Below, in pieces: positions 1 to 64,000 of a stretch of DNA of 64,000 nucleotides. The stretch lies in assembly GCA_026874595.1 (NCBI GenBank), contig CM049311.1, positions 72,336,453 through 72,400,452 on the forward strand, in the 5' to 3' direction. The translations under genes and the position numbers were made by a program. Within the stretch, counting starts at the first letter, position 1. Each line of letters begins with the position of its first letter. The notes under the pieces are model-generated. The model was not told the DNA's origin, searched no databases, and worked only from the letters and a program-made list of their open reading frames with translations. This stretch comes from Sipunculus nudus (Eukaryota; Annelida; Sipuncula; Golfingiida; Sipunculidae).

Positions 1-839
1 TTGTCACACAGATTTTGACTTGGCTATATAACTTATAAGCAGAACATATAATATAAGAGTTTAACTATTTATTAAAAAAATTACAAATATTGTCCCAAAT
101 ATAATTTTTATTAAAATTAATAAGAGAATAGTATGATTTTTTCAAATAAAATATAACTGAAATGATTATAAAAATAATATTAAAGAATATATTCATGAAT
201 GCATTCATTAATACATTTTGAAAATATTTGCACTGGTATTCATATACTTTCATTTTTACCTGAATTGCCATTCTTATGAAAGAAATTTTATAATAGAGTA
301 CATATTCATATTCGTGTTTAAATACAATTGCAAAGTATTCGCACCATGTCTGGTATTTATTCAGTTTTCACCAAACAATGATGTTGAGAATCCAGAATAT
401 ACAAAATTCACACATTTAAATAATGATTAAAGTACCTGGTTTTATGGCTTTTATTTATATTTAAAAAAATGTAATATATTCATTTTGGACTAATTTCACA
501 TCAATGTCCTAACTATAGACACAGTAGGAATCTAGATAATAATATTATCAACTGCATCTTTGTCTGTCATTAATTTCCTTCATATGATCCCTAATGATTA
601 GTAATGAATAATATGATTTACTTTTTTATCATTAAAATTGAACTGAAAAATACCATAGGTGACTGCATGGTGTTATTTGGAATACGTGACATTCTATCCA
701 TCGATACAAGATTCTTATATCATCGGTAACTGCAAGTTAATTTCCTGTTATTATCAACTAACAAATTCCTTTTCTATTTTTCTTTAATTTGTTATTAAAA
801 ACCAATAAAAATTTATTAATTTATTGTTTATTGTTATGT
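1..839. other. AT-rich sequence, no feature seen
   Basis: Very AT-rich with only short random frames. No repeat structure, splice-site pair or recognizable protein segment was found. Confidence 0.6.
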
Positions 840-1499
840 TGTTGGTTAAAACTACTAGATGAGTTGGGTTGGACACCTGGATCAACTGTCGCTGGCCATT
901 CTATAATAAGCTGCCTGGAGCCCCAGTTTATGCCTCGCCTCGAGCATGCATAATTTGCTGAAAGTTCAACAAGGTCAATAGTGCAACAAATAGTTGAAAC
1001 AATCTTTCAAATGGTGATACAAGCACCAAATTTGGCAAAAATACTTCTTAGACATTACTCTTTTGAAAAAGTACGCGGGCCACTTAAAAATCAAGATGGC
1101 TGCCCATTTTTTCCAAGATGGCCGCCATGCAGACAATAAATGGGATATTTACCACAGAATCTCACCACTTTGATCAATTTGGATGATCGTGGTGTCTAAA
1201 AGTAGGTTTTTGACTATGGGAAAGCTAAAATTTCACTTCTCAACCTTCTAAGGAGCCCCTTTTTATCATTTTTTGCAAAAATGGTGAAAAAGTATACATA
1301 GACTATAACATGTTCTATGAAATATTTGAATTATAAGAATGTAAAACTGGAACTTTAAAAAATGTTGATTTTTTTTGGTGGAGGTAACCGCTTCCATTTT
1401 TTTGTTTGCTTAACTAAGCTATATACATCAACAAAATTCAATTCAATCAGTCCATACGAGGTTGGGCATGCCTGTCATCCAGATGAATTTAAATTTGGC
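840..1499. mobile_element. Noncoding 3' flank of the CXC-domain element
   Basis: This stretch is denser in GC than the AT-rich DNA at 1-840. It contains two AAGATGGC-type motifs at about 1093-1130 (AAGATGGCTGCC and AAGATGGCCGCCAT). Inverted versions recur on the other side of the pseudogene at about 3738-3770. I take it to be part of the same element; the outer boundary near 840 is approximate. Confidence 0.45.
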
Positions 1500-2901
1500 C
1501 TAACCCTCACATTTGCAGCTACATAGTCTGGTACAGGTAAGACTGAATCGGTAGCATTTGCACCTTCCACGGCATTCCGACTTACATCCACACTTGGTCA
1601 GCTGTTGGCAACTATCTGCAATAGGTGGAAGTGTTGTCCAGAAGACCTTCCATGGATCCCCAATCTTTGTCCACCCCCTGTCAGCAGGATTCTGTGTTTC
1701 TGGTTGACGTAGTGTAGACTGACTCCATATGCTGCCTGCTTGATAGGCAGCACGCTTTGCATGCTGAAGTAGTGCTGCCCTCGTTGGAGGAATTGCGTCA
1801 TAAGACCTCTGCTTTCGAGCAAACATGTCCAGCCTGGCATCATCAACACGTGCAACTGTACTGGACCTGTCATACATTGTCACCACAAACTTCTCCAAGA
1901 CCTCCAGATCATCATCATCTGCTGCTGGTGGGTACTGGCTGAGCTTGGCAAACACATCAGAAGCCTCAACACACACCAGTGAAGGCATGAAAAAAGAGTA
2001 TTCCTTTGCTTTTTTCTGGTCCTATGGAGTTTAACAAGTCATGTACAGGAAACCATCTCAGGTTTAACCCTTGTCCAAAGGCTATCCACAACTGCAGCAG
2101 ACCAGTGTCTTGAAGAAGAGGCAGAACACTGATTGCTATGACGAGGACATCTGTGTCAGTGGCTTTCACCATTAATATCTTGCTCCCCCTCTCCACTGCA
2201 TCCCTGGCATGTACAATGATGCGTGTGTCTGCTTCCTCATGACTACATGGTGCAATCCCATCAAAGCTGAGCTTGTGGTTGCTGGCAACATCTTGTTCTT
2301 TGGTCACAATGACCAAGTTGGGTGTAGACATCTGTGCAATCTTGTCAGCCAGGAACCTGAACAGCTCAGTTTTGTTGTCACTGTCTCGCAGGAAGTTCCG
2401 CCAGTTTGAGGGGATTTTGCCCTTGCTTGTCACTCTTTGTCTTACTCCATGTCCACGCTTTGACCTGGTTTCAGCCTTGAGACTCGATGGCTGGTAGACA
2501 TCAAACACTATGTCTGTTCTCTTGTACTTGGTGGAGTATGCTTTTACTGTGGGGAGCACATCAAACATGGCGTAGTCTTCGAAAGTATTCGAGTTTCGTG
2601 GTGACAGGGTGTTCACCAGTGCTGAACCATCAATGATGATTGTATCAGCCTCTGGTTCCACATCAAGTATGTTAACCTGGCTCTCAAGGATGGTTGCAAG
2701 CTGGGACTTCTGACTGGTATATAGCTTCCCGCCTTCACTCAAGGCAGCAGGGAACTGCTGGTTCTCATGGCGAAAGAACTCCTGCAGGTCACATTCTCTG
2801 CTCTGGCATGAGATGAAAAGCTTGGAGAAGAGCTGGCAGTCCGTCTTCAGCACTTGCTGCTTTGTTTTCCTTGTATCTTTGTCAATAATGATCATAGCCA
2901 C
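1500..2901 (-). pseudogene. Decayed mobile-element protein with PIN-like core and C-terminal CXC domain
   Basis: Two overlapping minus-strand frames (2901-1966 and 1988-1500) read as one protein broken by a frameshift. The first, 311 codons, has a nuclease-like core with HEEADTRIIVHARDA and KATDTDVLVIAI (spaced acidic residues, as in PIN/FEN-type folds). It ends FFHAFTG and then runs out of frame. The second carries a Cys-rich C-terminus, CGCKSECRGRCKC...CTRLCSCKC, the tesmin/TSO1-type CXC pattern. Around FFHAFTG about 20-30 residues found in intact relatives (a Cys-Asp-Thr-rich segment, as I recall) appear to be missing, so the break includes a deletion. Intact relatives are repeated in marine invertebrate genomes and are probably transposon-encoded; their exact class is unclear to me. 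It is not part of the host gene set. Confidence 0.75.
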
Positions 2902-4230
2902 ATAAACGATAGTTCATTTTGTTCGTCTTTTATTACTGCATAAAAATTACGAATGACTTGGGCTTGGTCTTTTTTCCTTTTGTTTTCTTGTTTGTCTTTT
3001 CACCTGCCATTTTATTTTACAATTTTGTTACTTTTAAAGTAATAAAGATATAGTGTTTCTATTAGTTAGGATTCGAAAAGCTTTCAGTAAAACAATGGTA
3101 AATCTTGTTAAATCTCACACTGTTTGCTGTCGAACGAGAAAAAGCCAGGTTTGGCTGAAATATTGATACCTTAATAACCCTTTAGGTAAAAGATTTCTAG
3201 TTTATTGCATTTGGTGTATTTTATCAGTTTTCTCTGACACAATTGCAAGTCACTTCAAATCCTAATCAGTGTGCCTCCACTTTGTGGAACTTGTGCTATT
3301 AACAAAGCAAGACAATAAGAAACTAACCTACATTACCTAAGATGTAAAGCACATATTAGGTTAAAAAATAGGTTACATATTTGTACAATCTAAATATGTT
3401 GCAAATATTCAAAGTCGTACCTTAATTTCAGAATATTTCAATAATTATATTCAATAGCAACAAAGTACTTTTCAATAGTTAAACATTTTTAAAATCAAAG
3501 AAACAAATGACATTGTAAACCTATTTCTGTGAATCACTTACCTGTAAGCCTGTATACATATGGCTAGGCATATTCAACCCGTAAAAGTCAGAACCGAGAA
3601 ACCAGGTTTAGAATGGGTTTAATCGAAATTTGGATGGTAAAATTGGACTCAGCACGGTCAAATTATGACAAATCGATATATTACATGACATGTTTTCTCA
3701 AGGTTGTACTCCCTTTAAAGAATTGTCCAAAAGTGTCGGCCATCTTGAAAAATAGCGGCCATCTTGGTTTATTTACATTTACGTTTCTGTCAAAAATAAT
3801 TGATGTCTACTAAAAAACAATATTCGAGCCAGACAATTGACATTTAATAATAATTTGACGGGAGTTCAACCTGCTTCAGGATCATTTGTGGGAAATATAG
3901 ATTTCATTGGCGGCCATTTTTAAAAATATATTGAAAATATATGAGCCAAATCATGCATAAATAAAGGTGCAATTTGGAATTGTGAATTCCTAATCAAGTG
4001 TTATTTTCATATATTTGTTTGCAAATTATAAAAAAAATATATTCAGTAAAAAATATAAAAACATCTGTATGCATAATGAGATGTTTCCGGAACAAGTAAG
4101 CTATAAATGTTGATGCAATTTAGAATTGTGAATTAACGTAATTATTCATATACATGTTATACATAATGTAATACTGTAAATGTATATTAAAATTTATAAA
4201 TTTGAAAGAATGTAATAAAAAGAAAATGAG
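2902..4230. mobile_element. Probable 5' part of the CXC-domain element
   Basis: There is no coding frame. At 3738-3770 there are two CGGCCATCTTG motifs separated by an A-rich spacer, the inverse of the pair at 1093-1130, and a further GGCGGCCATTTTT at about 3909. The stretch 2940-3540 is plain AT-rich sequence. The right-hand boundary is not resolved. Confidence 0.4.
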
Positions 4231-4723
4231 GATCTAATGCAAACATTTGTTCATTGTTTTCCTGCCTCAGTAGAATGGGAATTAAAAGTGATTTGCTTTG
4301 TTCTTCCATCTCTCTGCCAGTTTTTTTTTTTTTAATTTAAAAATTATGATAAAACTTTTTTCCTGTAAGCACTGTTGAATTAAATTTCATATCCTGCATG
4401 TATATCCAAGTGTGTTGTAACTCCAACTCCTCCCCGATCAAAATCTTATTTGCAACAATTTCTTCAATCATATAACCAACCATGGCCTATAGGTAACAAG
4501 TAATAAAATCAGAATCAGCTGAAATCTATCAAGTACAAGTTCCAAATTTTTAATCAATTTCAATCAATTGAAAATCGCCCAGTTTGGCATATTGAAAATC
4601 TGTGTTAGTACTGGACTCGCTCTGGCAGGTGTAATTTAACTGTCTGCTGAGAGTTTGCTGGGGTCATTCATCTGTACTGCTTGGAGTCCCTGTACAGGTT
4701 TGACATACTGTGTGTCAATGTCT

Positions 4724-4739
4724 GGGGGGGGGGGGGGGG
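4724..4739. repeat. Poly-G tract (16 G)
   Basis: Uninterrupted run of 16 G, capable of forming a G-quadruplex. Similar tracts occur at 6303-6318 and 38154-38170. Runs of this kind are also prone to sequencing length error. Confidence 0.95.
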
Positions 4740-5816
4740 TGAATCTCAAAATGAGAAATTACTAAATGTTTGATAAATCCAGAGACAAGTTGATTCTAAC
4801 TTCAGCAGACTGTGAATATGACCAAAGGCGCCATGTGCTGCTACATAGTGTATAAAATAGGAACCATTGTGCTTGGAATATTACTTTTCGAGATGACTCC
4901 ACACCAGGTCTCTCCAATATTACAGAATTGCAGAAGTGAAGAGTGCAACGGCAGTGCAGAGACACCTTGTTGACAACACTAGTAGAATTGATCTGGTCTG
5001 CCATCTGGTGCCAATAACAGGAACTGGCTCTAGCATACTTCATTCTTCCACACTTTGCAGCATGCCTCAGAAGGGAAACAAAAATAACAACATCTTGTCT
5101 GACTATTGTACACAATGCTTTAATACCTCAAAATCTGCACACATATACCAACCAACCTAGTAACTGATTTTACAATACATTATACAACTGTGTACAGAAA
5201 ATCTGTGTGAACAACCGGTTATTTGTTTGTACATCAATCCCTTTAAAATTGTACACAAGATTCCAGATATGGGAACACTGAGCTCAGTATTATATGGCAC
5301 AGATCACTTTTTGTTTTGCTGCTTATATGTGTTTCAGGGGAGGGCTGTTCTCATCACTGTGAGCCGTACTGTACCAGCCTATCAGGTCAGACTGTTGCAG
5401 CCTCAGAGGTTCCTGGAGATTCTGAGATGAATACTTAACTTCACACCGAGTAACCAGCTGTAATAGTTGTCTCAGGACTGCTTCTAAACATTGGGTAATT
5501 TATTTTCCCTTAAGATTACCCAAACTACGATTTAGGGATCACATGCCAAAAATACATCCTGAATGCAATCTTTTTTATCTTTCAAAAACCAGAATTTGAT
5601 TTATTTAAAATTTACACTGATATTTTTGGCCAGTTAATGCTTAAAACATTAAACTTCAACATCTATAGTTGAACGCATATGCTCTGAAAAATCTGAATTA
5701 TTTGCCTGATTATAATAGGATGACTTTCAATGACAATTTTGATAAAGCGCTTTACTTCACACTCGGATCACAATTAAATACATCCGTATTCCAATAGAGA
5801 ACATCCAAAGCATCTT

Positions 5817-6044
5817 CAATGGCAACCATTTTTGGAAGCCAAATCTTCAATGGCAACACATTTTGGAGAACCCCAAATATTCCATATACAGGATATAGAA
5901 GATCTCATAAGGCTAAAAAAAAGTTGGGTTCAATGGCAACCAGTTTTGGAAGCCAAATCTTCAATGGCAACAAGTTTTGGAGAAGCCCAAATGTTCTATA
6001 TTCAGGATATAGAAGATCTCATAAGGCTAAAAAAAAGTTGGGTT
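5817..6044. repeat. Two-copy 114-bp tandem duplication
   Basis: Units at 5817-5930 and 5931-6044 are about 90% identical. Each begins TCAATGGCAACC or CAATGGCAACC and ends in AAAAAAAAGTTGGGTTC. Because 114 is a multiple of three, the duplication creates an open frame with a 38-residue repeat, but nothing suggests it is translated. The end of each unit resembles the left terminus of the MITE that starts at about 6030. Confidence 0.85.
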
Positions 6045-6358
6045 CTCGGGCACTTTTTCTCAGAAACTGGTGTGCGAGGGAGATTTTTTTTTACCTTTTT
6101 TATGTATGTGTTGATAAAAATGCCATATGATCAGGGAAAAACATGATAATAAAAGAATTTTTAGCTAAACAGGTAAAGCGGCACTACATAAAGGAAATCT
6201 GATAAAAATTTATTTATTTTACCTTCTTTAAAAAAATGTCTCAGCGGCTAGAGCTCAAAATTGGTATTATCTATTGAAAATCAGAATTAAAATTAGTCTG
6301 ATGGGGGGGGGGGGGGGGTAAATGATGTGCGCAGTGCCAGAGAACCCTACCTTTTTTT
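6030..6358. mobile_element. MITE with GGTTCTC-type terminal inverted repeats, copy A
   Basis: The left end reads AAAAGTTGGGTTCTCGGGCAC and the right end GTGCCAGAGAACCCTACCTT, imperfect inverted repeats of about 22 bp. The interior is AT-rich and includes a 16-G run (6303-6318) and no coding frame. It is related to copy B at 32041-32287 through shared termini and interior blocks such as a CCCTGATCAT/ATGATCAGGG segment. Confidence 0.7.
6303..6318. repeat. Poly-G tract (16 G) inside MITE copy A
   Basis: Sixteen consecutive G in the right half of the MITE. This is a likely post-insertion expansion. Confidence 0.95.
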
Positions 6359-9300
6359 GGGGCCTCATAGCTGGTCCCAAAATACTAGCAATCTGTGCAA
6401 TTTCAAGGGAAAAACAGTTCACACCACTCCTGAAATAGTTGAAAAACCTATAACATAAATGTAAATAGCAGCAAGACCTATTTACAGTAGACCATATTTG
6501 AGTATTCTACCAACTTATTAAAAGCAAGTGGACATTATGCTGGATACAGTTTCTCATTTTAAACTTTATGAGCAATCTAACATATTAGAAAAGTAAACAG
6601 AGTATTTATGTTATGATGGTCAAAATGTCAGCCCTTCTAACATACTCCCTACAAGCCACATTACCAAGACTCAACTTTGTGATATCACTGAACAAAACAC
6701 TCATCCAATCAAGGATATTACCTTCACACTTTATTTATTTCATATGTTTCTTTGTGACCATTCAGGTTCAAGTGGTTGGGTAGTTTTTTCACCTACCAGG
6801 ATTTTGGCTGAGTGTTCAATCTACACTGTAATACATATTATAATCTCTATTCTAGAATGGTTTGTAATCAGTTGAGTAACTGCTGAGTATTTTAGTGAGT
6901 ATACAAACAGTTTTCATAAGAATAGGGCAACTGTTGATAAAACTGCAAGCATAAACCTTTCTCAATTTATTCTTACTATTAATCCTATAAAAAAATCACT
7001 ATAGTAGCCTTATAAACATCTGAAAGCTCTATATAAATTCCTGTGTATGAGTTTGTTATGCTAACTATATACGTATGTATGACTGTACACAAAATGATTA
7101 TCCAACATGTGGCAAAAAATGTACAACTGACACTGCATCCCCAGTTTGTAGCCATTTGATCATTCATATATTAAGAATATTGATTAGTGTACAGTTGACT
7201 GAAGATGTGTGGATGATGAATCAATTTCTTAGACAAATCAGACCTAATTACACTAGTTATAATTGTTTAGATATAAGAGTTCATATGTGAAATTATATCA
7301 CAGGAAACAATTAATAATAACATTTGTTATGTATATAAGAGAATCCACTGTGGGAGTTACCATGGAGGTGAACAAGTGTTTGGTCATCATGCAGCGCCAT
7401 CTTGTGCTGATGCACGAAACCATTTTTTGCTTTAAACCTTTCCTTGTAAAAATTTGATAAGACCTTTTTTTTTAATTGTACTATGAATTGTAACTTTTTC
7501 AGTATAAATCCTACATTTGTAATATAATGATGATTATACAGTAATGCATGGAATGAGTTTCAAAAGCATAGACATCATGCATAAAAAATATTGTTGAATA
7601 CACAAAAGTCAGCAATGGTACATTTCTTTGTTTGTTAACAGTTAAATTTCATAGATATTAATATTCAATGATTACATTTCTGTTTTTGGGCTTAACTTAT
7701 AAAGTTATATGCATTCACATAAACTGTATAAAAGACACGTAGAAAAGATGAATATACAGAAAACAAAAAAAAATTAACGTAAGAAAACTTGAAAGTGAAT
7801 ACCTTAACTATATCAGATAAATTCTTAGAGTAATATAGTATATTCTAACCAAAGCATTATTACCCTAATTATTACACATATTTACATCCAAACTATAATC
7901 TTGAATATATGAAAAACATATACATTAACATCTCTCTTGGTAAAACACATTTTTCAAAACTATGACAGCACTGAAAAAAAATCCCTAGAATGACCAGAAG
8001 AACAAATATTCATGAATGTATCCAGTACCTTTGAACAAAACTGATTTATGGGAAGTTTAAAAGTGAAAAGGTTTTTAAATCCCTTCAGTAGCAAAGAGAC
8101 CCCTGGTGGCAAATTGTGTCAACACATTAAATCAAATTTATTAATATGGTAGCAGATCACTGGTCTCAGAGACTTTATCAGAAAACAAGGGTACCAAAAA
8201 TATTTTTTTTTCCAGATGTGCATTGTGATAACTAAGGCATGTTTTGAGTGATTACAAAACAACAAGCCCCTCACTTTCTGGGACACATTCCTGTTCAAAG
8301 AGTTGCCGCATCTGCATAAAAAAAAACTGTACAATGAATCTCCTTGTCATGCATTTACTAAAAAATTAATCAAAGCAAGGTTAAATACAACGTCTCAAAA
8401 GTAAAAATTCATCTTTAAAGCTTGGTGACTTAATAACAGAAATTACAGTATTATCTCTTTTTTCGCTTTAATAAATGATGGATAGTGGAACATCTGCTTA
8501 TGGCTATCCCCTTAAGACAAACCCCCTTTCAAATGTGGACACTTGGAGGGGTCTAGAGGACCACAACCTCTCACACAGGTACATATATATCATTAACAAA
8601 TGCCAAGGTCTCACGGGCATCTGTAATTTGGATTTTTCACTGGGTTCATAATTTGGTAAGCTGAATGCAGGCTCATGTAGAATATGCATCAAACTGTACA
8701 ACTTCCATATATAATGCCAGTACTAAGCACAGATATATTTTTATGAAGTGAAAGATATGTATATCATGGATTTTCACATATAAATTACAACACTGTCATA
8801 AAAATTGAAATTTCAAACATTTTAAACAAAATGTGACAAGGTAATGAATGCAAAATCTGGATATAAAAAATATATATTTTATCCATATGTATTATTTCAA
8901 CAAAACTCTCCTATTGCTGTTAGAGAATTTCTCATTGACAACAGCATATTTTGGTAACAGTGATTGTACCAATAAAATATCTTATGTATTTTTCTTAACT
9001 ATTACAAACATAAATTTCCAAAGTAACAGTCTGGCATAGTCTTTTAATGAACTATGAAAGATCGTAAACCGGAACCATCACTGAACACTTGACATATCTT
9101 TATCATGTGAATTCACAAAAATATGCTCTTACAGTGGTATAAGCCACGAACATGATTTACTAATATTTTCCAGCTAGGATATAGATAATCTCAGTATGAT
9201 ACAAAACTTGTACAATAGCAGAGCCTAAACTTGCGTAAAAATATTTTCTAATCTCTGAAACACCTGGGGTATGCTGGGATTGCTACAAGAGGTGAACACG

Positions 9301-9365
9301 ATCCAGGAATGCACCTGAAACTCAAATCCTACAGGCTTCTTTGGCAGAAGATAGAAAAAGTCCCT
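6359..9365. other. Gene-free AT-rich sequence downstream of EAAT
   Basis: Only short frames with no recognizable protein. A GCAGCGCCATCTTGTGCTGATG stretch near 7391 and a CCCTGGTGGCA near 8100 resemble short dispersed CTCF-like motifs. Nothing else is supported. Confidence 0.5.
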
Positions 9366-9407
9366 TCAGGATTCATCCATGGAAAGCTCATATATGGGAG
9401 TGTTCAT
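9366..9407 (-). other. Possible alternative 3' exon of EAAT
   Basis: A good acceptor (CTTTTACTGCAG, AG at 9409-9408) is followed at once by an open frame, MNTPIYELSMDES-stop. Spliced from exon 9 or from the internal GT of exon 10, both phase 1, it would instead be read as DEHSHI-stop. The attractive frame therefore does not match the known phases. It may be a real alternative terminal exon, part of the 3' UTR, or chance. Confidence 0.25.
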
Positions 9408-12400
9408 CTGCAGTAAAAGATTGAAAGTGAGACAAAATATGGCACCAAACATTGTTGTTGTGAGATACAGTATGGCACAAAACCTTTTATGATGCAGGTT
9501 AATTAATAATTAATTTGGTTTGTATGAATACCAAGCGATATTATCCTATTAATTTCTGCAACAATGTAACAATGCTAAGATTAATTCAGCTGCCACAGTG
9601 AAAGGAATTTATCTACAAGTCAACAAACTGCAAAATATGTGTCAGTGACAATACCGGAGTGAGAGTAGAAACACCACACTGCTGCCATCTACTGATGGCA
9701 GGGTACACTAAACGTCATAAGGTTTTGAGCTCACTCTCTCTCATTGACACATGATTGGAAATTCTTGGCTGTGGAACAATATAACTTTAAAATACAACAT
9801 CATGGAATCTTATAACAAAACTATTTTCATAAATACTGTGTGAACATCATGTATGATAAATTACAAGCAAATATTTCAATGAGTACAAGTTCCATTGAGT
9901 CAAGGAAATTTAGTTTGTCATTGTCACAAAGTACATCATACCAAGACATCTAACATCAGAACAAACTATTTGGAATTTCCAATAATCAACAATTATGATT
10001 CACTCAACAATATTATCCAGAAGAAAATAACTGCAAAGCATCCTTTCTTATCTTGCAAATCCATAAGATGACTTTCTTATCTTGCCAATCCATAACTTAT
10101 AATAATTAACATTTTACCACATTGACAAACTGTGCCAATAACAATCATTGTTACAATCATAATTTGTCAGCAAACTGCTGACAGTCTTTTACCAATAAAT
10201 TTTGGCATAATATCTAAGAGGTTGCACATTTTCTAAACAGCTCTGTTGAGCAGAAATAAAAGCAGATATTACAAATATGGAAAAATTAATCTTGCACTTG
10301 AACTTGATAATATTAACAGCTTATAGAGATGAATTAATGATACTTTATTAAACAAATGAAGGTATTAGTCATGTTTTAGCATGGGCTGAGTCAAAGATTT
10401 TGAGATGAAAAAAGCCTGTATGTAACCAGTCAAAGGGCTGTTCCAAAATACTGAGGCACTAATAATACAAAGTCAAAATACCTTACTGGTATCCTCTAAG
10501 GCTGAAAAGTGCACTAAATTTTGGACTCAATAGACATTACAGGACTTAAAAGAGTCTTGTTGCCATGGCAGCACTGTATATGAATGGACATCTGTTTACC
10601 AATGCAAATTTTTTGGGTATAAATTTGAATTGGTGATGGCTTTACTTTCTCAAAACGAAACAACAGACATTTATAAACAGAGTGGACATCAGTTCCAACT
10701 CATATGACTCATAAATCTTAGCCCCATCTAAATAAGCTGTATATTATGTATATGTTATATTTAACTTGACTCTCTCTACAGTGATTAATGTATATAGCTT
10801 TCCTATTAATTTGCAGTAATAATCAAATACTGGGAATGCATGTACACACCCGAGTACTGGAGTACATAACTTTTGACTTGAGTACTCGGTATATTAATAC
10901 TCTCTATTACCCGGACTTGAGTACTAACATACTCCTTCAGTCCTAGTATCAACGGAGGCCTCTGTAGTGATATGTTTACAATATGTCATCATCTGATGGA
11001 AATATCTGACAAATAATTTCTCAGTGCAATAAAAATAAATATACACAGGGAAATAATATTGGTCAGAAACGAGGTCTGACTGACTGAAGAATAGTATTCT
11101 TTTTGATTTAGAAAAAAAAAAACATTTATAAGAGGAAGTTGAATTTACCTATAAAACATGGGAGAAAACTGGTGTAGAATCTGAACTTTAGTTTTACACA
11201 CATTTGTATGTACTGTACTGTAAACTAAGAATACTTTTTGTATCAATAAATAATGAATTGTGACAGCCCTGATAATAGTCAGGCCCATCTGATAAAGGTC
11301 AACTTTATAGTCTCATGTCATTTTTAATGTAGTCTGATCATATTTTCTTCTATATTTTCTGGTGTAAATTTGATTTGACGGCTATAATATTTTGTTCAGG
11401 TTTTGTATACCTTGATTATGAGTGCATTATCATCACCACAACATACTTTGATGTAACAATATTTATAATGAAAACTTTAATATAAATACAAAAAATATTG
11501 ATAAAATACACATTCACCATTAGTACTTCTAATAAGCTCTCAAACCCCCTAACAAACATGATATGCAACCCACAACCAGTAGTAAAAGTTAATAGTTAGA
11601 CCAACATGACACACATGTGACAGGTTCTGTACAAAGTATGGGTACACTCTGTGTGGTAATAATATATACACAGACTAGGCAGTCTCTCTGGTTTATACTC
11701 CTTGTAAGTACATTGATATGTACAATATGGGACACAGTGGCCCACACTGGGGTATAACAAATCACGAGTCTTTATTGCTGGAACAACCCCCGTTAAGATA
11801 ATTATCATCATGATAGTAATAATGATAATAGTAATAATGATAATAACACCTCATGGCGTGTCACCTTTACATGTATGTATTGCATACTACAAGGTGATAT
11901 TTGAAGATATTTCCTTTAAAAAGAAAATAATTTAAACAAATATGTATTGCTTTCATAATGAAGTCCATACTTAAATTAACAGGTATTGCCAGAATAAATT
12001 ACAATTAAACCTAAATCAACAGGCACATGTATTGCCTGAATAATATACATTTCTATTTTAATGAAAAAAAGGTATTGCCTTTACACAGAAAGTAATTTTC
12101 AATCAACAGTTATTAATGTAAGAAAAAAATTGTTGAAAAGTTTTTGTCTTGGTAAAGAAATTTTAATCATATATTGCTTCTCTTCATTCATATGAAATAT
12201 TTAACCAGTTAAGTTTCTTTCATATACAGAAAAGTATAATTCAAACAGATCTGATATTTTTCATTTTCATTTCACCAACAAACTATAGACCTTGACCATC
12301 AACATAAGGAATGTGAACAGTCAATTGATTTATGATCTGTGAACATCCACTCCTATAAACCCATGGTTTCTCTTGTGACTAAGGTCTCTCCCAGTTTCAT

Positions 12401-12482
12401 TACACTGGCAACTATTATTTTTACATTGTGAAAAGTAATCTTATTTGCTGGTGTAAAACAGTACTAGAATAGGAATACCATA
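9408..12482. other. Gene-free sequence just 3' of the EAAT polyadenylation signal
   Basis: AT-rich. A cluster of GAGTACT words lies at 10849-10945, a degenerate short repeat; otherwise no structure was found. Part of it would be intron or 3' UTR if the 9.4-kb alternative exon is real. Confidence 0.5.
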
Positions 12483-12488
12483 TTTATT
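12483..12488 (-). terminator. Polyadenylation signal AATAAA of the EAAT gene
   Basis: The minus strand reads AATAAA here, about 70 nt downstream of the TAG of exon 10. This is a reasonable position for a short 3' UTR. It is a motif match only; other AATAAA hexamers exist farther downstream in this AT-rich DNA. Confidence 0.5.
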
Positions 12489-12556
12489 GGATTCATCTTT
12501 TTTTTTCTATGAATCTTTAAAGCAAAAAATAAAATTTCCCAAGATATAGTTCTCCA

Positions 12557-12666
12557 CTACACCCAATCTGCTCCGGCTTTTGGTGGGTGTGTCTGACCTG
12601 TGGAATTACTCTCTGCTGGTTTAGTCTCAGTGGCAGCATTCCCATCGCCCACAACTTGTCCGTCCA
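12557..12666 (-). CDS. EAAT1-like: EAAT coding exon 10 (residues 548-583, C-terminus)
   Basis: The acceptor is CACCTTACCAG|TG, which completes Val548 in the phase left by exon 9. The exon then reads [20 protein letters not shown] and [15 protein letters not shown] before TAG (12559-12557). An AATAAA signal on this strand (12488-12483) lies about 70 nt past the stop. The tail is unlike any family consensus I know, so this exon rests on splice sites, phase and composition. An internal phase-1 GT (ACAG|GTCAGA) could act as a weak alternative donor. Confidence 0.82.
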
Positions 12667-15600
12667 CTGGTAAGGTGAGCAAGCAAGAAAAACCATCACC
12701 ACAGAATTAGTATTTAAGGTAACATTCATGGAATCTAATCAACTAACAGGCACTAGAGTCTGTGGGGTGCCCACTGAATTTTGTCAAATATTCTCTCAAA
12801 CTTAAATATTAATACACACTTTGACGGAAAAGTTGATCAGCGAATAAATGGCCAATATGAGATAAAAAAAATCTTGACAAGAACATATTTATATTTTAAA
12901 CTTTCCAGTTCTATTGGGACTTGTGGCTGACTGACATGCCAGCTACAATAGGTGATCAAACTCCAGTGACTTTAACATTTTTTTAGAATATTTATGGAAA
13001 TACAAAAAAAACAGCAGCTTTAAAATGTAGTTCTTCAGGCATGTGACCAATGATCAGGAGATTATGTAAACAATCTTTGTTTTTCTAAGAATCAATTTAA
13101 CAGCAAATTTCAATGAGTTTTCAAAGTATAATCTTGGGTTTCATTCTAGTTATGAGGCATAAGCCTGACTCCTGCAGCTTATTTTTGGTACTGATCTGCT
13201 ACATTAAAAAACACAAAATTGTATTAGGAAATGGGCACCCCTTGATAGTTAAATATATGCTCATAATCTAAGCATTTCAGACTCTGAGGTCCTAATTCTA
13301 CAAAAAAAAATAATCTAGAATTCATTTCCTTAGTCAGTAAAACTTCACATGCTTGTTTGTGTATTTTCTTTCAATATTTGTTATAGTTATAGTTTGAATA
13401 ATAATAATGTTAATATTAATACGTTGAGGACAGAAACTGTAGCTTTGTCAGCAATGACAAACAGAATTAATACCCCAAGAAAAAACCCTGGAATTTCGTT
13501 TACTTACATGTATATGGTGAAATGGTTTGCATTAATTTGGCAGGTTTAATCAAAACCATTGGAATGGTTAAAATAATTTAAAGAAAGGTATCCAGAATGT
13601 CAGGAATTACAGAATTTACTGACTAGTTTGAAGACTTATGAATATACAGAATCACTACAGAATAAAAATATGATGATTGCAAAAGAAAATATCAATCTAT
13701 TAAATATAACAATTATTGCAAAATAGTTTTGGTGAAATTATTGACCATTTTTCTTAATTTATGTAGAATTTTAGTTCTGAAGCTTTTAACTGTTGATCCA
13801 AATGCTGAATCATTTGAGGAGTAACGTGAAAGACGGATGATTTGAGAGATGTGTAACCTATTTACTAAAAGCAGCACCACAAGCATCTATTAATAACACA
13901 GGGTGAGCCATTATTGGGCCATTTTCACCAGAACAAGTCTCAGCTCAGTTTAAGCTCAACACTTCAGTCATACTCTTCTATTCATTACATGTAATAATAT
14001 TTTTTTATCATTTTTTTTCTTGTATTTAAAGGATTGATATTCCATTTATGAGTGATATGTCCAATTATTTTGAGTTCTTTAACAATGGATATAAAAGTAT
14101 ACCTTTTAGGTATGGAGAGATTCAAGTAATATGCATGGAAAAAAAAAACATGTTCAAAAATTCAATTTTTAGGTATTTCTCAGTTTAGCTTTCTTTAAAG
14201 TATAATACTTGAAGGGAAAAATATGACTTGTTATTACATACGAAATATATTCCAGTTGTTGATTTTTTAAGAATATTCACGCTGAAGAGCTAAAAAACAG
14301 GGGTGTGTTGCAATAAGGTGACTTAAGTCATGTAGGTGACTTAAGCCCAGGGGCATCTGTGTGTCACCATGGTAACCATTATGACGTCACAATTGTAATC
14401 ATGGTATTCAGGCCCCCAACTGGGCTTAAGTCCAGTAAAATGTTATTGCAACAGGCCCCAGGAGCTGAGCTTTTCTGGTCAGAACAACCCTTGTGTCTGA
14501 CTACTAAGTAAACTGAAAGATCCTTACAGATATCTGTTCTACGAGGTCTTCTCATCTACAAGAACATTCCAAACAAACAAGGTCATGTGCAGTGTGGGTG
14601 CACTATTCAGAAAACAAACCCGTGTATGCATGATTGCTGCATAATCCCATTATTTGTCATAATTTGTTTACGTGACTATACTACCATTTCTCTACACACT
14701 TTCCTGTCCAAAAATTTAACTTATATTCACTATTTATGTGGTATTTTTACCATATTATTGCTCAAGACAGTATAATACAAATCCTCTCAGCCTGTAATTC
14801 TGTTTTCATTTTATTTAACTCAGGTTGGATTCACCATTTCATTAAATGAACAACAGGTGACACCATCACTCAATTGAGGTATCTTTTACTGTACATATAG
14901 AATATCATTTTATCGAATGGTAATTTTTACTTGTTATTTATGAGTATATGCCTCATCATGCATTTCAGGGAAAAAACAAACAAACACTACTTTACATAAC
15001 TAACAACCACAGACAAATAAACTATGGCACCCCAGGGCAAGTTATATATAGTACATACAAGAAATGCATTCAGTGCTGAATCACCACACATCAAGGATAA
15101 CAGTCTCAGTATTTCATGCTTTATTTTTATATTTCTTTGAATATTAACATTCAGAGTCAGAATTATCATTCAAAAGAACAAGGAATATATTTATTGTTTG
15201 CAGACATTGTTTCAGGTAAATTACGTACAAAATTTATTCCCAGAGGATAATAAAATATTATTCTGTAAAACTAAAAAAAAAATAAAATGTGACAGAGAGA
15301 GAAATTTCAACCATCTCCTGCAAATGTTTAACAATTGTTTTTGCTGCCACCTGGTGGTCTTTCTGTAAATTAAATTTTTTTATAACCCTTTTTGGACAAA
15401 TCAACATCAGCTGACATCTGTTGCCCTAAATTGATACTAAAGTGCATAACCTAGCCAGCAGAATTCTGTTTTAAGTTCTTGGCAAACAACTTTATTCAAG
15501 CAATTATGCATCCATAATTATCAAATATTTCACTGGAATTATCCAGCAGTGGTATAATAATATAGAAATTCTAATATTTCATCCTGCTAATTTTGATTCA

Positions 15601-18600
15601 AAGCCTGAGAAATGATTGGACTAGTCATAAGTATGAAATGGAGACTCAAACACTACAGTTTAACAGGGAAAGTGCAAAATACATGCATGCATATGTAGCA
15701 CATAATTAATATTCTACAAATCCACACCCTGGTTGGCAATGCATCAGCATTAATCAAACAAAACATCAACAAAATGAAAGCAATGACTGCTAATCACAGA
15801 GACTGAATAGCTAACTGATCAAGGGTTATTAAACCAACACTGGTTGTGTTCTCTTTAAGAATTCTCAGATTTTGTATAACTTTGTGAGACTGTTATCATA
15901 AAATTAAGAAATGGTTTTGTTGATGGAGCCAGGAAATGAATTTGCATCCCCCCTCATCCTTCCGTCAGTTGCTGAGCATTTTTTTATCCATTCCCATGTG
16001 GTCATTTCAGATGCATCCCGCACCAAAAACTAAGACAAAATTCATTTTTTTATCATCCTGCTAGGCAAGTTAAGAGGAAGACTAAAAACAGGTGTTCACT
16101 TTGCGGCAGGATATTTAAAATCCCAGATTTATTCATATTTATGTTGTTGTTCACGTTCTCTATATGCAAGTGTCAATGATCAATCATAGTGATGGAATGT
16201 GCTTTATAGAATGCTTTTATGCGTCTGTGATTATCCAAAAAAAGCTGTAACTTGATTTTGTTGCGGTGAAGGAGTGATGGAAACTAGGCATATACCACCA
16301 CACATAAAATAAATTGCTACATTAAAATACTAGAAGATGCTGAAACCTGTACTTTTAAAAAATCCAGATAGATCTTGGGGTACCTCAAAAGGTGTTTATT
16401 TGCAGTAATACCTCATTTGCATGTCAGCACAACCTGGTGTTCATTCACAGTAACATAAAATACTAAGAGGAACAGTTACTCAAATGGTGATGTTTTGAAT
16501 GAAAAATTCATTATACTGCCTTATGCTCATAGCGGGATTTACACCCATCAGAATTTGAAAATTATTAAGCTGATTTAATTTTAACACTTTCAACATTAGT
16601 TTAACAACAAATCAAAAATTTTCAAGCAAGAACACCAGATGGCACTTATGAGCAATTAAAAATCACAGAAAGTTATAACACAATTTAGGTACCCCATATA
16701 GACCATGGTGACACCGTGGGTACAAACAGGATTTGTGGTAGGTACAGAATACACAGTAACATGTTTTACTTACCTTTTGCATTGATGTGGGTGTTAGAAT
16801 CGTTCATCTTCCCCTCCTCTGCTGCCCTCTCTGCCGCGGCCCTCCTCTCAGCCATCTCGTGCTCCTCATCCTGTTTTCGTAATTCATGCCTGGACAGATG
16901 AGCCACAATGGCTGCACCGTAAGAATCTCCCAGAACATTAATGGAGGTTCTGATGCGGTCACTGAAGATAAAAAGATAATTAAAGAATAATCTGTTACAT
17001 TTCTAAGGCATTAATTTGACAAAATTTTTAATGATTACACTTATATGGCAATAACTCAGCTAAATAGTAATTAAAAATATATTTGCAAAATTGAAAATAA
17101 TTTTTATAAAATATGATACTTTCTGATTACAAAACATACATTTTCAAATAGCATGTAAGAACATAAGCTATTTGTATTACAGCTTTCCTTAATTGGATTA
17201 AGAGTCTGAGAAAATGCAAAAGCTGTAACAAGAGTTTGATGCTGTAAGCCAAGAGCAGATATATTTGATCTTCACACAAGAAAAGACAAAACTAAATTAT
17301 CACTAGGTTATAGTAGTCAAATAATGATCTCAAATGACTTGTATCATTAATATAAGCTCTCACATGTTCAAAATCAGGAAGGCATTTTTCATTAACTCTA
17401 CATACACAAGTCTCAAAATAAATGCCTTCCTTGTATACAAAATCACTCATATTAAAATCCATGTATTTTTGTGAAATTAAAAGTCAATCACAACAAAAGA
17501 ACCTTAATTACAGAAGTGAAGTGCTAATATAGGAAAATGGTCTTTCAATGATCTGTCAAATTACCATTCGACTAGGGTGACCAATAAAATCAAAATTTTG
17601 ACTCACAGCAGCCAATCCACGGCCACGATAAGACTGATATCATTGGTAGGCAGACCCACTGCTGTCAGTACAAGCAACATGGTCACCAATCCTGCACTGG
17701 GAACAGACGCTGCTCCGATACTGGCCAGCGTGGCAGTCAAACTGAAACAAATATGTTATTAATGTTTATGAAATCCATATAAGTGTACACCCACAGACCA
17801 CATCTGCACTGACTTTATTCAGAGCTAATTAACTTAATGCCATAAGAGTAACTTGTATCCATGCACAGTTGAAAAACTAGAGCTCTGCCTTTCAAGTGGT
17901 GCCACCTAGTGTATATCATGGAAACTACTCTATGGAATTGGAGCTGCTAAAATATGCACTTTTATTTATAGGATATTAAAAATATTTCAATGAGAACACC
18001 AATAGGTTTGTCAAATGCCAGAAAAATTGGCTATTTTGTTTACAGAATTTGTTCATGAGAAAATATCTGAGCAAAACAGACATAGGATTTCCACATTACT
18101 GCCTTAACACTTAATCATTGTATACTGTCTAACCGAGGAGGTTAGGCTTTCTCCTGTGTCTGTTGATTTGAACCTCATTAAATTTGGGAATCTGGACTTT
18201 CATGAATGTCAGGGTAACAATGTGCCACTAGAAATTTCTTTTGGGTGCCCGTTTATGGGGGGTCCTGATATCCAATTGAGATGCAATTTTTTTCTTAAAG
18301 ACAGAGAAGATTTAAGTTTGTTCTTGTAGTAATCACTGGCAATTGCAAACTCCCTCATACAGACCTAACAACTGTGTAAACATTACCCTGACACCTGACC
18401 CATATATTACACTCTAATCAAATAATTATATAATGGCCCTATACCTTATCATATAATGATTCAATTTTATATAATCTTTTAAAACTTGACATATATCATC
18501 TCCCTGTGGGATGCTTCAAAATCCCATGTGATCTGTAAAAGTTTTGACCCGAGCGTCCAAGACTCGTCAAACTTTCTTCCTATTTAAATCCCTGAGGCTG

Positions 18601-21600
18601 ATTAGGATAAGGGTGTCCTAGTAGAGGCAGTTTTCATTGTGTAATAATTTCTTACCTGACAGTGATAACCTGTCCGGCATCCAACTGAACTCCGTTCATC
18701 TGGGCAATAAAGATGGCTGCCACAGCCTCGTATAGTGCTGTACCATCCATGTTGACAGTGGACCCCACAGGTATGACGAATCGGGTCACACGCATGTCAA
18801 TGCCATTGTTTTCTTCCAGGCAGCGGAATGTGATGGGCATTGTGGCAGCACTGAAAAAAAGGCCAAGGACTTAATTTTTCCACAGAAAGAGACAGTAAAC
18901 CTTCATTAATTATCAGATATGGCACGTTTGTACATACTGCTGTGTCCAGTTTTAACTTCCTATCATGGTTATAAAAAGCAAGATTCAAAATATAAAATAA
19001 GTTTCAGATAATTCAAACAGATGCTAATGACCATGGGATTTTACATGTTCAATTAAAATAACTTATTTTCATAAAATACTTAAATTTTCATTAAAAAACA
19101 ATTTAGGAAAATCTGTAAATATAAAAAAAATTATCTTGGCTGAAGTTCTAGTTTCTTCCTTGTAAAAAAAGACATTTCTCTAAATATATGTAACATGTTT
19201 GATCTGCTTAATTTTCCTTGCACTTGACCAAATAATTTTTATTTCAAAACAGGAGTTGTAAACTATTTACATAAGAAGCGTGATGAGTGTTGGATGTCCT
19301 TTACCGCCATGCACCATTTATGTAATGAGCTTACAGATGGTGTCAGCGTCATACATGAGCTGCTAATTTGCATGAACCTGCCAGACTAGGTGCCATATCA
19401 TGTGACCTGCTTTCTGGCCATCTGATTGGACAGCTATCCCAGCCTGCCCCGGTCTGCAAAGAATGTCAGTTAGCGACCAGGACAAAAAACATCCACATTA
19501 CCAGGTCAATCAAGTCATATTAAACTTTTAAGCAGCACCTAGTGGGCTTAAAATATATTAAATTTAATCATAATCTTCTTGGTAATTCCCATGCCCCATG
19601 CTGTTTTCTAATGCAGTTTTAACTGACACTGGAATATAACAGATATAGTTGTATGTACTACACAAGCCTTCACATAACATCTAACTACAATCTTAACTAC
19701 AATCTTCAAGTCTTCTATGGGACTTAAACCTGTATCCAGAAATAAAATGTATTAAAGACAGAATAGTATCAAGATATCTTGACTATCTGCATTGAATTTT
19801 ACTTTGCTTTCACTCATATAATGTGACCCTGTTCCAAGTTTATTTGCTAGAAATGGTAGATCCGACAGTGACAGACAGGCATGGCTTCCTTTGATGATGG
19901 ACATTGATATTTTCTTTTCTTGTCAAATATTTCTTGGTAAAAAATTTTCTTCAAATACTGTTATCATAAGTAATACAAAATGCAGTTGAGTCATTTATCT
20001 AATCACAATTTAACCAAAAAAATCATTTATCAAAACTTGTAACTGAGATCAAAAAATTTGATTATCTGAAATCTGATGCTTTGAAAGATTATCTTTCTTT
20101 CATCCTTCAACTTGATGTTAAAATGTTATTTCTTATACATGAGAGCAATCCATCCTAAGTAAATATCATCTGCATAAAATAGGATGATTAAAATCACAAG
20201 CCACAAAAAAACACAAAGGCTGTAATACTAATACAACGAGTAATTTACAAATGGAAAAAGTGTTTAATCTCAGTGAAGTGAATCTCTTATGAACATTGAT
20301 TGGTTTTCTTTCTTTTCAATACTGGTAGATTTAGAGATGTCTTTTATAGGCATGCTTTTATTTTAAAACCATGCAGGTCTGAAAGTCTAACAGAAGAATT
20401 TTATCCAAATGTGCTCCCAACACTCTACAAAGATGACTGTTGTAGCTTATCTAAATAGAAGGAAATACACAAGGCAGGAAGTGTTGAGTATCTGTAGTGT
20501 GTGTTCCTATGATAAAAAAAGTGGTTATTTTATTAATAGTATTTATTAAATACTTCTTGTTTTTCAAGTGACATTTACAGACTTCTGATCTATTGAGTAG
20601 GAAAATCACAGTAGAAAACTGACAAAGCTACACTGTTCATCTAGTTTCAAGAAAATTATAGAGACATATGCAGAGGACTCTACCCTTAAAGTAAAAACTA
20701 TTTTTCTCTCCCAATCTCCTCTTGTGTTTAAATTGGAGGAAAAAGCAATAACCGTAATACCATTTAATTAAGATAAGCTCTATTGAAGTAAGTCATTTCC
20801 GTTCTATGAAATAAACTTTTACATAAACAAGGTCAAGGTCACCCAAGGATCAAGGTCATGAAGGTCTAGGTTACTAATGCCATTGTGGAAACATTCTATG
20901 CATGATACCTTGGATGTACAGGTAAAGAAAAATATCCTGAATAACCAGAGAAATCCCATAGCCAACTTTAATATAAAACCAAGCTACATCAATACATTTG
21001 TTACTACAAACACTACCGAATCTCAAACAGTGCAGCATGCAATGTTGTATCATACATGACATTGTCATCAAGAACTAACAAAGACAACAGCAGCCATATT
21101 GACAGGACAAATAGGTTGTTACCCACCTTGATGCAGTACCCAAGGCAGTTATCCAAGCCTGGAACATTCCCGCAAAGAATTTGGCAGGATTTTTGCGGGT
21201 AATGACGAAGTATATAATTGTCAACGTGCCGACTGAGTGGATTAAAAGCCCGAGGATGACTGTCATCATGTAGAGACCAAGCTGTTCTGCAGTCTTGGCC
21301 AAACTCTCAATCTCCATGATTTTGCCAGCAATCAAACACATGATACCAAAAGGTGAGTACCTGTAAAAGAGAATGAATATGCATAATAATCTGCCAAGTT
21401 TGAGTTTTCAGCAATTTTCTACAGTGTAATGTAATATCAACTAGATGTGGTCGGATAATGGTCCTCAGAGGGCCCCGCATTTCTGGTAGTGCTGGACTAG
21501 TGTACATATGGGTGAAAAGTTTAGGTTAAAGTTGAAAAATATGACAAACAGAATAAGGTTTTTTATACATAAGCGTGAGGGAAAAAATCCTACTTGTTCA

Positions 21601-24600
21601 AATAATATTAAAGAAGATATGTCTGAAATAATGTGTGCAACAGATAATCACTGATTGAAATTCAGACAGGTCTCTAATTCGACAGGTCTGGTGCGCTCAT
21701 AGGTACTAATCATCTAAGTGAATTTGGGAAAGCTGCAGTATGTTGTTGTTGAGTTATTGCGTGCAAAAGAAAATCAGCGATTGGGCTGTGGCCGCCATAT
21801 TGGAATTCCTACAAGTCTGTTATTTGATAGGGATGGAGCCCTCATAGGTACTAATCATCCCTGTGAATTTGGGAAAGCTGCAGTATGTTGTTGTAGAGTT
21901 ATCCCGCACAAAAGAAAGTGTCACTGACGGAAGGACAGAAGTACAGAAGGACAGATGGACAGAAGGACGGACTAACACGGTGATCACTATAGGGCACCGC
22001 TTGTCAAGCTGTGACCTAACAAGGCAGTGCTAATAAAGTTCAAACATGAGTAAAACACTTTACACAAGAATTGTGGGCAGATTAACCAACAATTAACCTC
22101 TTGTCCTTTTTTAAATGTGTGTCCATATCATATTTGTAAGTCAGCATTATTTCCCTAGTAATTTTAGAATTCCAGAATATTCGCTGGAATTCCCTTTTTC
22201 ATTGACATAAAAAAAAAAATTTTCATGGATACTAAAAAAACTAGCCAGACAGCCATATTGCATTTCCAACATGTCTGAATTTCATTGTGCACATACTTTT
22301 ATAAGTGTAAATCTTCAGTTAAATCTTACACTGCAATCACTTGAACAGTTCTTGATATGATATGTGTGTAAGGTATTGAAAGATTGCTGTCAATTTGCTA
22401 TATTGTATTTCTGATGGTCTGAAATTTGACAGCAAACTTCCCCTCAATCTTTTATCCAAATTTTTGTTGCAATCACTGAAATGGTTCTCGAGCTAACGCA
22501 CATTGAAAGGAATTCCAATAGTGCTACCTAGGGATCACATTCCATTTTGGACAAGTCTGAAATTTGAAAGCACACATTCTGCTATGGGTGGTAATCTTCA
22601 GTAATATTTTCACTGGAATATCTTGGAAGGTTCTTTAATGAATTATGTGAAAGAGTGTGATGGATGGACAGATAGAAACCCTGATTACTCTGGGAAGCCT
22701 GCCCATGTGGGGCCCTAATAATAATTGTCCCTAATTTTTTCCAGGTCTTTTTCCTGATATTTGGCTGTTCTGTTCAAAATGAGTAAATAAAGTAATCACT
22801 GACCACATGATGATGTTCACCAGTCTCATCACAATCTCATTCAGGACCTGGAAGAACTTGATCATGATCTCAGCCTCCTTGCCCATCTGACCAATGATGA
22901 TACCAAAGGCGATGCAGAATCCAATGATGCCTGCAGGAGACAGAGAAGATCAAATTCATCCTTCCAGTAAACTTTTAAACTACAGGGTATTCATTTTACC
23001 ATTTTACTTCAACAAACTGGACTTTCACTGAAAGTGTTAATTTTCATTTATGTATCACCAAACTGTTAATTTTTATTTATAATTTAGAAAACCAAAAATA
23101 AAGAGGAACTAGGGACCCAGGGGTCTCAACGCCTCAGAATGATGGTCCTGTGACCTTCACCTTTGACCTCTGCCCCAGAAAATCAAAATGTTTCTTACTT
23201 AAGTGGTGGGTCATTAATAGATAAAGTTTGAAGCAAATCTGTCTAGTCAATGCAGAATTATCATTCCTGAACTGTGAACTTGACCTTTGACCCATAATCA
23301 ATAAGAATCTTCCCCTACCAGCAGGTGAGTAATATCTTGAAGATGTAAGGTTTGTGATGAAAAGTTTGGCATGAAATGCATACATTTAAAAAAAATATGG
23401 AATCTGTTACCTTGACCTTTGACCTTTGGACACCAAAATCGACAGGGTTCTTACTTTAGTTGTGAGCTATATACAAGTTAAGTTTGAAACCAATCTGTCA
23501 AACTAAACTTGAGTTATCATCTGGAAACTAACTTGTGAACAGATGGCCCATGTGACCTTGACCTTTGACCTTGTGACCCCAAATTTATTTATGCTTTCCC
23601 CATACTGGCAAGTGAGCTAAATGTGCAAGATTGAAAGTTCGGGATGAAAAGCTTGGCTGAACATGCAGCCATAATCTTTTTAAATAAGTGAGTCTTGTGA
23701 ACCTGACCTTTGACCTCATGACCCAAACATCACACTGGTTCTTTCTTTAGTGGTAGACCATTTGTAAGTCGTGTTTGAAATCCATATGTCAATCCAACCT
23801 AGAGTTATCATCTAGAAACAAATTTGTTTGGATACACCGATGGACAGACAGACAGGCAGACAAACAGACAGACAGGGTGATTACTATAGGGCATCCACTT
23901 GTGATCAAACACACCAGGTTTTGGGACACCAGATGGAATCACAGCTGAGAAACTGACATAATTGTTGTCATTTTATAGTAAAAAAAAAAAAAGAAAATAT
24001 TTCTAAAAATAAGAAAAAATACAGGTGGCGCCACCACTTTTCCGGAACTGACACAACTAGTCATGGTCAATATTCAAGGCAAGTTTCATGACAATCCATG
24101 CATTAATTATCAAGTAATTCGAGGTTTTGTATCAATTTTTTTTTTATTCTGAGGGGTACTTACAAGCCCCTTAGCTCGGAGGATATAGGTTGCAGTGACC
24201 TAATTTCTGGTATCCTAGGAGATTTTTTATGGACCTTCATAGGTTTTCAGTTACAGGCTTCTAGGTTCAGTGGTTATGTTTTGTGCCCTGACAAAGCGGC
24301 ATAACTATACCTCAGATGACTTACAGTCAGCTGAGCTAAAAACTAAAACAAAGATATCCAAAAAGTTGTAAAAAGCATTTTCTCAAGTCTACCAACAATA
24401 AATCTTGACCTTTATGAGAGGAAATGTAACGATTAATATCCTTAATTCACTCAATACACAGTCTGCTCCTCTTAGTTGTACAATAACATATAAATATAAA
24501 CATATTCTAAACCATCTAACATCATTTATCAGGGGCATAGCCAGGGGGGGCTGCAGGGTCCCCCCCCCTCCAGTCGCATCCTGTACTCGCTGTCTCTTCG

Positions 24601-27600
24601 GAATTTCACTTAAGCTAATACTAATATATGTATATGCAATTAATAGCCTTTGCTTTCATTGGCGTATCCCGAGGGGGCGCTTTCCCAATTTTCGTGATTA
24701 ATTTTCGCAACCCCCCCCCCCCTGTTTTCGAATTTCTGGATCTGCCACTGATCATGGCCCCCTCCCCTCCCTCAATCCTGGCTACGCCCCTGTTTATCAT
24801 TAAATCCCTTTTTTTAAATCCTGAGAGATATACAATATGGATGATGTGGTGTTTAATTAAATAATAATGTTACCTTTAAACTTGTTAGAGCACAGCAATT
24901 CTAGAATTCAAAACCGACGATTATGTCAGTCACACCAGCATTGATGCTCTACTTTGTTTACATTCAGCATCCCTCTACAATCCTTGTCAAAGAAGGTATA
25001 AGGCTACACTCATATGATCATGTAAGTATACTTATATCACAAAGTGTTGTTTAAAGTAAATGTTTTGTGTATATCTGGATATATGTGAAGATTAAAACTA
25101 CAGGAATGTTCAGCTAATAAAAATCTTTAATCCTCAACAACTAAAAAAGTGTTTTTGAAGTAGACTTGTACCTAGCACATTAATGCCATCTTTGAACTGC
25201 AGCTGTCGGACCATCTCTTTTGACTCTGTGACATTCTCCGGGATGGAAAAGTTTGACATATTGGAGGCTATTGCAGTTGTTGTCATGGTGATGGTGGTGG
25301 TAACCATCTCCGTGGTGCCATTCAACATGTCCACCATGGCCTTGGGGTCCTTTTTCCTCACAGTTTCTTCCTTCTCAACGTATATGGTCTGAACTTGTTG
25401 GAAGCAAGCTTGTACCAAATTCTCAGGGAATAGATTTCTGAGGAAACAGAAGCAAATATATGGTTTTTATAACAACAATGATTTTAGCAGTATATTATAG
25501 AAGTTTATGTGTTCATATCCTGACCTCTTTACCTCCAAAATCTCCTCTACTATGTGCTATTATATGGTATTAGGCATTTATCTTTATATCATCAGTGATA
25601 TTACCTATTTCCATGATAATACATTGATTTAATTGTGATGTCAACCAGGAAGACCTAGTCAGATGATATCAATCCAGAATGAACCGAGGGAACAACTTAC
25701 AAGGTTTGCTGGATATGTCTACAAAAGACGGACATTGATAACACTGAAATTCTAGTTTCAGAAAATAACAAGTGACCCGTGGGTCATGACACTCAGCTGA
25801 CTGACATGTTGATAATATGTCCTTGCACAGACAACCAATTAAGATCGGTGGCATCATTGTTCATGCATATAAGCTTAAGTTCATCAAGACCCTTAAGTAC
25901 AACAAATCTGATGACAATCCAACCAGCCTTTCATGAGGAATCTGGCAATTAGTGTGTATTTTGCATTATTTCTAGGGTGCTCAAACATACCCCAAAACTC
26001 TGAGAATATAGTTCACTGTGACCCAATTTCAGGTTTCTGTGGAGAACTTTTGAGGAACTCTCAGGATGTCAAGTTAGAAGATTCTGGGCCCCATGGTTAT
26101 GTTTTGTGCCCTACTTTGGTATCAAATTTCAATTATTTGGGGGGTTCTTCTGAGCCTCACAACTTGGACAATATGGGTGACAGAGACCTAATTCTAGGTT
26201 TCCGAGGAGACTTTTCATTGGCCTCCCAACATGTCATAAAAGAAGATTCTAGGTCTAGTCATTACAATTTGTGCCCTATTATCAGATGACGACATCTTTT
26301 AAGGTCACAAAAAATAGAAAAAAAATCATACAAAAATTAAAAAATACAGGTGGCGCCACCAGTCAGCAGAAACTGATGAAACACTCCATGATTAATATCC
26401 ATGCAAAGAATCATGGTGATCAATGCATTAGTTGTTCCGATACTTGAGCTTTTGTATCAAATTTTTCATTATTCTGGGGGGTACTTTGGAGTCCCATAGC
26501 TTGAAGGATATGGGCAACAGAGACCTAATTCTAGGTTTTCAAGGAGCCATTTTATGGACCTATCTGGATGTAAAGTTAGAATTTTCCAGGTCCAACGGTT
26601 ATGATTTGTGCCCAATTAACAGATGACAACATCTTTTAAGATCTCAAAATAGAGAAAAAAAATTGTAAAAAATATTCATAATACAGGTGGCGCCACCAGT
26701 TTGCATAAACTGATGAATCACTCCGTGAATAATATCCATGCAAAGAATCTTGGTGATCAATGCATTAGTTATTCAGAAAGTTGAGCTTTTGTTTCAAATT
26801 TTTCATTATTCTGGGGGGTACTTCAGAGCCCCATAGCTGGAAGATTATGGGTAACAGAGACTATATTCCATGTTTCCGAGAAGACTTTTCATGGACCTCT
26901 CTGGATGTAAAGTGAGAAGATTCCAGGTCAAGTAGTTACAATTTGTGCCCTGTTAACAGATGACAGCATCTACTGAAGTCTCGAAAATAGAGAAAAATCC
27001 TAAAAAAATCGAAGAAATACAGGTGTCACCACCAGTCTGCAGAAACTGATGATCAATATCCATGCAAAAAATCATGGTGATCAATGCATTAGTTGTTTAG
27101 ATATTTGAGCTTTTGTATCAAATTTTATTATTCTGGGGGATACTTCTGAGCCCCATAGCTGGAAGAATATGGGTAACAGAGACCTAATTCCAGGTTTCCA
27201 AGGAGATTTTTCATGGACTTCTCTGGATGTAAAGTAAGAAGATTCCAGGTTCAGTGGTTACGATTTGTGCCTTGTAAAAGGGCAGACGGCATGATGGCTG
27301 GACGGACGACGGACAAAGAGTGTTCGCTACAGCTAAGATGACTTACAGTCAGCTGAGTAAAAAAGTGTTGATAAAATTCTAGATATATGATGATAATTTA
27401 TGTAATATATTATAATTATAATATATGTTTTTTAAATTCCCTTTAACAAGCAGAGTCAATGTCTTTTGACCTTGATCTACTAGTATCTATAGGTAAATAA
27501 CCACAGTCTGAGCTGGTTTACAGATTTTACCAAAATCACACTAAGGTGAGACATTAAACATTAAAGATTCATGGCATGTTTTAAGGAAACCTATCAGATT

Positions 27601-30600
27601 TATGGAAACCAAAGGTTACACAATAGATAAACAGACCAACACTGCCCACACCTAATACCCACAGTTTACAAAATGGATATCATCAAATATTTCATGCAAG
27701 AATTTTCTGTTAGTTTGACCATGAATTAAGAAGAACAGCCTCTTCACTGGCCATTTTTGGTTAAGTGGTGACTTCAGTAATAATTAAACAAAATCTTCAC
27801 CATATGAGCACTAAACTTCTGTTCCTTATACTCAAATAATGGTTCAGAATGACTCAAGCAATGTGTTAGCACAAGTATGTGTATGGTATATGTATGTGGT
27901 ACACAATCATATGATGCTGGTAATCAGACACAATATTTGTATCCCCGATAAAGTCAGGATACAATGGTTAAAGCACAGTCACGCCGCCACCACTGCCACC
28001 GCAGAGATTTTATTTGGATGTGATAACTCAAAAAATTTTTACGAATTTTTACCACACTTGACATGTGCATAGATATGGGTGGGAGGATGAAGCCTATTTA
28101 AAATAGGGTCATGACTGAGTGCTCATATCTCTGGAATGGTTCAAGGTATTGGTCTAAAATTTGGCATGTCCATCCGTCTTGTTAAGTTTTCTCATAAACT
28201 AGACAGGTGGTGGCACCTACCTTCCCACTTTTGTAGAATAAATTAATGCCCTTTATTTGAGGAGTGATTTGCCCTATTGGCCTGAAAATGTTCATATCCT
28301 TGGACTGCTCTACCTTGTACTCAAGACTTGTGGTGCTTTTTGCAATCATTTTGCTGTAGGTCCATCTGTACATGTGCTTTGGGTAAAATTTGCTCATCTG
28401 GAGTGGTTGAAGGTATTGGTTTTAAATTTGGCATATCTATCTATCTTGTTAAATTCTCTCGTAAACCAGACAGGTTGCACCACCTACCTTCTTGTTTTGT
28501 TAAAATAAATTAATGCTTTTTTCTCAAAGTGATTTTACTCTATTGGCCCCTATTTTTGGTGAAAAAATATTGTTTCTCAATTCAATAGATGGAAGAAACC
28601 AGAGTCGCTTGCCAAGTGTCAGTATATGCTGCTAAAGATGGGGGGCCTTTTCTGAAAGGGGAGGAGGGGTTAATTGTCTGGGGATACTATGGCACCGTAG
28701 GTGCCAAGAAATATCTAGTTTCTCTTGGAAGTGATTCCATGTATATGCATTATGCATGCGTATAAATGTCTGCATGTGCAGCATGTTTCAATTTGCATTC
28801 TATATCGACTGTAAACAGCATATGCATGTTAACAGATTGGGGCCACTGGAAGTTGCCCACTATGACATCAGTGATTGGGTATTCCTCTGGAAGATGACTT
28901 CTCTGCTCCCGCGACACTTTAATATATCCCCAGTTCCGCTGTATATGTACTACATATGCATACATACTACTGGAATCACAGGCAGCCATTTTCTAGCTAC
29001 ATATGCACCAAATACACATATTGCATACACATTCTGTTGTTGCCTTTTCTGTTCACAAGAGCTTTAATTTGGCAATATTCACGAATTGGAAATAATTGCA
29101 AATATATCACCCTCAGGAATAAGATGCCCAATACACTGGGGCAATGATGCATATGTACCAATGGATTAGTTAAATCACACCTCTGGAAACATGGTTCATT
29201 AATCAGCAACCTAATCTGTGCATGGTACTGGAACCAGTGCATGCAAACACATCATAATGTAATATATATGACCACTGTAACAGGAATAAATGAGATAGTG
29301 TGGGATTTATTCCTATCATATAATAAATATAAATACTGGGGTACTTAGATTTATTTTCCAGTGTGATAATGAAAATGAAACCCTCACTAAACATTCAAAA
29401 TGAAGAAATCACAAAATTTCAACTCACTATGAAGCCAACAACAGTATGAGGAATGCTAGCTTTACTGTCCCGCCTGAGGACTTACCTGATGAGATCAAGA
29501 AACGCGTCGAGCGTGGCCACCTTCTTATTGTACAGGCCATCTCCCAGCTCCTCTTTAATGGAGGGGTCACCAGGATGGATCACCAACACGCATATAATTC
29601 CTACGATGGCTGCCAAGATGGTCGTACTGAAGTAGTAGATCAATGCTCGTGAACCCATTTTACCACTGGATTTCGCATCCAGCTGGGACAGACCTGAAAT
29701 CATATAAACACAAACTCAAACAAATTGACACAAAATTTGCATTCATGAAACATTATAATAAACTGATAAGCTTAAGCAAATAATAATATTGTCAAAGACT
29801 ACAGGGTACACATGATTTCAGAACAAATAATGAAGCCATCAAAGGGCAACCCAAACTTTTTTGATAAAATTTATCTCAAAACGGACCATTTAACAGATAG
29901 TACCCTTGCATTCTTCTTCATGTCACCTTCACAGCCCTGCAATTCACCCAAAATGCCCAAACGATGTAGTTCAGCTATCTTTTTTTATTAGCTAAAGTCC
30001 TTTGACTCAGGTAGAAAATATGTGTTTTTTTTTTGTTTTTTTTTTCAGTTAACCTGGTCTGATATTTTCAATCAACAGTTGAAAACAGAAACTTTGCAGA
30101 GAAACTTGGGACTGGAATTAAGATAATTAAATTTTGTAGGAGGTGTAATCAGTTTAGTCCAACAGATATCAACCGGCACACCAAATTTGGGGCTATCTAT
30201 ACAGCCATTCCTGAGAAATTCCTAATTCTTTATAGATTTTACCATGCATTAAGGGGCAAATTCAAGATAAAGGTCACTGTCATAAAGAAGTGCAGGACAA
30301 TCTATTAAAATGACAATATTTTGAAGATTAATCTGAAATCAAATTTAAATTATCCAGCAGACAATTTCTTGCAGGTAAGGCCTTGCTTTGCAATCCTAAT
30401 GCACAATGATAGCATGAAAGATAACTGGTGATCACAAAGAAAATTACTGGCTTTTAAACTTTAAGTATTTGTTTGTTGCTGTTTGGATGTAAATTTTACA
30501 AAAAAATAAAATATATATTACCCAATTTTATCATATCTACCAAACTCTCCTTACATTTGTTATACTTTTTTTGTTTGTATGCAGAAGATCTAAAGTCAGG

Positions 30601-33600
30601 CCGATGTATTTTAAAAAAAATTTGTGCCGAGATGAATCTAGAGAGAGTTAATTGGAGTCCGACAGTCTCCATATTTTGGCTTTTGATTTATTGTGGATTT
30701 TGAAATGATAAATCACTGGTACCTGCTCTCTGAGAGAGAGATTAATTTCTGATGTCCTGGTGAGGAAGGAGAGAGAAGTAACGTGGAAACCCTGGCCAAG
30801 ACTTATAGGCAGCAAATGCCAATAATACCTTTTCCTTTGTTTTCCAATTTAAGGGTCATAATCAGAGACGTGGTTTCTTGGGATTATGACCATAATGAGT
30901 CGCACCTGGGAAGTAAATTATTCATCAAAAAGAATGGTAAAGCTCCCTCCACGAGGATGTGAACACCACGTTGAGTTGCACTTTTGTTTTTGCACCTTTA
31001 ATCAGAGAGTCGTATGCCTTTGGGACTGGAACTGGTGAATATTTAACGGTGAACTCCGCTGTCAGACGGTGTGATGATGTACTGCCAGTCGTGTGACAGC
31101 AACAACTATTTCAGGCTCAGGCAAACTGCTGATGCACATGAATATTTCATCAAGCTGGGGGACTTGTTGCTTCCACGACAGTTCCTGTTTTCCTACTCAA
31201 GAATGGTTAGCAGTCACTTCATGTGTTTTTTTACTAATTCTTTCAGAATGCTTGCCAGGATATGGCTCTTGGTAGTTCACAGACTCTGACATTACAGCTA
31301 TCCTATGACTTTAATAACAAGGTGGTAATACCAAAACCCTAGGTCAAAAAAACTTCCTGAAGATTAAAATATAATACTCTCTCATAACAGTGTAATGACC
31401 TTTTCAAAAAGACTGAGGGGCCGATTTCATAACCTTATATGGAGGCAAGAGATATTATGTTTTACCCTTGGATTGTCTGTGTGCAATTTTATGCAGTATG
31501 TGTTCTGAACAGTTTTTTTTTATTTAAACATAAAATCAGAATATCCAGAGAACCTGCAGGCAAAAAATGAGTTTAACCCTAACAAAATGTCAACATTAAT
31601 ATTGAATGTCTATACAAAGAACTTCTGCACAGTGGTAACTACATCTGCCTTTCCAGTCGAGACACAGAGAGGATTGACCTTCAAATCTGACAACTACAGG
31701 TATCATAAAGATTGACAGATTAAATTCACCAGCACTAGTACAGCTGTAACTAGGCACACAAGTGGGTGGAACAAGTTATGTGAGCGCTGGCTTTGTTGAA
31801 AAACATCCACAGGAATATGGTCTAGCTCACTTCAGGTAACACCTACATACTGGGTCAGAGGTCAGCTGGTTGAACAGAAAACCTTACTGCCAAGTTCACT
31901 GGGCTCCAGTTTTGAGTTGTTTTAATGTAAAGTGACGGGATATCCAAAGACCACAAATGTAGTTTCTGACATGGACACCAGATGGCTACCTCTCACATGC
32001 TTTTCAAAGCAAACATGAGAAGCCACAAGGCCAAATAAATTAAAAGGTATGGTTCTCAGGCAGCGCCTGCGTCAATTTTAACCCCCCGCATCAAATATTT
32101 TTATTTTGATACAATTTCCTTTGTTATGTAGTGCCTTTACCTGTTTAGCAAAATAAAATTTTGTTATATTCCCTGATCATACAACATTTTTACAGAAATA
32201 TACCAAAAAAAGGTAAAAAATAAAATACTGCCTGCCTGCAGTGGTTTCTGAAAAAAAAGTGCCTGAGAACCATACCTTTTTTTAATTTTTTGGCAAAATG
32301 GCAGGTTTTACGAACTCTCTCATGTATTTTTTTTTATTCATTTTTGTGTTATGGTTTCACCTCATGAACGGTACAAGATGCATCTTGTTTTGCTACCTAT
32401 GGATTAAAAAGACTCATTAAATCTGTCACTTGATACCTGATATAAGACTGAAAATTTTTTGATTAAGTAGCTAATGCCCCACTGCCACCTGAGATTTTAA
32501 TGAGGGAAAGTATAAAACCAAGATAAAAAGTGGAAATAATCTAGAAAAGAAAGAATATTAATAAATTTTTTTTTAATCTGATTACACATAAATAATACTG
32601 ATAAAGAAGAAGTACTAAAAGATCATCTTAAGGATGAAGATTTTACATGAAAAATTTTCCAACTTGATAAAGTAACAAGTGACCCTTGGGTCATGACACC
32701 AAGATGAATTTGACATGTATACAGGTAATGCATGAATTAATAATTGATGTTATGATCTGGTAAAAATATTTTTTAAGGAACCTTGAACAATGGGTAGAAT
32801 AACTGCCAGAGTGCTAACAATAATGTTTTTTTCCCCTGATGCTTAGAAAATAGGTTACAGCAAGAAGATTTTACTAATAACTCCAAAGATGCTACCCCAG
32901 ATGCTTAGTAAGAAGTTTTTAGGTCAAACTGCTATGACATCTGACTTATAGGGTATTCGAAACATGTTGTTTTGCACAGCTCTCAGAATAAAGGTCACAA
33001 TGACCTTATTTTGGATGTCAAAGGAGACGTTATTAAGAAAGACATATCTAGAGCCAACAGTTAAGATTTGTGACTGGTCTTACTTCTGGCTGCTCAAAAT
33101 TAGATTTTCTGTCGATAGCTCAGAGAATATAGGTCACAGTGACCTAATTTCAGGACTCAAATGAGACTTGACAAGGACCTCACTTGATAACATATTAAAG
33201 GTTCTAGGTCCAACAGTAAAGTATAGTGCCATGTCTGATTGTCTATGTGCTCATAGTCATATTTTTGGCCAGCTGCTTGCAGAATAAAAGTCATCTTGAC
33301 CTCCTTTCAAGTTTCAAAGGAGATTTGGGCAGAACTTACTTGAATGTTGTGTTATAACATTCTATGGACAGGGTAGGTTTTCTGCCGGGCAGATATGTAT
33401 TTCTTCCCTGCCTATGCCAGAAATAAGGCAGAAAACCATTGTGTTTCTGCCAGGCAGAAATGGCAGATTTAAGTATCAAAATATATATTGTATTTTTAAA
33501 AGAAATAGTAATCTAAATAAATCAAAAGCTGCTTTAAATACAAGCATTTATTATAACATTTAGAAATGATAGTCATTTTATTAAATTTAGTCGATGATAA

Positions 33601-36600
33601 TAAGGCCTCAATGCACCTCTTCACTTTCTGTAACAAGCAAGGTTTGCAAGCTCTAGGCAGGGAGAGGGGAATATTAAGCAACAGGATTATAAACTGGTTT
33701 TAACTGCCACCTGTAAACAGCAATTTGCATAAATTGAAATCTGCCAAAATTTATAACCAAGAGACTTATAAGAACTATTGTGACCCAGTGGTATAGTCAC
33801 AGGGCTGTTTTTGACTCAAAATGTTCAGGTGAATGTGCTGCCTGATTTCCAGTTGACTGGGATAATGCAGCCCCATCTCTAGAGCCTGTACTGTCCTGTA
33901 GGTTCCTAAGCAGGAGACTTAATGTAGGCACATGGGTTCCTAGGCTCAGGTAATGTCTTAATCACAGCCTTTTAGCTTTGCTGATATGCATAAACTTGTT
34001 TACATAGTCATTCCAGTGCACTGGTACCTGTAACAGGACTTCCTAAGGCTGGGCATCTGAGGGGAAAGGTTGAGCAAGCGTTTACTATCAATGAGAGTGA
34101 TGTGGAAAGATCATGTGCTCTTTCATGCATGGCATAATGCAGACTGTGATGATGCTAACAGAGCCTCTTGACTTTTGGTGCAGGGTCCTTGGTTAAGTTT
34201 AGCTTATTATTGACCCCCCGCCCTTCCTATAGTTGAGGTTGCACAAGCCTTCTTCAAGGTGTACCTGGACCCTCAATTATTTATTAATATATATTATATA
34301 TTATATATTCTGTTACAAGTTTACACCTTGCTCATTTTCACTGCTGTTATATTACTGCTGTTTCATATTTAAATTGGTTAGCTATTATATATTCATTTTA
34401 TTGCAGTTTTCAGGGTATTTCTGTCCTTATGGCAGAAATAAGGGCAGAAAATCTATCTGCCACACGGCAGTTGCTGGCCAGTAACCAATGGCAGAAATGG
34501 CAATGGCAGAAACTTGCCAACCCTGTCTATGGCCTAACAATTACAATTTTTTCCTGTCTGGTTGTTCAAAATCATGTTTTTGCCCATTCACTCGCAGAAT
34601 ATGTCATCATGACCTAATTTCAAAATTTGCCCAAGACTTCCCTGTATATTACACTTGAAGATTCTAGGGTTAACAGATTCAGTTTGTGCACATCTGACTT
34701 CCAGGGTGCTCAAACAAGTTTTTTTTTCCTGTAGCTCATAGAAAATAGGTCACAATGACCTATTTTCATATTTCCAAGGACATTTACCCAGGACCTCCCT
34801 GAATGTTACATCAGAAGACTGAAGACCAAATTGATAATAATTCTGCCCTGTCGGATTCTCCAGATGCCCATAATCATGCTTTTTCAGCCAGGTTGCCATG
34901 AATTTATTTCAAGTTTCTGAGAAAATTTGCCCAGAAACTCCCTGGATGATGCATGCCTAAGAAGATTCTGGGCCTAAAGGTACCAATTTAGGTCCATCTT
35001 AATTTCAGGGTGTTCAATTCATGTTTTTTCCTATAGCTTGCAGAATAAAGGTCACAGTGACCTAATTTCATGTTTCCTAGGACATCTATCCAGTACTTCA
35101 ATGAATGTCACATTAGAAGATTATAGGCCTTATGGATACAATTTCTGCCCTGTCCAACTTTCTGGACACTTAAAATCATGTTTACGGCCAGTAACTTGCA
35201 GAATATAGGTACCTGATGTAAGACTGGATATGATAAGTGAATGACTACGTTTCTGAAATAAGACTGGATATGATAAGTATATGACTACGTACCTGATATA
35301 AGACTGGATATGATAAGTATATGACTACGTACCTGATATATGACTGGATATGATATGATAAGTATATGACTACGTACCTGATATAAGACTGGATATGATA
35401 AGTATATGACTACGTACCTGATATAAGACTGGATATGATAAGTATGTGACTACGTACCTGATATAAGACTAGATATCATAAGTGGATGACTACTAACCTG
35501 AAATAAGACTAGATATGATAAGTATATGACTACATACCTGATATAAGACTGGATATGATAAGTATATGACTATGTACCTGATATAAGACTGGATATGATA
35601 AGTATATGACTATGTACCTGATATAAGACTAGATATCATAAGTGGATGACTACGTACCTGATATAAGACTAGATATGATAAGTATATGACTACGTACCTG
35701 ATATGAGACTAAATATGATAAGTGGATGACTACGTACCTGATATAAGACTGGATATGATAAGTGGATTACTATGTACCTGATATAAGACTGAATACGATA
35801 AGTGTATGACTACGTACCTGATACAAGACCAGATATGATAAGTGGATGATTACGTACCTGATATAAGACTGGATATGATAAGTGGAAGGATGAGCATTTT
35901 CAACATCCTCATGAGAACGTCTCCAGGGAAAGCAATAAACATTATGACATCAGCGCTGGGTTTGGCTGATCTGCCTGCAAATCCAATCACTGCTCCCAAT
36001 AAGACACCTGCTATCGTCAGAACTAGCAAAAGGTTCTTTTTCATCCAGGATAGAAACTGTAAAGACAAGAGGCTGATAGTGTAATTACTGGTGCTGTAAT
36101 ATATTGTTACATAGTCAAATATTGTATAATAAAGCTTAAACCCCATGTGAGCCTATATGCATATGTGTGCCTGTGCCTCTATTGTGGGCACCCTTGGGTT
36201 TAGGCCAAACTGCCCACATTATAGAGGTGCCTACTTTATGGCTGTGAAGACTTCAACATAATGAGAAAGAAACTGACTGTCAAAAACTGCTCACTATATA
36301 GAGGTGCCGCTTCATAAAGGCGTCCACTAGGAGAGGTTCCACTGTGTAAATATATATGTATACATATATACATATTGCATGCTGGCAGACAGGGGAGTTT
36401 TACACAGTCATAAAAATCATACGCCTGATTTTGCCATAAATATTCTAATATACTTGTAACATAGTGTGACAGTTAGGGTTTATATTCAGATAAGGAAACT
36501 GTAAATGTTTACAATTATTCTTCAGTCTAGTGATTTTCCTGAAAGGGGTTACACAGCTCATAAATGACAATCTATACATTAACATATAATATTCAGTGAA

Positions 36601-37249
36601 GCATTGTAGAAATAGCCCCACTTAATAAGGCAATTTCTCACAGCACAAAAATGAAAGTAGAAGAAATCGTGCTGCAGTAAAAATGTGTGACCCCATGGAC
36701 TCTGCTGCATACAGTAATTTCCCTAATAATTATTAGCATCACTACGGTTTGACCAATATTTTATGGTAGTTCATTGTAATGCTTATGCCATATGACTAGT
36801 GCCAATAGACTTGGTAGTATTTGTGAAAAAATAAGATGTGAAGGATGAGTCAATATCAGGCAGTGATAAACTGCCCACCATCTGCCACTCTCACCTTAAG
36901 TCACCACAATCCACCATAAACCAGTACAAGATGTTATTAATGAATAACTTACAATATAGTAAAATGTAGCCACTTCTTGCGTTACTTATTACATATGGGA
37001 TAAAAAATTAAGAGCAGAGAGCCAGTCAACCTAGAGAGAGCATATGCTCACACCTTTGACATAAATATGTACTCAGCACAGATACAATTATCTAAGGAAA
37101 TATTGCATATTTTGTAAAGAATAAGCTATGAGCTGTTGCAGAAGTTATTTATGCCCAACCTTGTAGAAAAAACCTCTTCTGTGGGTTGTGTTCTCGTTTC
37201 CTGGCACACCACCATCCTCGATCATCATTGGCTCTTTAGTATTCTCCAT
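12557..37249 (-). CDS. EAAT1-like: Excitatory amino acid transporter (SLC1A/EAAT family), 10 coding exons, 583 aa
   Basis: Na+-coupled glutamate/aspartate transporter of the plasma membrane. Joined coding exons: 37249-37160, 36056-35858, 29693-29486, 25437-25172, 22930-22804, 21360-21127, 18850-18656, 17741-17607, 16961-16774, 12666-12557. All introns are GT-AG and phases match throughout (1752 nt including TAG). TM1 is about residues 38-59, TM2 75-97, TM3 112-136. A TM3-TM4 extracellular loop carries four N-glycosylation sequons (N205, N225, N228, N234). HP1 is TALGTASSAATMP (368-380), TM7 NMDGT (408-412), HP2 [11 protein letters not shown] (447-457), and TM8 [12 protein letters not shown] (486-497). 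By family alignment D486, R489, T490 and N493 are the substrate ligands; Arg at 489 is the residue of acidic-amino-acid carriers (ASCT neutral carriers lack it). The 583 aa length is normal for EAATs. The tail is Glu/Arg/Ala-rich and ends in ADWV. Assignment to EAAT1 rather than another paralogue is uncertain. Confidence 0.96.
12667..16773 (-). other. EAAT intron 9
   Basis: About 4.1 kb between exons 9 and 10. It contains the 14.3-kb MITE and a CTCF-like TGCCACCTGGTGGTC at 15344-15358. No additional coding exon of matching phase was found. Confidence 0.7.
14306..14453. mobile_element. Short MITE with TGTTGCAATAA termini
   Basis: 148 bp bounded by perfect 11-bp inverted repeats, TGTTGCAATAA at the left and TTATTGCAACA at the right. 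Inverted GACTTAAG/CTTAAGTC blocks lie inside each end. No coding frame. Target duplication is not clear. Confidence 0.65.
16774..16961 (-). CDS. EAAT1-like: EAAT coding exon 9 (residues 485-547; TM8 and cytosolic tail)
   Basis: The acceptor is TTATCTTCAG|T, completing Leu485. The exon encodes [20 protein letters not shown], the TM8 signature with the substrate-coordinating Asp, Arg and Asn, then HLSRHELRK and a highly charged helix-prone stretch ([20 protein letters not shown]). The donor is AAAAG|GTAAGT, phase 1. Confidence 0.96.
16962..18655 (-). other. EAAT introns 8 and 7
   Basis: Intron 8 (16962-17606) and intron 7 (17742-18655) flank the 135-bp exon 8. Both are plain AT-rich sequence with no repeat or second exon recognized. 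Confidence 0.7.
17607..17741 (-). CDS. EAAT1-like: EAAT coding exon 8 (residues 440-484; HP2)
   Basis: The acceptor is TTTGTTTCAG|T, completing Ser440. The exon encodes [17 protein letters not shown], the extracellular HP2 gate, followed by [17 protein letters not shown] and VAVDWL. The donor is CT|GTGAGT, phase 2. Confidence 0.96.
18656..18850 (-). CDS. EAAT1-like: EAAT coding exon 7 (residues 375-439; HP1 end, TM7)
   Basis: The acceptor is TTTTTTTCAG|T, completing Ser375. The exon encodes [18 protein letters not shown], then [20 protein letters not shown], the TM7 Na+/substrate-binding NMDGT segment. The donor is CAG|GTAAGA, phase 2. Confidence 0.96.
18851..21126 (-). other. EAAT intron 6
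   Basis: About 2.3 kb. Mostly AT-rich, with a clearly more GC-rich block at about 19270-19490 that contains a POU octamer-like TAATTTGCAT. No coding exon in the right phase was seen. Confidence 0.6.
21127..21360 (-). CDS. EAAT1-like: EAAT coding exon 6 (residues 297-374; TM5-TM6 to HP1)
   Basis: The acceptor is TTTTACAG|G, completing Trp297; then [20 protein letters not shown]6 is [20 protein letters not shown], followed by the start of HP1 ([12 protein letters not shown]). The donor is AG|GTGGGT, phase 2. The intron splits the Ser-rich HP1 tip. Confidence 0.95.
21650..22735. repeat. Dispersed repeat with tandem subunits and GGACAGAAGGACGGAC tail
   Basis: This lies in intron 5. The first part has two diverged units starting CTCATAGGTACTAATCAT (about 21699 and 21841) that share GAATTTGGGAAAGCTGCAG, followed by GGACAGAAGGACGGACTAA and GATCACTATAGGGCACCG. 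The second part (22235-22700) repeats a block with GTCTGAAATTTGA-type words at ~150-bp spacing and ends in GGATGGACAGATAG. I associate this composite with bivalve genomes; its class is unknown. Confidence 0.6.
22804..22930 (-). CDS. EAAT1-like: EAAT coding exon 5 (residues 255-296; TM4-TM5)
   Basis: The acceptor is TCCTGCAG|GC, completing Gly255. The exon encodes [20 protein letters not shown] and [17 protein letters not shown], a strongly conserved EAAT region. The donor is ATGTG|GTCAGT, phase 2; this is a weaker donor than the others. Confidence 0.95.
23100..23910. repeat. Tandem diverged repeat rich in TGACCTTTGACCT half-site pairs
   Basis: This lies in intron 4. About four units of ~150-200 bp each contain a run of TGACCT half-sites, then words such as AGTTTGAAACCAATCTGTC and GAGTTATCATCTGGAAAC. 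The array ends in a GACAGACAGGCAGACAAACA microsatellite and GGTGATTACTATAGGGCATC. Direct half-site pairs spaced by 1 nt occur at 23414-23426, 23559-23571 and 23704-23716. Confidence 0.7.
24005..24335. repeat. Single unit of the 337-bp GGTGGCGCCACC repeat
   Basis: Begins ATACAGGTGGCGCCACCA, contains TTCTGAGGGGTACTTACAAG and GGTTGCAGTGACCTAATT, and ends CCTCAGATGACTTACAGTCA followed by GCTGAGCTAAAA. The same unit is tandemly arrayed at 25745-27362. Confidence 0.75.
24530..24792. mobile_element. MITE with CAGGGGCrTAGCCAGG termini and TTTAT target duplication
   Basis: The left end is CAGGGGCATAGCCAGG and the right end the inverse of CAGGGGCGTAGCCAGG. It is flanked by direct TTTAT at 24525-24529 and 24793-24797. 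263 bp, noncoding, with C- and G-runs inside. It lies in EAAT intron 4. Confidence 0.8.
25172..25437 (-). CDS. EAAT1-like: EAAT coding exon 4 (residues 166-254; TM3-TM4 extracellular loop)
   Basis: The acceptor is TTTCCTCAG|A, completing Arg166. The exon encodes [14 protein letters not shown] (a family-typical block), then a long Thr-rich loop with sequons NGT, NMS, NFS and NVT, and ends FKDGINVL. The donor is CTAG|GTACAAG, phase 1. The Thr-rich extracellular loop varies in length and sequence between EAATs. Confidence 0.95.
25745..27362. repeat. Tandem array of 337-bp units (GGTGGCGCCACC family)
   Basis: Unit starts (ATACAGGTG) at 26344, 26681 and 27017, spaced 337 and 336 bp, plus a diverged unit upstream. 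The 5' end has a palindromic GTGACCCGTGGGTCATGAC near 25771. The 3' end runs into GGACGGACGACGGAC, then CTAAGATGACTTACAGTCA and GCTGAGTAAAA. Each unit has a TTCTGGGGGGTAC block and a GTAACAGAGACCTAATT block. It lies in intron 3. Confidence 0.8.
27363..29485 (-). other. EAAT intron 3, remainder
   Basis: Contains a two-unit tandem repeat (see 28115-28560) and otherwise AT-rich DNA. No exon-like segment in phase was found. Confidence 0.6.
28115..28560. repeat. Two-unit ~267-bp tandem repeat
   Basis: Units share GGTTnAAGGTATTGGT, AAATTTGGCAT, CTTGTTAA and AACCAGACAGGT-like words. Their starts are near 28133 and 28400. Both units contain a CACCTACCTTC segment. Class unknown. Confidence 0.7.
29486..29693 (-). 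CDS. EAAT1-like: EAAT coding exon 3 (residues 97-165; TM3)
   Basis: The acceptor is ATTTCAG|GTCTG; the exon begins inside Gly97 and reads [16 protein letters not shown], the conserved EAAT cytosolic loop. TM3 is [20 protein letters not shown]. It ends LDAFLDLI plus AG, with donor AG|GTAAGT, phase 2. Confidence 0.95.
29694..32040 (-). other. EAAT intron 2, part without recognized repeats
   Basis: A more GC-rich block at 30720-31290 contains an imperfect inverted pair, GTCATAATC...GATTATGAC (about 30855-30895). No coding exon could be assigned there. The rest is AT-rich. Confidence 0.5.
32041..32287. mobile_element. MITE with GGTTCTC-type terminal inverted repeats, copy B
   Basis: The left end reads AAAAGGTATGGTTCTCAGGC and the right end its inverse (GCCTGAGAACCATACCTTTT). 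TTAA is present at both margins, so a TTAA target duplication is possible. Noncoding, ~245 bp. The shared interior is inverted relative to copy A at 6030-6358, so the two copies lie in opposite orientation. Confidence 0.8.
32665..35209. repeat. Tandem diverged repeat with AGGTCAnnnTGACCT palindromes
   Basis: Starts AACAAGTGACCCTTGGGTCA (the same opening as near 25766) and continues as units of roughly 200-230 bp with GCAGAATAtAGGTCACAGTG, ACCTAATTTCA, CTAGGTCCAACAG and TTTGTGCCCTGTC-like words. Perfect half-site palindromes lie at 32992-33006, 33131-33145, 34747-34761 and 35049-35063. It is interrupted by a hAT-like insertion at 33369-34525. In EAAT intron 2. Confidence 0.75.
33369..34525. 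mobile_element. Non-autonomous hAT-like element with 8-bp target duplication
   Basis: The left end CAGGGTAGGTTTTCTGCC matches the inverse of the right end GGCAGAAACTTGCCAACCCTG. Flanking 8-bp copies are TCTATGGA (33361-33368) and TCTATGGC (34526-34533), 7/8 identical. The host repeat unit resumes on the other side, confirming an insertion. Terminal CAGGG and 8-bp duplications fit the hAT superfamily. The interior has no transposase frame. Confidence 0.8.
35210..35857. repeat. 40-bp minisatellite derived from the exon 2 / splice-donor junction of EAAT
   Basis: Sixteen units of 40 bp (one of 45 bp, with an extra TATGA-type step near 35350) directly follow the authentic exon 2 donor at 35858/35857. 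In gene sense each unit reads CTTATCATATCCAGTC, TTATATCAG, GTACGTAGTCATATA. The first ~25 nt copy the end of exon 2 and the rest copies the start of intron 2. Fifteen units keep CAG|GT (one has CAGAAA); nine have the full CAGGTACGTA. The array begins at the edge of the upstream repeat near an AGGTACC. Confidence 0.95.
35858..36056 (-). CDS. EAAT1-like: EAAT coding exon 2 (residues 31-96 plus first base of Gly97; TM1-TM2)
   Basis: The acceptor is TTTACAG|TTTCTATCC. The exon encodes [10 protein letters not shown] followed by two hydrophobic helices and ends in [12 protein letters not shown]. The donor is CAG|GTACGTA, phase 1. The last ~27 nt of the exon plus the first ~13 nt of the intron are the unit of the 40-bp minisatellite that follows immediately in intron 2. 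Reading through the donor gives Ser-Gly-Thr-stop. Confidence 0.95.
36057..37159 (-). other. EAAT intron 1
   Basis: Contains a partial pogo/Tigger-like end at about 36170-36345 and otherwise AT-rich DNA. Confidence 0.7.
36170..36345. mobile_element. Partial pogo/Tigger-like element end
   Basis: The right edge, read on the minus strand, is CAGTGGAACCTCTCCTAGTG followed by GACGCC. This resembles the CAGTnGAACCTCTC...GGACnCC termini of pogo/Tigger elements. GAGGTGCC occurs twice inside. The left terminus is not recognizable, so it looks truncated. Confidence 0.5.
37160..37249 (-). CDS. EAAT1-like: EAAT coding exon 1 (residues 1-30)
   Basis: Encodes the cytosolic N-terminus, from [14 protein letters not shown] to RRGFFYK. 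The ATG is the first in the open frame. It follows a likely splice acceptor (CTCACCAG, AG at 37263-37262), which leaves only 12 nt of 5' UTR (37261-37250) in this exon, so the promoter and upstream noncoding exon lie elsewhere. The donor is AAG|GTTGGG, phase 0. Intron 1 (36057-37159) is about 1.1 kb. Confidence 0.88.
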
Positions 37250-37261
37250 GGCTGTGGCACC

Positions 37262-38299
37262 CTGGTGAGACAGAGCGGCATTAATGAATGTTACAAATTA
37301 ACACTGTAACCTATCTTACACATCATAACCTGATGCAAAATTACACAAAATTACACGAGGTTCTCGGTCTCTTCTTTAACTCTTTCTTTAGCATTACAGA
37401 AACCAGTTAAGTAATGTATCAAGACAACACTGCGTCACTTTTGATCATCCCTCCTGTGCTCAGAAAAAAGCGAAAAATTCACAATTAACCCTCTATTGCC
37501 TAGATGGCTACTACTTCACTTTTGGCCATTTTATGTTGAAAAATCATAATATTTATTTACTTATAATCCTTTACTGCCCAGAAGATCACTGCATTACTTT
37601 GTGTAACTATGTTTTGAAAAAAACTCTGGTTTACATTTGCACTAAGAAGCCACCTTTCAGTGTACTCTAAAAGAGTTGCAATGTTTAGTAATATTATATA
37701 ATATTCTGAGGGTTAACATAATGCATATTTTTTAAAATACTTGTTAAGCTCAAGCAAAATTTCTCTTTATTACCTGTAAAAATAAAGATGACCATAAATA
37801 CACAAAAGCTGTTACTCCAAGACATGAAGGGCACAGAGACCATACCATAAATGTTTTACATTTTATATAATTATTTTTTTGGTGATGCTGATCTGTGGAT
37901 TATTGGTCTTAATGAATAACCAGAAAATGATACTGCATGCACCTGATTATATGAACATCACTGTTCTAAAATTAAGAATGCCCCGAGTAAGCTTCAGTTT
38001 CCTGTCAATGTCAAGCCTAAAGTGACCTGTGAAGACAAAATCATGCAGCCTACCAAGTACTGTAAAGTTCCTTGCAGAATACGCATATTATATAAGGAAA
38101 ATGTCATTAACAAATTTAGGAAATTTGTATGGAGTCCACCTGCATCTTATATTGGGGGGGGGGGGGGGGGTGGGGTTCAAAATTGAATCAAATTCAGAGC
38201 ATGATGAAAGTGACTGAGAGTGAGCAATAATAAGGACATTTACGGGATGTTGTTTGCTTTCTGAAATTTACCTTATTTTCTTACAAATACCAATCTATT
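37262..38299. other. 5' of EAAT coding exon 1: intron or upstream sequence
   Basis: The minus strand just before 37261 is an acceptor-like TGTCTCACCAG, so this DNA should be intronic. It includes a 17-G run at 38154-38170. No upstream exon was found here. Confidence 0.5.
38154..38170. repeat. Poly-G tract (17 G)
   Basis: Uninterrupted run of 17 G followed by TGGGG. Potential G-quadruplex. Confidence 0.95.
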
Positions 38300-38595
38300 T
38301 TTTTTTATAATAGGGACCTATGGGTCTTCCCATTGTGACCTTAACGTTTGACCTTGTGACCTAAAAATCCATAAGTTTCTTTCACTATTGGCAGGTTAGC
38401 AATATCTTGAAAATCAAAGGTGACCTTATTTCAGGTTGTCATGGAGATTTTCAATTGACCTCCCTGCATATTTACTTAAAAGTTTCTAGAGCCAGCAGTT
38501 AGATTTGTGTCTTGCTAACTACAACCTGACGGCCAGACTTTAGACAAAGCGCCATTCTTTTAGCTCAATTGACTTTGTCAGCTGAGCTGATAAAA
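38300..38595. repeat. Chimeric fragment of the TGACCT-type repeats
   Basis: Contains TTTGACCTTGTGACC, AAAGGTGACCTTATTTCAGG and a tail TTAGCTCAATTGACTTTGTC followed by AGCTGAGCTGATAAAA. It combines words from the 23.1-kb and 25.7-kb families. Confidence 0.55.
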
Positions 38596-40710
38596 GGCTA
38601 AAATTTATTTTTTTTTTAGCTTCTTTAACAGTGTTCAGTGGAAAAGTTGTAAGATATAAGAATAAAGATGTCCCCTTGTAGTTCATATGATTTTGGTACC
38701 GTAGGCATATCAGTGATATTCCTTTAATCAAGAGACAAGGTGGTGCTATCCTAGCAGTAAAATTCAATACTTTTGGTAGTAAATTTTATTCATTACCATT
38801 AACTATATATGGGACATTGTGAAAGAATACATCCTATTTAATATTCATTTCTAGCCCCATTGGATGTCCTCTAGCTTAGCACACATAAGAATTCAGATAT
38901 ATCTGAGAGGAGTAACACAGGTAAAAAAATGTGAGATATACATATATATATGCATTTTATTCACGGTTTAAAAAAATTACTACAGACATTTACACTTTCC
39001 AGTTATGTGCTTGGTGGCAGCACTGGCAGGAAAAACTGCCAGGCACACCTGCTTGTCACTGCCAAGCATGACCACACCTGGTCATATTGTACCGATCATC
39101 AGATCATTTATCAGTATGCTGAATGTTTTGTAAAATTAATAAAACATTAAAAGTATTTTTGGTTTGTTGTATATGAAAACAAGGTAATTAAGAATTCTGG
39201 ATGGATTTTTATTGTATATGGTAGGGAGTTCTGAGCTAAATTACGCTGCATATTCTGTTAGGGAATTTAGAAGAAGTAATATGTGTGCATCAATGAGTAA
39301 AATTCTGAGCAAGAACAGTGTGTGTATTGTAATGAGACAGCGTATTCTGCTGAGAACTTTACGGTACTACTTACTGAAGTCCACTGAGTACTACTACAGG
39401 TCAATAATATGCGAGCATGCAAACACACACCAAAGTCTAGACCTATTCAGAGTCTTGTATTTTCAAAATTGTACCCAATATTTTGGTGATATTTAAAACC
39501 AATAAGGACAAAATAGGTCTAGCAAGATTATGATTTATATAATATTTTGATAACTATTATTCCTAATCATTTATTGCCAAAGATATTCATTAATCTAAGC
39601 AAACTCAGCTGACTGAAAAAAAAATGAAACTTTTCTGTTCATTTTTTCAAACTGGGTACTGGTATCCCTGATGCTCATAGTTGATTAGAAATCCTGTTCA
39701 TTAACAAACACATGCCCACCTATATTTTGTTGTTCAAAACAAGCTGTAGATCTATTTATCCAATACATTGTTCCCATGCTTGAAAAGGGTAGCTCCATCA
39801 AGCATAATTTAATAATGTCTATAACACTGTTATGGCCATGACATGACATTTCAGGCTGACTCAGGATTGCTTGGTTTTCTATAGCTATTGTTTTCATGAT
39901 CATACTCATATACAAAAAAACTCGTTCCACCCTTTCTTGAGATATCTAATGTTTTATGTGATTTTTACTTAATATGAATATATTCAAGATCAAGGTCACT
40001 CACAGTAGAGGTCATGACCTATATACCAAGACAGTCCCCAAAATGATATATATATATATATATAAATCCACCAGTGATGTTTAAAAAAGGTCTGTCAAAT
40101 TGATCAAGTTAGCATGCCTAAAACAATAGTCTATGACAGCAGGCCGATCATGTTGAAACAAAAATATTCTTCCCCTCATCAATCTTGCGATAAAATCAAA
40201 CATAAATCCTTTTCTCAACCATTTTGTATTGTAATTTATGTTACTATAGAAACAAGAATTACTGTATGATATAGAGGTGTAACAATGTATTGAAGAAGTG
40301 ATGCACTGAATTGTGTTCCCTTTTTTAAATTTTAATCCTTCTTTTACCTCTCAATATTCATTTTTATTATTATCTTTGTGCATGTAACCTCCGAGAGTCC
40401 TCAATTTTAATGGAGTCATTTGTGATTTTGAAATTCTTTATTGTGTATGTGCCATAAATCTACTTTAAACATTTGCTGTTGGACCACTCCACTCACACAG
40501 GAACATATATGGTGGCTATACACACAGAGAGAAAGCTAAATTTTTCATTTATTTGCCAAATTTACGGACACCAATTTTGGTAAAATTACTTTTATCTTTT
40601 AAACAGACTGAAATTTACTACTTCAGTATGAATTGCAGCAAAAATTGAATCAAACAAAGAAACAATATTTTAATTGATTGTACAATATCATGTTACTCCC
40701 TTAGACTGCA
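38596..40710. other. Gene-free AT-rich sequence
   Basis: An (AT)n run lies at 40045-40064. No coding frame or other repeat could be supported. Confidence 0.5.
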
Positions 40711-40712
40711 TA

Positions 40713-42438
40713 TACAGCAGATCCCACCATGAGGGGACAAAGGGATGAGCGGACACCATCAATGTAAGGACACTTAGCCATTGTCCGGACCCATTTCCCA
40801 ATAAAATTGACCTGTCATGAGCAGACACCTGCTAAACAGGGACAGTCATGTTTGGCCAAAAATCCTGTCATGAACGGACACCCTAGACCGAGATTTCAGT
40901 GGCCACCAGTAGCACTGCGCGAGTGTACCAGCTGAGCAGCTCAGCGGAACGCTTTGTGCACGCTGTGAATGGCAGGTATTTAGATTCATTCATAGATTTC
41001 ATGTTAATCGCGGGTTTCGTATCACATGACTGACTCCACCAAAGAGCATCAACACTGGTTGACCCAAGTCTTTTTTTCTGTCGTATAAACATGGCGGACG
41101 AGTGGTTTGTGCTGGCAAACTTTGGTCACTATTTCAATGCTGCAAAAATAATTATGATAGGATATAATAATTACAATTCTAACACATGTAAAAGATGTCA
41201 AAATATAGATTAACAGGAACAATTTGACCTGTGCAATAATTAAAATATGATCGCAGATGCACCTGCAGGTGGCAGCAGCCGAACACCATCGAAAAGTCCC
41301 GAATACCCGGGTGTGTCATCCATATTAAATATCTGCATCATTTGATGCCCAGTCATGGCATCATAAATCTGACAAAATCATTCCTGGAATCTCAATGTCA
41401 GGATGAAAATCTCATGTTGAAAATTAATTCTATCCTGAAATTGAGTTTGAAATCGATGTATTAGAATCGATTTCAGCGGACGAAATCACCATACATAGTT
41501 CAATTTTGATTGCAAGTAGCAACGGCCAACAACAGCTGCCATAGGCCATCGAAGGCTCCCGATACCCCAAACGTCTCTGCCATATTGAACGTCCACCTGA
41601 TGTGAAGCTTAGTTAGGGCAATTTTAATCAGACAAAATCACTGCTGACTTTGAGGCATCCGGTCATAATTCAACATTGGGATAAAATTCTGATGTTGAAA
41701 ATTGATTTTGTTCCAATATTGAGTTTGAGGCGTCTGGATTTTAATGATTTCCTGAGGACCGTTCACAAAGGATATTCAGAGACTTAACTCTTTTGACAGA
41801 CACAAATGTAATATTCTGCAGCGCCCTGTAGAAAGAACGTTGCATAAATTTAATTGTTCATAAAAAAATGAAACAATGGAATATCTTAATTACACCCTTA
41901 TCTTTTATTCCAAATATTCTCCTATCATTTCTAAACCAGAAGTTTGTATGATAACTTTTATTTATATTTATTTATTGATTGAAAAACTATGTAATTAAGA
42001 AATATTTTAAACATCATATTTTATTGAGTAAAAATTTGTTTTAAAGTTTTTATAGTAAATAGTAACTATTTCTATGAAATTATACTCATGATCTACCATT
42101 TATTTAATTTTGAATTTTTAGATGAACCAGCTCTTTAAAGACTTTAAATCATGACATCATAGAATCTGCTTTCTTGTGTTAGATATAAATATCTATATAT
42201 ATCTATCTATATATATATATATGCCATATAAATATTTTCTCATTTATTATTAATATAAAAAAATATTTAACATACTTACAGGTATGTGATTCTTTTGTTT
42301 TAATTGTTGAATAAATTTCCATACAGTAATCATTATCCCTGACCGCATCTGTCCTTACCTCTCATGAAGGGACACCTGCAATGTAGGGACACTTTGGCGA
42401 TATCCCACAGGTGTCCCCTCACAACAGGTTCTGCTGTA
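40713..42438. mobile_element. TA-flanked terminal-inverted-repeat element, pogo/Tigger-like, non-autonomous
   Basis: The left end TACAGCAGATCC...TGAGGGGACA and right end TGTCCCCTCA...GGTTCTGCTGTA are inverted, each flanked by TA (40711-40712 and 42439-42440). Subterminal GGACAC/GTGTCC words repeat, as in pogo/Tigger families. The interior holds two ~260-bp diverged units (about 41255 and 41510) sharing GCCGAACACCATCGAAAAGT-like and GATGTTGAAAATTGATT-like words, plus an (AT)n run at 42186-42222. No transposase frame survives. Confidence 0.75.
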
Positions 42439-42947
42439 TACCATCCACCAATTTTACCCCTCCTCCATAAAATATTAGTTATAAGGAATACAGTGAAATA
42501 AAAAAAACATACCTCATTAATTGTACCATATGAAAATTGGGGCTTTAACATTTTTCCCTTTCAGCATAGATATGATCTAAAAATTAGCAGGGTAGGGATA
42601 TTACTTAAGTGTGTTAATATGTCATATATCACATGCAAAACCTGATAGGCTATAAGAGAGATACCACTCTAATAGAGATACCAGTCTTTAGATACTAGTC
42701 CTTAGATACCATTATTTTCCTAGAAGAGCAAAAGAATTCAGCCCTGTAACAAATATGATCAGGGCGTGGACTGGACCAGACTCAAATTAGGAGCTTAGGA
42801 TCTTCATAATCCTGGACTGAATTTGGCTTGATCCAACATGTGTCTGGTCCAGAACAACATCAATATCAGCAACAATAATATTAATTAGTATTATTATTAT
42901 AATAATTATAATTTTTATTTTTTATTCTTTATCTGGACTGAGTGATA

Positions 42948-44322
42948 TACCGTAAAATCTCCACTTAAAACCGCGGTTTAATCAAGAAATTCAAAATCTT
43001 GAAATCAGGTTTATTTCCTGAAAGCACTGTGCGGTTTATACTAGAAGGGTTTCCTGAATATCTTCCTGACAGACATCATTTTGGGGCCGGCGAGTGGGCG
43101 ATAATATTGCAACTTTCGAAGGCCGTTCTTAGCATCAGTCTCGCATGCATGGGAGCCGTGTGTAAATGTATTATTTACGATTATTTGTTATTTATAAATT
43201 AAATATTTCTGAATAGTTTTCGTGTGATATATAACTTGTTATGAAATTTTGGTAATTGTCACCAAATAATACATTTACAACAACCCTGCTGTTACACACA
43301 GCGGCCCACTTTGTTGGGCATGCTCAAGCAAAATTGAAATAAAAGCCTACTTTAAACCCATTTGCGGCATTATTTAGCAATGATTATTTGTTTCAAACGT
43401 AAAATGAATTAAAAGCTGACATCGTAAGGAGTCACACAATGGCAGACGATCGTTTTAAAATCAAGTTTGAGTGCTGCCATGTGCTGAAACGCCCCAGTAT
43501 TCTGCTAAGAATATTTTGAACGGCTGTACGCGGTGGGTGGTAAACAGAACAGCCACCTATTTCGTCCCAGCGTGCCTTGCGTGAACACTGCCTTGACAAA
43601 ATGGCTCCCCACACGGAAACTTTCTTCAGGAAAAAAACTTGCTTACCCCGACTGGCCACTTTAATTTTACCTTAAAATCACTCGTTATCAAGCGTCATGT
43701 TTCCTATACGTGCGTATCTCGACAAGGTAACTTCAATTACTTTGATATTTAGTTAAGTTGACCAGCGATGTTTTCAAACGCGCCAGCAAATTGAGACATG
43801 GAGCGATGTCAACGTACGATGTGACGATGATAATACCGAAGTAACCGGTATGAAAATGATTTGAATCTTCCGAGTAATTCCAGAAAATGGAATTTTCATC
43901 AAACATTTTTAGAATTAAAATATACAGTGACTTGAAATGGATCAGCAGAATATTTTTTCCAAAATATAATGACAAATCAGTAGCAAACAAGAATACGGCA
44001 CGGAATATAAAATCTGTATAAACAGGCAGAGGTTCACCGGCCCTTACGTCTTCCCAAACTTCATGCTTCAGTGACCCTGCAAAAATGTGTTATGATGTGT
44101 TTAAATAAAATGCCCAAGGAATTTACAAGTGGACAGGAATGGCCGAGTCGCAACCCTCGCTTGATTGTGTCTTTTGTCAAATCATTCCGTAGCAAAAGTT
44201 GGTGCGGTTTTAAAGGGGGGTTCTTAGTATTTGAGCCCCTCGCGATGTCTCACCTGGAATTTCGGCGAAGTCTGGGTGCGGTTTTAATTGGAAGTGCGGT
44301 TTTAAGTGGAGATTTTACGGTA
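42948..44322. mobile_element. TA-flanked element with ACCGTAAAATCTCCACTT termini
   Basis: The left end TACCGTAAAATCTCCACTTA continues into AAACCGC. The right end is its exact inverse, GCGGTTTTA then AGTGGAGATTTTACGGTA, giving terminal repeats of about 26 bp with TA at both margins. GTGCGGTTTTAA-type words recur inside both ends. The interior (43060-43720) is unusually GC-rich for this window. There is no transposase frame, so it is a non-autonomous element of the Tc1/mariner/pogo type by target site. Confidence 0.8.
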
Positions 44323-44794
44323 TATATATATATCATCACTAATAAACTGTAAAAAGTTTGTACCTGCTCATGGACTGAGTTACATAAACATACATACCAG
44401 CAAGCACTACGTGATAGATCATACTAAACAGACAAGCTGATGCTTAATTATGCCCATGTATCTCAGCGGACTGTAAGGTAACAGCTATGCATTAAACTGG
44501 CAAACAGCCTGAGGAGATTACAGACAAAAACCAATACCACTAATACCAATGATACATTCTTTCTACACAAAAATTTTCTACTATAACTATTTTACGCTGA
44601 TGCTTTTTTCATGTAAAAGAAATGTTGATGGACAACTGTGTTTAAGTGGAGTCAAGTGAGGGTCAGCCTGGTCCAAGTCCTTGAGGTTCAAGTCCAAGTC
44701 CACCTTCTCTGTGTCTTTTAAGACTTAGTCCAGGCTCAGCCTGACTACATGTACTCTATACTTATTTAGAGCTCAAGTGACAGTGTCTTCTTAC

Positions 44795-44935
44795 CTGTGT
44801 GGTCAGGAGATTGGAGTCTTTGAACCTCTTTTGCTGGACTCTTAAATATCAGATTAGAATCTCAAAATCCTTGTCACTCAAAACTTCACATACAGCAGTC
44901 ACTGATAGATGACGAGTGATTTCAAATCCTTCCTA
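44795..44935 (-). other. Candidate 5' noncoding exon of EAAT
   Basis: The minus strand has a strong donor, ACCACACAG|GTAAGAAG, at 44795/44794. It follows ~140 nt of relatively GC-rich, stop-containing sequence without ATG-led frames. Since coding exon 1 begins after an acceptor, an upstream exon must exist; this is one of three candidates. No upstream boundary or promoter is visible. Confidence 0.25.
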
Positions 44936-46503
44936 CAACACATAATAAATCAAATGTCACCTTTTCATACTTAGTTGTCCTCTACTGGCTACTTGCACAA
45001 CAACATTACAGTTAGGAAAGTTTATTCCACGTGTTCTGTCAATAAAATCTGCAGTCTAAAGGGCAGGTTAACTTTTTAAGTATTCATATATTCTAATAGG
45101 ATTCAAATATACAATGTATGTTGTTGAAAGTGGTTGAATAAGCTGACCTAATCATGATTCGGGTAAAATTGATATGTCTAGTGTAGTAACACAGGTGTCA
45201 CACAGCAGGGTGTATAACACATTAAGAATATTACAAGGATCAAAATTATAAGGTGCCTGACTTCTGTATTTTCAGGCTATGCATACCTGAAATATTAATA
45301 AACACCAGCCCCTGGGGCCTGTAAAAATCTATACTGATCTGATGCATCCTTAATGTAGTGGCCTTACAAGTTTCTCTATTTGCTGCCTCCTGAAGGACAT
45401 GCTTTCATCCCCATTTGTGTGTTTGTGTTTGTTTGTTCACAATATAACTCGCACAATCATGAACAGAACCTCATAAGTTTTAAGGGCATTTCAGGAATAG
45501 GCCAGAGAAGAATTAATTAAGATTTTTGTGTGGATCTTGCACATGATCCAGTTTCAGGAAAGTCATCAAGGAATATTCAAACAGTCACTTATGCACAAAT
45601 AAACCTGGTAATATGGGCTAAATAAGTGAATGCAAAAAATGTTTGGGGGCATCCCACAAGAGGGCCCCCTGACATAGAAGAGGAGAAGAGGCTTGCATTC
45701 CTTAAAATGCAGATTTCTAGTTTGGGGGAATAAATAAAATAATAAATTAAAAGCTTGTGTTGCTGAAAGGAATGACAGGTAAGCTTTGACATATCAGAAT
45801 GACCTACAATTGACCTAAACATCTTTAAGAAAATACACCAAATACTTTGTGCTAGTTTAACGGAAGTTTTTTCCTCAGAAAAAAAGGGTGTTTTTACCTT
45901 AAATGAGTTCAATACAATAGTGTCACTGTGAATCTATCAGGGACATAGTTAGGCTTTTAATGAAACAGTAAGTACTGGTAATGTAACCGTAAAACAATGA
46001 AATATAACATCTTAGTTAAGAATAAGACGCAAGTCTGATGGATAAATTGGGGCCTGTAGATTTTTTTGTAGATCAGAGCCCCATACAAATTTAAAATGTT
46101 TTTGACCTGGTTTTATGAAGTGGCAGTACAAGATGTCCAAGAAGCATTTAAATATCACCAAATTCTTATAAAGAAAGTTATTGCAAATAAAACTGGCTCT
46201 GCCAAGCATATAGTCCCATTAGCAAGAAGTCCCACTTAGACTACCTCTGACAAGGACAAAATATAATTAAAACCATTCCCCTGATAATGATCATTTATAA
46301 GGCAGCCATCCTTTTCTTAATACACTCAGTCACAATATGCCAATGAGTTTGAGTTTATTGTATATTACACATGTGTATGTAAAGACAGATGTTCACACAG
46401 GCAAAATAATCCTGATTACACATTTAGTTCTTGCACAACCCGAGCAGGTAATTGAATTGACAACCCTTTGCATCATCGCCCATTTCTCTGTTTCAACTTT
46501 GGG
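44936..46503. other. Gene-free sequence
   Basis: AT-rich with only short unrecognized frames. No repeat structure seen. Confidence 0.45.
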
Positions 46504-47710
46504 TATTCAGTTGAATCTTGATTAAATAATGTTACATCCCTGACAAAAAAGATCTCTAGCTTCAGCAATGCCCTTGTTAAGGGAGTAAATATATTTCTTG
46601 ATTTTTACAAAGTGCATTATGTTTGGGCCCATAACTTAAAAAAATACACAATACTGACACCATTTCTGGCATGTGCATAGTGAATGTATAGAAAAATATG
46701 TATATTATATATGATCAAAGTCAGATCAGTGGTTTTGATATTAGGCAGTCTTAAAGTGTAACATTGGGTTTTTAATGGAAAAATGAAGTTTTTCATTGAT
46801 ATCTCGAAGAAATTAAGTCCTAGTGACCAAATTCTTGGCATGGTAGGGGATTTTGGAGAAATCTAACTGTATGCCAAATTTAAGGAACTTAGAGCTGAAG
46901 CTCGGGAGCTGAGCTCTAGCAAACTGCATAAAATTGGCAATATGTGACATGGTGCTTGAAAACTTGAATAAAATCTATAGTTTTTGATCAACTGGTTTCA
47001 AATTTTTGGTGTTAACAGTTGAAATGCTAACAAAAACATGCTGTGAAAATTAAATTCACAGCAGTTACAGCAAAAAAAACGTGCCATGGTCAAAGTTGGG
47101 CAAAATTTAAGGTACCAATTTTTTATTTTTGCTAATATTTTTAAAAATTTAAAAGATTTTGATCTAATTTTGGGTATACAATTTAATTTTGATTAATAAA
47201 AGTAATATTACTGGAAAAAAAGTGCTTAGCTTTAACAAGTTTTGTGTTAAGTGATAAAATTTCTTTCCTGATTATTTACAAAATGCATTATATGTGGGCC
47301 CATAACTTTTTTAAATTAAATAATACAGACCTAATTTCTGGCATGTACATAGGAATTATATAGAGGATTATTTATAGGAAATATGAGGAAAAACAGATGA
47401 GTGGTTTTGATATTAGGAAGTCCTAAAGTGTGAAAATAGGTTTTTAATAAAAAATTGAGGTTTTTCCTTAATTTCTCAAAGGAATGAAGTCGCAAAGACC
47501 CAGTTTTCGGCTTGGTAGGAGATCTTGGGGACATCTAACATTATGCTGAATTTTGGATTCCTAGGTCTTACGGTTTCAAAACGTGCCACATCTACGGACG
47601 GACGGACGGACGGACGGACGGACGGACGGACGGACGGACAGACGGACGGACGACGGACAATGGACCACGACTATAGCTCAGATGACTAATAGTCAGCTGA
47701 GCTAAAAAAT
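46504..47710. repeat. Two-unit ~670-bp diverged tandem repeat with GGAC microsatellite end
   Basis: Units share TTTGGGCCCATAAC or GTGGGCCCATAAC (about 46622 and 47296), TTCTGGCATGTnCATAG, AGTGGTTTTGATATTAGG and TAAAGTGT. They end at a (GGAC)n run (47594-47659) and a tail CTATAGCTCAGATGACTAAT then AGTCAGCTGAGCTAAAAAAT, shared with the intron 3 and 4 families. Confidence 0.75.
47594..47659. repeat. (GGAC)n microsatellite
   Basis: About 16 GGAC units with one A substitution and one short GAC unit, at the end of the 46.5-kb repeat. Confidence 0.95.
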
Positions 47711-50700
47711 AACTAATTGTATTTACACAGCACCTATTGTCTGATAGACCACAGTGCACTCATACCAGCATACATGGCACAATTTTTCAGAAGCAAGGAT
47801 GTAATGTGACCTCAACCCAAGTAATAAAAAGAATAACAATAAAAATAATTGTATTTATATGGCACCAACTTCATGCATCTCTCCCCAAGCTCTCTTTCTT
47901 TCACCTGCTTATTCCTCTATTGCAGTTCACTTATAAAAACAGACACATATCAATGACTAAAGCTTGCAGAAAGAGATAAGGTTTTAGCATTGGTTTTAAA
48001 TGATGTAATTGAGAAGATCTCGAAGTGTTGTACCAAGTGAATTTCAGATGTTCGGGGGTATGAAACTAAAGGTACATCCATGCAAGCTAGTTAACTTTGA
48101 AGTCTGTTAGCATTACATGCAAAGTTTGCATTATATTCTCACTTTGTGCATTGATACTATTGTTCAGGGCATCTGAACCCACAAGAACTACAGCATGCAC
48201 AAGAACCACAGCTAGCACCTTGTACACAAATTTCCTCTTACTCCATGCAAGGTTCATATTAAGTGATATAGGCAGACATACAGGTAAATAAATGCTTGTA
48301 TCATGTTTATTCACAGTACACTTACTTCACGTTCAACTGCCATGTGAAGCAGACACATTTCACTGTTTTGTCACATTTGTGCCCCTTTTATTTAACTGCA
48401 ATATGTGAACTGGCATTAATTTTACTCTCAAAAATAGGGTCAGCTGTATAATGAGGCTGTAATTCACAATGTCTCAGCATTTTATGTCATCAACCAGGTC
48501 AAGTCAAGTTACATTATTTTGCATACACAAATTTTCTCACATGGAATCATGCTATGGTCAGATTTTGGATGGTCTTTTTGATTTTTGATTAAGTAATATC
48601 ATTAGTGTTATGTCATCAAAGAGTAAAAGTAAAGAAACAGTAAAGGAAAATTATATATCCCATACCTGTACCAGTAAATTATACTAAAACTATCTGTCAA
48701 TGAAACATGAATTAAGAAATTTGTAAAATGAAATCAGCTAATATTTAGGCAAGAAATGCACATAATAAAACGTGACTGTGGACTTTAATTATTGGACATT
48801 TAGACAGACTGACTTGCAAATCAGAGAAGAAAAGTCAAAGAATCCAACTTCATAAAGTGCTCAAGGGCAAGTTCAAGTGAAATAAAAAGATATCTATATA
48901 TTCATGTTATCATCTAGAAATGACCAAAACACAACAGAGACCTATAAAATTTTTCAAGCAGGCTACAAAAAAGCTGTGTGAATTGTGCATAACGTGGGGC
49001 TGTGTCTACATCCATTTTGAACCACCCCTGGTCGTTGATATTTCCTCCTCTTTGCATGACTGTGTGCATGACTTCATATCTTATCATAAATCTGTGGTAT
49101 CTCTGTAGTGAGCTTGTTGGCATCAATTAAAACCACACCCAAACAAACACTACATTCAATATCACATGTCCCATTCCTTGTATCCATGCAAAATGGCATG
49201 ATACAAATACTAAACAAGTACCGGGAGAAGCCAGCAAGACAAATGCAAGTCTGTGCAGATTTTTATATTCTCAATTAAGTGCAATGTACTTTATATGTAC
49301 ATACCTACATGGAATTTTATCTGAGATATGTGGATTGTGATAGTTTTCTATTTCCTACAGAACTTCATAATTTTTAACTGGATATTGAATTTTTCTCTAT
49401 TTTGCACATAACAATAAGATACTATAGACATGTTGTAAATATATATAACCTAACAGAGTGCATCATGCATTATTCTATGGGATAAATAATATTCTATCTT
49501 ACTTCAATAAATGTTTAAAAGTCTTAACAAGCAAAATAATTTTTTAACAACATAAAAGATCAAAGTAGACATTATAAGGTACTCCCCTTGGAGCTCCTTC
49601 AAACAGTGCAAAAGACATCTTCAAAATGACAGGAGAAAACAGGATCAAACAACAGCTCTGCTGGGGACATCATGAACTGTCCCCTCGGGCACTACAAGGG
49701 GGAGTCTGTCGCACTATAAGGGAGAGTCTATAACAGGCAGGCAATCATTAACAATGCATGTGTATCATTCTTACACTGATATCATTCTCAATTTGGAAAT
49801 ATTCTGGAAAAGTTCACTGGTTAAAAAATTGCTTTTTTTTAAATCTGTGTTAGAGGTGGTAGCCCTTAGTTAATTACCACACTGATGATAAATTAGGTTG
49901 AAGAATGAAATGTGCAGTGTTATGCAAATATTCAGCTCTGGTGTCCTTAGCGTTGCATACTTATGTTCAGAATAACTACATGTAGGTTCCTAGATATATC
50001 ATCACTTTTATAACACTACATAGGCTTACAGGAAACACCTTCCAATGGTTTACAATTAAGTACACCTTAATGCAGTTTGGATAGGCAAGACAACATTTCT
50101 ATACTTGCTGAGCTTGTCCAATAGACATTTGAAGGAAAATTGATTGTTCAATTTCCATAGGCCAATGTGAAATAAATGAACAAGTAAACTCTTGTGAATT
50201 TGCACTGTAAGTAATAGCTGAATGCCATCACAACAAAATCAATCAACAGTGTATGAACATTGTCGGTAGGAGTTTAGGCTTAGATCAGTTCACAAGTAAA
50301 TGCATATTTAATTTCTACAAGGCAAGAACATTTGTTGTGACAAAAATTGAACCTGTGATCCATTTAATGAATGGTATAAATTTTGGTTAAATTTATTTTT
50401 CTGGGTTAATTTGGTATTACTTTAAATTAGGGTGTCCATTTTGTTGTAGATACCAGGGCTAATGGACTTAGCAATATGCTAGCTCACCTAGTTACCTCAA
50501 ACATATATAACTAATATTAAGAGATCAGCATATCACATGAAAAATGCAAGGATAACCCGCATATCACGAGAAAAATGCAAGAATAACCCAGATAAGTAAT
50601 GGCTACACTGAATCAAGCCAGAAAGTAATAAATTAAACAGAAAGCAACACTACAGCAATTTGAGTACCTCATCATATAGATTTCAGGAGACATTCACTTT

Positions 50701-51646
50701 AAGCCAGTCTCTTTTATATAATCATTCTAGACAACATTGTTATAACACTGACCCACTGACATGCATACCATCTGACTAAAAATATATTTTTTTTCTTGTT
50801 CGAAGTTTTAATTGCTATCATTGCCCAACTGACTCTCTAGGGCAGTTTACATTCTACTCTGGATACACAACAAATATACTCAGCCCATACATGGCTCTAT
50901 GTCATTCTATAACAAAACTTTCCCTGTTGTCTCTGACGATAAAAATAAAGGAGGCTATATTTTCACCCAAGTTTGTCAGTTTGTCTCTGCATGAGATACC
51001 TAAAGAAACTGCAAATGTTCATTACATTTTTCAATATAATTATCTGGATAACAATTTAAGCTGAATCCTGGATTACTTTGTCTTTTTCTACAAATGTATG
51101 TGCAAGGCATCTGCCAAAATATTAATGATTTTTTTTATTCCAATTCCATCAAACTGTCACAGATATGTTCTTTGAAATGTTCCCTCTGACTAAGCTACAA
51201 CATACAAAGATTTATTTAACAAGTCAATCTGCAAAGGGGTTACCTTCATTATAATTCTGGAATGCTGACTGAAGGGACATTTGTTACCTTGACAAAAATG
51301 GTCCACACAAAGAAAAAGTTTTTTTTTTTTGGTCAGAGCAGTTCAACTGGCTTAAAAATGCAGTTAGATAATGAAATCAATGTATTTGAGATGCATGTGA
51401 TCCATTGGTCCATCATCATTTCTTTTCATCAAGACTAGCATCAACAGAGAGAACTTTAAACTACCACAAAAATATTCTCCAAGCATTAAAACACTCCTCA
51501 TATTATTTCACTTGGTTACGATTTAGCGACATTTTTAAATAAGCATACCTGACATGAATATTATATCTTATCTATAAGCATAAGTTTTACCTTAATTTTC
51601 CTTCAATCAAAAAAGCATCTGTAGACCTAACTTTTATAACACTCAC
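47711..51646. other. Gene-free sequence
   Basis: AT-rich throughout. Nothing beyond short unrecognized frames was found on either strand. Confidence 0.45.
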
Positions 51647-51909
51647 TTAAATGTTCTCCCTGCAAATAAAATTTGCAGTATTCCACTTGGGAGTTTTATT
51701 AGATATCTATTAAACAGCCCGTGATCAGCATCAGGGAGGTAGGTCCTCTTCACCGGATACCGATAGTAAATCAAAACACCCCAGCTCACACCCTCGATCC
51801 CATCAGCATTCTGCTGGGCCATTAATGTCAGCTCTACTTCCCACTGGTTTCTAATGAAATATGAAAGCTCTGGCACAGCCTGTATGGCTGTGAGTGGGTT
51901 CGGTCAGGC
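51647..51909 (-). other. GC-richer open segment, possible exon
   Basis: The minus strand stays open for about 88 codons at a GC content well above its surroundings, reading AVPELSYFIRNQWEVELTLM, then GVSWGVLIYYRYPVKRTYLP near the middle. It is bracketed by an acceptor-like CCATACAG (just above 51880) and a donor TTTAA|GTGAGT (51647/51646). It has no ATG at the front and matches no family I recognize. It could be a coding exon of an unrecognized gene, a 5' noncoding exon of EAAT, or chance. Confidence 0.3.
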
Positions 51910-54479
51910 TGTGCATCATCTCTGATATCAAGACGAGTCTCACCAGGTGACCCACTTGGCAGGTTAAGGAAAAGAGCATCAGCATCACCTTCTTGCATTA
52001 CACCATGTCATGTTGCACTCTTCCAATTATGACATAATAATTATTGATAATCATCCTAATACAAAGTATAGGTAAACCTCTCATTATGGATACTCTATAC
52101 TACAGACACCTGTCTGACACTTGAGGCCTACCTGTGATATGCAGGTTCAAAGCATTTGTATTCCTACTTTAATTTGTGGATTTTGGAGTGGTCACAAAAA
52201 AGCATTCCCTTAAAGTCAGCTGATACATATCCAATTCACCAAACTCTTACAAATTACTAGACGCTGTAATGATGTAATTTTCAGGCCACATCCCTGTGCC
52301 CTAATCAAATACTGACAGGTTAACCCATTTTCTCTAAGCTCACACTTTCCCAAAAGACTAAAACCTGGATGTTGGAGGGTGGAAGACAGAAGTTAAAAAT
52401 AAAAATTCACACATGACATATGCAGCACAGGTAAGGTGCAGGAAAGGCAAAAAAAGGTGAATCTCAAACCTAAAGGATTTACACCAGTCTCTTAATTTCT
52501 GGATCATTCCTAACTAAGGGTGTATGCAACCTAAAATCCAGAAGCCATAAAAGATAAAACTTATTCTTCTTTAAATGGTTACTTTCATCCTTATTAAATA
52601 GTGCTATCAACAGGCAATGGACCGATCCTTAAAAACCTCTCTGGTGACTGGGTGAATTGTAGGGGCCCATAGATTTTTCACCTTCAATTCTTGTTTCAAT
52701 TCATACTGAAGAAGTAAATTTCAGACTTTTACAAAATGAAAGCAAATTGACCAAAATGGGTGTTAGTAAATTTCAGCAAATAAAAGAAAAATTATCTCTC
52801 CCTTGCTCGCCATATATGTTTCTATACTTCCAAATTTTAGCGGTACCACTAAGAACAGTCACTTGAATTCTTATTTTAGGGGGAAATGGGAAGAAGCCAG
52901 AGAGCATATTACACCTCTTTAGAGATGCCTTTTATCTCTGTACAAAGAACATAAGGCATGACATAAGGCACTACTATATACTCAGTGCAGTGCACTATTT
53001 CGTCAATTTCTTTATAAAAACACAACCACAAATAGGGGACTCAAGCTAATGTGCACTAATCCACAAGTGAAGTTAGCTGGTGTTCAGGTCCATTTTCAAT
53101 TTACAAAATTCTGTAAATTAGTAAATTCAATAAATTACACTTGCCATCATGGAAAACAGACTCAAAGTGCTCATCCTGACAGGTTTGGAACCCTGTTCTA
53201 ATATTTTATAGCAAAAAAACTACATATAAATTTATATAAACGGTACTTATACTCATAAAACTTGATATTTTAACACATTAGCAAATACTGAAGAAATCTC
53301 TCTTACCAGAATAGTAAATGTGCTTTCCCTTTGTATCAGATTAAACATCACTTCCAAAGAATGTTCACTGAATACATGTACATAGGTCGCCATGAGGGCT
53401 CTCTGGTACAATACATACTACAGGAGCATCCCCTGACAGCCAGTATTTCCCTGTCATTAACTGAAGCAGCCTATGTTGTATTGTACCTGTAACATTGACC
53501 ACAGGGCTGCACATAATGGTATCATTCACTTGCAGGGTTTGAAAACTGAAGGGACCCTATGCCAGCTCCCTGCATATTAGGGCTAGGCCTGTTTTTTCAG
53601 GTTTTTTTTTAAAACAAAGCAGGCTGAAAAGGTAAGGAAGTGAAAGCCTCTGTATTTCTTTAGTTATTCTCTAAAATCGTAAAAAATTGATCCCTAAGCA
53701 GTCATAGGTTATAGCCCATTTATGGTATGTGTGCTGTTCAAGATAAGAGTTGGAATGTTCTGGATAGTGAAATTGGTAATTTGAACTGGCTGAATTCACT
53801 TCAAAATTAAAATAGTTTCAATGAACACTCAGAAACTAGCCTACAAGTTCCCTTTCATGTGCAATTTCTTACCGAATCAGATTAAAAATGTCTATCCATA
53901 GCTCAGACTGGCCCAGTCAATGAAATGGTTAAGACTTAATTGTTGCTTCTGACAGAGAAGTCAAATGTATTTGTCTTGTAATGCTAAGTGTCGGTACTGA
54001 CACCTTTCGGCAAATTATATAACTATTTAGCACTCTGGCCAAACACGGAGCTATGTTAATCAGTGCATGGAATCACATATAATTAATGTAAACAAAAACA
54101 CTAAGCAGTGCTATCCATAGCTGAAAATGTGCCCATTATGATGTCAGAAAAGATGGACCCTTCAATTTTTGGCCAGCCTGTGAAACTTGGAAACTGCAGG
54201 TCCTGCTGGCCTGTAACTTTTCAGAAAAAGTTTGAACCCTGACTCATGATCCTGGCAGATTCACACCTGTCAGTTGTAGCCTGTGTAAACATGTAAAATG
54301 GTTAGTGAGCTGTCAATCATATGTCAAGTCAGCAGCAGCTTTACCAAACCCCATTTACTATGCCTGTTGCATTTTGCTGGCTATAAACGTCACTTCTGCT
54401 CGAGAAGCACCAACAACAGCACTACAATATTTATTAACAGCAGCAGACAATATATATCACGATGCTAGATATGTTAATT
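51910..54479. other. Gene-free sequence
   Basis: No recognizable coding segment or repeat. Short CA/TA-rich stretches only. Confidence 0.45.
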
Positions 54480-55250
54480 TCCTCCTCTTTTTCCCTTGGT
54501 GCATTTTATTTACTCAGCCCAAATACATTTCCAACAATCAGTATGAAATACTAATGGTTTGTTTTTGTATTCTCCATTTTCTCTTGTTTTTGTTCCCTCT
54601 TGTTTTCTTCTACCTAATATCTTCCTGTTTGTCGGTTTCCTGAAGTATTTTACTTTCTTTGAGTTTTTTTTTCTCAAATTTCTGACTTTCCTGATTTTTC
54701 TTTCTTCATGCTATGCTTTATTTCTTGTTTTCGCTCTTCTTCATGCTCTTTTTCTTTTCTAATTATTGATCTGTCTCCTAAAAACTTTCCATCTGGCCAT
54801 AACTTCCTTATCTGTTTGCAAGTCTGTCTTCTCAAGACTATTTCATTTCCACTGCATGTATGTCTTGTTGTCTTCTCTTGACTCCTCCAGGCTGTTTCTT
54901 TTCCCTTAATGCTTTTGTCAGTGTCCTTCATGTTTTGTTTCTTTACCCTTTTGTTCAGTCTATTCAAGGCTGTTTCTTTTACCTTTTGTTAGTCTGTCCT
55001 GATTCTTTCCTGTTTTGTCTTGCTTTTTCAACGTTTGCTTCTTTCCCAGTTGTTAAGTTGTCACTCTTGTGAAGGCCTTATTTTTTTATTAACTTGACTG
55101 AATTTTCCAAATAGTTTATTAGTCTGCTTGTCTCTTTTAAATGTGGTTCTAAAACATCTGTTAGTACTCTTCTGTTTGTCAGTCTCTGTCATCATGATGG
55201 TATTTGTTTCTTTCCCTGCATTTCCCTTTTTTTAATTTCTCAGCATGTTT
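54480..55250. repeat. Long pyrimidine-biased tract
   Basis: The plus strand is dominated by C and T for about 750 bp, with degenerate repeats of words such as TTTCTTTTCC, GTCTGTC and CTTCATG. Frames opened by this bias are not credible proteins. It may be a decayed simple repeat. Confidence 0.55.
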
Positions 55251-58200
55251 AACAATAAACAATGGAGGACATGACCACCAACAGAAAAGATGTAACAACT
55301 GCCTGCATGTAATTCTATGAGCACTGTATTTATAGGTGCCCTCAATAAATATTATATTATATTCTGTCCTTAGCTCTAGGACTTATCGGTGAAGTTACTT
55401 CCTATTATTTCTTGATATATCAACAACAGTGATTTCTGTTGAAAAGTTAAGTCTGTTTACACAAGTGTTGGTAGGGTGTGCCTGGAAGGATGGTATCAGT
55501 TAAGGAAAATAAACAGAGGTAAAAAAAGGCCATCTGTAAAACATATCTGGCAGAAAAGATGTTTTGTTCTTCCAGCACATGTCTCTCTTATGTGATCTGA
55601 ATTAGCTCCAGAACAAAATCATGCATGTATGATCAGACATGCACGGTGCTGGCCCCACATATGAGCTATAAGCTAAAATAAATCGTTTGAATTGGTTGTA
55701 AACTACTGTTCAATGATTGAAGTAAAAATGACAAATGATTGATAATAAATCATATATTTTATATACCTTCTAAAATAACCATCTGTTTTATGGAATAGTA
55801 GTTAAAATATTGACCGAGTGAATTCAGGCCGACACGTTTTATCATGCAGAAAGCTCAAAACTAACAAGTTGTTCAAACTTGCTCGCCGCACAAGGTTCAG
55901 TTTTAATGCTATTCACTGTCCTGTGTTTTGTATTTCTCTGACAAGTTTAGAATATTTTTTTCAGATTAATAGGACTAATCTTTGTATGTGCATACATCAT
56001 TGTTTGTGATCTTTTATGCAACCAATTTAATCCTTATGAAAGAAAAATAAACAATTATTGATTTAATTAATTGGCAAAACACAAGTTCATAATATTTATT
56101 ATGGATTAGATATCAACTTGAACATACACTATATTAACACCTGCATATCACAGGTAGGGACAATTAATTAAAGGTATAGTTCCCTTGCATACAGATTCAC
56201 TGGCCAATAAATTTAAATTGTAACAAATATAGGTTTGAATGTTTACAGATATCAGTTATTGGATCCGGATCCTTCTATCAGCAATATTTCCCTTTTATAG
56301 ACAGAATCTAAATGCAGTTAATATATAATAAAATATAAATAAATCATTTGCTACATATATCTCATAGCAGTTGTAAATGATGCATTTGATAATATCAATA
56401 GCTGTACTAGCATGAAGAGAGAAAGTTAGATAAGAAATACCACAATAATAAATATTTTTTACATCCAGACACAGCAAGGACCTCACTTAATGAAAAACTT
56501 TGGAGGAATGCCAGCTACAAGTGCGATGTTGTTTTATTGGCCTTTGCCTCTGTTTACAAGTCTACTGATCCACTTGGCTTATGGCCAACTAGCAAAATAT
56601 GTAAACAAACAGCTGTGTCGGGGTGACATAATTTAATGAATACTGAATACGGGATTAATGAGTGATCTGTCTGGACTACATAATACATTCCTCCCAAAGT
56701 GGTAATTGGCATACCAGATGTGGCAGGAACATTTATACACATTGCTTACTCCTAGGTATACACATATATGGGAAAATGCTTTGCTATTCACTAATGACAT
56801 GCTTGCATGGTATTTCAGTATTTTTTAATTCCACAGATTATACCAAAGGTGTTGCCATTATCAAAAAATTGTTGCACTGCCATATAAATTTCACTATTTT
56901 ACAAAATGGATTAAAATATGTTGAGTTTTCAAGATAGGTTTAATCTTAGAAAAAAATTAAGCATTTCATATTAATATATATTAACAATACTTAAATTTGT
57001 ATCCCTTTCATATGCAAGCTACACACAAGATTTCTAATGAATACCCTATTAAATGCAGAAATAAAATCTTTTTGTTGCAGTGTGAACATCATGTATACTG
57101 AATACCAAACATTCAATACAAGTTGATGAATACCATGCGGTTAAAGTGTGAAAATGAATGTAAATGATGTATCACTCAAGTGTATAATTGTTCATTCAAA
57201 ATTCCTACTAACCTTGCCAAATAAGAACTGCTTTATCATTGAAGCATTAAAACAGCAGGCTCAAATGCACAAGGTCACAATATCAGTCAGACCCTTAAGA
57301 AAAGCCCCCTAAACCTTCTCACTTGGGTTCACAAGCAGGATTTATGTGCAGGTTTTACCTCAATATTTCTATGTGCATACACGTTCCATAGTTTAAATTC
57401 TTTATGATCCTTAGACTACAGATCACACAGTTATCCTTTGCAGGAAAAACCTTAGCAGCTTTTAAGTCTTCCCTTGAAATAATGTTTATGTGTTTCAGCA
57501 CACACTTCTCTTTACCCTTTTATTGCCCATTAACTGAAACCATGTCTGTCATGTATTTGACATCAGTCTACATCTGTTCGATTCCAGGCAAAAGAAACCT
57601 TAATACAAAAATCAAAGACACTGAACCACTGATTAAAACCACAAGTATAAGCAAACCACACACATGTGGTCATTTGCATTTCTTTCTTTCTGGCTAACTT
57701 TAAGAATTGCATTATTGCTAACTGCTTTTCCTTTTCATTATTTTTTGAAAGTCAATGCACCTGAACTGCCTGGCTCATAAAACAGTTGATTATTATAAAA
57801 TATACAGACAGTGCTGAGGGTATGCTGTAAGACCGAGCTGGTAGAACCTCTCTGAGTAAACATTTACTCCTGTTGCCCATATGCCTGTCAATCACTTGCA
57901 AAGTTTCTAGTGAATATATCCAATGCTGAAGGTAAAGTAATAGACTGGTTAAGCACACCCATAATTGTTCATCAAGCTAACAAATTCCCTTTTTCCACCT
58001 CAAACTCCATTGAGATCTTTCTAAAATTTAATGAAAGAAATATGCTATGTTATCACCAGGCCTTGGTTATCCCACCTCTAAAATAGGCCCCTTCTTCTTA
58101 TACAGATCTACTAACATGCCTCACAGGTGTCACCACAAGTCTTATTCAACAATTAAGCTATCCAATGTAAGGTTCTAATTTCCCACCCAATTTATGTGTG

Positions 58201-58949
58201 TACACATGTATAATATCTGGGGAAAAAATTATCTCACTCACAAAGGTTTGCTTTTTTTCCAAAAGGATTGGTTGTGGAAGTAAAAGTGGCACAATTAATG
58301 CAGCTGGAATAAGTGTCTCAAACCTCCGGTCTGGTAATACACATTACAATGGTGGGTCTACAGAAGCAGTTTTTGTAAAGAAAACAAAGATACTGGAAAT
58401 AACACCTGTAAACATTTAATTAGAAGCTTCACAGATTTCTTACTGAACTACCAGCCAGTTCAATCCCATACAATACCATAACAGCATGAGCAAGCACTAA
58501 TTAGACAAGAAACTCATGATGAATATGAAATCTAACGAGCAGAGGTCAATGTTGTTCCCTCTCAGGTAGATGTCAAATCTCTGAGATCTTATTTTCCTCA
58601 ATTGAGAGGAAAGTTGTAGAACCCTAAGTTAATGGGGCTTGGATAAATAAAGTCTGATATGCCTGTAAAGTGGAAGGATCAATAGTTGTCACTTTTTTGC
58701 CAAAATTCCAACTCCATTAGTAGTAACTGATGGTATTAGTAGATAGATGGTAGATAGATATACCCTAAAAATATATAGAAGACTACATCATAAGATATCA
58801 TCCATTTTGATTCATCTTAACTCAGTAGACAGCACATACTTTACAACATAGCTACAACCTTAAAAATAAATCAATTTACAATATTCATTGCATCCCCGAA
58901 ATATTTATCACTTTTAAATACTAATTAGAGATCAGTAATCCCCACTTAC
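55251..58949. other. Gene-free sequence
   Basis: AT-rich. A GATCCGGATCC word near 56262 and a (TAGA)n-like stretch near 58740 are the only local features. No gene supported. Confidence 0.45.
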
Positions 58950-59440
58950 CGACTAATACACTGCGGTTGATGAATGGTTCCAGGCATTCAACAGGTTATA
59001 GTCAACTGAGCCAGCAGTGCTGGGTGGTCAGACAGGTGGAGGCTTCCCCAGTGTATGTGATACTACAAAGAGTCCACTACTGTTCAGTAAATTTTTTCCC
59101 ACCTAAAATGGTGCCAACAGGCATGCAATAGGATAGTAGGAACTCAATGCCAGTGGTTTCTGGTCTACAGGGATCCATCTGTAAACAAATTTGCTGTGTT
59201 AGGCACCCAGGCCAATTCTTCCCAGCAGGTAATTTCATTCTGTGCCAAGCCGTGATGTTCACTAAACACAACCAGGTGGGGACACACTGGCTTCCAATTC
59301 CTATCTTGCCCCTGGTGTTTATAAAGCATGCTATCAACAGTCCCCTTATGCATTCTGTTGCTGTCTAAAGACAACAGGTTCAGTGCATTGTCAACAGAAT
59401 TTGTGTCCAGCCCTGTGGCCAAACTACCACCTGACCAGGG
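58950..59440 (-). other. Candidate 5' noncoding exon or decayed coding segment
   Basis: A strong donor, TTAGTCG|GTAAGTGGG, lies at 58950/58949 on the minus strand. It closes a ~450-bp stretch of higher GC with two overlapping open frames (59422-59165 and 59337-59077). The first reads NALNLLSLDSNRMHKG and later HLVVFSEHHGLAQNEI. Neither frame is recognized. It could be a 5' noncoding exon of EAAT or an old mobile-element fragment. Confidence 0.25.
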
Positions 59441-60078
59441 CAGTGACCTTAAAATTAACCAAAACAGGATAATGGGATGGTGTCTTTATAAAAAAAAGCC
59501 CCAGACACACAGACAGCCTTATTACAATGTTTTTAGTAATTGACTTGAGACTCTGGCTTTGATCTGACATCTGCCTCCTTATCAGGGGCCTTTTATCATT
59601 CCACATTATCCTCACCGACCACAGAACATTTGAATGGTAAATTTACAAAGACTGATCTCTCAGCTTGAATCAGGTGTCCGACAGAATTCTTCTCCTGCAC
59701 TCCCAGTCATGCTGGTACAAACAGAATCTGTTTTAATGTAGCTCCGATTTGTTCAATAACAAATTTTTTTACATGATAAAAAAAAATCAGTATAACCCAA
59801 AGTGTTTTCTCATTCAGATCATATATTTTATCCATATGGTGTTTAATTCCAACAGGTGAAAAAGTCCAAAAATTTGCGGCAGTAAGAAGTTTCATAATTT
59901 TGTACATTTTCTTATGTGGACCTAAATGTGTAGCCGTAAAAGAGGCATGTGCTCTCTTCAAAGTGCTCTCTAGTACCCAGCCTTGGAATGGAGGAGGGTG
60001 CTTGCTGACCATGAACTGCAGCACACACTTCATCAACCTGTGATCAGCCATGCTTTATTACTCTGACCAGTAATACCT

Positions 60079-60115
60079 GTATATATATATATAAATACAT
60101 ATATATATATATATA
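60079..60115. repeat. (AT)n microsatellite
   Basis: Interrupted TA dinucleotide run. Confidence 0.9.
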
Positions 60116-62327
60116 GGATGGAGCAAACAGGGATGAGGTAACATACACCATACAGCATCACTGCCAGAGCTTCATATATATGGTAAGCTTTATCAGCAGC
60201 TAGCTAACAGCTGTCACTACCTACTATCCCCTGTTATTAATGGTTTGTCCTACTTGCCCAGTGCCCTAGACACTACGTCAGTTGACCTGGAAGCTTCACC
60301 ACTGCCCAGCTCACCCAGATACCCTGACCTTGTTCCTGGTAATGCACTGATTGCAGACCTCAGGTCACTTCTCTGTACTTCTGATAAAACAGGATACAAC
60401 ATCTTGTAGATCTAAGGAGCATTCTATAAACCTTCAGTGAGCGGAATATGATTTTTCTGATGACAAAATCAGACCTGGACCATTTTCTTATCTCACTGAC
60501 TATTGATAAACCTAAATCTCTAAAAAGCAGAGTTCACTTAAACTAATTGTAAATTGATAATTCTAACATAAACTTGACAAAAACTCTGTCAAACCAGATA
60601 TGACCTTGCAGGTTTCTCCAGCAGATGAAATAAGAAACTAAATGACTTGCCAAAGAGGGTGGATGATTGTCATATTTGACATATATTACCCCCTACGCTG
60701 GCTGGTGGACAGGTGAAGTCTCTCCCCTTCTCAGACCAAGCAACAGCCTACTTTCACAGGTGGATACAGGATCTTTGAAAGGGGGTCTCATCACCAGGTC
60801 ACAGGTAAACAAGTGTAGACTATATACACAGCTCCCTGATTCAGAGAAATCAGAAAGAAAATAGCACCCGACACAATGGTCAGCACTGCTTTTAAGGATG
60901 AAACATATATTTTCCTATATTCCCAGAATATGTTTGGTCGAAAAAGAATTGGTGCACCCCTTCCATACTCCCCCCTAGATCTGCCCTAACTTTATCACAT
61001 GGGTGTTTATGGGTTAGTCCACTTAAGAGAGCAGGAGGGGTCAATACATGTAAGGGTAAATGGAACACCCTACAACCTACCTACGATTGGCTGAGAAACT
61101 GGGCCTGACCTTAAAGGGATTAATCAGGAGCAATATTATGTCTATTCTTTCACACTATCAGTTCAGTTTTGCTTTATACAAAAGTTTCCCAAGCAAAATC
61201 ATCCCAGCAAGCAGTCTAAGTACCTCGCTTTGGCTGTATAACACCTTGTTATGGCCCTGTGTGTTGGTAAACACAGTCCATGTGTTTATGTTTACCATAA
61301 CAAGGCTGCGTGACCAGAGGTTCTATTTTGATCCACAAAAAGCGGTGTTTCATCCGGCAGGAACACTGTATTTCATTTTTTGGGCCAAGTCAGTCAGGGC
61401 ATCTCCTGATTGACACATGTTGTGTCACGCTATGGTTATGTTTACACCTGTTGTTATCGCACCAGGTCCATTGTGTTTAACACTCGTTGCAAAGGTAAGG
61501 AGTAAGCAAACGGTTTCAAGGCAATATTTTGGCAGGTTCCAATTTATTTTTAAGAGAAGAAGCTATTTTTGGTGTTAATTCAACATGCTTTATATGTGAT
61601 TGGGCCCCTTTAACCAAGTTTCTCACACCTTCACTATTAAAGTTCAATTGGTCTAGGTGACTTTATAAATTTATGAATTTATCAGGAAAACCTCCCATTT
61701 TTAAAGGTATGGTCCTCAAGGAAAAGAACTACTCATTTGACACTTGAACGAACAAAATATTTGAAAATATACAAAAAATTTCTCTCGTTAGGTAAACCGT
61801 TTAATTTATAAAACAAAGCATCAAATTTTATTTCACTACATCCATATGATGGTAGTGAGAGGACACCCAGTGCAGTATCCACATGAAAATCCACCCTGAG
61901 GACTGGCCTCCTATTACTCACACACAGAGACATGATGCCCAGATTTTATTCAGCTTCTGTTTATGCTAGCAGTGTCCCTGCTGTTGCAGAACGTACATGT
62001 TTACACAGCTGTCCCAGACGTCAGAACTGACAATACCAATCTCTTTACCATACAGATTACCACTCCATTTGTAAACCTTGTGATCTGTCCAAACATACTT
62101 TGGTTAGGTTAATATTTTGGTGGAGATGGGGACCGAGATGTGAGAGGAATAACATGCCATTTAGTTTGAAACAAGGTTGCCAAACAATATGGACAGCTAA
62201 AAAATCCTCAGTCATGTATGTTGTCAAGATTTCTTTCAGTCCTTATTCTCTATTGAAAAACACAATTTTCATATTTATAGTGCACTTTGTTTTATTCTGA
62301 AGTCCTGGATCAGACCTAAACCCCATG
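60116..62327. other. Gene-free sequence with a solo MITE terminus
   Basis: An AAAGGTATGGTCCTCAAGG at about 61706-61724 resembles the terminus of the GGTTCTC MITE family (6030 and 32041) without a partner end. Open frames at 61060-61413 (plus) and 59707-60051 (minus) show no recognizable domain. Confidence 0.4.
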
Positions 62328-62421
62328 GTCCCAACTGTGGTTTACTAAGGTGACTTACTTATGCCTCTTAAGTCTCATATACAACTAAAGTCACTTAATT
62401 TGAGAAGACCTAAGTTGGGAC
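62328..62421. mobile_element. Short inverted-repeat element (possible MITE)
   Basis: GTCCCAACT at 62328-62336 and its inverse AGTTGGGAC at 62413-62421 bound a 94-bp palindrome-like stretch with inner AAGGTGACTTA/TAAAGTCACTT inverted blocks. Noncoding. Target duplication not evident. Confidence 0.5.
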
Positions 62422-64000
62422 AAAATACGGAGGTGTTGGCAATGAACATCAGAACTGAAGGTATCAGTTTTCAAACCCCTCTAAACTATAGACAAAATTG
62501 GTGAAAACTTCTACGTCATAATGTACATATCACTTATAGACATTTTTTGATGCCTGACTGACTGTAGGCTAAAGATAAACTAATGACTTCTCTATGCATG
62601 ATTCCCAGATACACAACAATGATAGGCTAAGGACTTCTCTTTTATTCCTAAAAACACAAAATTTGAGACTAATTCATAAATTCATAATATCCATTTTTAA
62701 CAGATTTGGCAATGGCCAGCCCTTCAGGAAGAAACATATATTTTTCCCTTTTTACAGCATGGACTTGTCACCTCTTCTTTGGGCTGACCCTACAGAGAAT
62801 TCCCCTTTGTGCTGCCAGATTTATTTGCATATATATTAAAGCATTAAAAGAGAACACTGAAATGGCTATATAAAAGAAACTGATTGAAAAGCATGAATTT
62901 GACCTGTGCAATTGGGAAATAACAATTTTCACCCAGTAACCATTTAATATCCATCTGTGAATCCCTCTAAATTTACCCCTAACCTGTCCACCATTTGTAA
63001 ACAGATTCTGAAGGATTTTTATTGGCTTCCAGGCCTGGGGTATTCCTGAAAAAGTCTGGAGCACTAACCCAGGCACAGTTAAGATTAAGCGTTGTACATA
63101 AACCATTCTTGTAAATTTCTGTAGAGGTTGCCAAGTCAAGTGAAAAAGGGATCTTCCCAAGCTGCTGGTAAGCAGTTATTTACGCTATAATGGTCAGGAC
63201 AATGCAGATTCCCCGGAGCTTTTTCCATTGTCATAGCAGCTTTTCTTAACAGGCCAATCTACATCCAACAATAAACATTGCCAGGCTTATTCTTAGGAGC
63301 TGTTCAGGTCTTGCTGTACAATATGATTTCTGTAAACCTGGCTTGTGCAGCCTTGCATATGATTCCATTGTGAGCCATTCTTGATTAACAAGTGTAAGGA
63401 CTAGGTCTACTGGTGCTGTGGTGCTGAAAGAATGGCCACATGATAGGCCCAGTATCTATATATCAACAGTGTTGACCCCTAAATGCAGCTTTAAAAGAAC
63501 TGGCTTCAAGGCACCCCAAGTGACAAATGCTTCCACTTGACCTTAACTCTGGCTCAGCTCCACGCTCCACTGAACACAGCCAAGACCAAGCAAAATCAGA
63601 ATCTCTGCTGCTGCACTGATAAGCCCTCAACAAGCACCAGCTTTCTCTCAGCCCTGCAATCACTATTAGTGTTTAGTAAAAATGACTTTGTTCACACTAA
63701 ATTGAAGTGGGATGTTACTGGTGTAAAAAAAAATAATTACACCTAAAATTGCAGTACACCAACTGCTTTCCAATTTACCACCAGAATAACCATTCAATTT
63801 CCAGATGAAAGCTTTTATCTAAAGAGAGACTTCCCCTTTTTAAGTTGTTTTTTTTTCTGTGCCCAATTATCTGATCTGATATTGCTGCTCTGTTTAATTA
63901 AGTTATCTACTCCAAGCATGGATTCATTTTAACGACTTGTGTATGACTGTATATAACTTTGTGAGTGTGATAAGTTCCAACACAAGAAATTATGAATAAC
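62422..64000. other. Gene-free sequence at window end
   Basis: A 130-codon minus frame (63160-62768) and shorter ones show no domain I recognize, and their composition matches the surrounding noncoding DNA. Nothing further supported. Confidence 0.4.

Follow-up and report, generated by a model that had tools for sequence, protein, structure and literature searches.

Splice-junction minisatellites at donors and acceptors across the Sipunculus nudus assembly, with an array in an EAAT gene as one case

Introduction

How does an intron come to open with a long series of copies of its own splice donor, do the copies serve a purpose, and is the locus alone in carrying them? These questions are raised by an EAAT (SLC1) gene in the window examined here, by which we mean the whole 64,000-nt stretch of Sipunculus nudus DNA that was analysed. 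The original prediction for this locus was that a minisatellite had been seeded by the junction of exon 2 and intron 2, that its decoy donors were largely conserved, and that such an array was undescribed for this gene family.

Three known systems are relevant. The name 'mirages' was given, in amphioxus Adh3, to minisatellite-like arrays in which an exon-intron boundary is duplicated in tandem (PMC3087553, PMC3902484); the globin genes BflGb6 and BflGb9 carry them (PMC3087553), and TnC and PGBD5 were added (PMC3902484). They occur at donors and acceptors, with units of ~10-160 bp and AG/GT in many copies; the units of BflGb6 are 81-100% identical, array length varies, and regular splicing is reported to be undisturbed (PMC3087553, PMC3902484). 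In humans, variable internal tandem repeats are minisatellites with units of ~30 bp at the exon-intron boundaries of genes (PMC2812944). Finally, in the Rogers model introns are gained when AGGT-containing segments duplicate in tandem, with examples in ATP2A1, fission yeast genes, and potato RdRp (PMC4974935).

Results

Exon 2 of the EAAT gene occupies 36057-35858 on the minus strand (200 nt; an open reading frame with a PF00375 match on contig C6) and encodes a conserved SDF/EAAT segment. Its 3' end reads ATATCAG/GTACGTA (the slash marks the exon border) or, by codon, CTT ATC ATA TCC AGT CTT ATA TCA G/gtacgtaatcat, and it supplies the exonic part of the repeated unit. The true junction, unit 0 (35846..35885, minus strand), comprises the last 28 nt of the exon and the first 12 nt of the intron, with the donor GT at 35857. 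Contiguous with it on the same strand are 16 extra copies of this 40-bp unit (35209..35845), and TRF reported the entire array, the true junction counted in, at 35209..35883 with period 40, 16.8 copies, and 88% matches. The decoy donors lie at 35817, 35777, 35737, 35697, 35657, 35617, 35577, and 35537 and, in the distal half, at 35497, 35457, 35417, 35377, 35332, 35292, 35252, and 35212, a spacing of 40 with a single exception of 45. CAG is retained in 16/16 extra copies, CAG/GT in 15, and the full CAGGTACGTA in nine; the one dead decoy, at 35252, reads CAG/AAACGT. These counts are exactly those of the original prediction, which had also given the 40-bp unit length correctly and had apportioned it as ~25 exonic and ~15 intronic nucleotides instead of the 28 and 12 measured here.

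Identity between the copies and the true junction is 80-97.5%, and mean pairwise identity is 87%. The chance of at least 24 matches over 28 exonic positions is ~1e-9 per site, and the similarity between unit and exon end is thus not a coincidence. A genome-wide search (1.43 Gb, 153 contigs) matched the unit to the EAAT array alone, a result that is strong rather than absolute because the search skips very common words. The array therefore has the anatomy of a mirage: every unit joins exon and intron sequence round a real splice junction, the unit is of minisatellite size with imperfect copies, and the splice signals persist in many of them.

Other repeats and reading frames were observed in the window. 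A degenerate old repeat (34691-35208 and 32938-33152) adjoins the distal end of the array at the junction CAGGTACCTATATTC; by self-comparison it is not part of the unit, and its segments are ~76-79% identical, with one short piece at 89%. A 337-bp tandem repeat of 3.5 copies (26114-27271) lies in a different EAAT intron, away from exon edges. Overlapping long open frames of 315 and 173 aa at 1500-2913 on the minus strand look coding and possibly belong to a mobile element.

Exon 3 lies at 29486..29694 on the minus strand (ends approximate; acceptor ATTTCAG/GTCTGTCCC), giving an intron 2 of ~6.2 kb. Joining exons 2 and 3 through the first donor (TCA G/GT CTG) keeps the frame. Any decoy would add 40n (or 40n+5) nt to exon 2, and each such extension opens GGT ACG TAA, a stop two codons past the normal exon end. 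We deduce that productive splicing must use the first donor. The assembly has further SDF-family genes, and five EAAT paralogs have an intron at the same codon, with donors GTATGT, GTAAGT, GTGAGT, GTACCC, and GTACCC. No comparable array was found in the several hundred bases past the same-site donor of these five paralogs. Since they share the intron without the array, both exon and intron are old, and one EAAT gene later acquired the array; exon 2 is, as judged from sequence, the original from which the array copies derive.

The claim that the donors are largely conserved stood as far as most being intact. Special conservation was not borne out: the CAGGT columns show 2 changes in 5 columns over 17 units, and 7/40 circular five-column windows are at least as invariant (17/40 for the 9-mer). 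Conservation at the decoy donors does not exceed that in the remainder of the unit, and this comparison of column invariance among the 17 EAAT units gave no sign of selection on them. Intact decoys are expected of young, homogenised copies. Predicted pairing with U1 was -9.5 kcal/mol for the true donor and for nine decoys, -7.1 to -9.9 kcal/mol for the other intact decoys, and -1.6 kcal/mol for the dead one, with two decoys marginally stronger than the true donor. Because nine decoys equal the true donor in this prediction, donor strength does not explain the choice between them. Sequestration of decoys in RNA structure was considered and set aside, the signal from naive local folding being too weak to use (probability of an unpaired 9-mer 0.018 for the true donor, 0.002-0.008 for identical decoys, and up to 0.02 for weaker decoys).

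The array is not singular: arrays of the same kind occur in many other genes of the assembly. A search of the genome assembly for three CAGGTAAGT words spaced 15-45 bp apart gave 393 matches, and the 100 listed correspond to 14 distinct arrays lying between C1 and C5:2.3 Mb, a span of ~407 Mb or 28% of the genome. The upstream edge was read for all 14. In at least ten of them the array begins where an open coding exon ends, and the final bases of that exon are repeated in the units. Exons in this set belong to HADH (3HCDH_N match, E 1.5e-5), an ABC transporter membrane region (E 3.1e-6, just under the curated cut-off), TXNDC5 (E 8.6e-12), PRKDC (a weak match, E 0.61, with 6/6 hits to DNA-PKcs), and a PH-domain gene (weak, E 0.016); the remaining exon-seeded arrays were called from an open frame and a splice acceptor only. 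L041 and L082 probably start at exon ends. No exon was seen on reading the upstream edge of L083 and L084, and no solved structure matched the exon peptides of L086 and L045. Over the first 9.1 Mb of C1, single CAGGTAAGT sites listed without filtering formed three clusters, one starting at a TPR-like exon (L184) and two having no visible exon (L185, L186).

Two control words were searched in the same manner. The one-base variant CAGCTAAGT gave 3 distinct arrays genome-wide (5,781 single sites), and the reversed word TGAATGGAC gave 3 arrays in the same 407 Mb (12,947 single sites genome-wide, compared with 15,335 for CAGGTAAGT). Per single site, the donor word was in arrays 6.2-fold more often than CAGCTAAGT (p = 0.002) and 3.9-fold more often than TGAATGGAC (p = 0.026), figures that come from one donor word and two control words, with array copies included in the single counts. 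Against both controls pooled, which relies on an estimated genome share, the enrichment was 3.7-fold (p = 0.0008). The size of the excess is about the number of exon-seeded arrays.

Acceptors are arrayed as well. Searching for three TTTTNCAGR words gave many arrays, of which 15 edges were read: in five the array stops at an apparent exon start, and ten are plain intronic T-rich repeats. The five comprise MMS19 (~C1:8484840-8488130, in 43-44-bp steps over ~3.3 kb; Pfam 5.4e-13), DOCK (Pfam 3.9e-31), an exon with a weak UCH match (0.061) that we take to be USP39-like, a receptor-like TM7 exon judged by eye, and an unnamed exon. The reversed-word control had more matches, and the acceptor array counts are therefore no evidence of enrichment.

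A comparison of 27 EAAT-family exon loci, selected by homology alone, revealed a further case. Two EAAT paralogs on C15 (L036:1113-1535 and L038:1195-1535) have a 57-bp acceptor mirage in common, the former with roughly 7 copies and the latter with roughly 6. A shared array with differing copy number implies that it either arose before the gene duplicated or passed from one gene to the other by exchange. Three exons are arrayed at both edges, those of PRKDC (L087), the TPR-like locus (L184), and an unnamed locus (L085). The exon begins with GT, giving an AG/GT boundary, in 6/8 acceptor mirages (L173, L178, L182, L183, L036/L038, and L184; binomial p 0.004 against an assumed 25%, calculated post hoc and with a search word that partly favours AG/GT).

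Discussion

The EAAT array resembles the amphioxus mirages in consisting of imperfect tandem exon-intron units whose splice signals are mostly retained. As to whether it was undescribed, we found no published EAAT mirage in a literature search to which most subscription papers were closed, and the same search returned no mirages by that name outside cephalochordates; the kind of array itself was already described in amphioxus (PMC3087553, PMC3902484). What appears to be new is its extent across a genome. The published cases concern a few genes, whereas here they were recovered genome-wide, with 16 extra copies in EAAT and an array of ~3.3 kb in MMS19. All published hosts that we found are cephalochordates, whereas the host here is probably a protostome; the assembly contains at least 15 innexin loci, which together with the 1.43-Gb genome size point to a protostome, probably a lophotrochozoan, and make a lancelet unlikely. 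A search for an annelid linker family gave no match, and its controls gave none either.

The assembly also holds other DNA. A COX1 search returned a short nuclear fragment (L081) and otherwise bacterial genes only. Bacterial-looking contigs (C60, C61, C62, C66, C72, C74, C75, C89, C109, C113, and C123) bear nine cytochrome oxidase genes with near-equal scores, and the one bacterial-contig COX1 compared was at most 58% identical to GTDB genomes. These contigs are perhaps several strains of an uncharacterised associate.

The EAAT array differs from the other two known systems. The human repeats are found in recent segmental duplicates, and the description of them is that they alter splicing or form introns (PMC2812944), whereas the EAAT array sits within an existing intron common to paralogs. 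It shares with Rogers-type duplications the tandem multiplication of AG/GT sites (PMC4974935), but no intron was gained: the intron position is common to five array-free paralogs and predates the array.

We consider it likely that the array is a mirage-type minisatellite which expanded near-neutrally from a duplication across the junction, the first donor being the one used. A short segment across the junction of exon 2 and intron 2 would have been duplicated in tandem on the intron side, with replication slippage and/or unequal exchange bringing the extra copies to 16. The spliceosome would take the first, exon-adjacent donor and remove the copies with the intron, as reported for amphioxus mirages. 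The array presumably persists because it is nearly neutral, and the decoys would be intact because the copies are young and homogenised rather than because they are selected.

An alternative is regulated unproductive splicing, in which use of a decoy leads to an early stop and transcript decay, the array thereby tuning the level of EAAT. The stop two codons into every extension and the equal U1 pairing of nine decoys with the true donor would suit such a role. We nevertheless regard it as unlikely, given donor columns without excess conservation, the absence of the array from EAAT paralogs, the presence of the same kind of array in many unrelated genes, and amphioxus mirages reported without disturbance of splicing (PMC3087553). 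It is still less probable that the redundancy is useful, the donor repeats acting as a U1-recruiting platform that aids definition of exon 2 or protects a long intron. Fifteen intact donors within 650 bp could form such a platform, but the decoys are unconstrained and paralogs with similar or weak donors (GTACCC) do without an array.

The units also read TTATATCAG/GTACGTA, which places an acceptor-like AG beside each donor, and the array could in principle be removed stepwise through zero-length exons, leaving the mRNA unchanged. The AG/GT boundary in 15/16 units, and in 6/8 acceptor mirages too, is compatible with this scheme; the pyrimidine tract is poor by eye, and a normal mRNA can be explained without it, making the scheme highly improbable. 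Tandem repeats are error-prone in assembly, and a draft assembly got one of the published amphioxus mirages wrong (PMC3087553), but there is very little chance that the EAAT array is an artefact, as its copies diverge in sequence, with one indel and one dead donor among them, and many independent arrays of the same kind occur in this chromosome-scale assembly, one of them shared by two paralogs. A dispersed satellite or transposon-borne repeat that resembles the exon end by coincidence can be dismissed within this assembly, the genome search having matched the unit at one locus and the unit matching 28 exonic nucleotides.

Splice junctions may be true hot spots for such arrays or may simply be hit in a minisatellite-rich genome. 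The examined loci, 87 kb of sequence, contain a few arrays of at least five copies, and as a rough estimate random placement at the array density of the 87 kb examined would give hundreds of junction hits. Donor words are 4-6 times commoner in arrays than control words, and random seeding alone may thus be incomplete. A tentative reading, which we think has a real but lesser chance of being correct, is that splice junctions act in this genome as hot spots where minisatellites arise or survive. It draws on that 4-6-fold excess, comparable in number to the arrays that begin at real exon ends, and on the exons arrayed at both edges and the AG/GT boundary seen in most acceptor mirages. Were it true, it would point to a transcription- or splicing-linked route to tandem repeats or, alternatively, to a filter that retains duplications spanning a junction, since splicing conceals them.

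Every mirage offers a natural experiment in splice-site choice, as many copies of one donor, sharing its exonic context, follow the true donor in series. Should RNA show use of the first donor alone, the choice would be governed by position or by transcription order rather than by local sequence. With many mirage loci at both exon edges, what was an oddity of amphioxus becomes testable at scale, and the mirages would provide raw material for shifts of exon borders or for intron gain.
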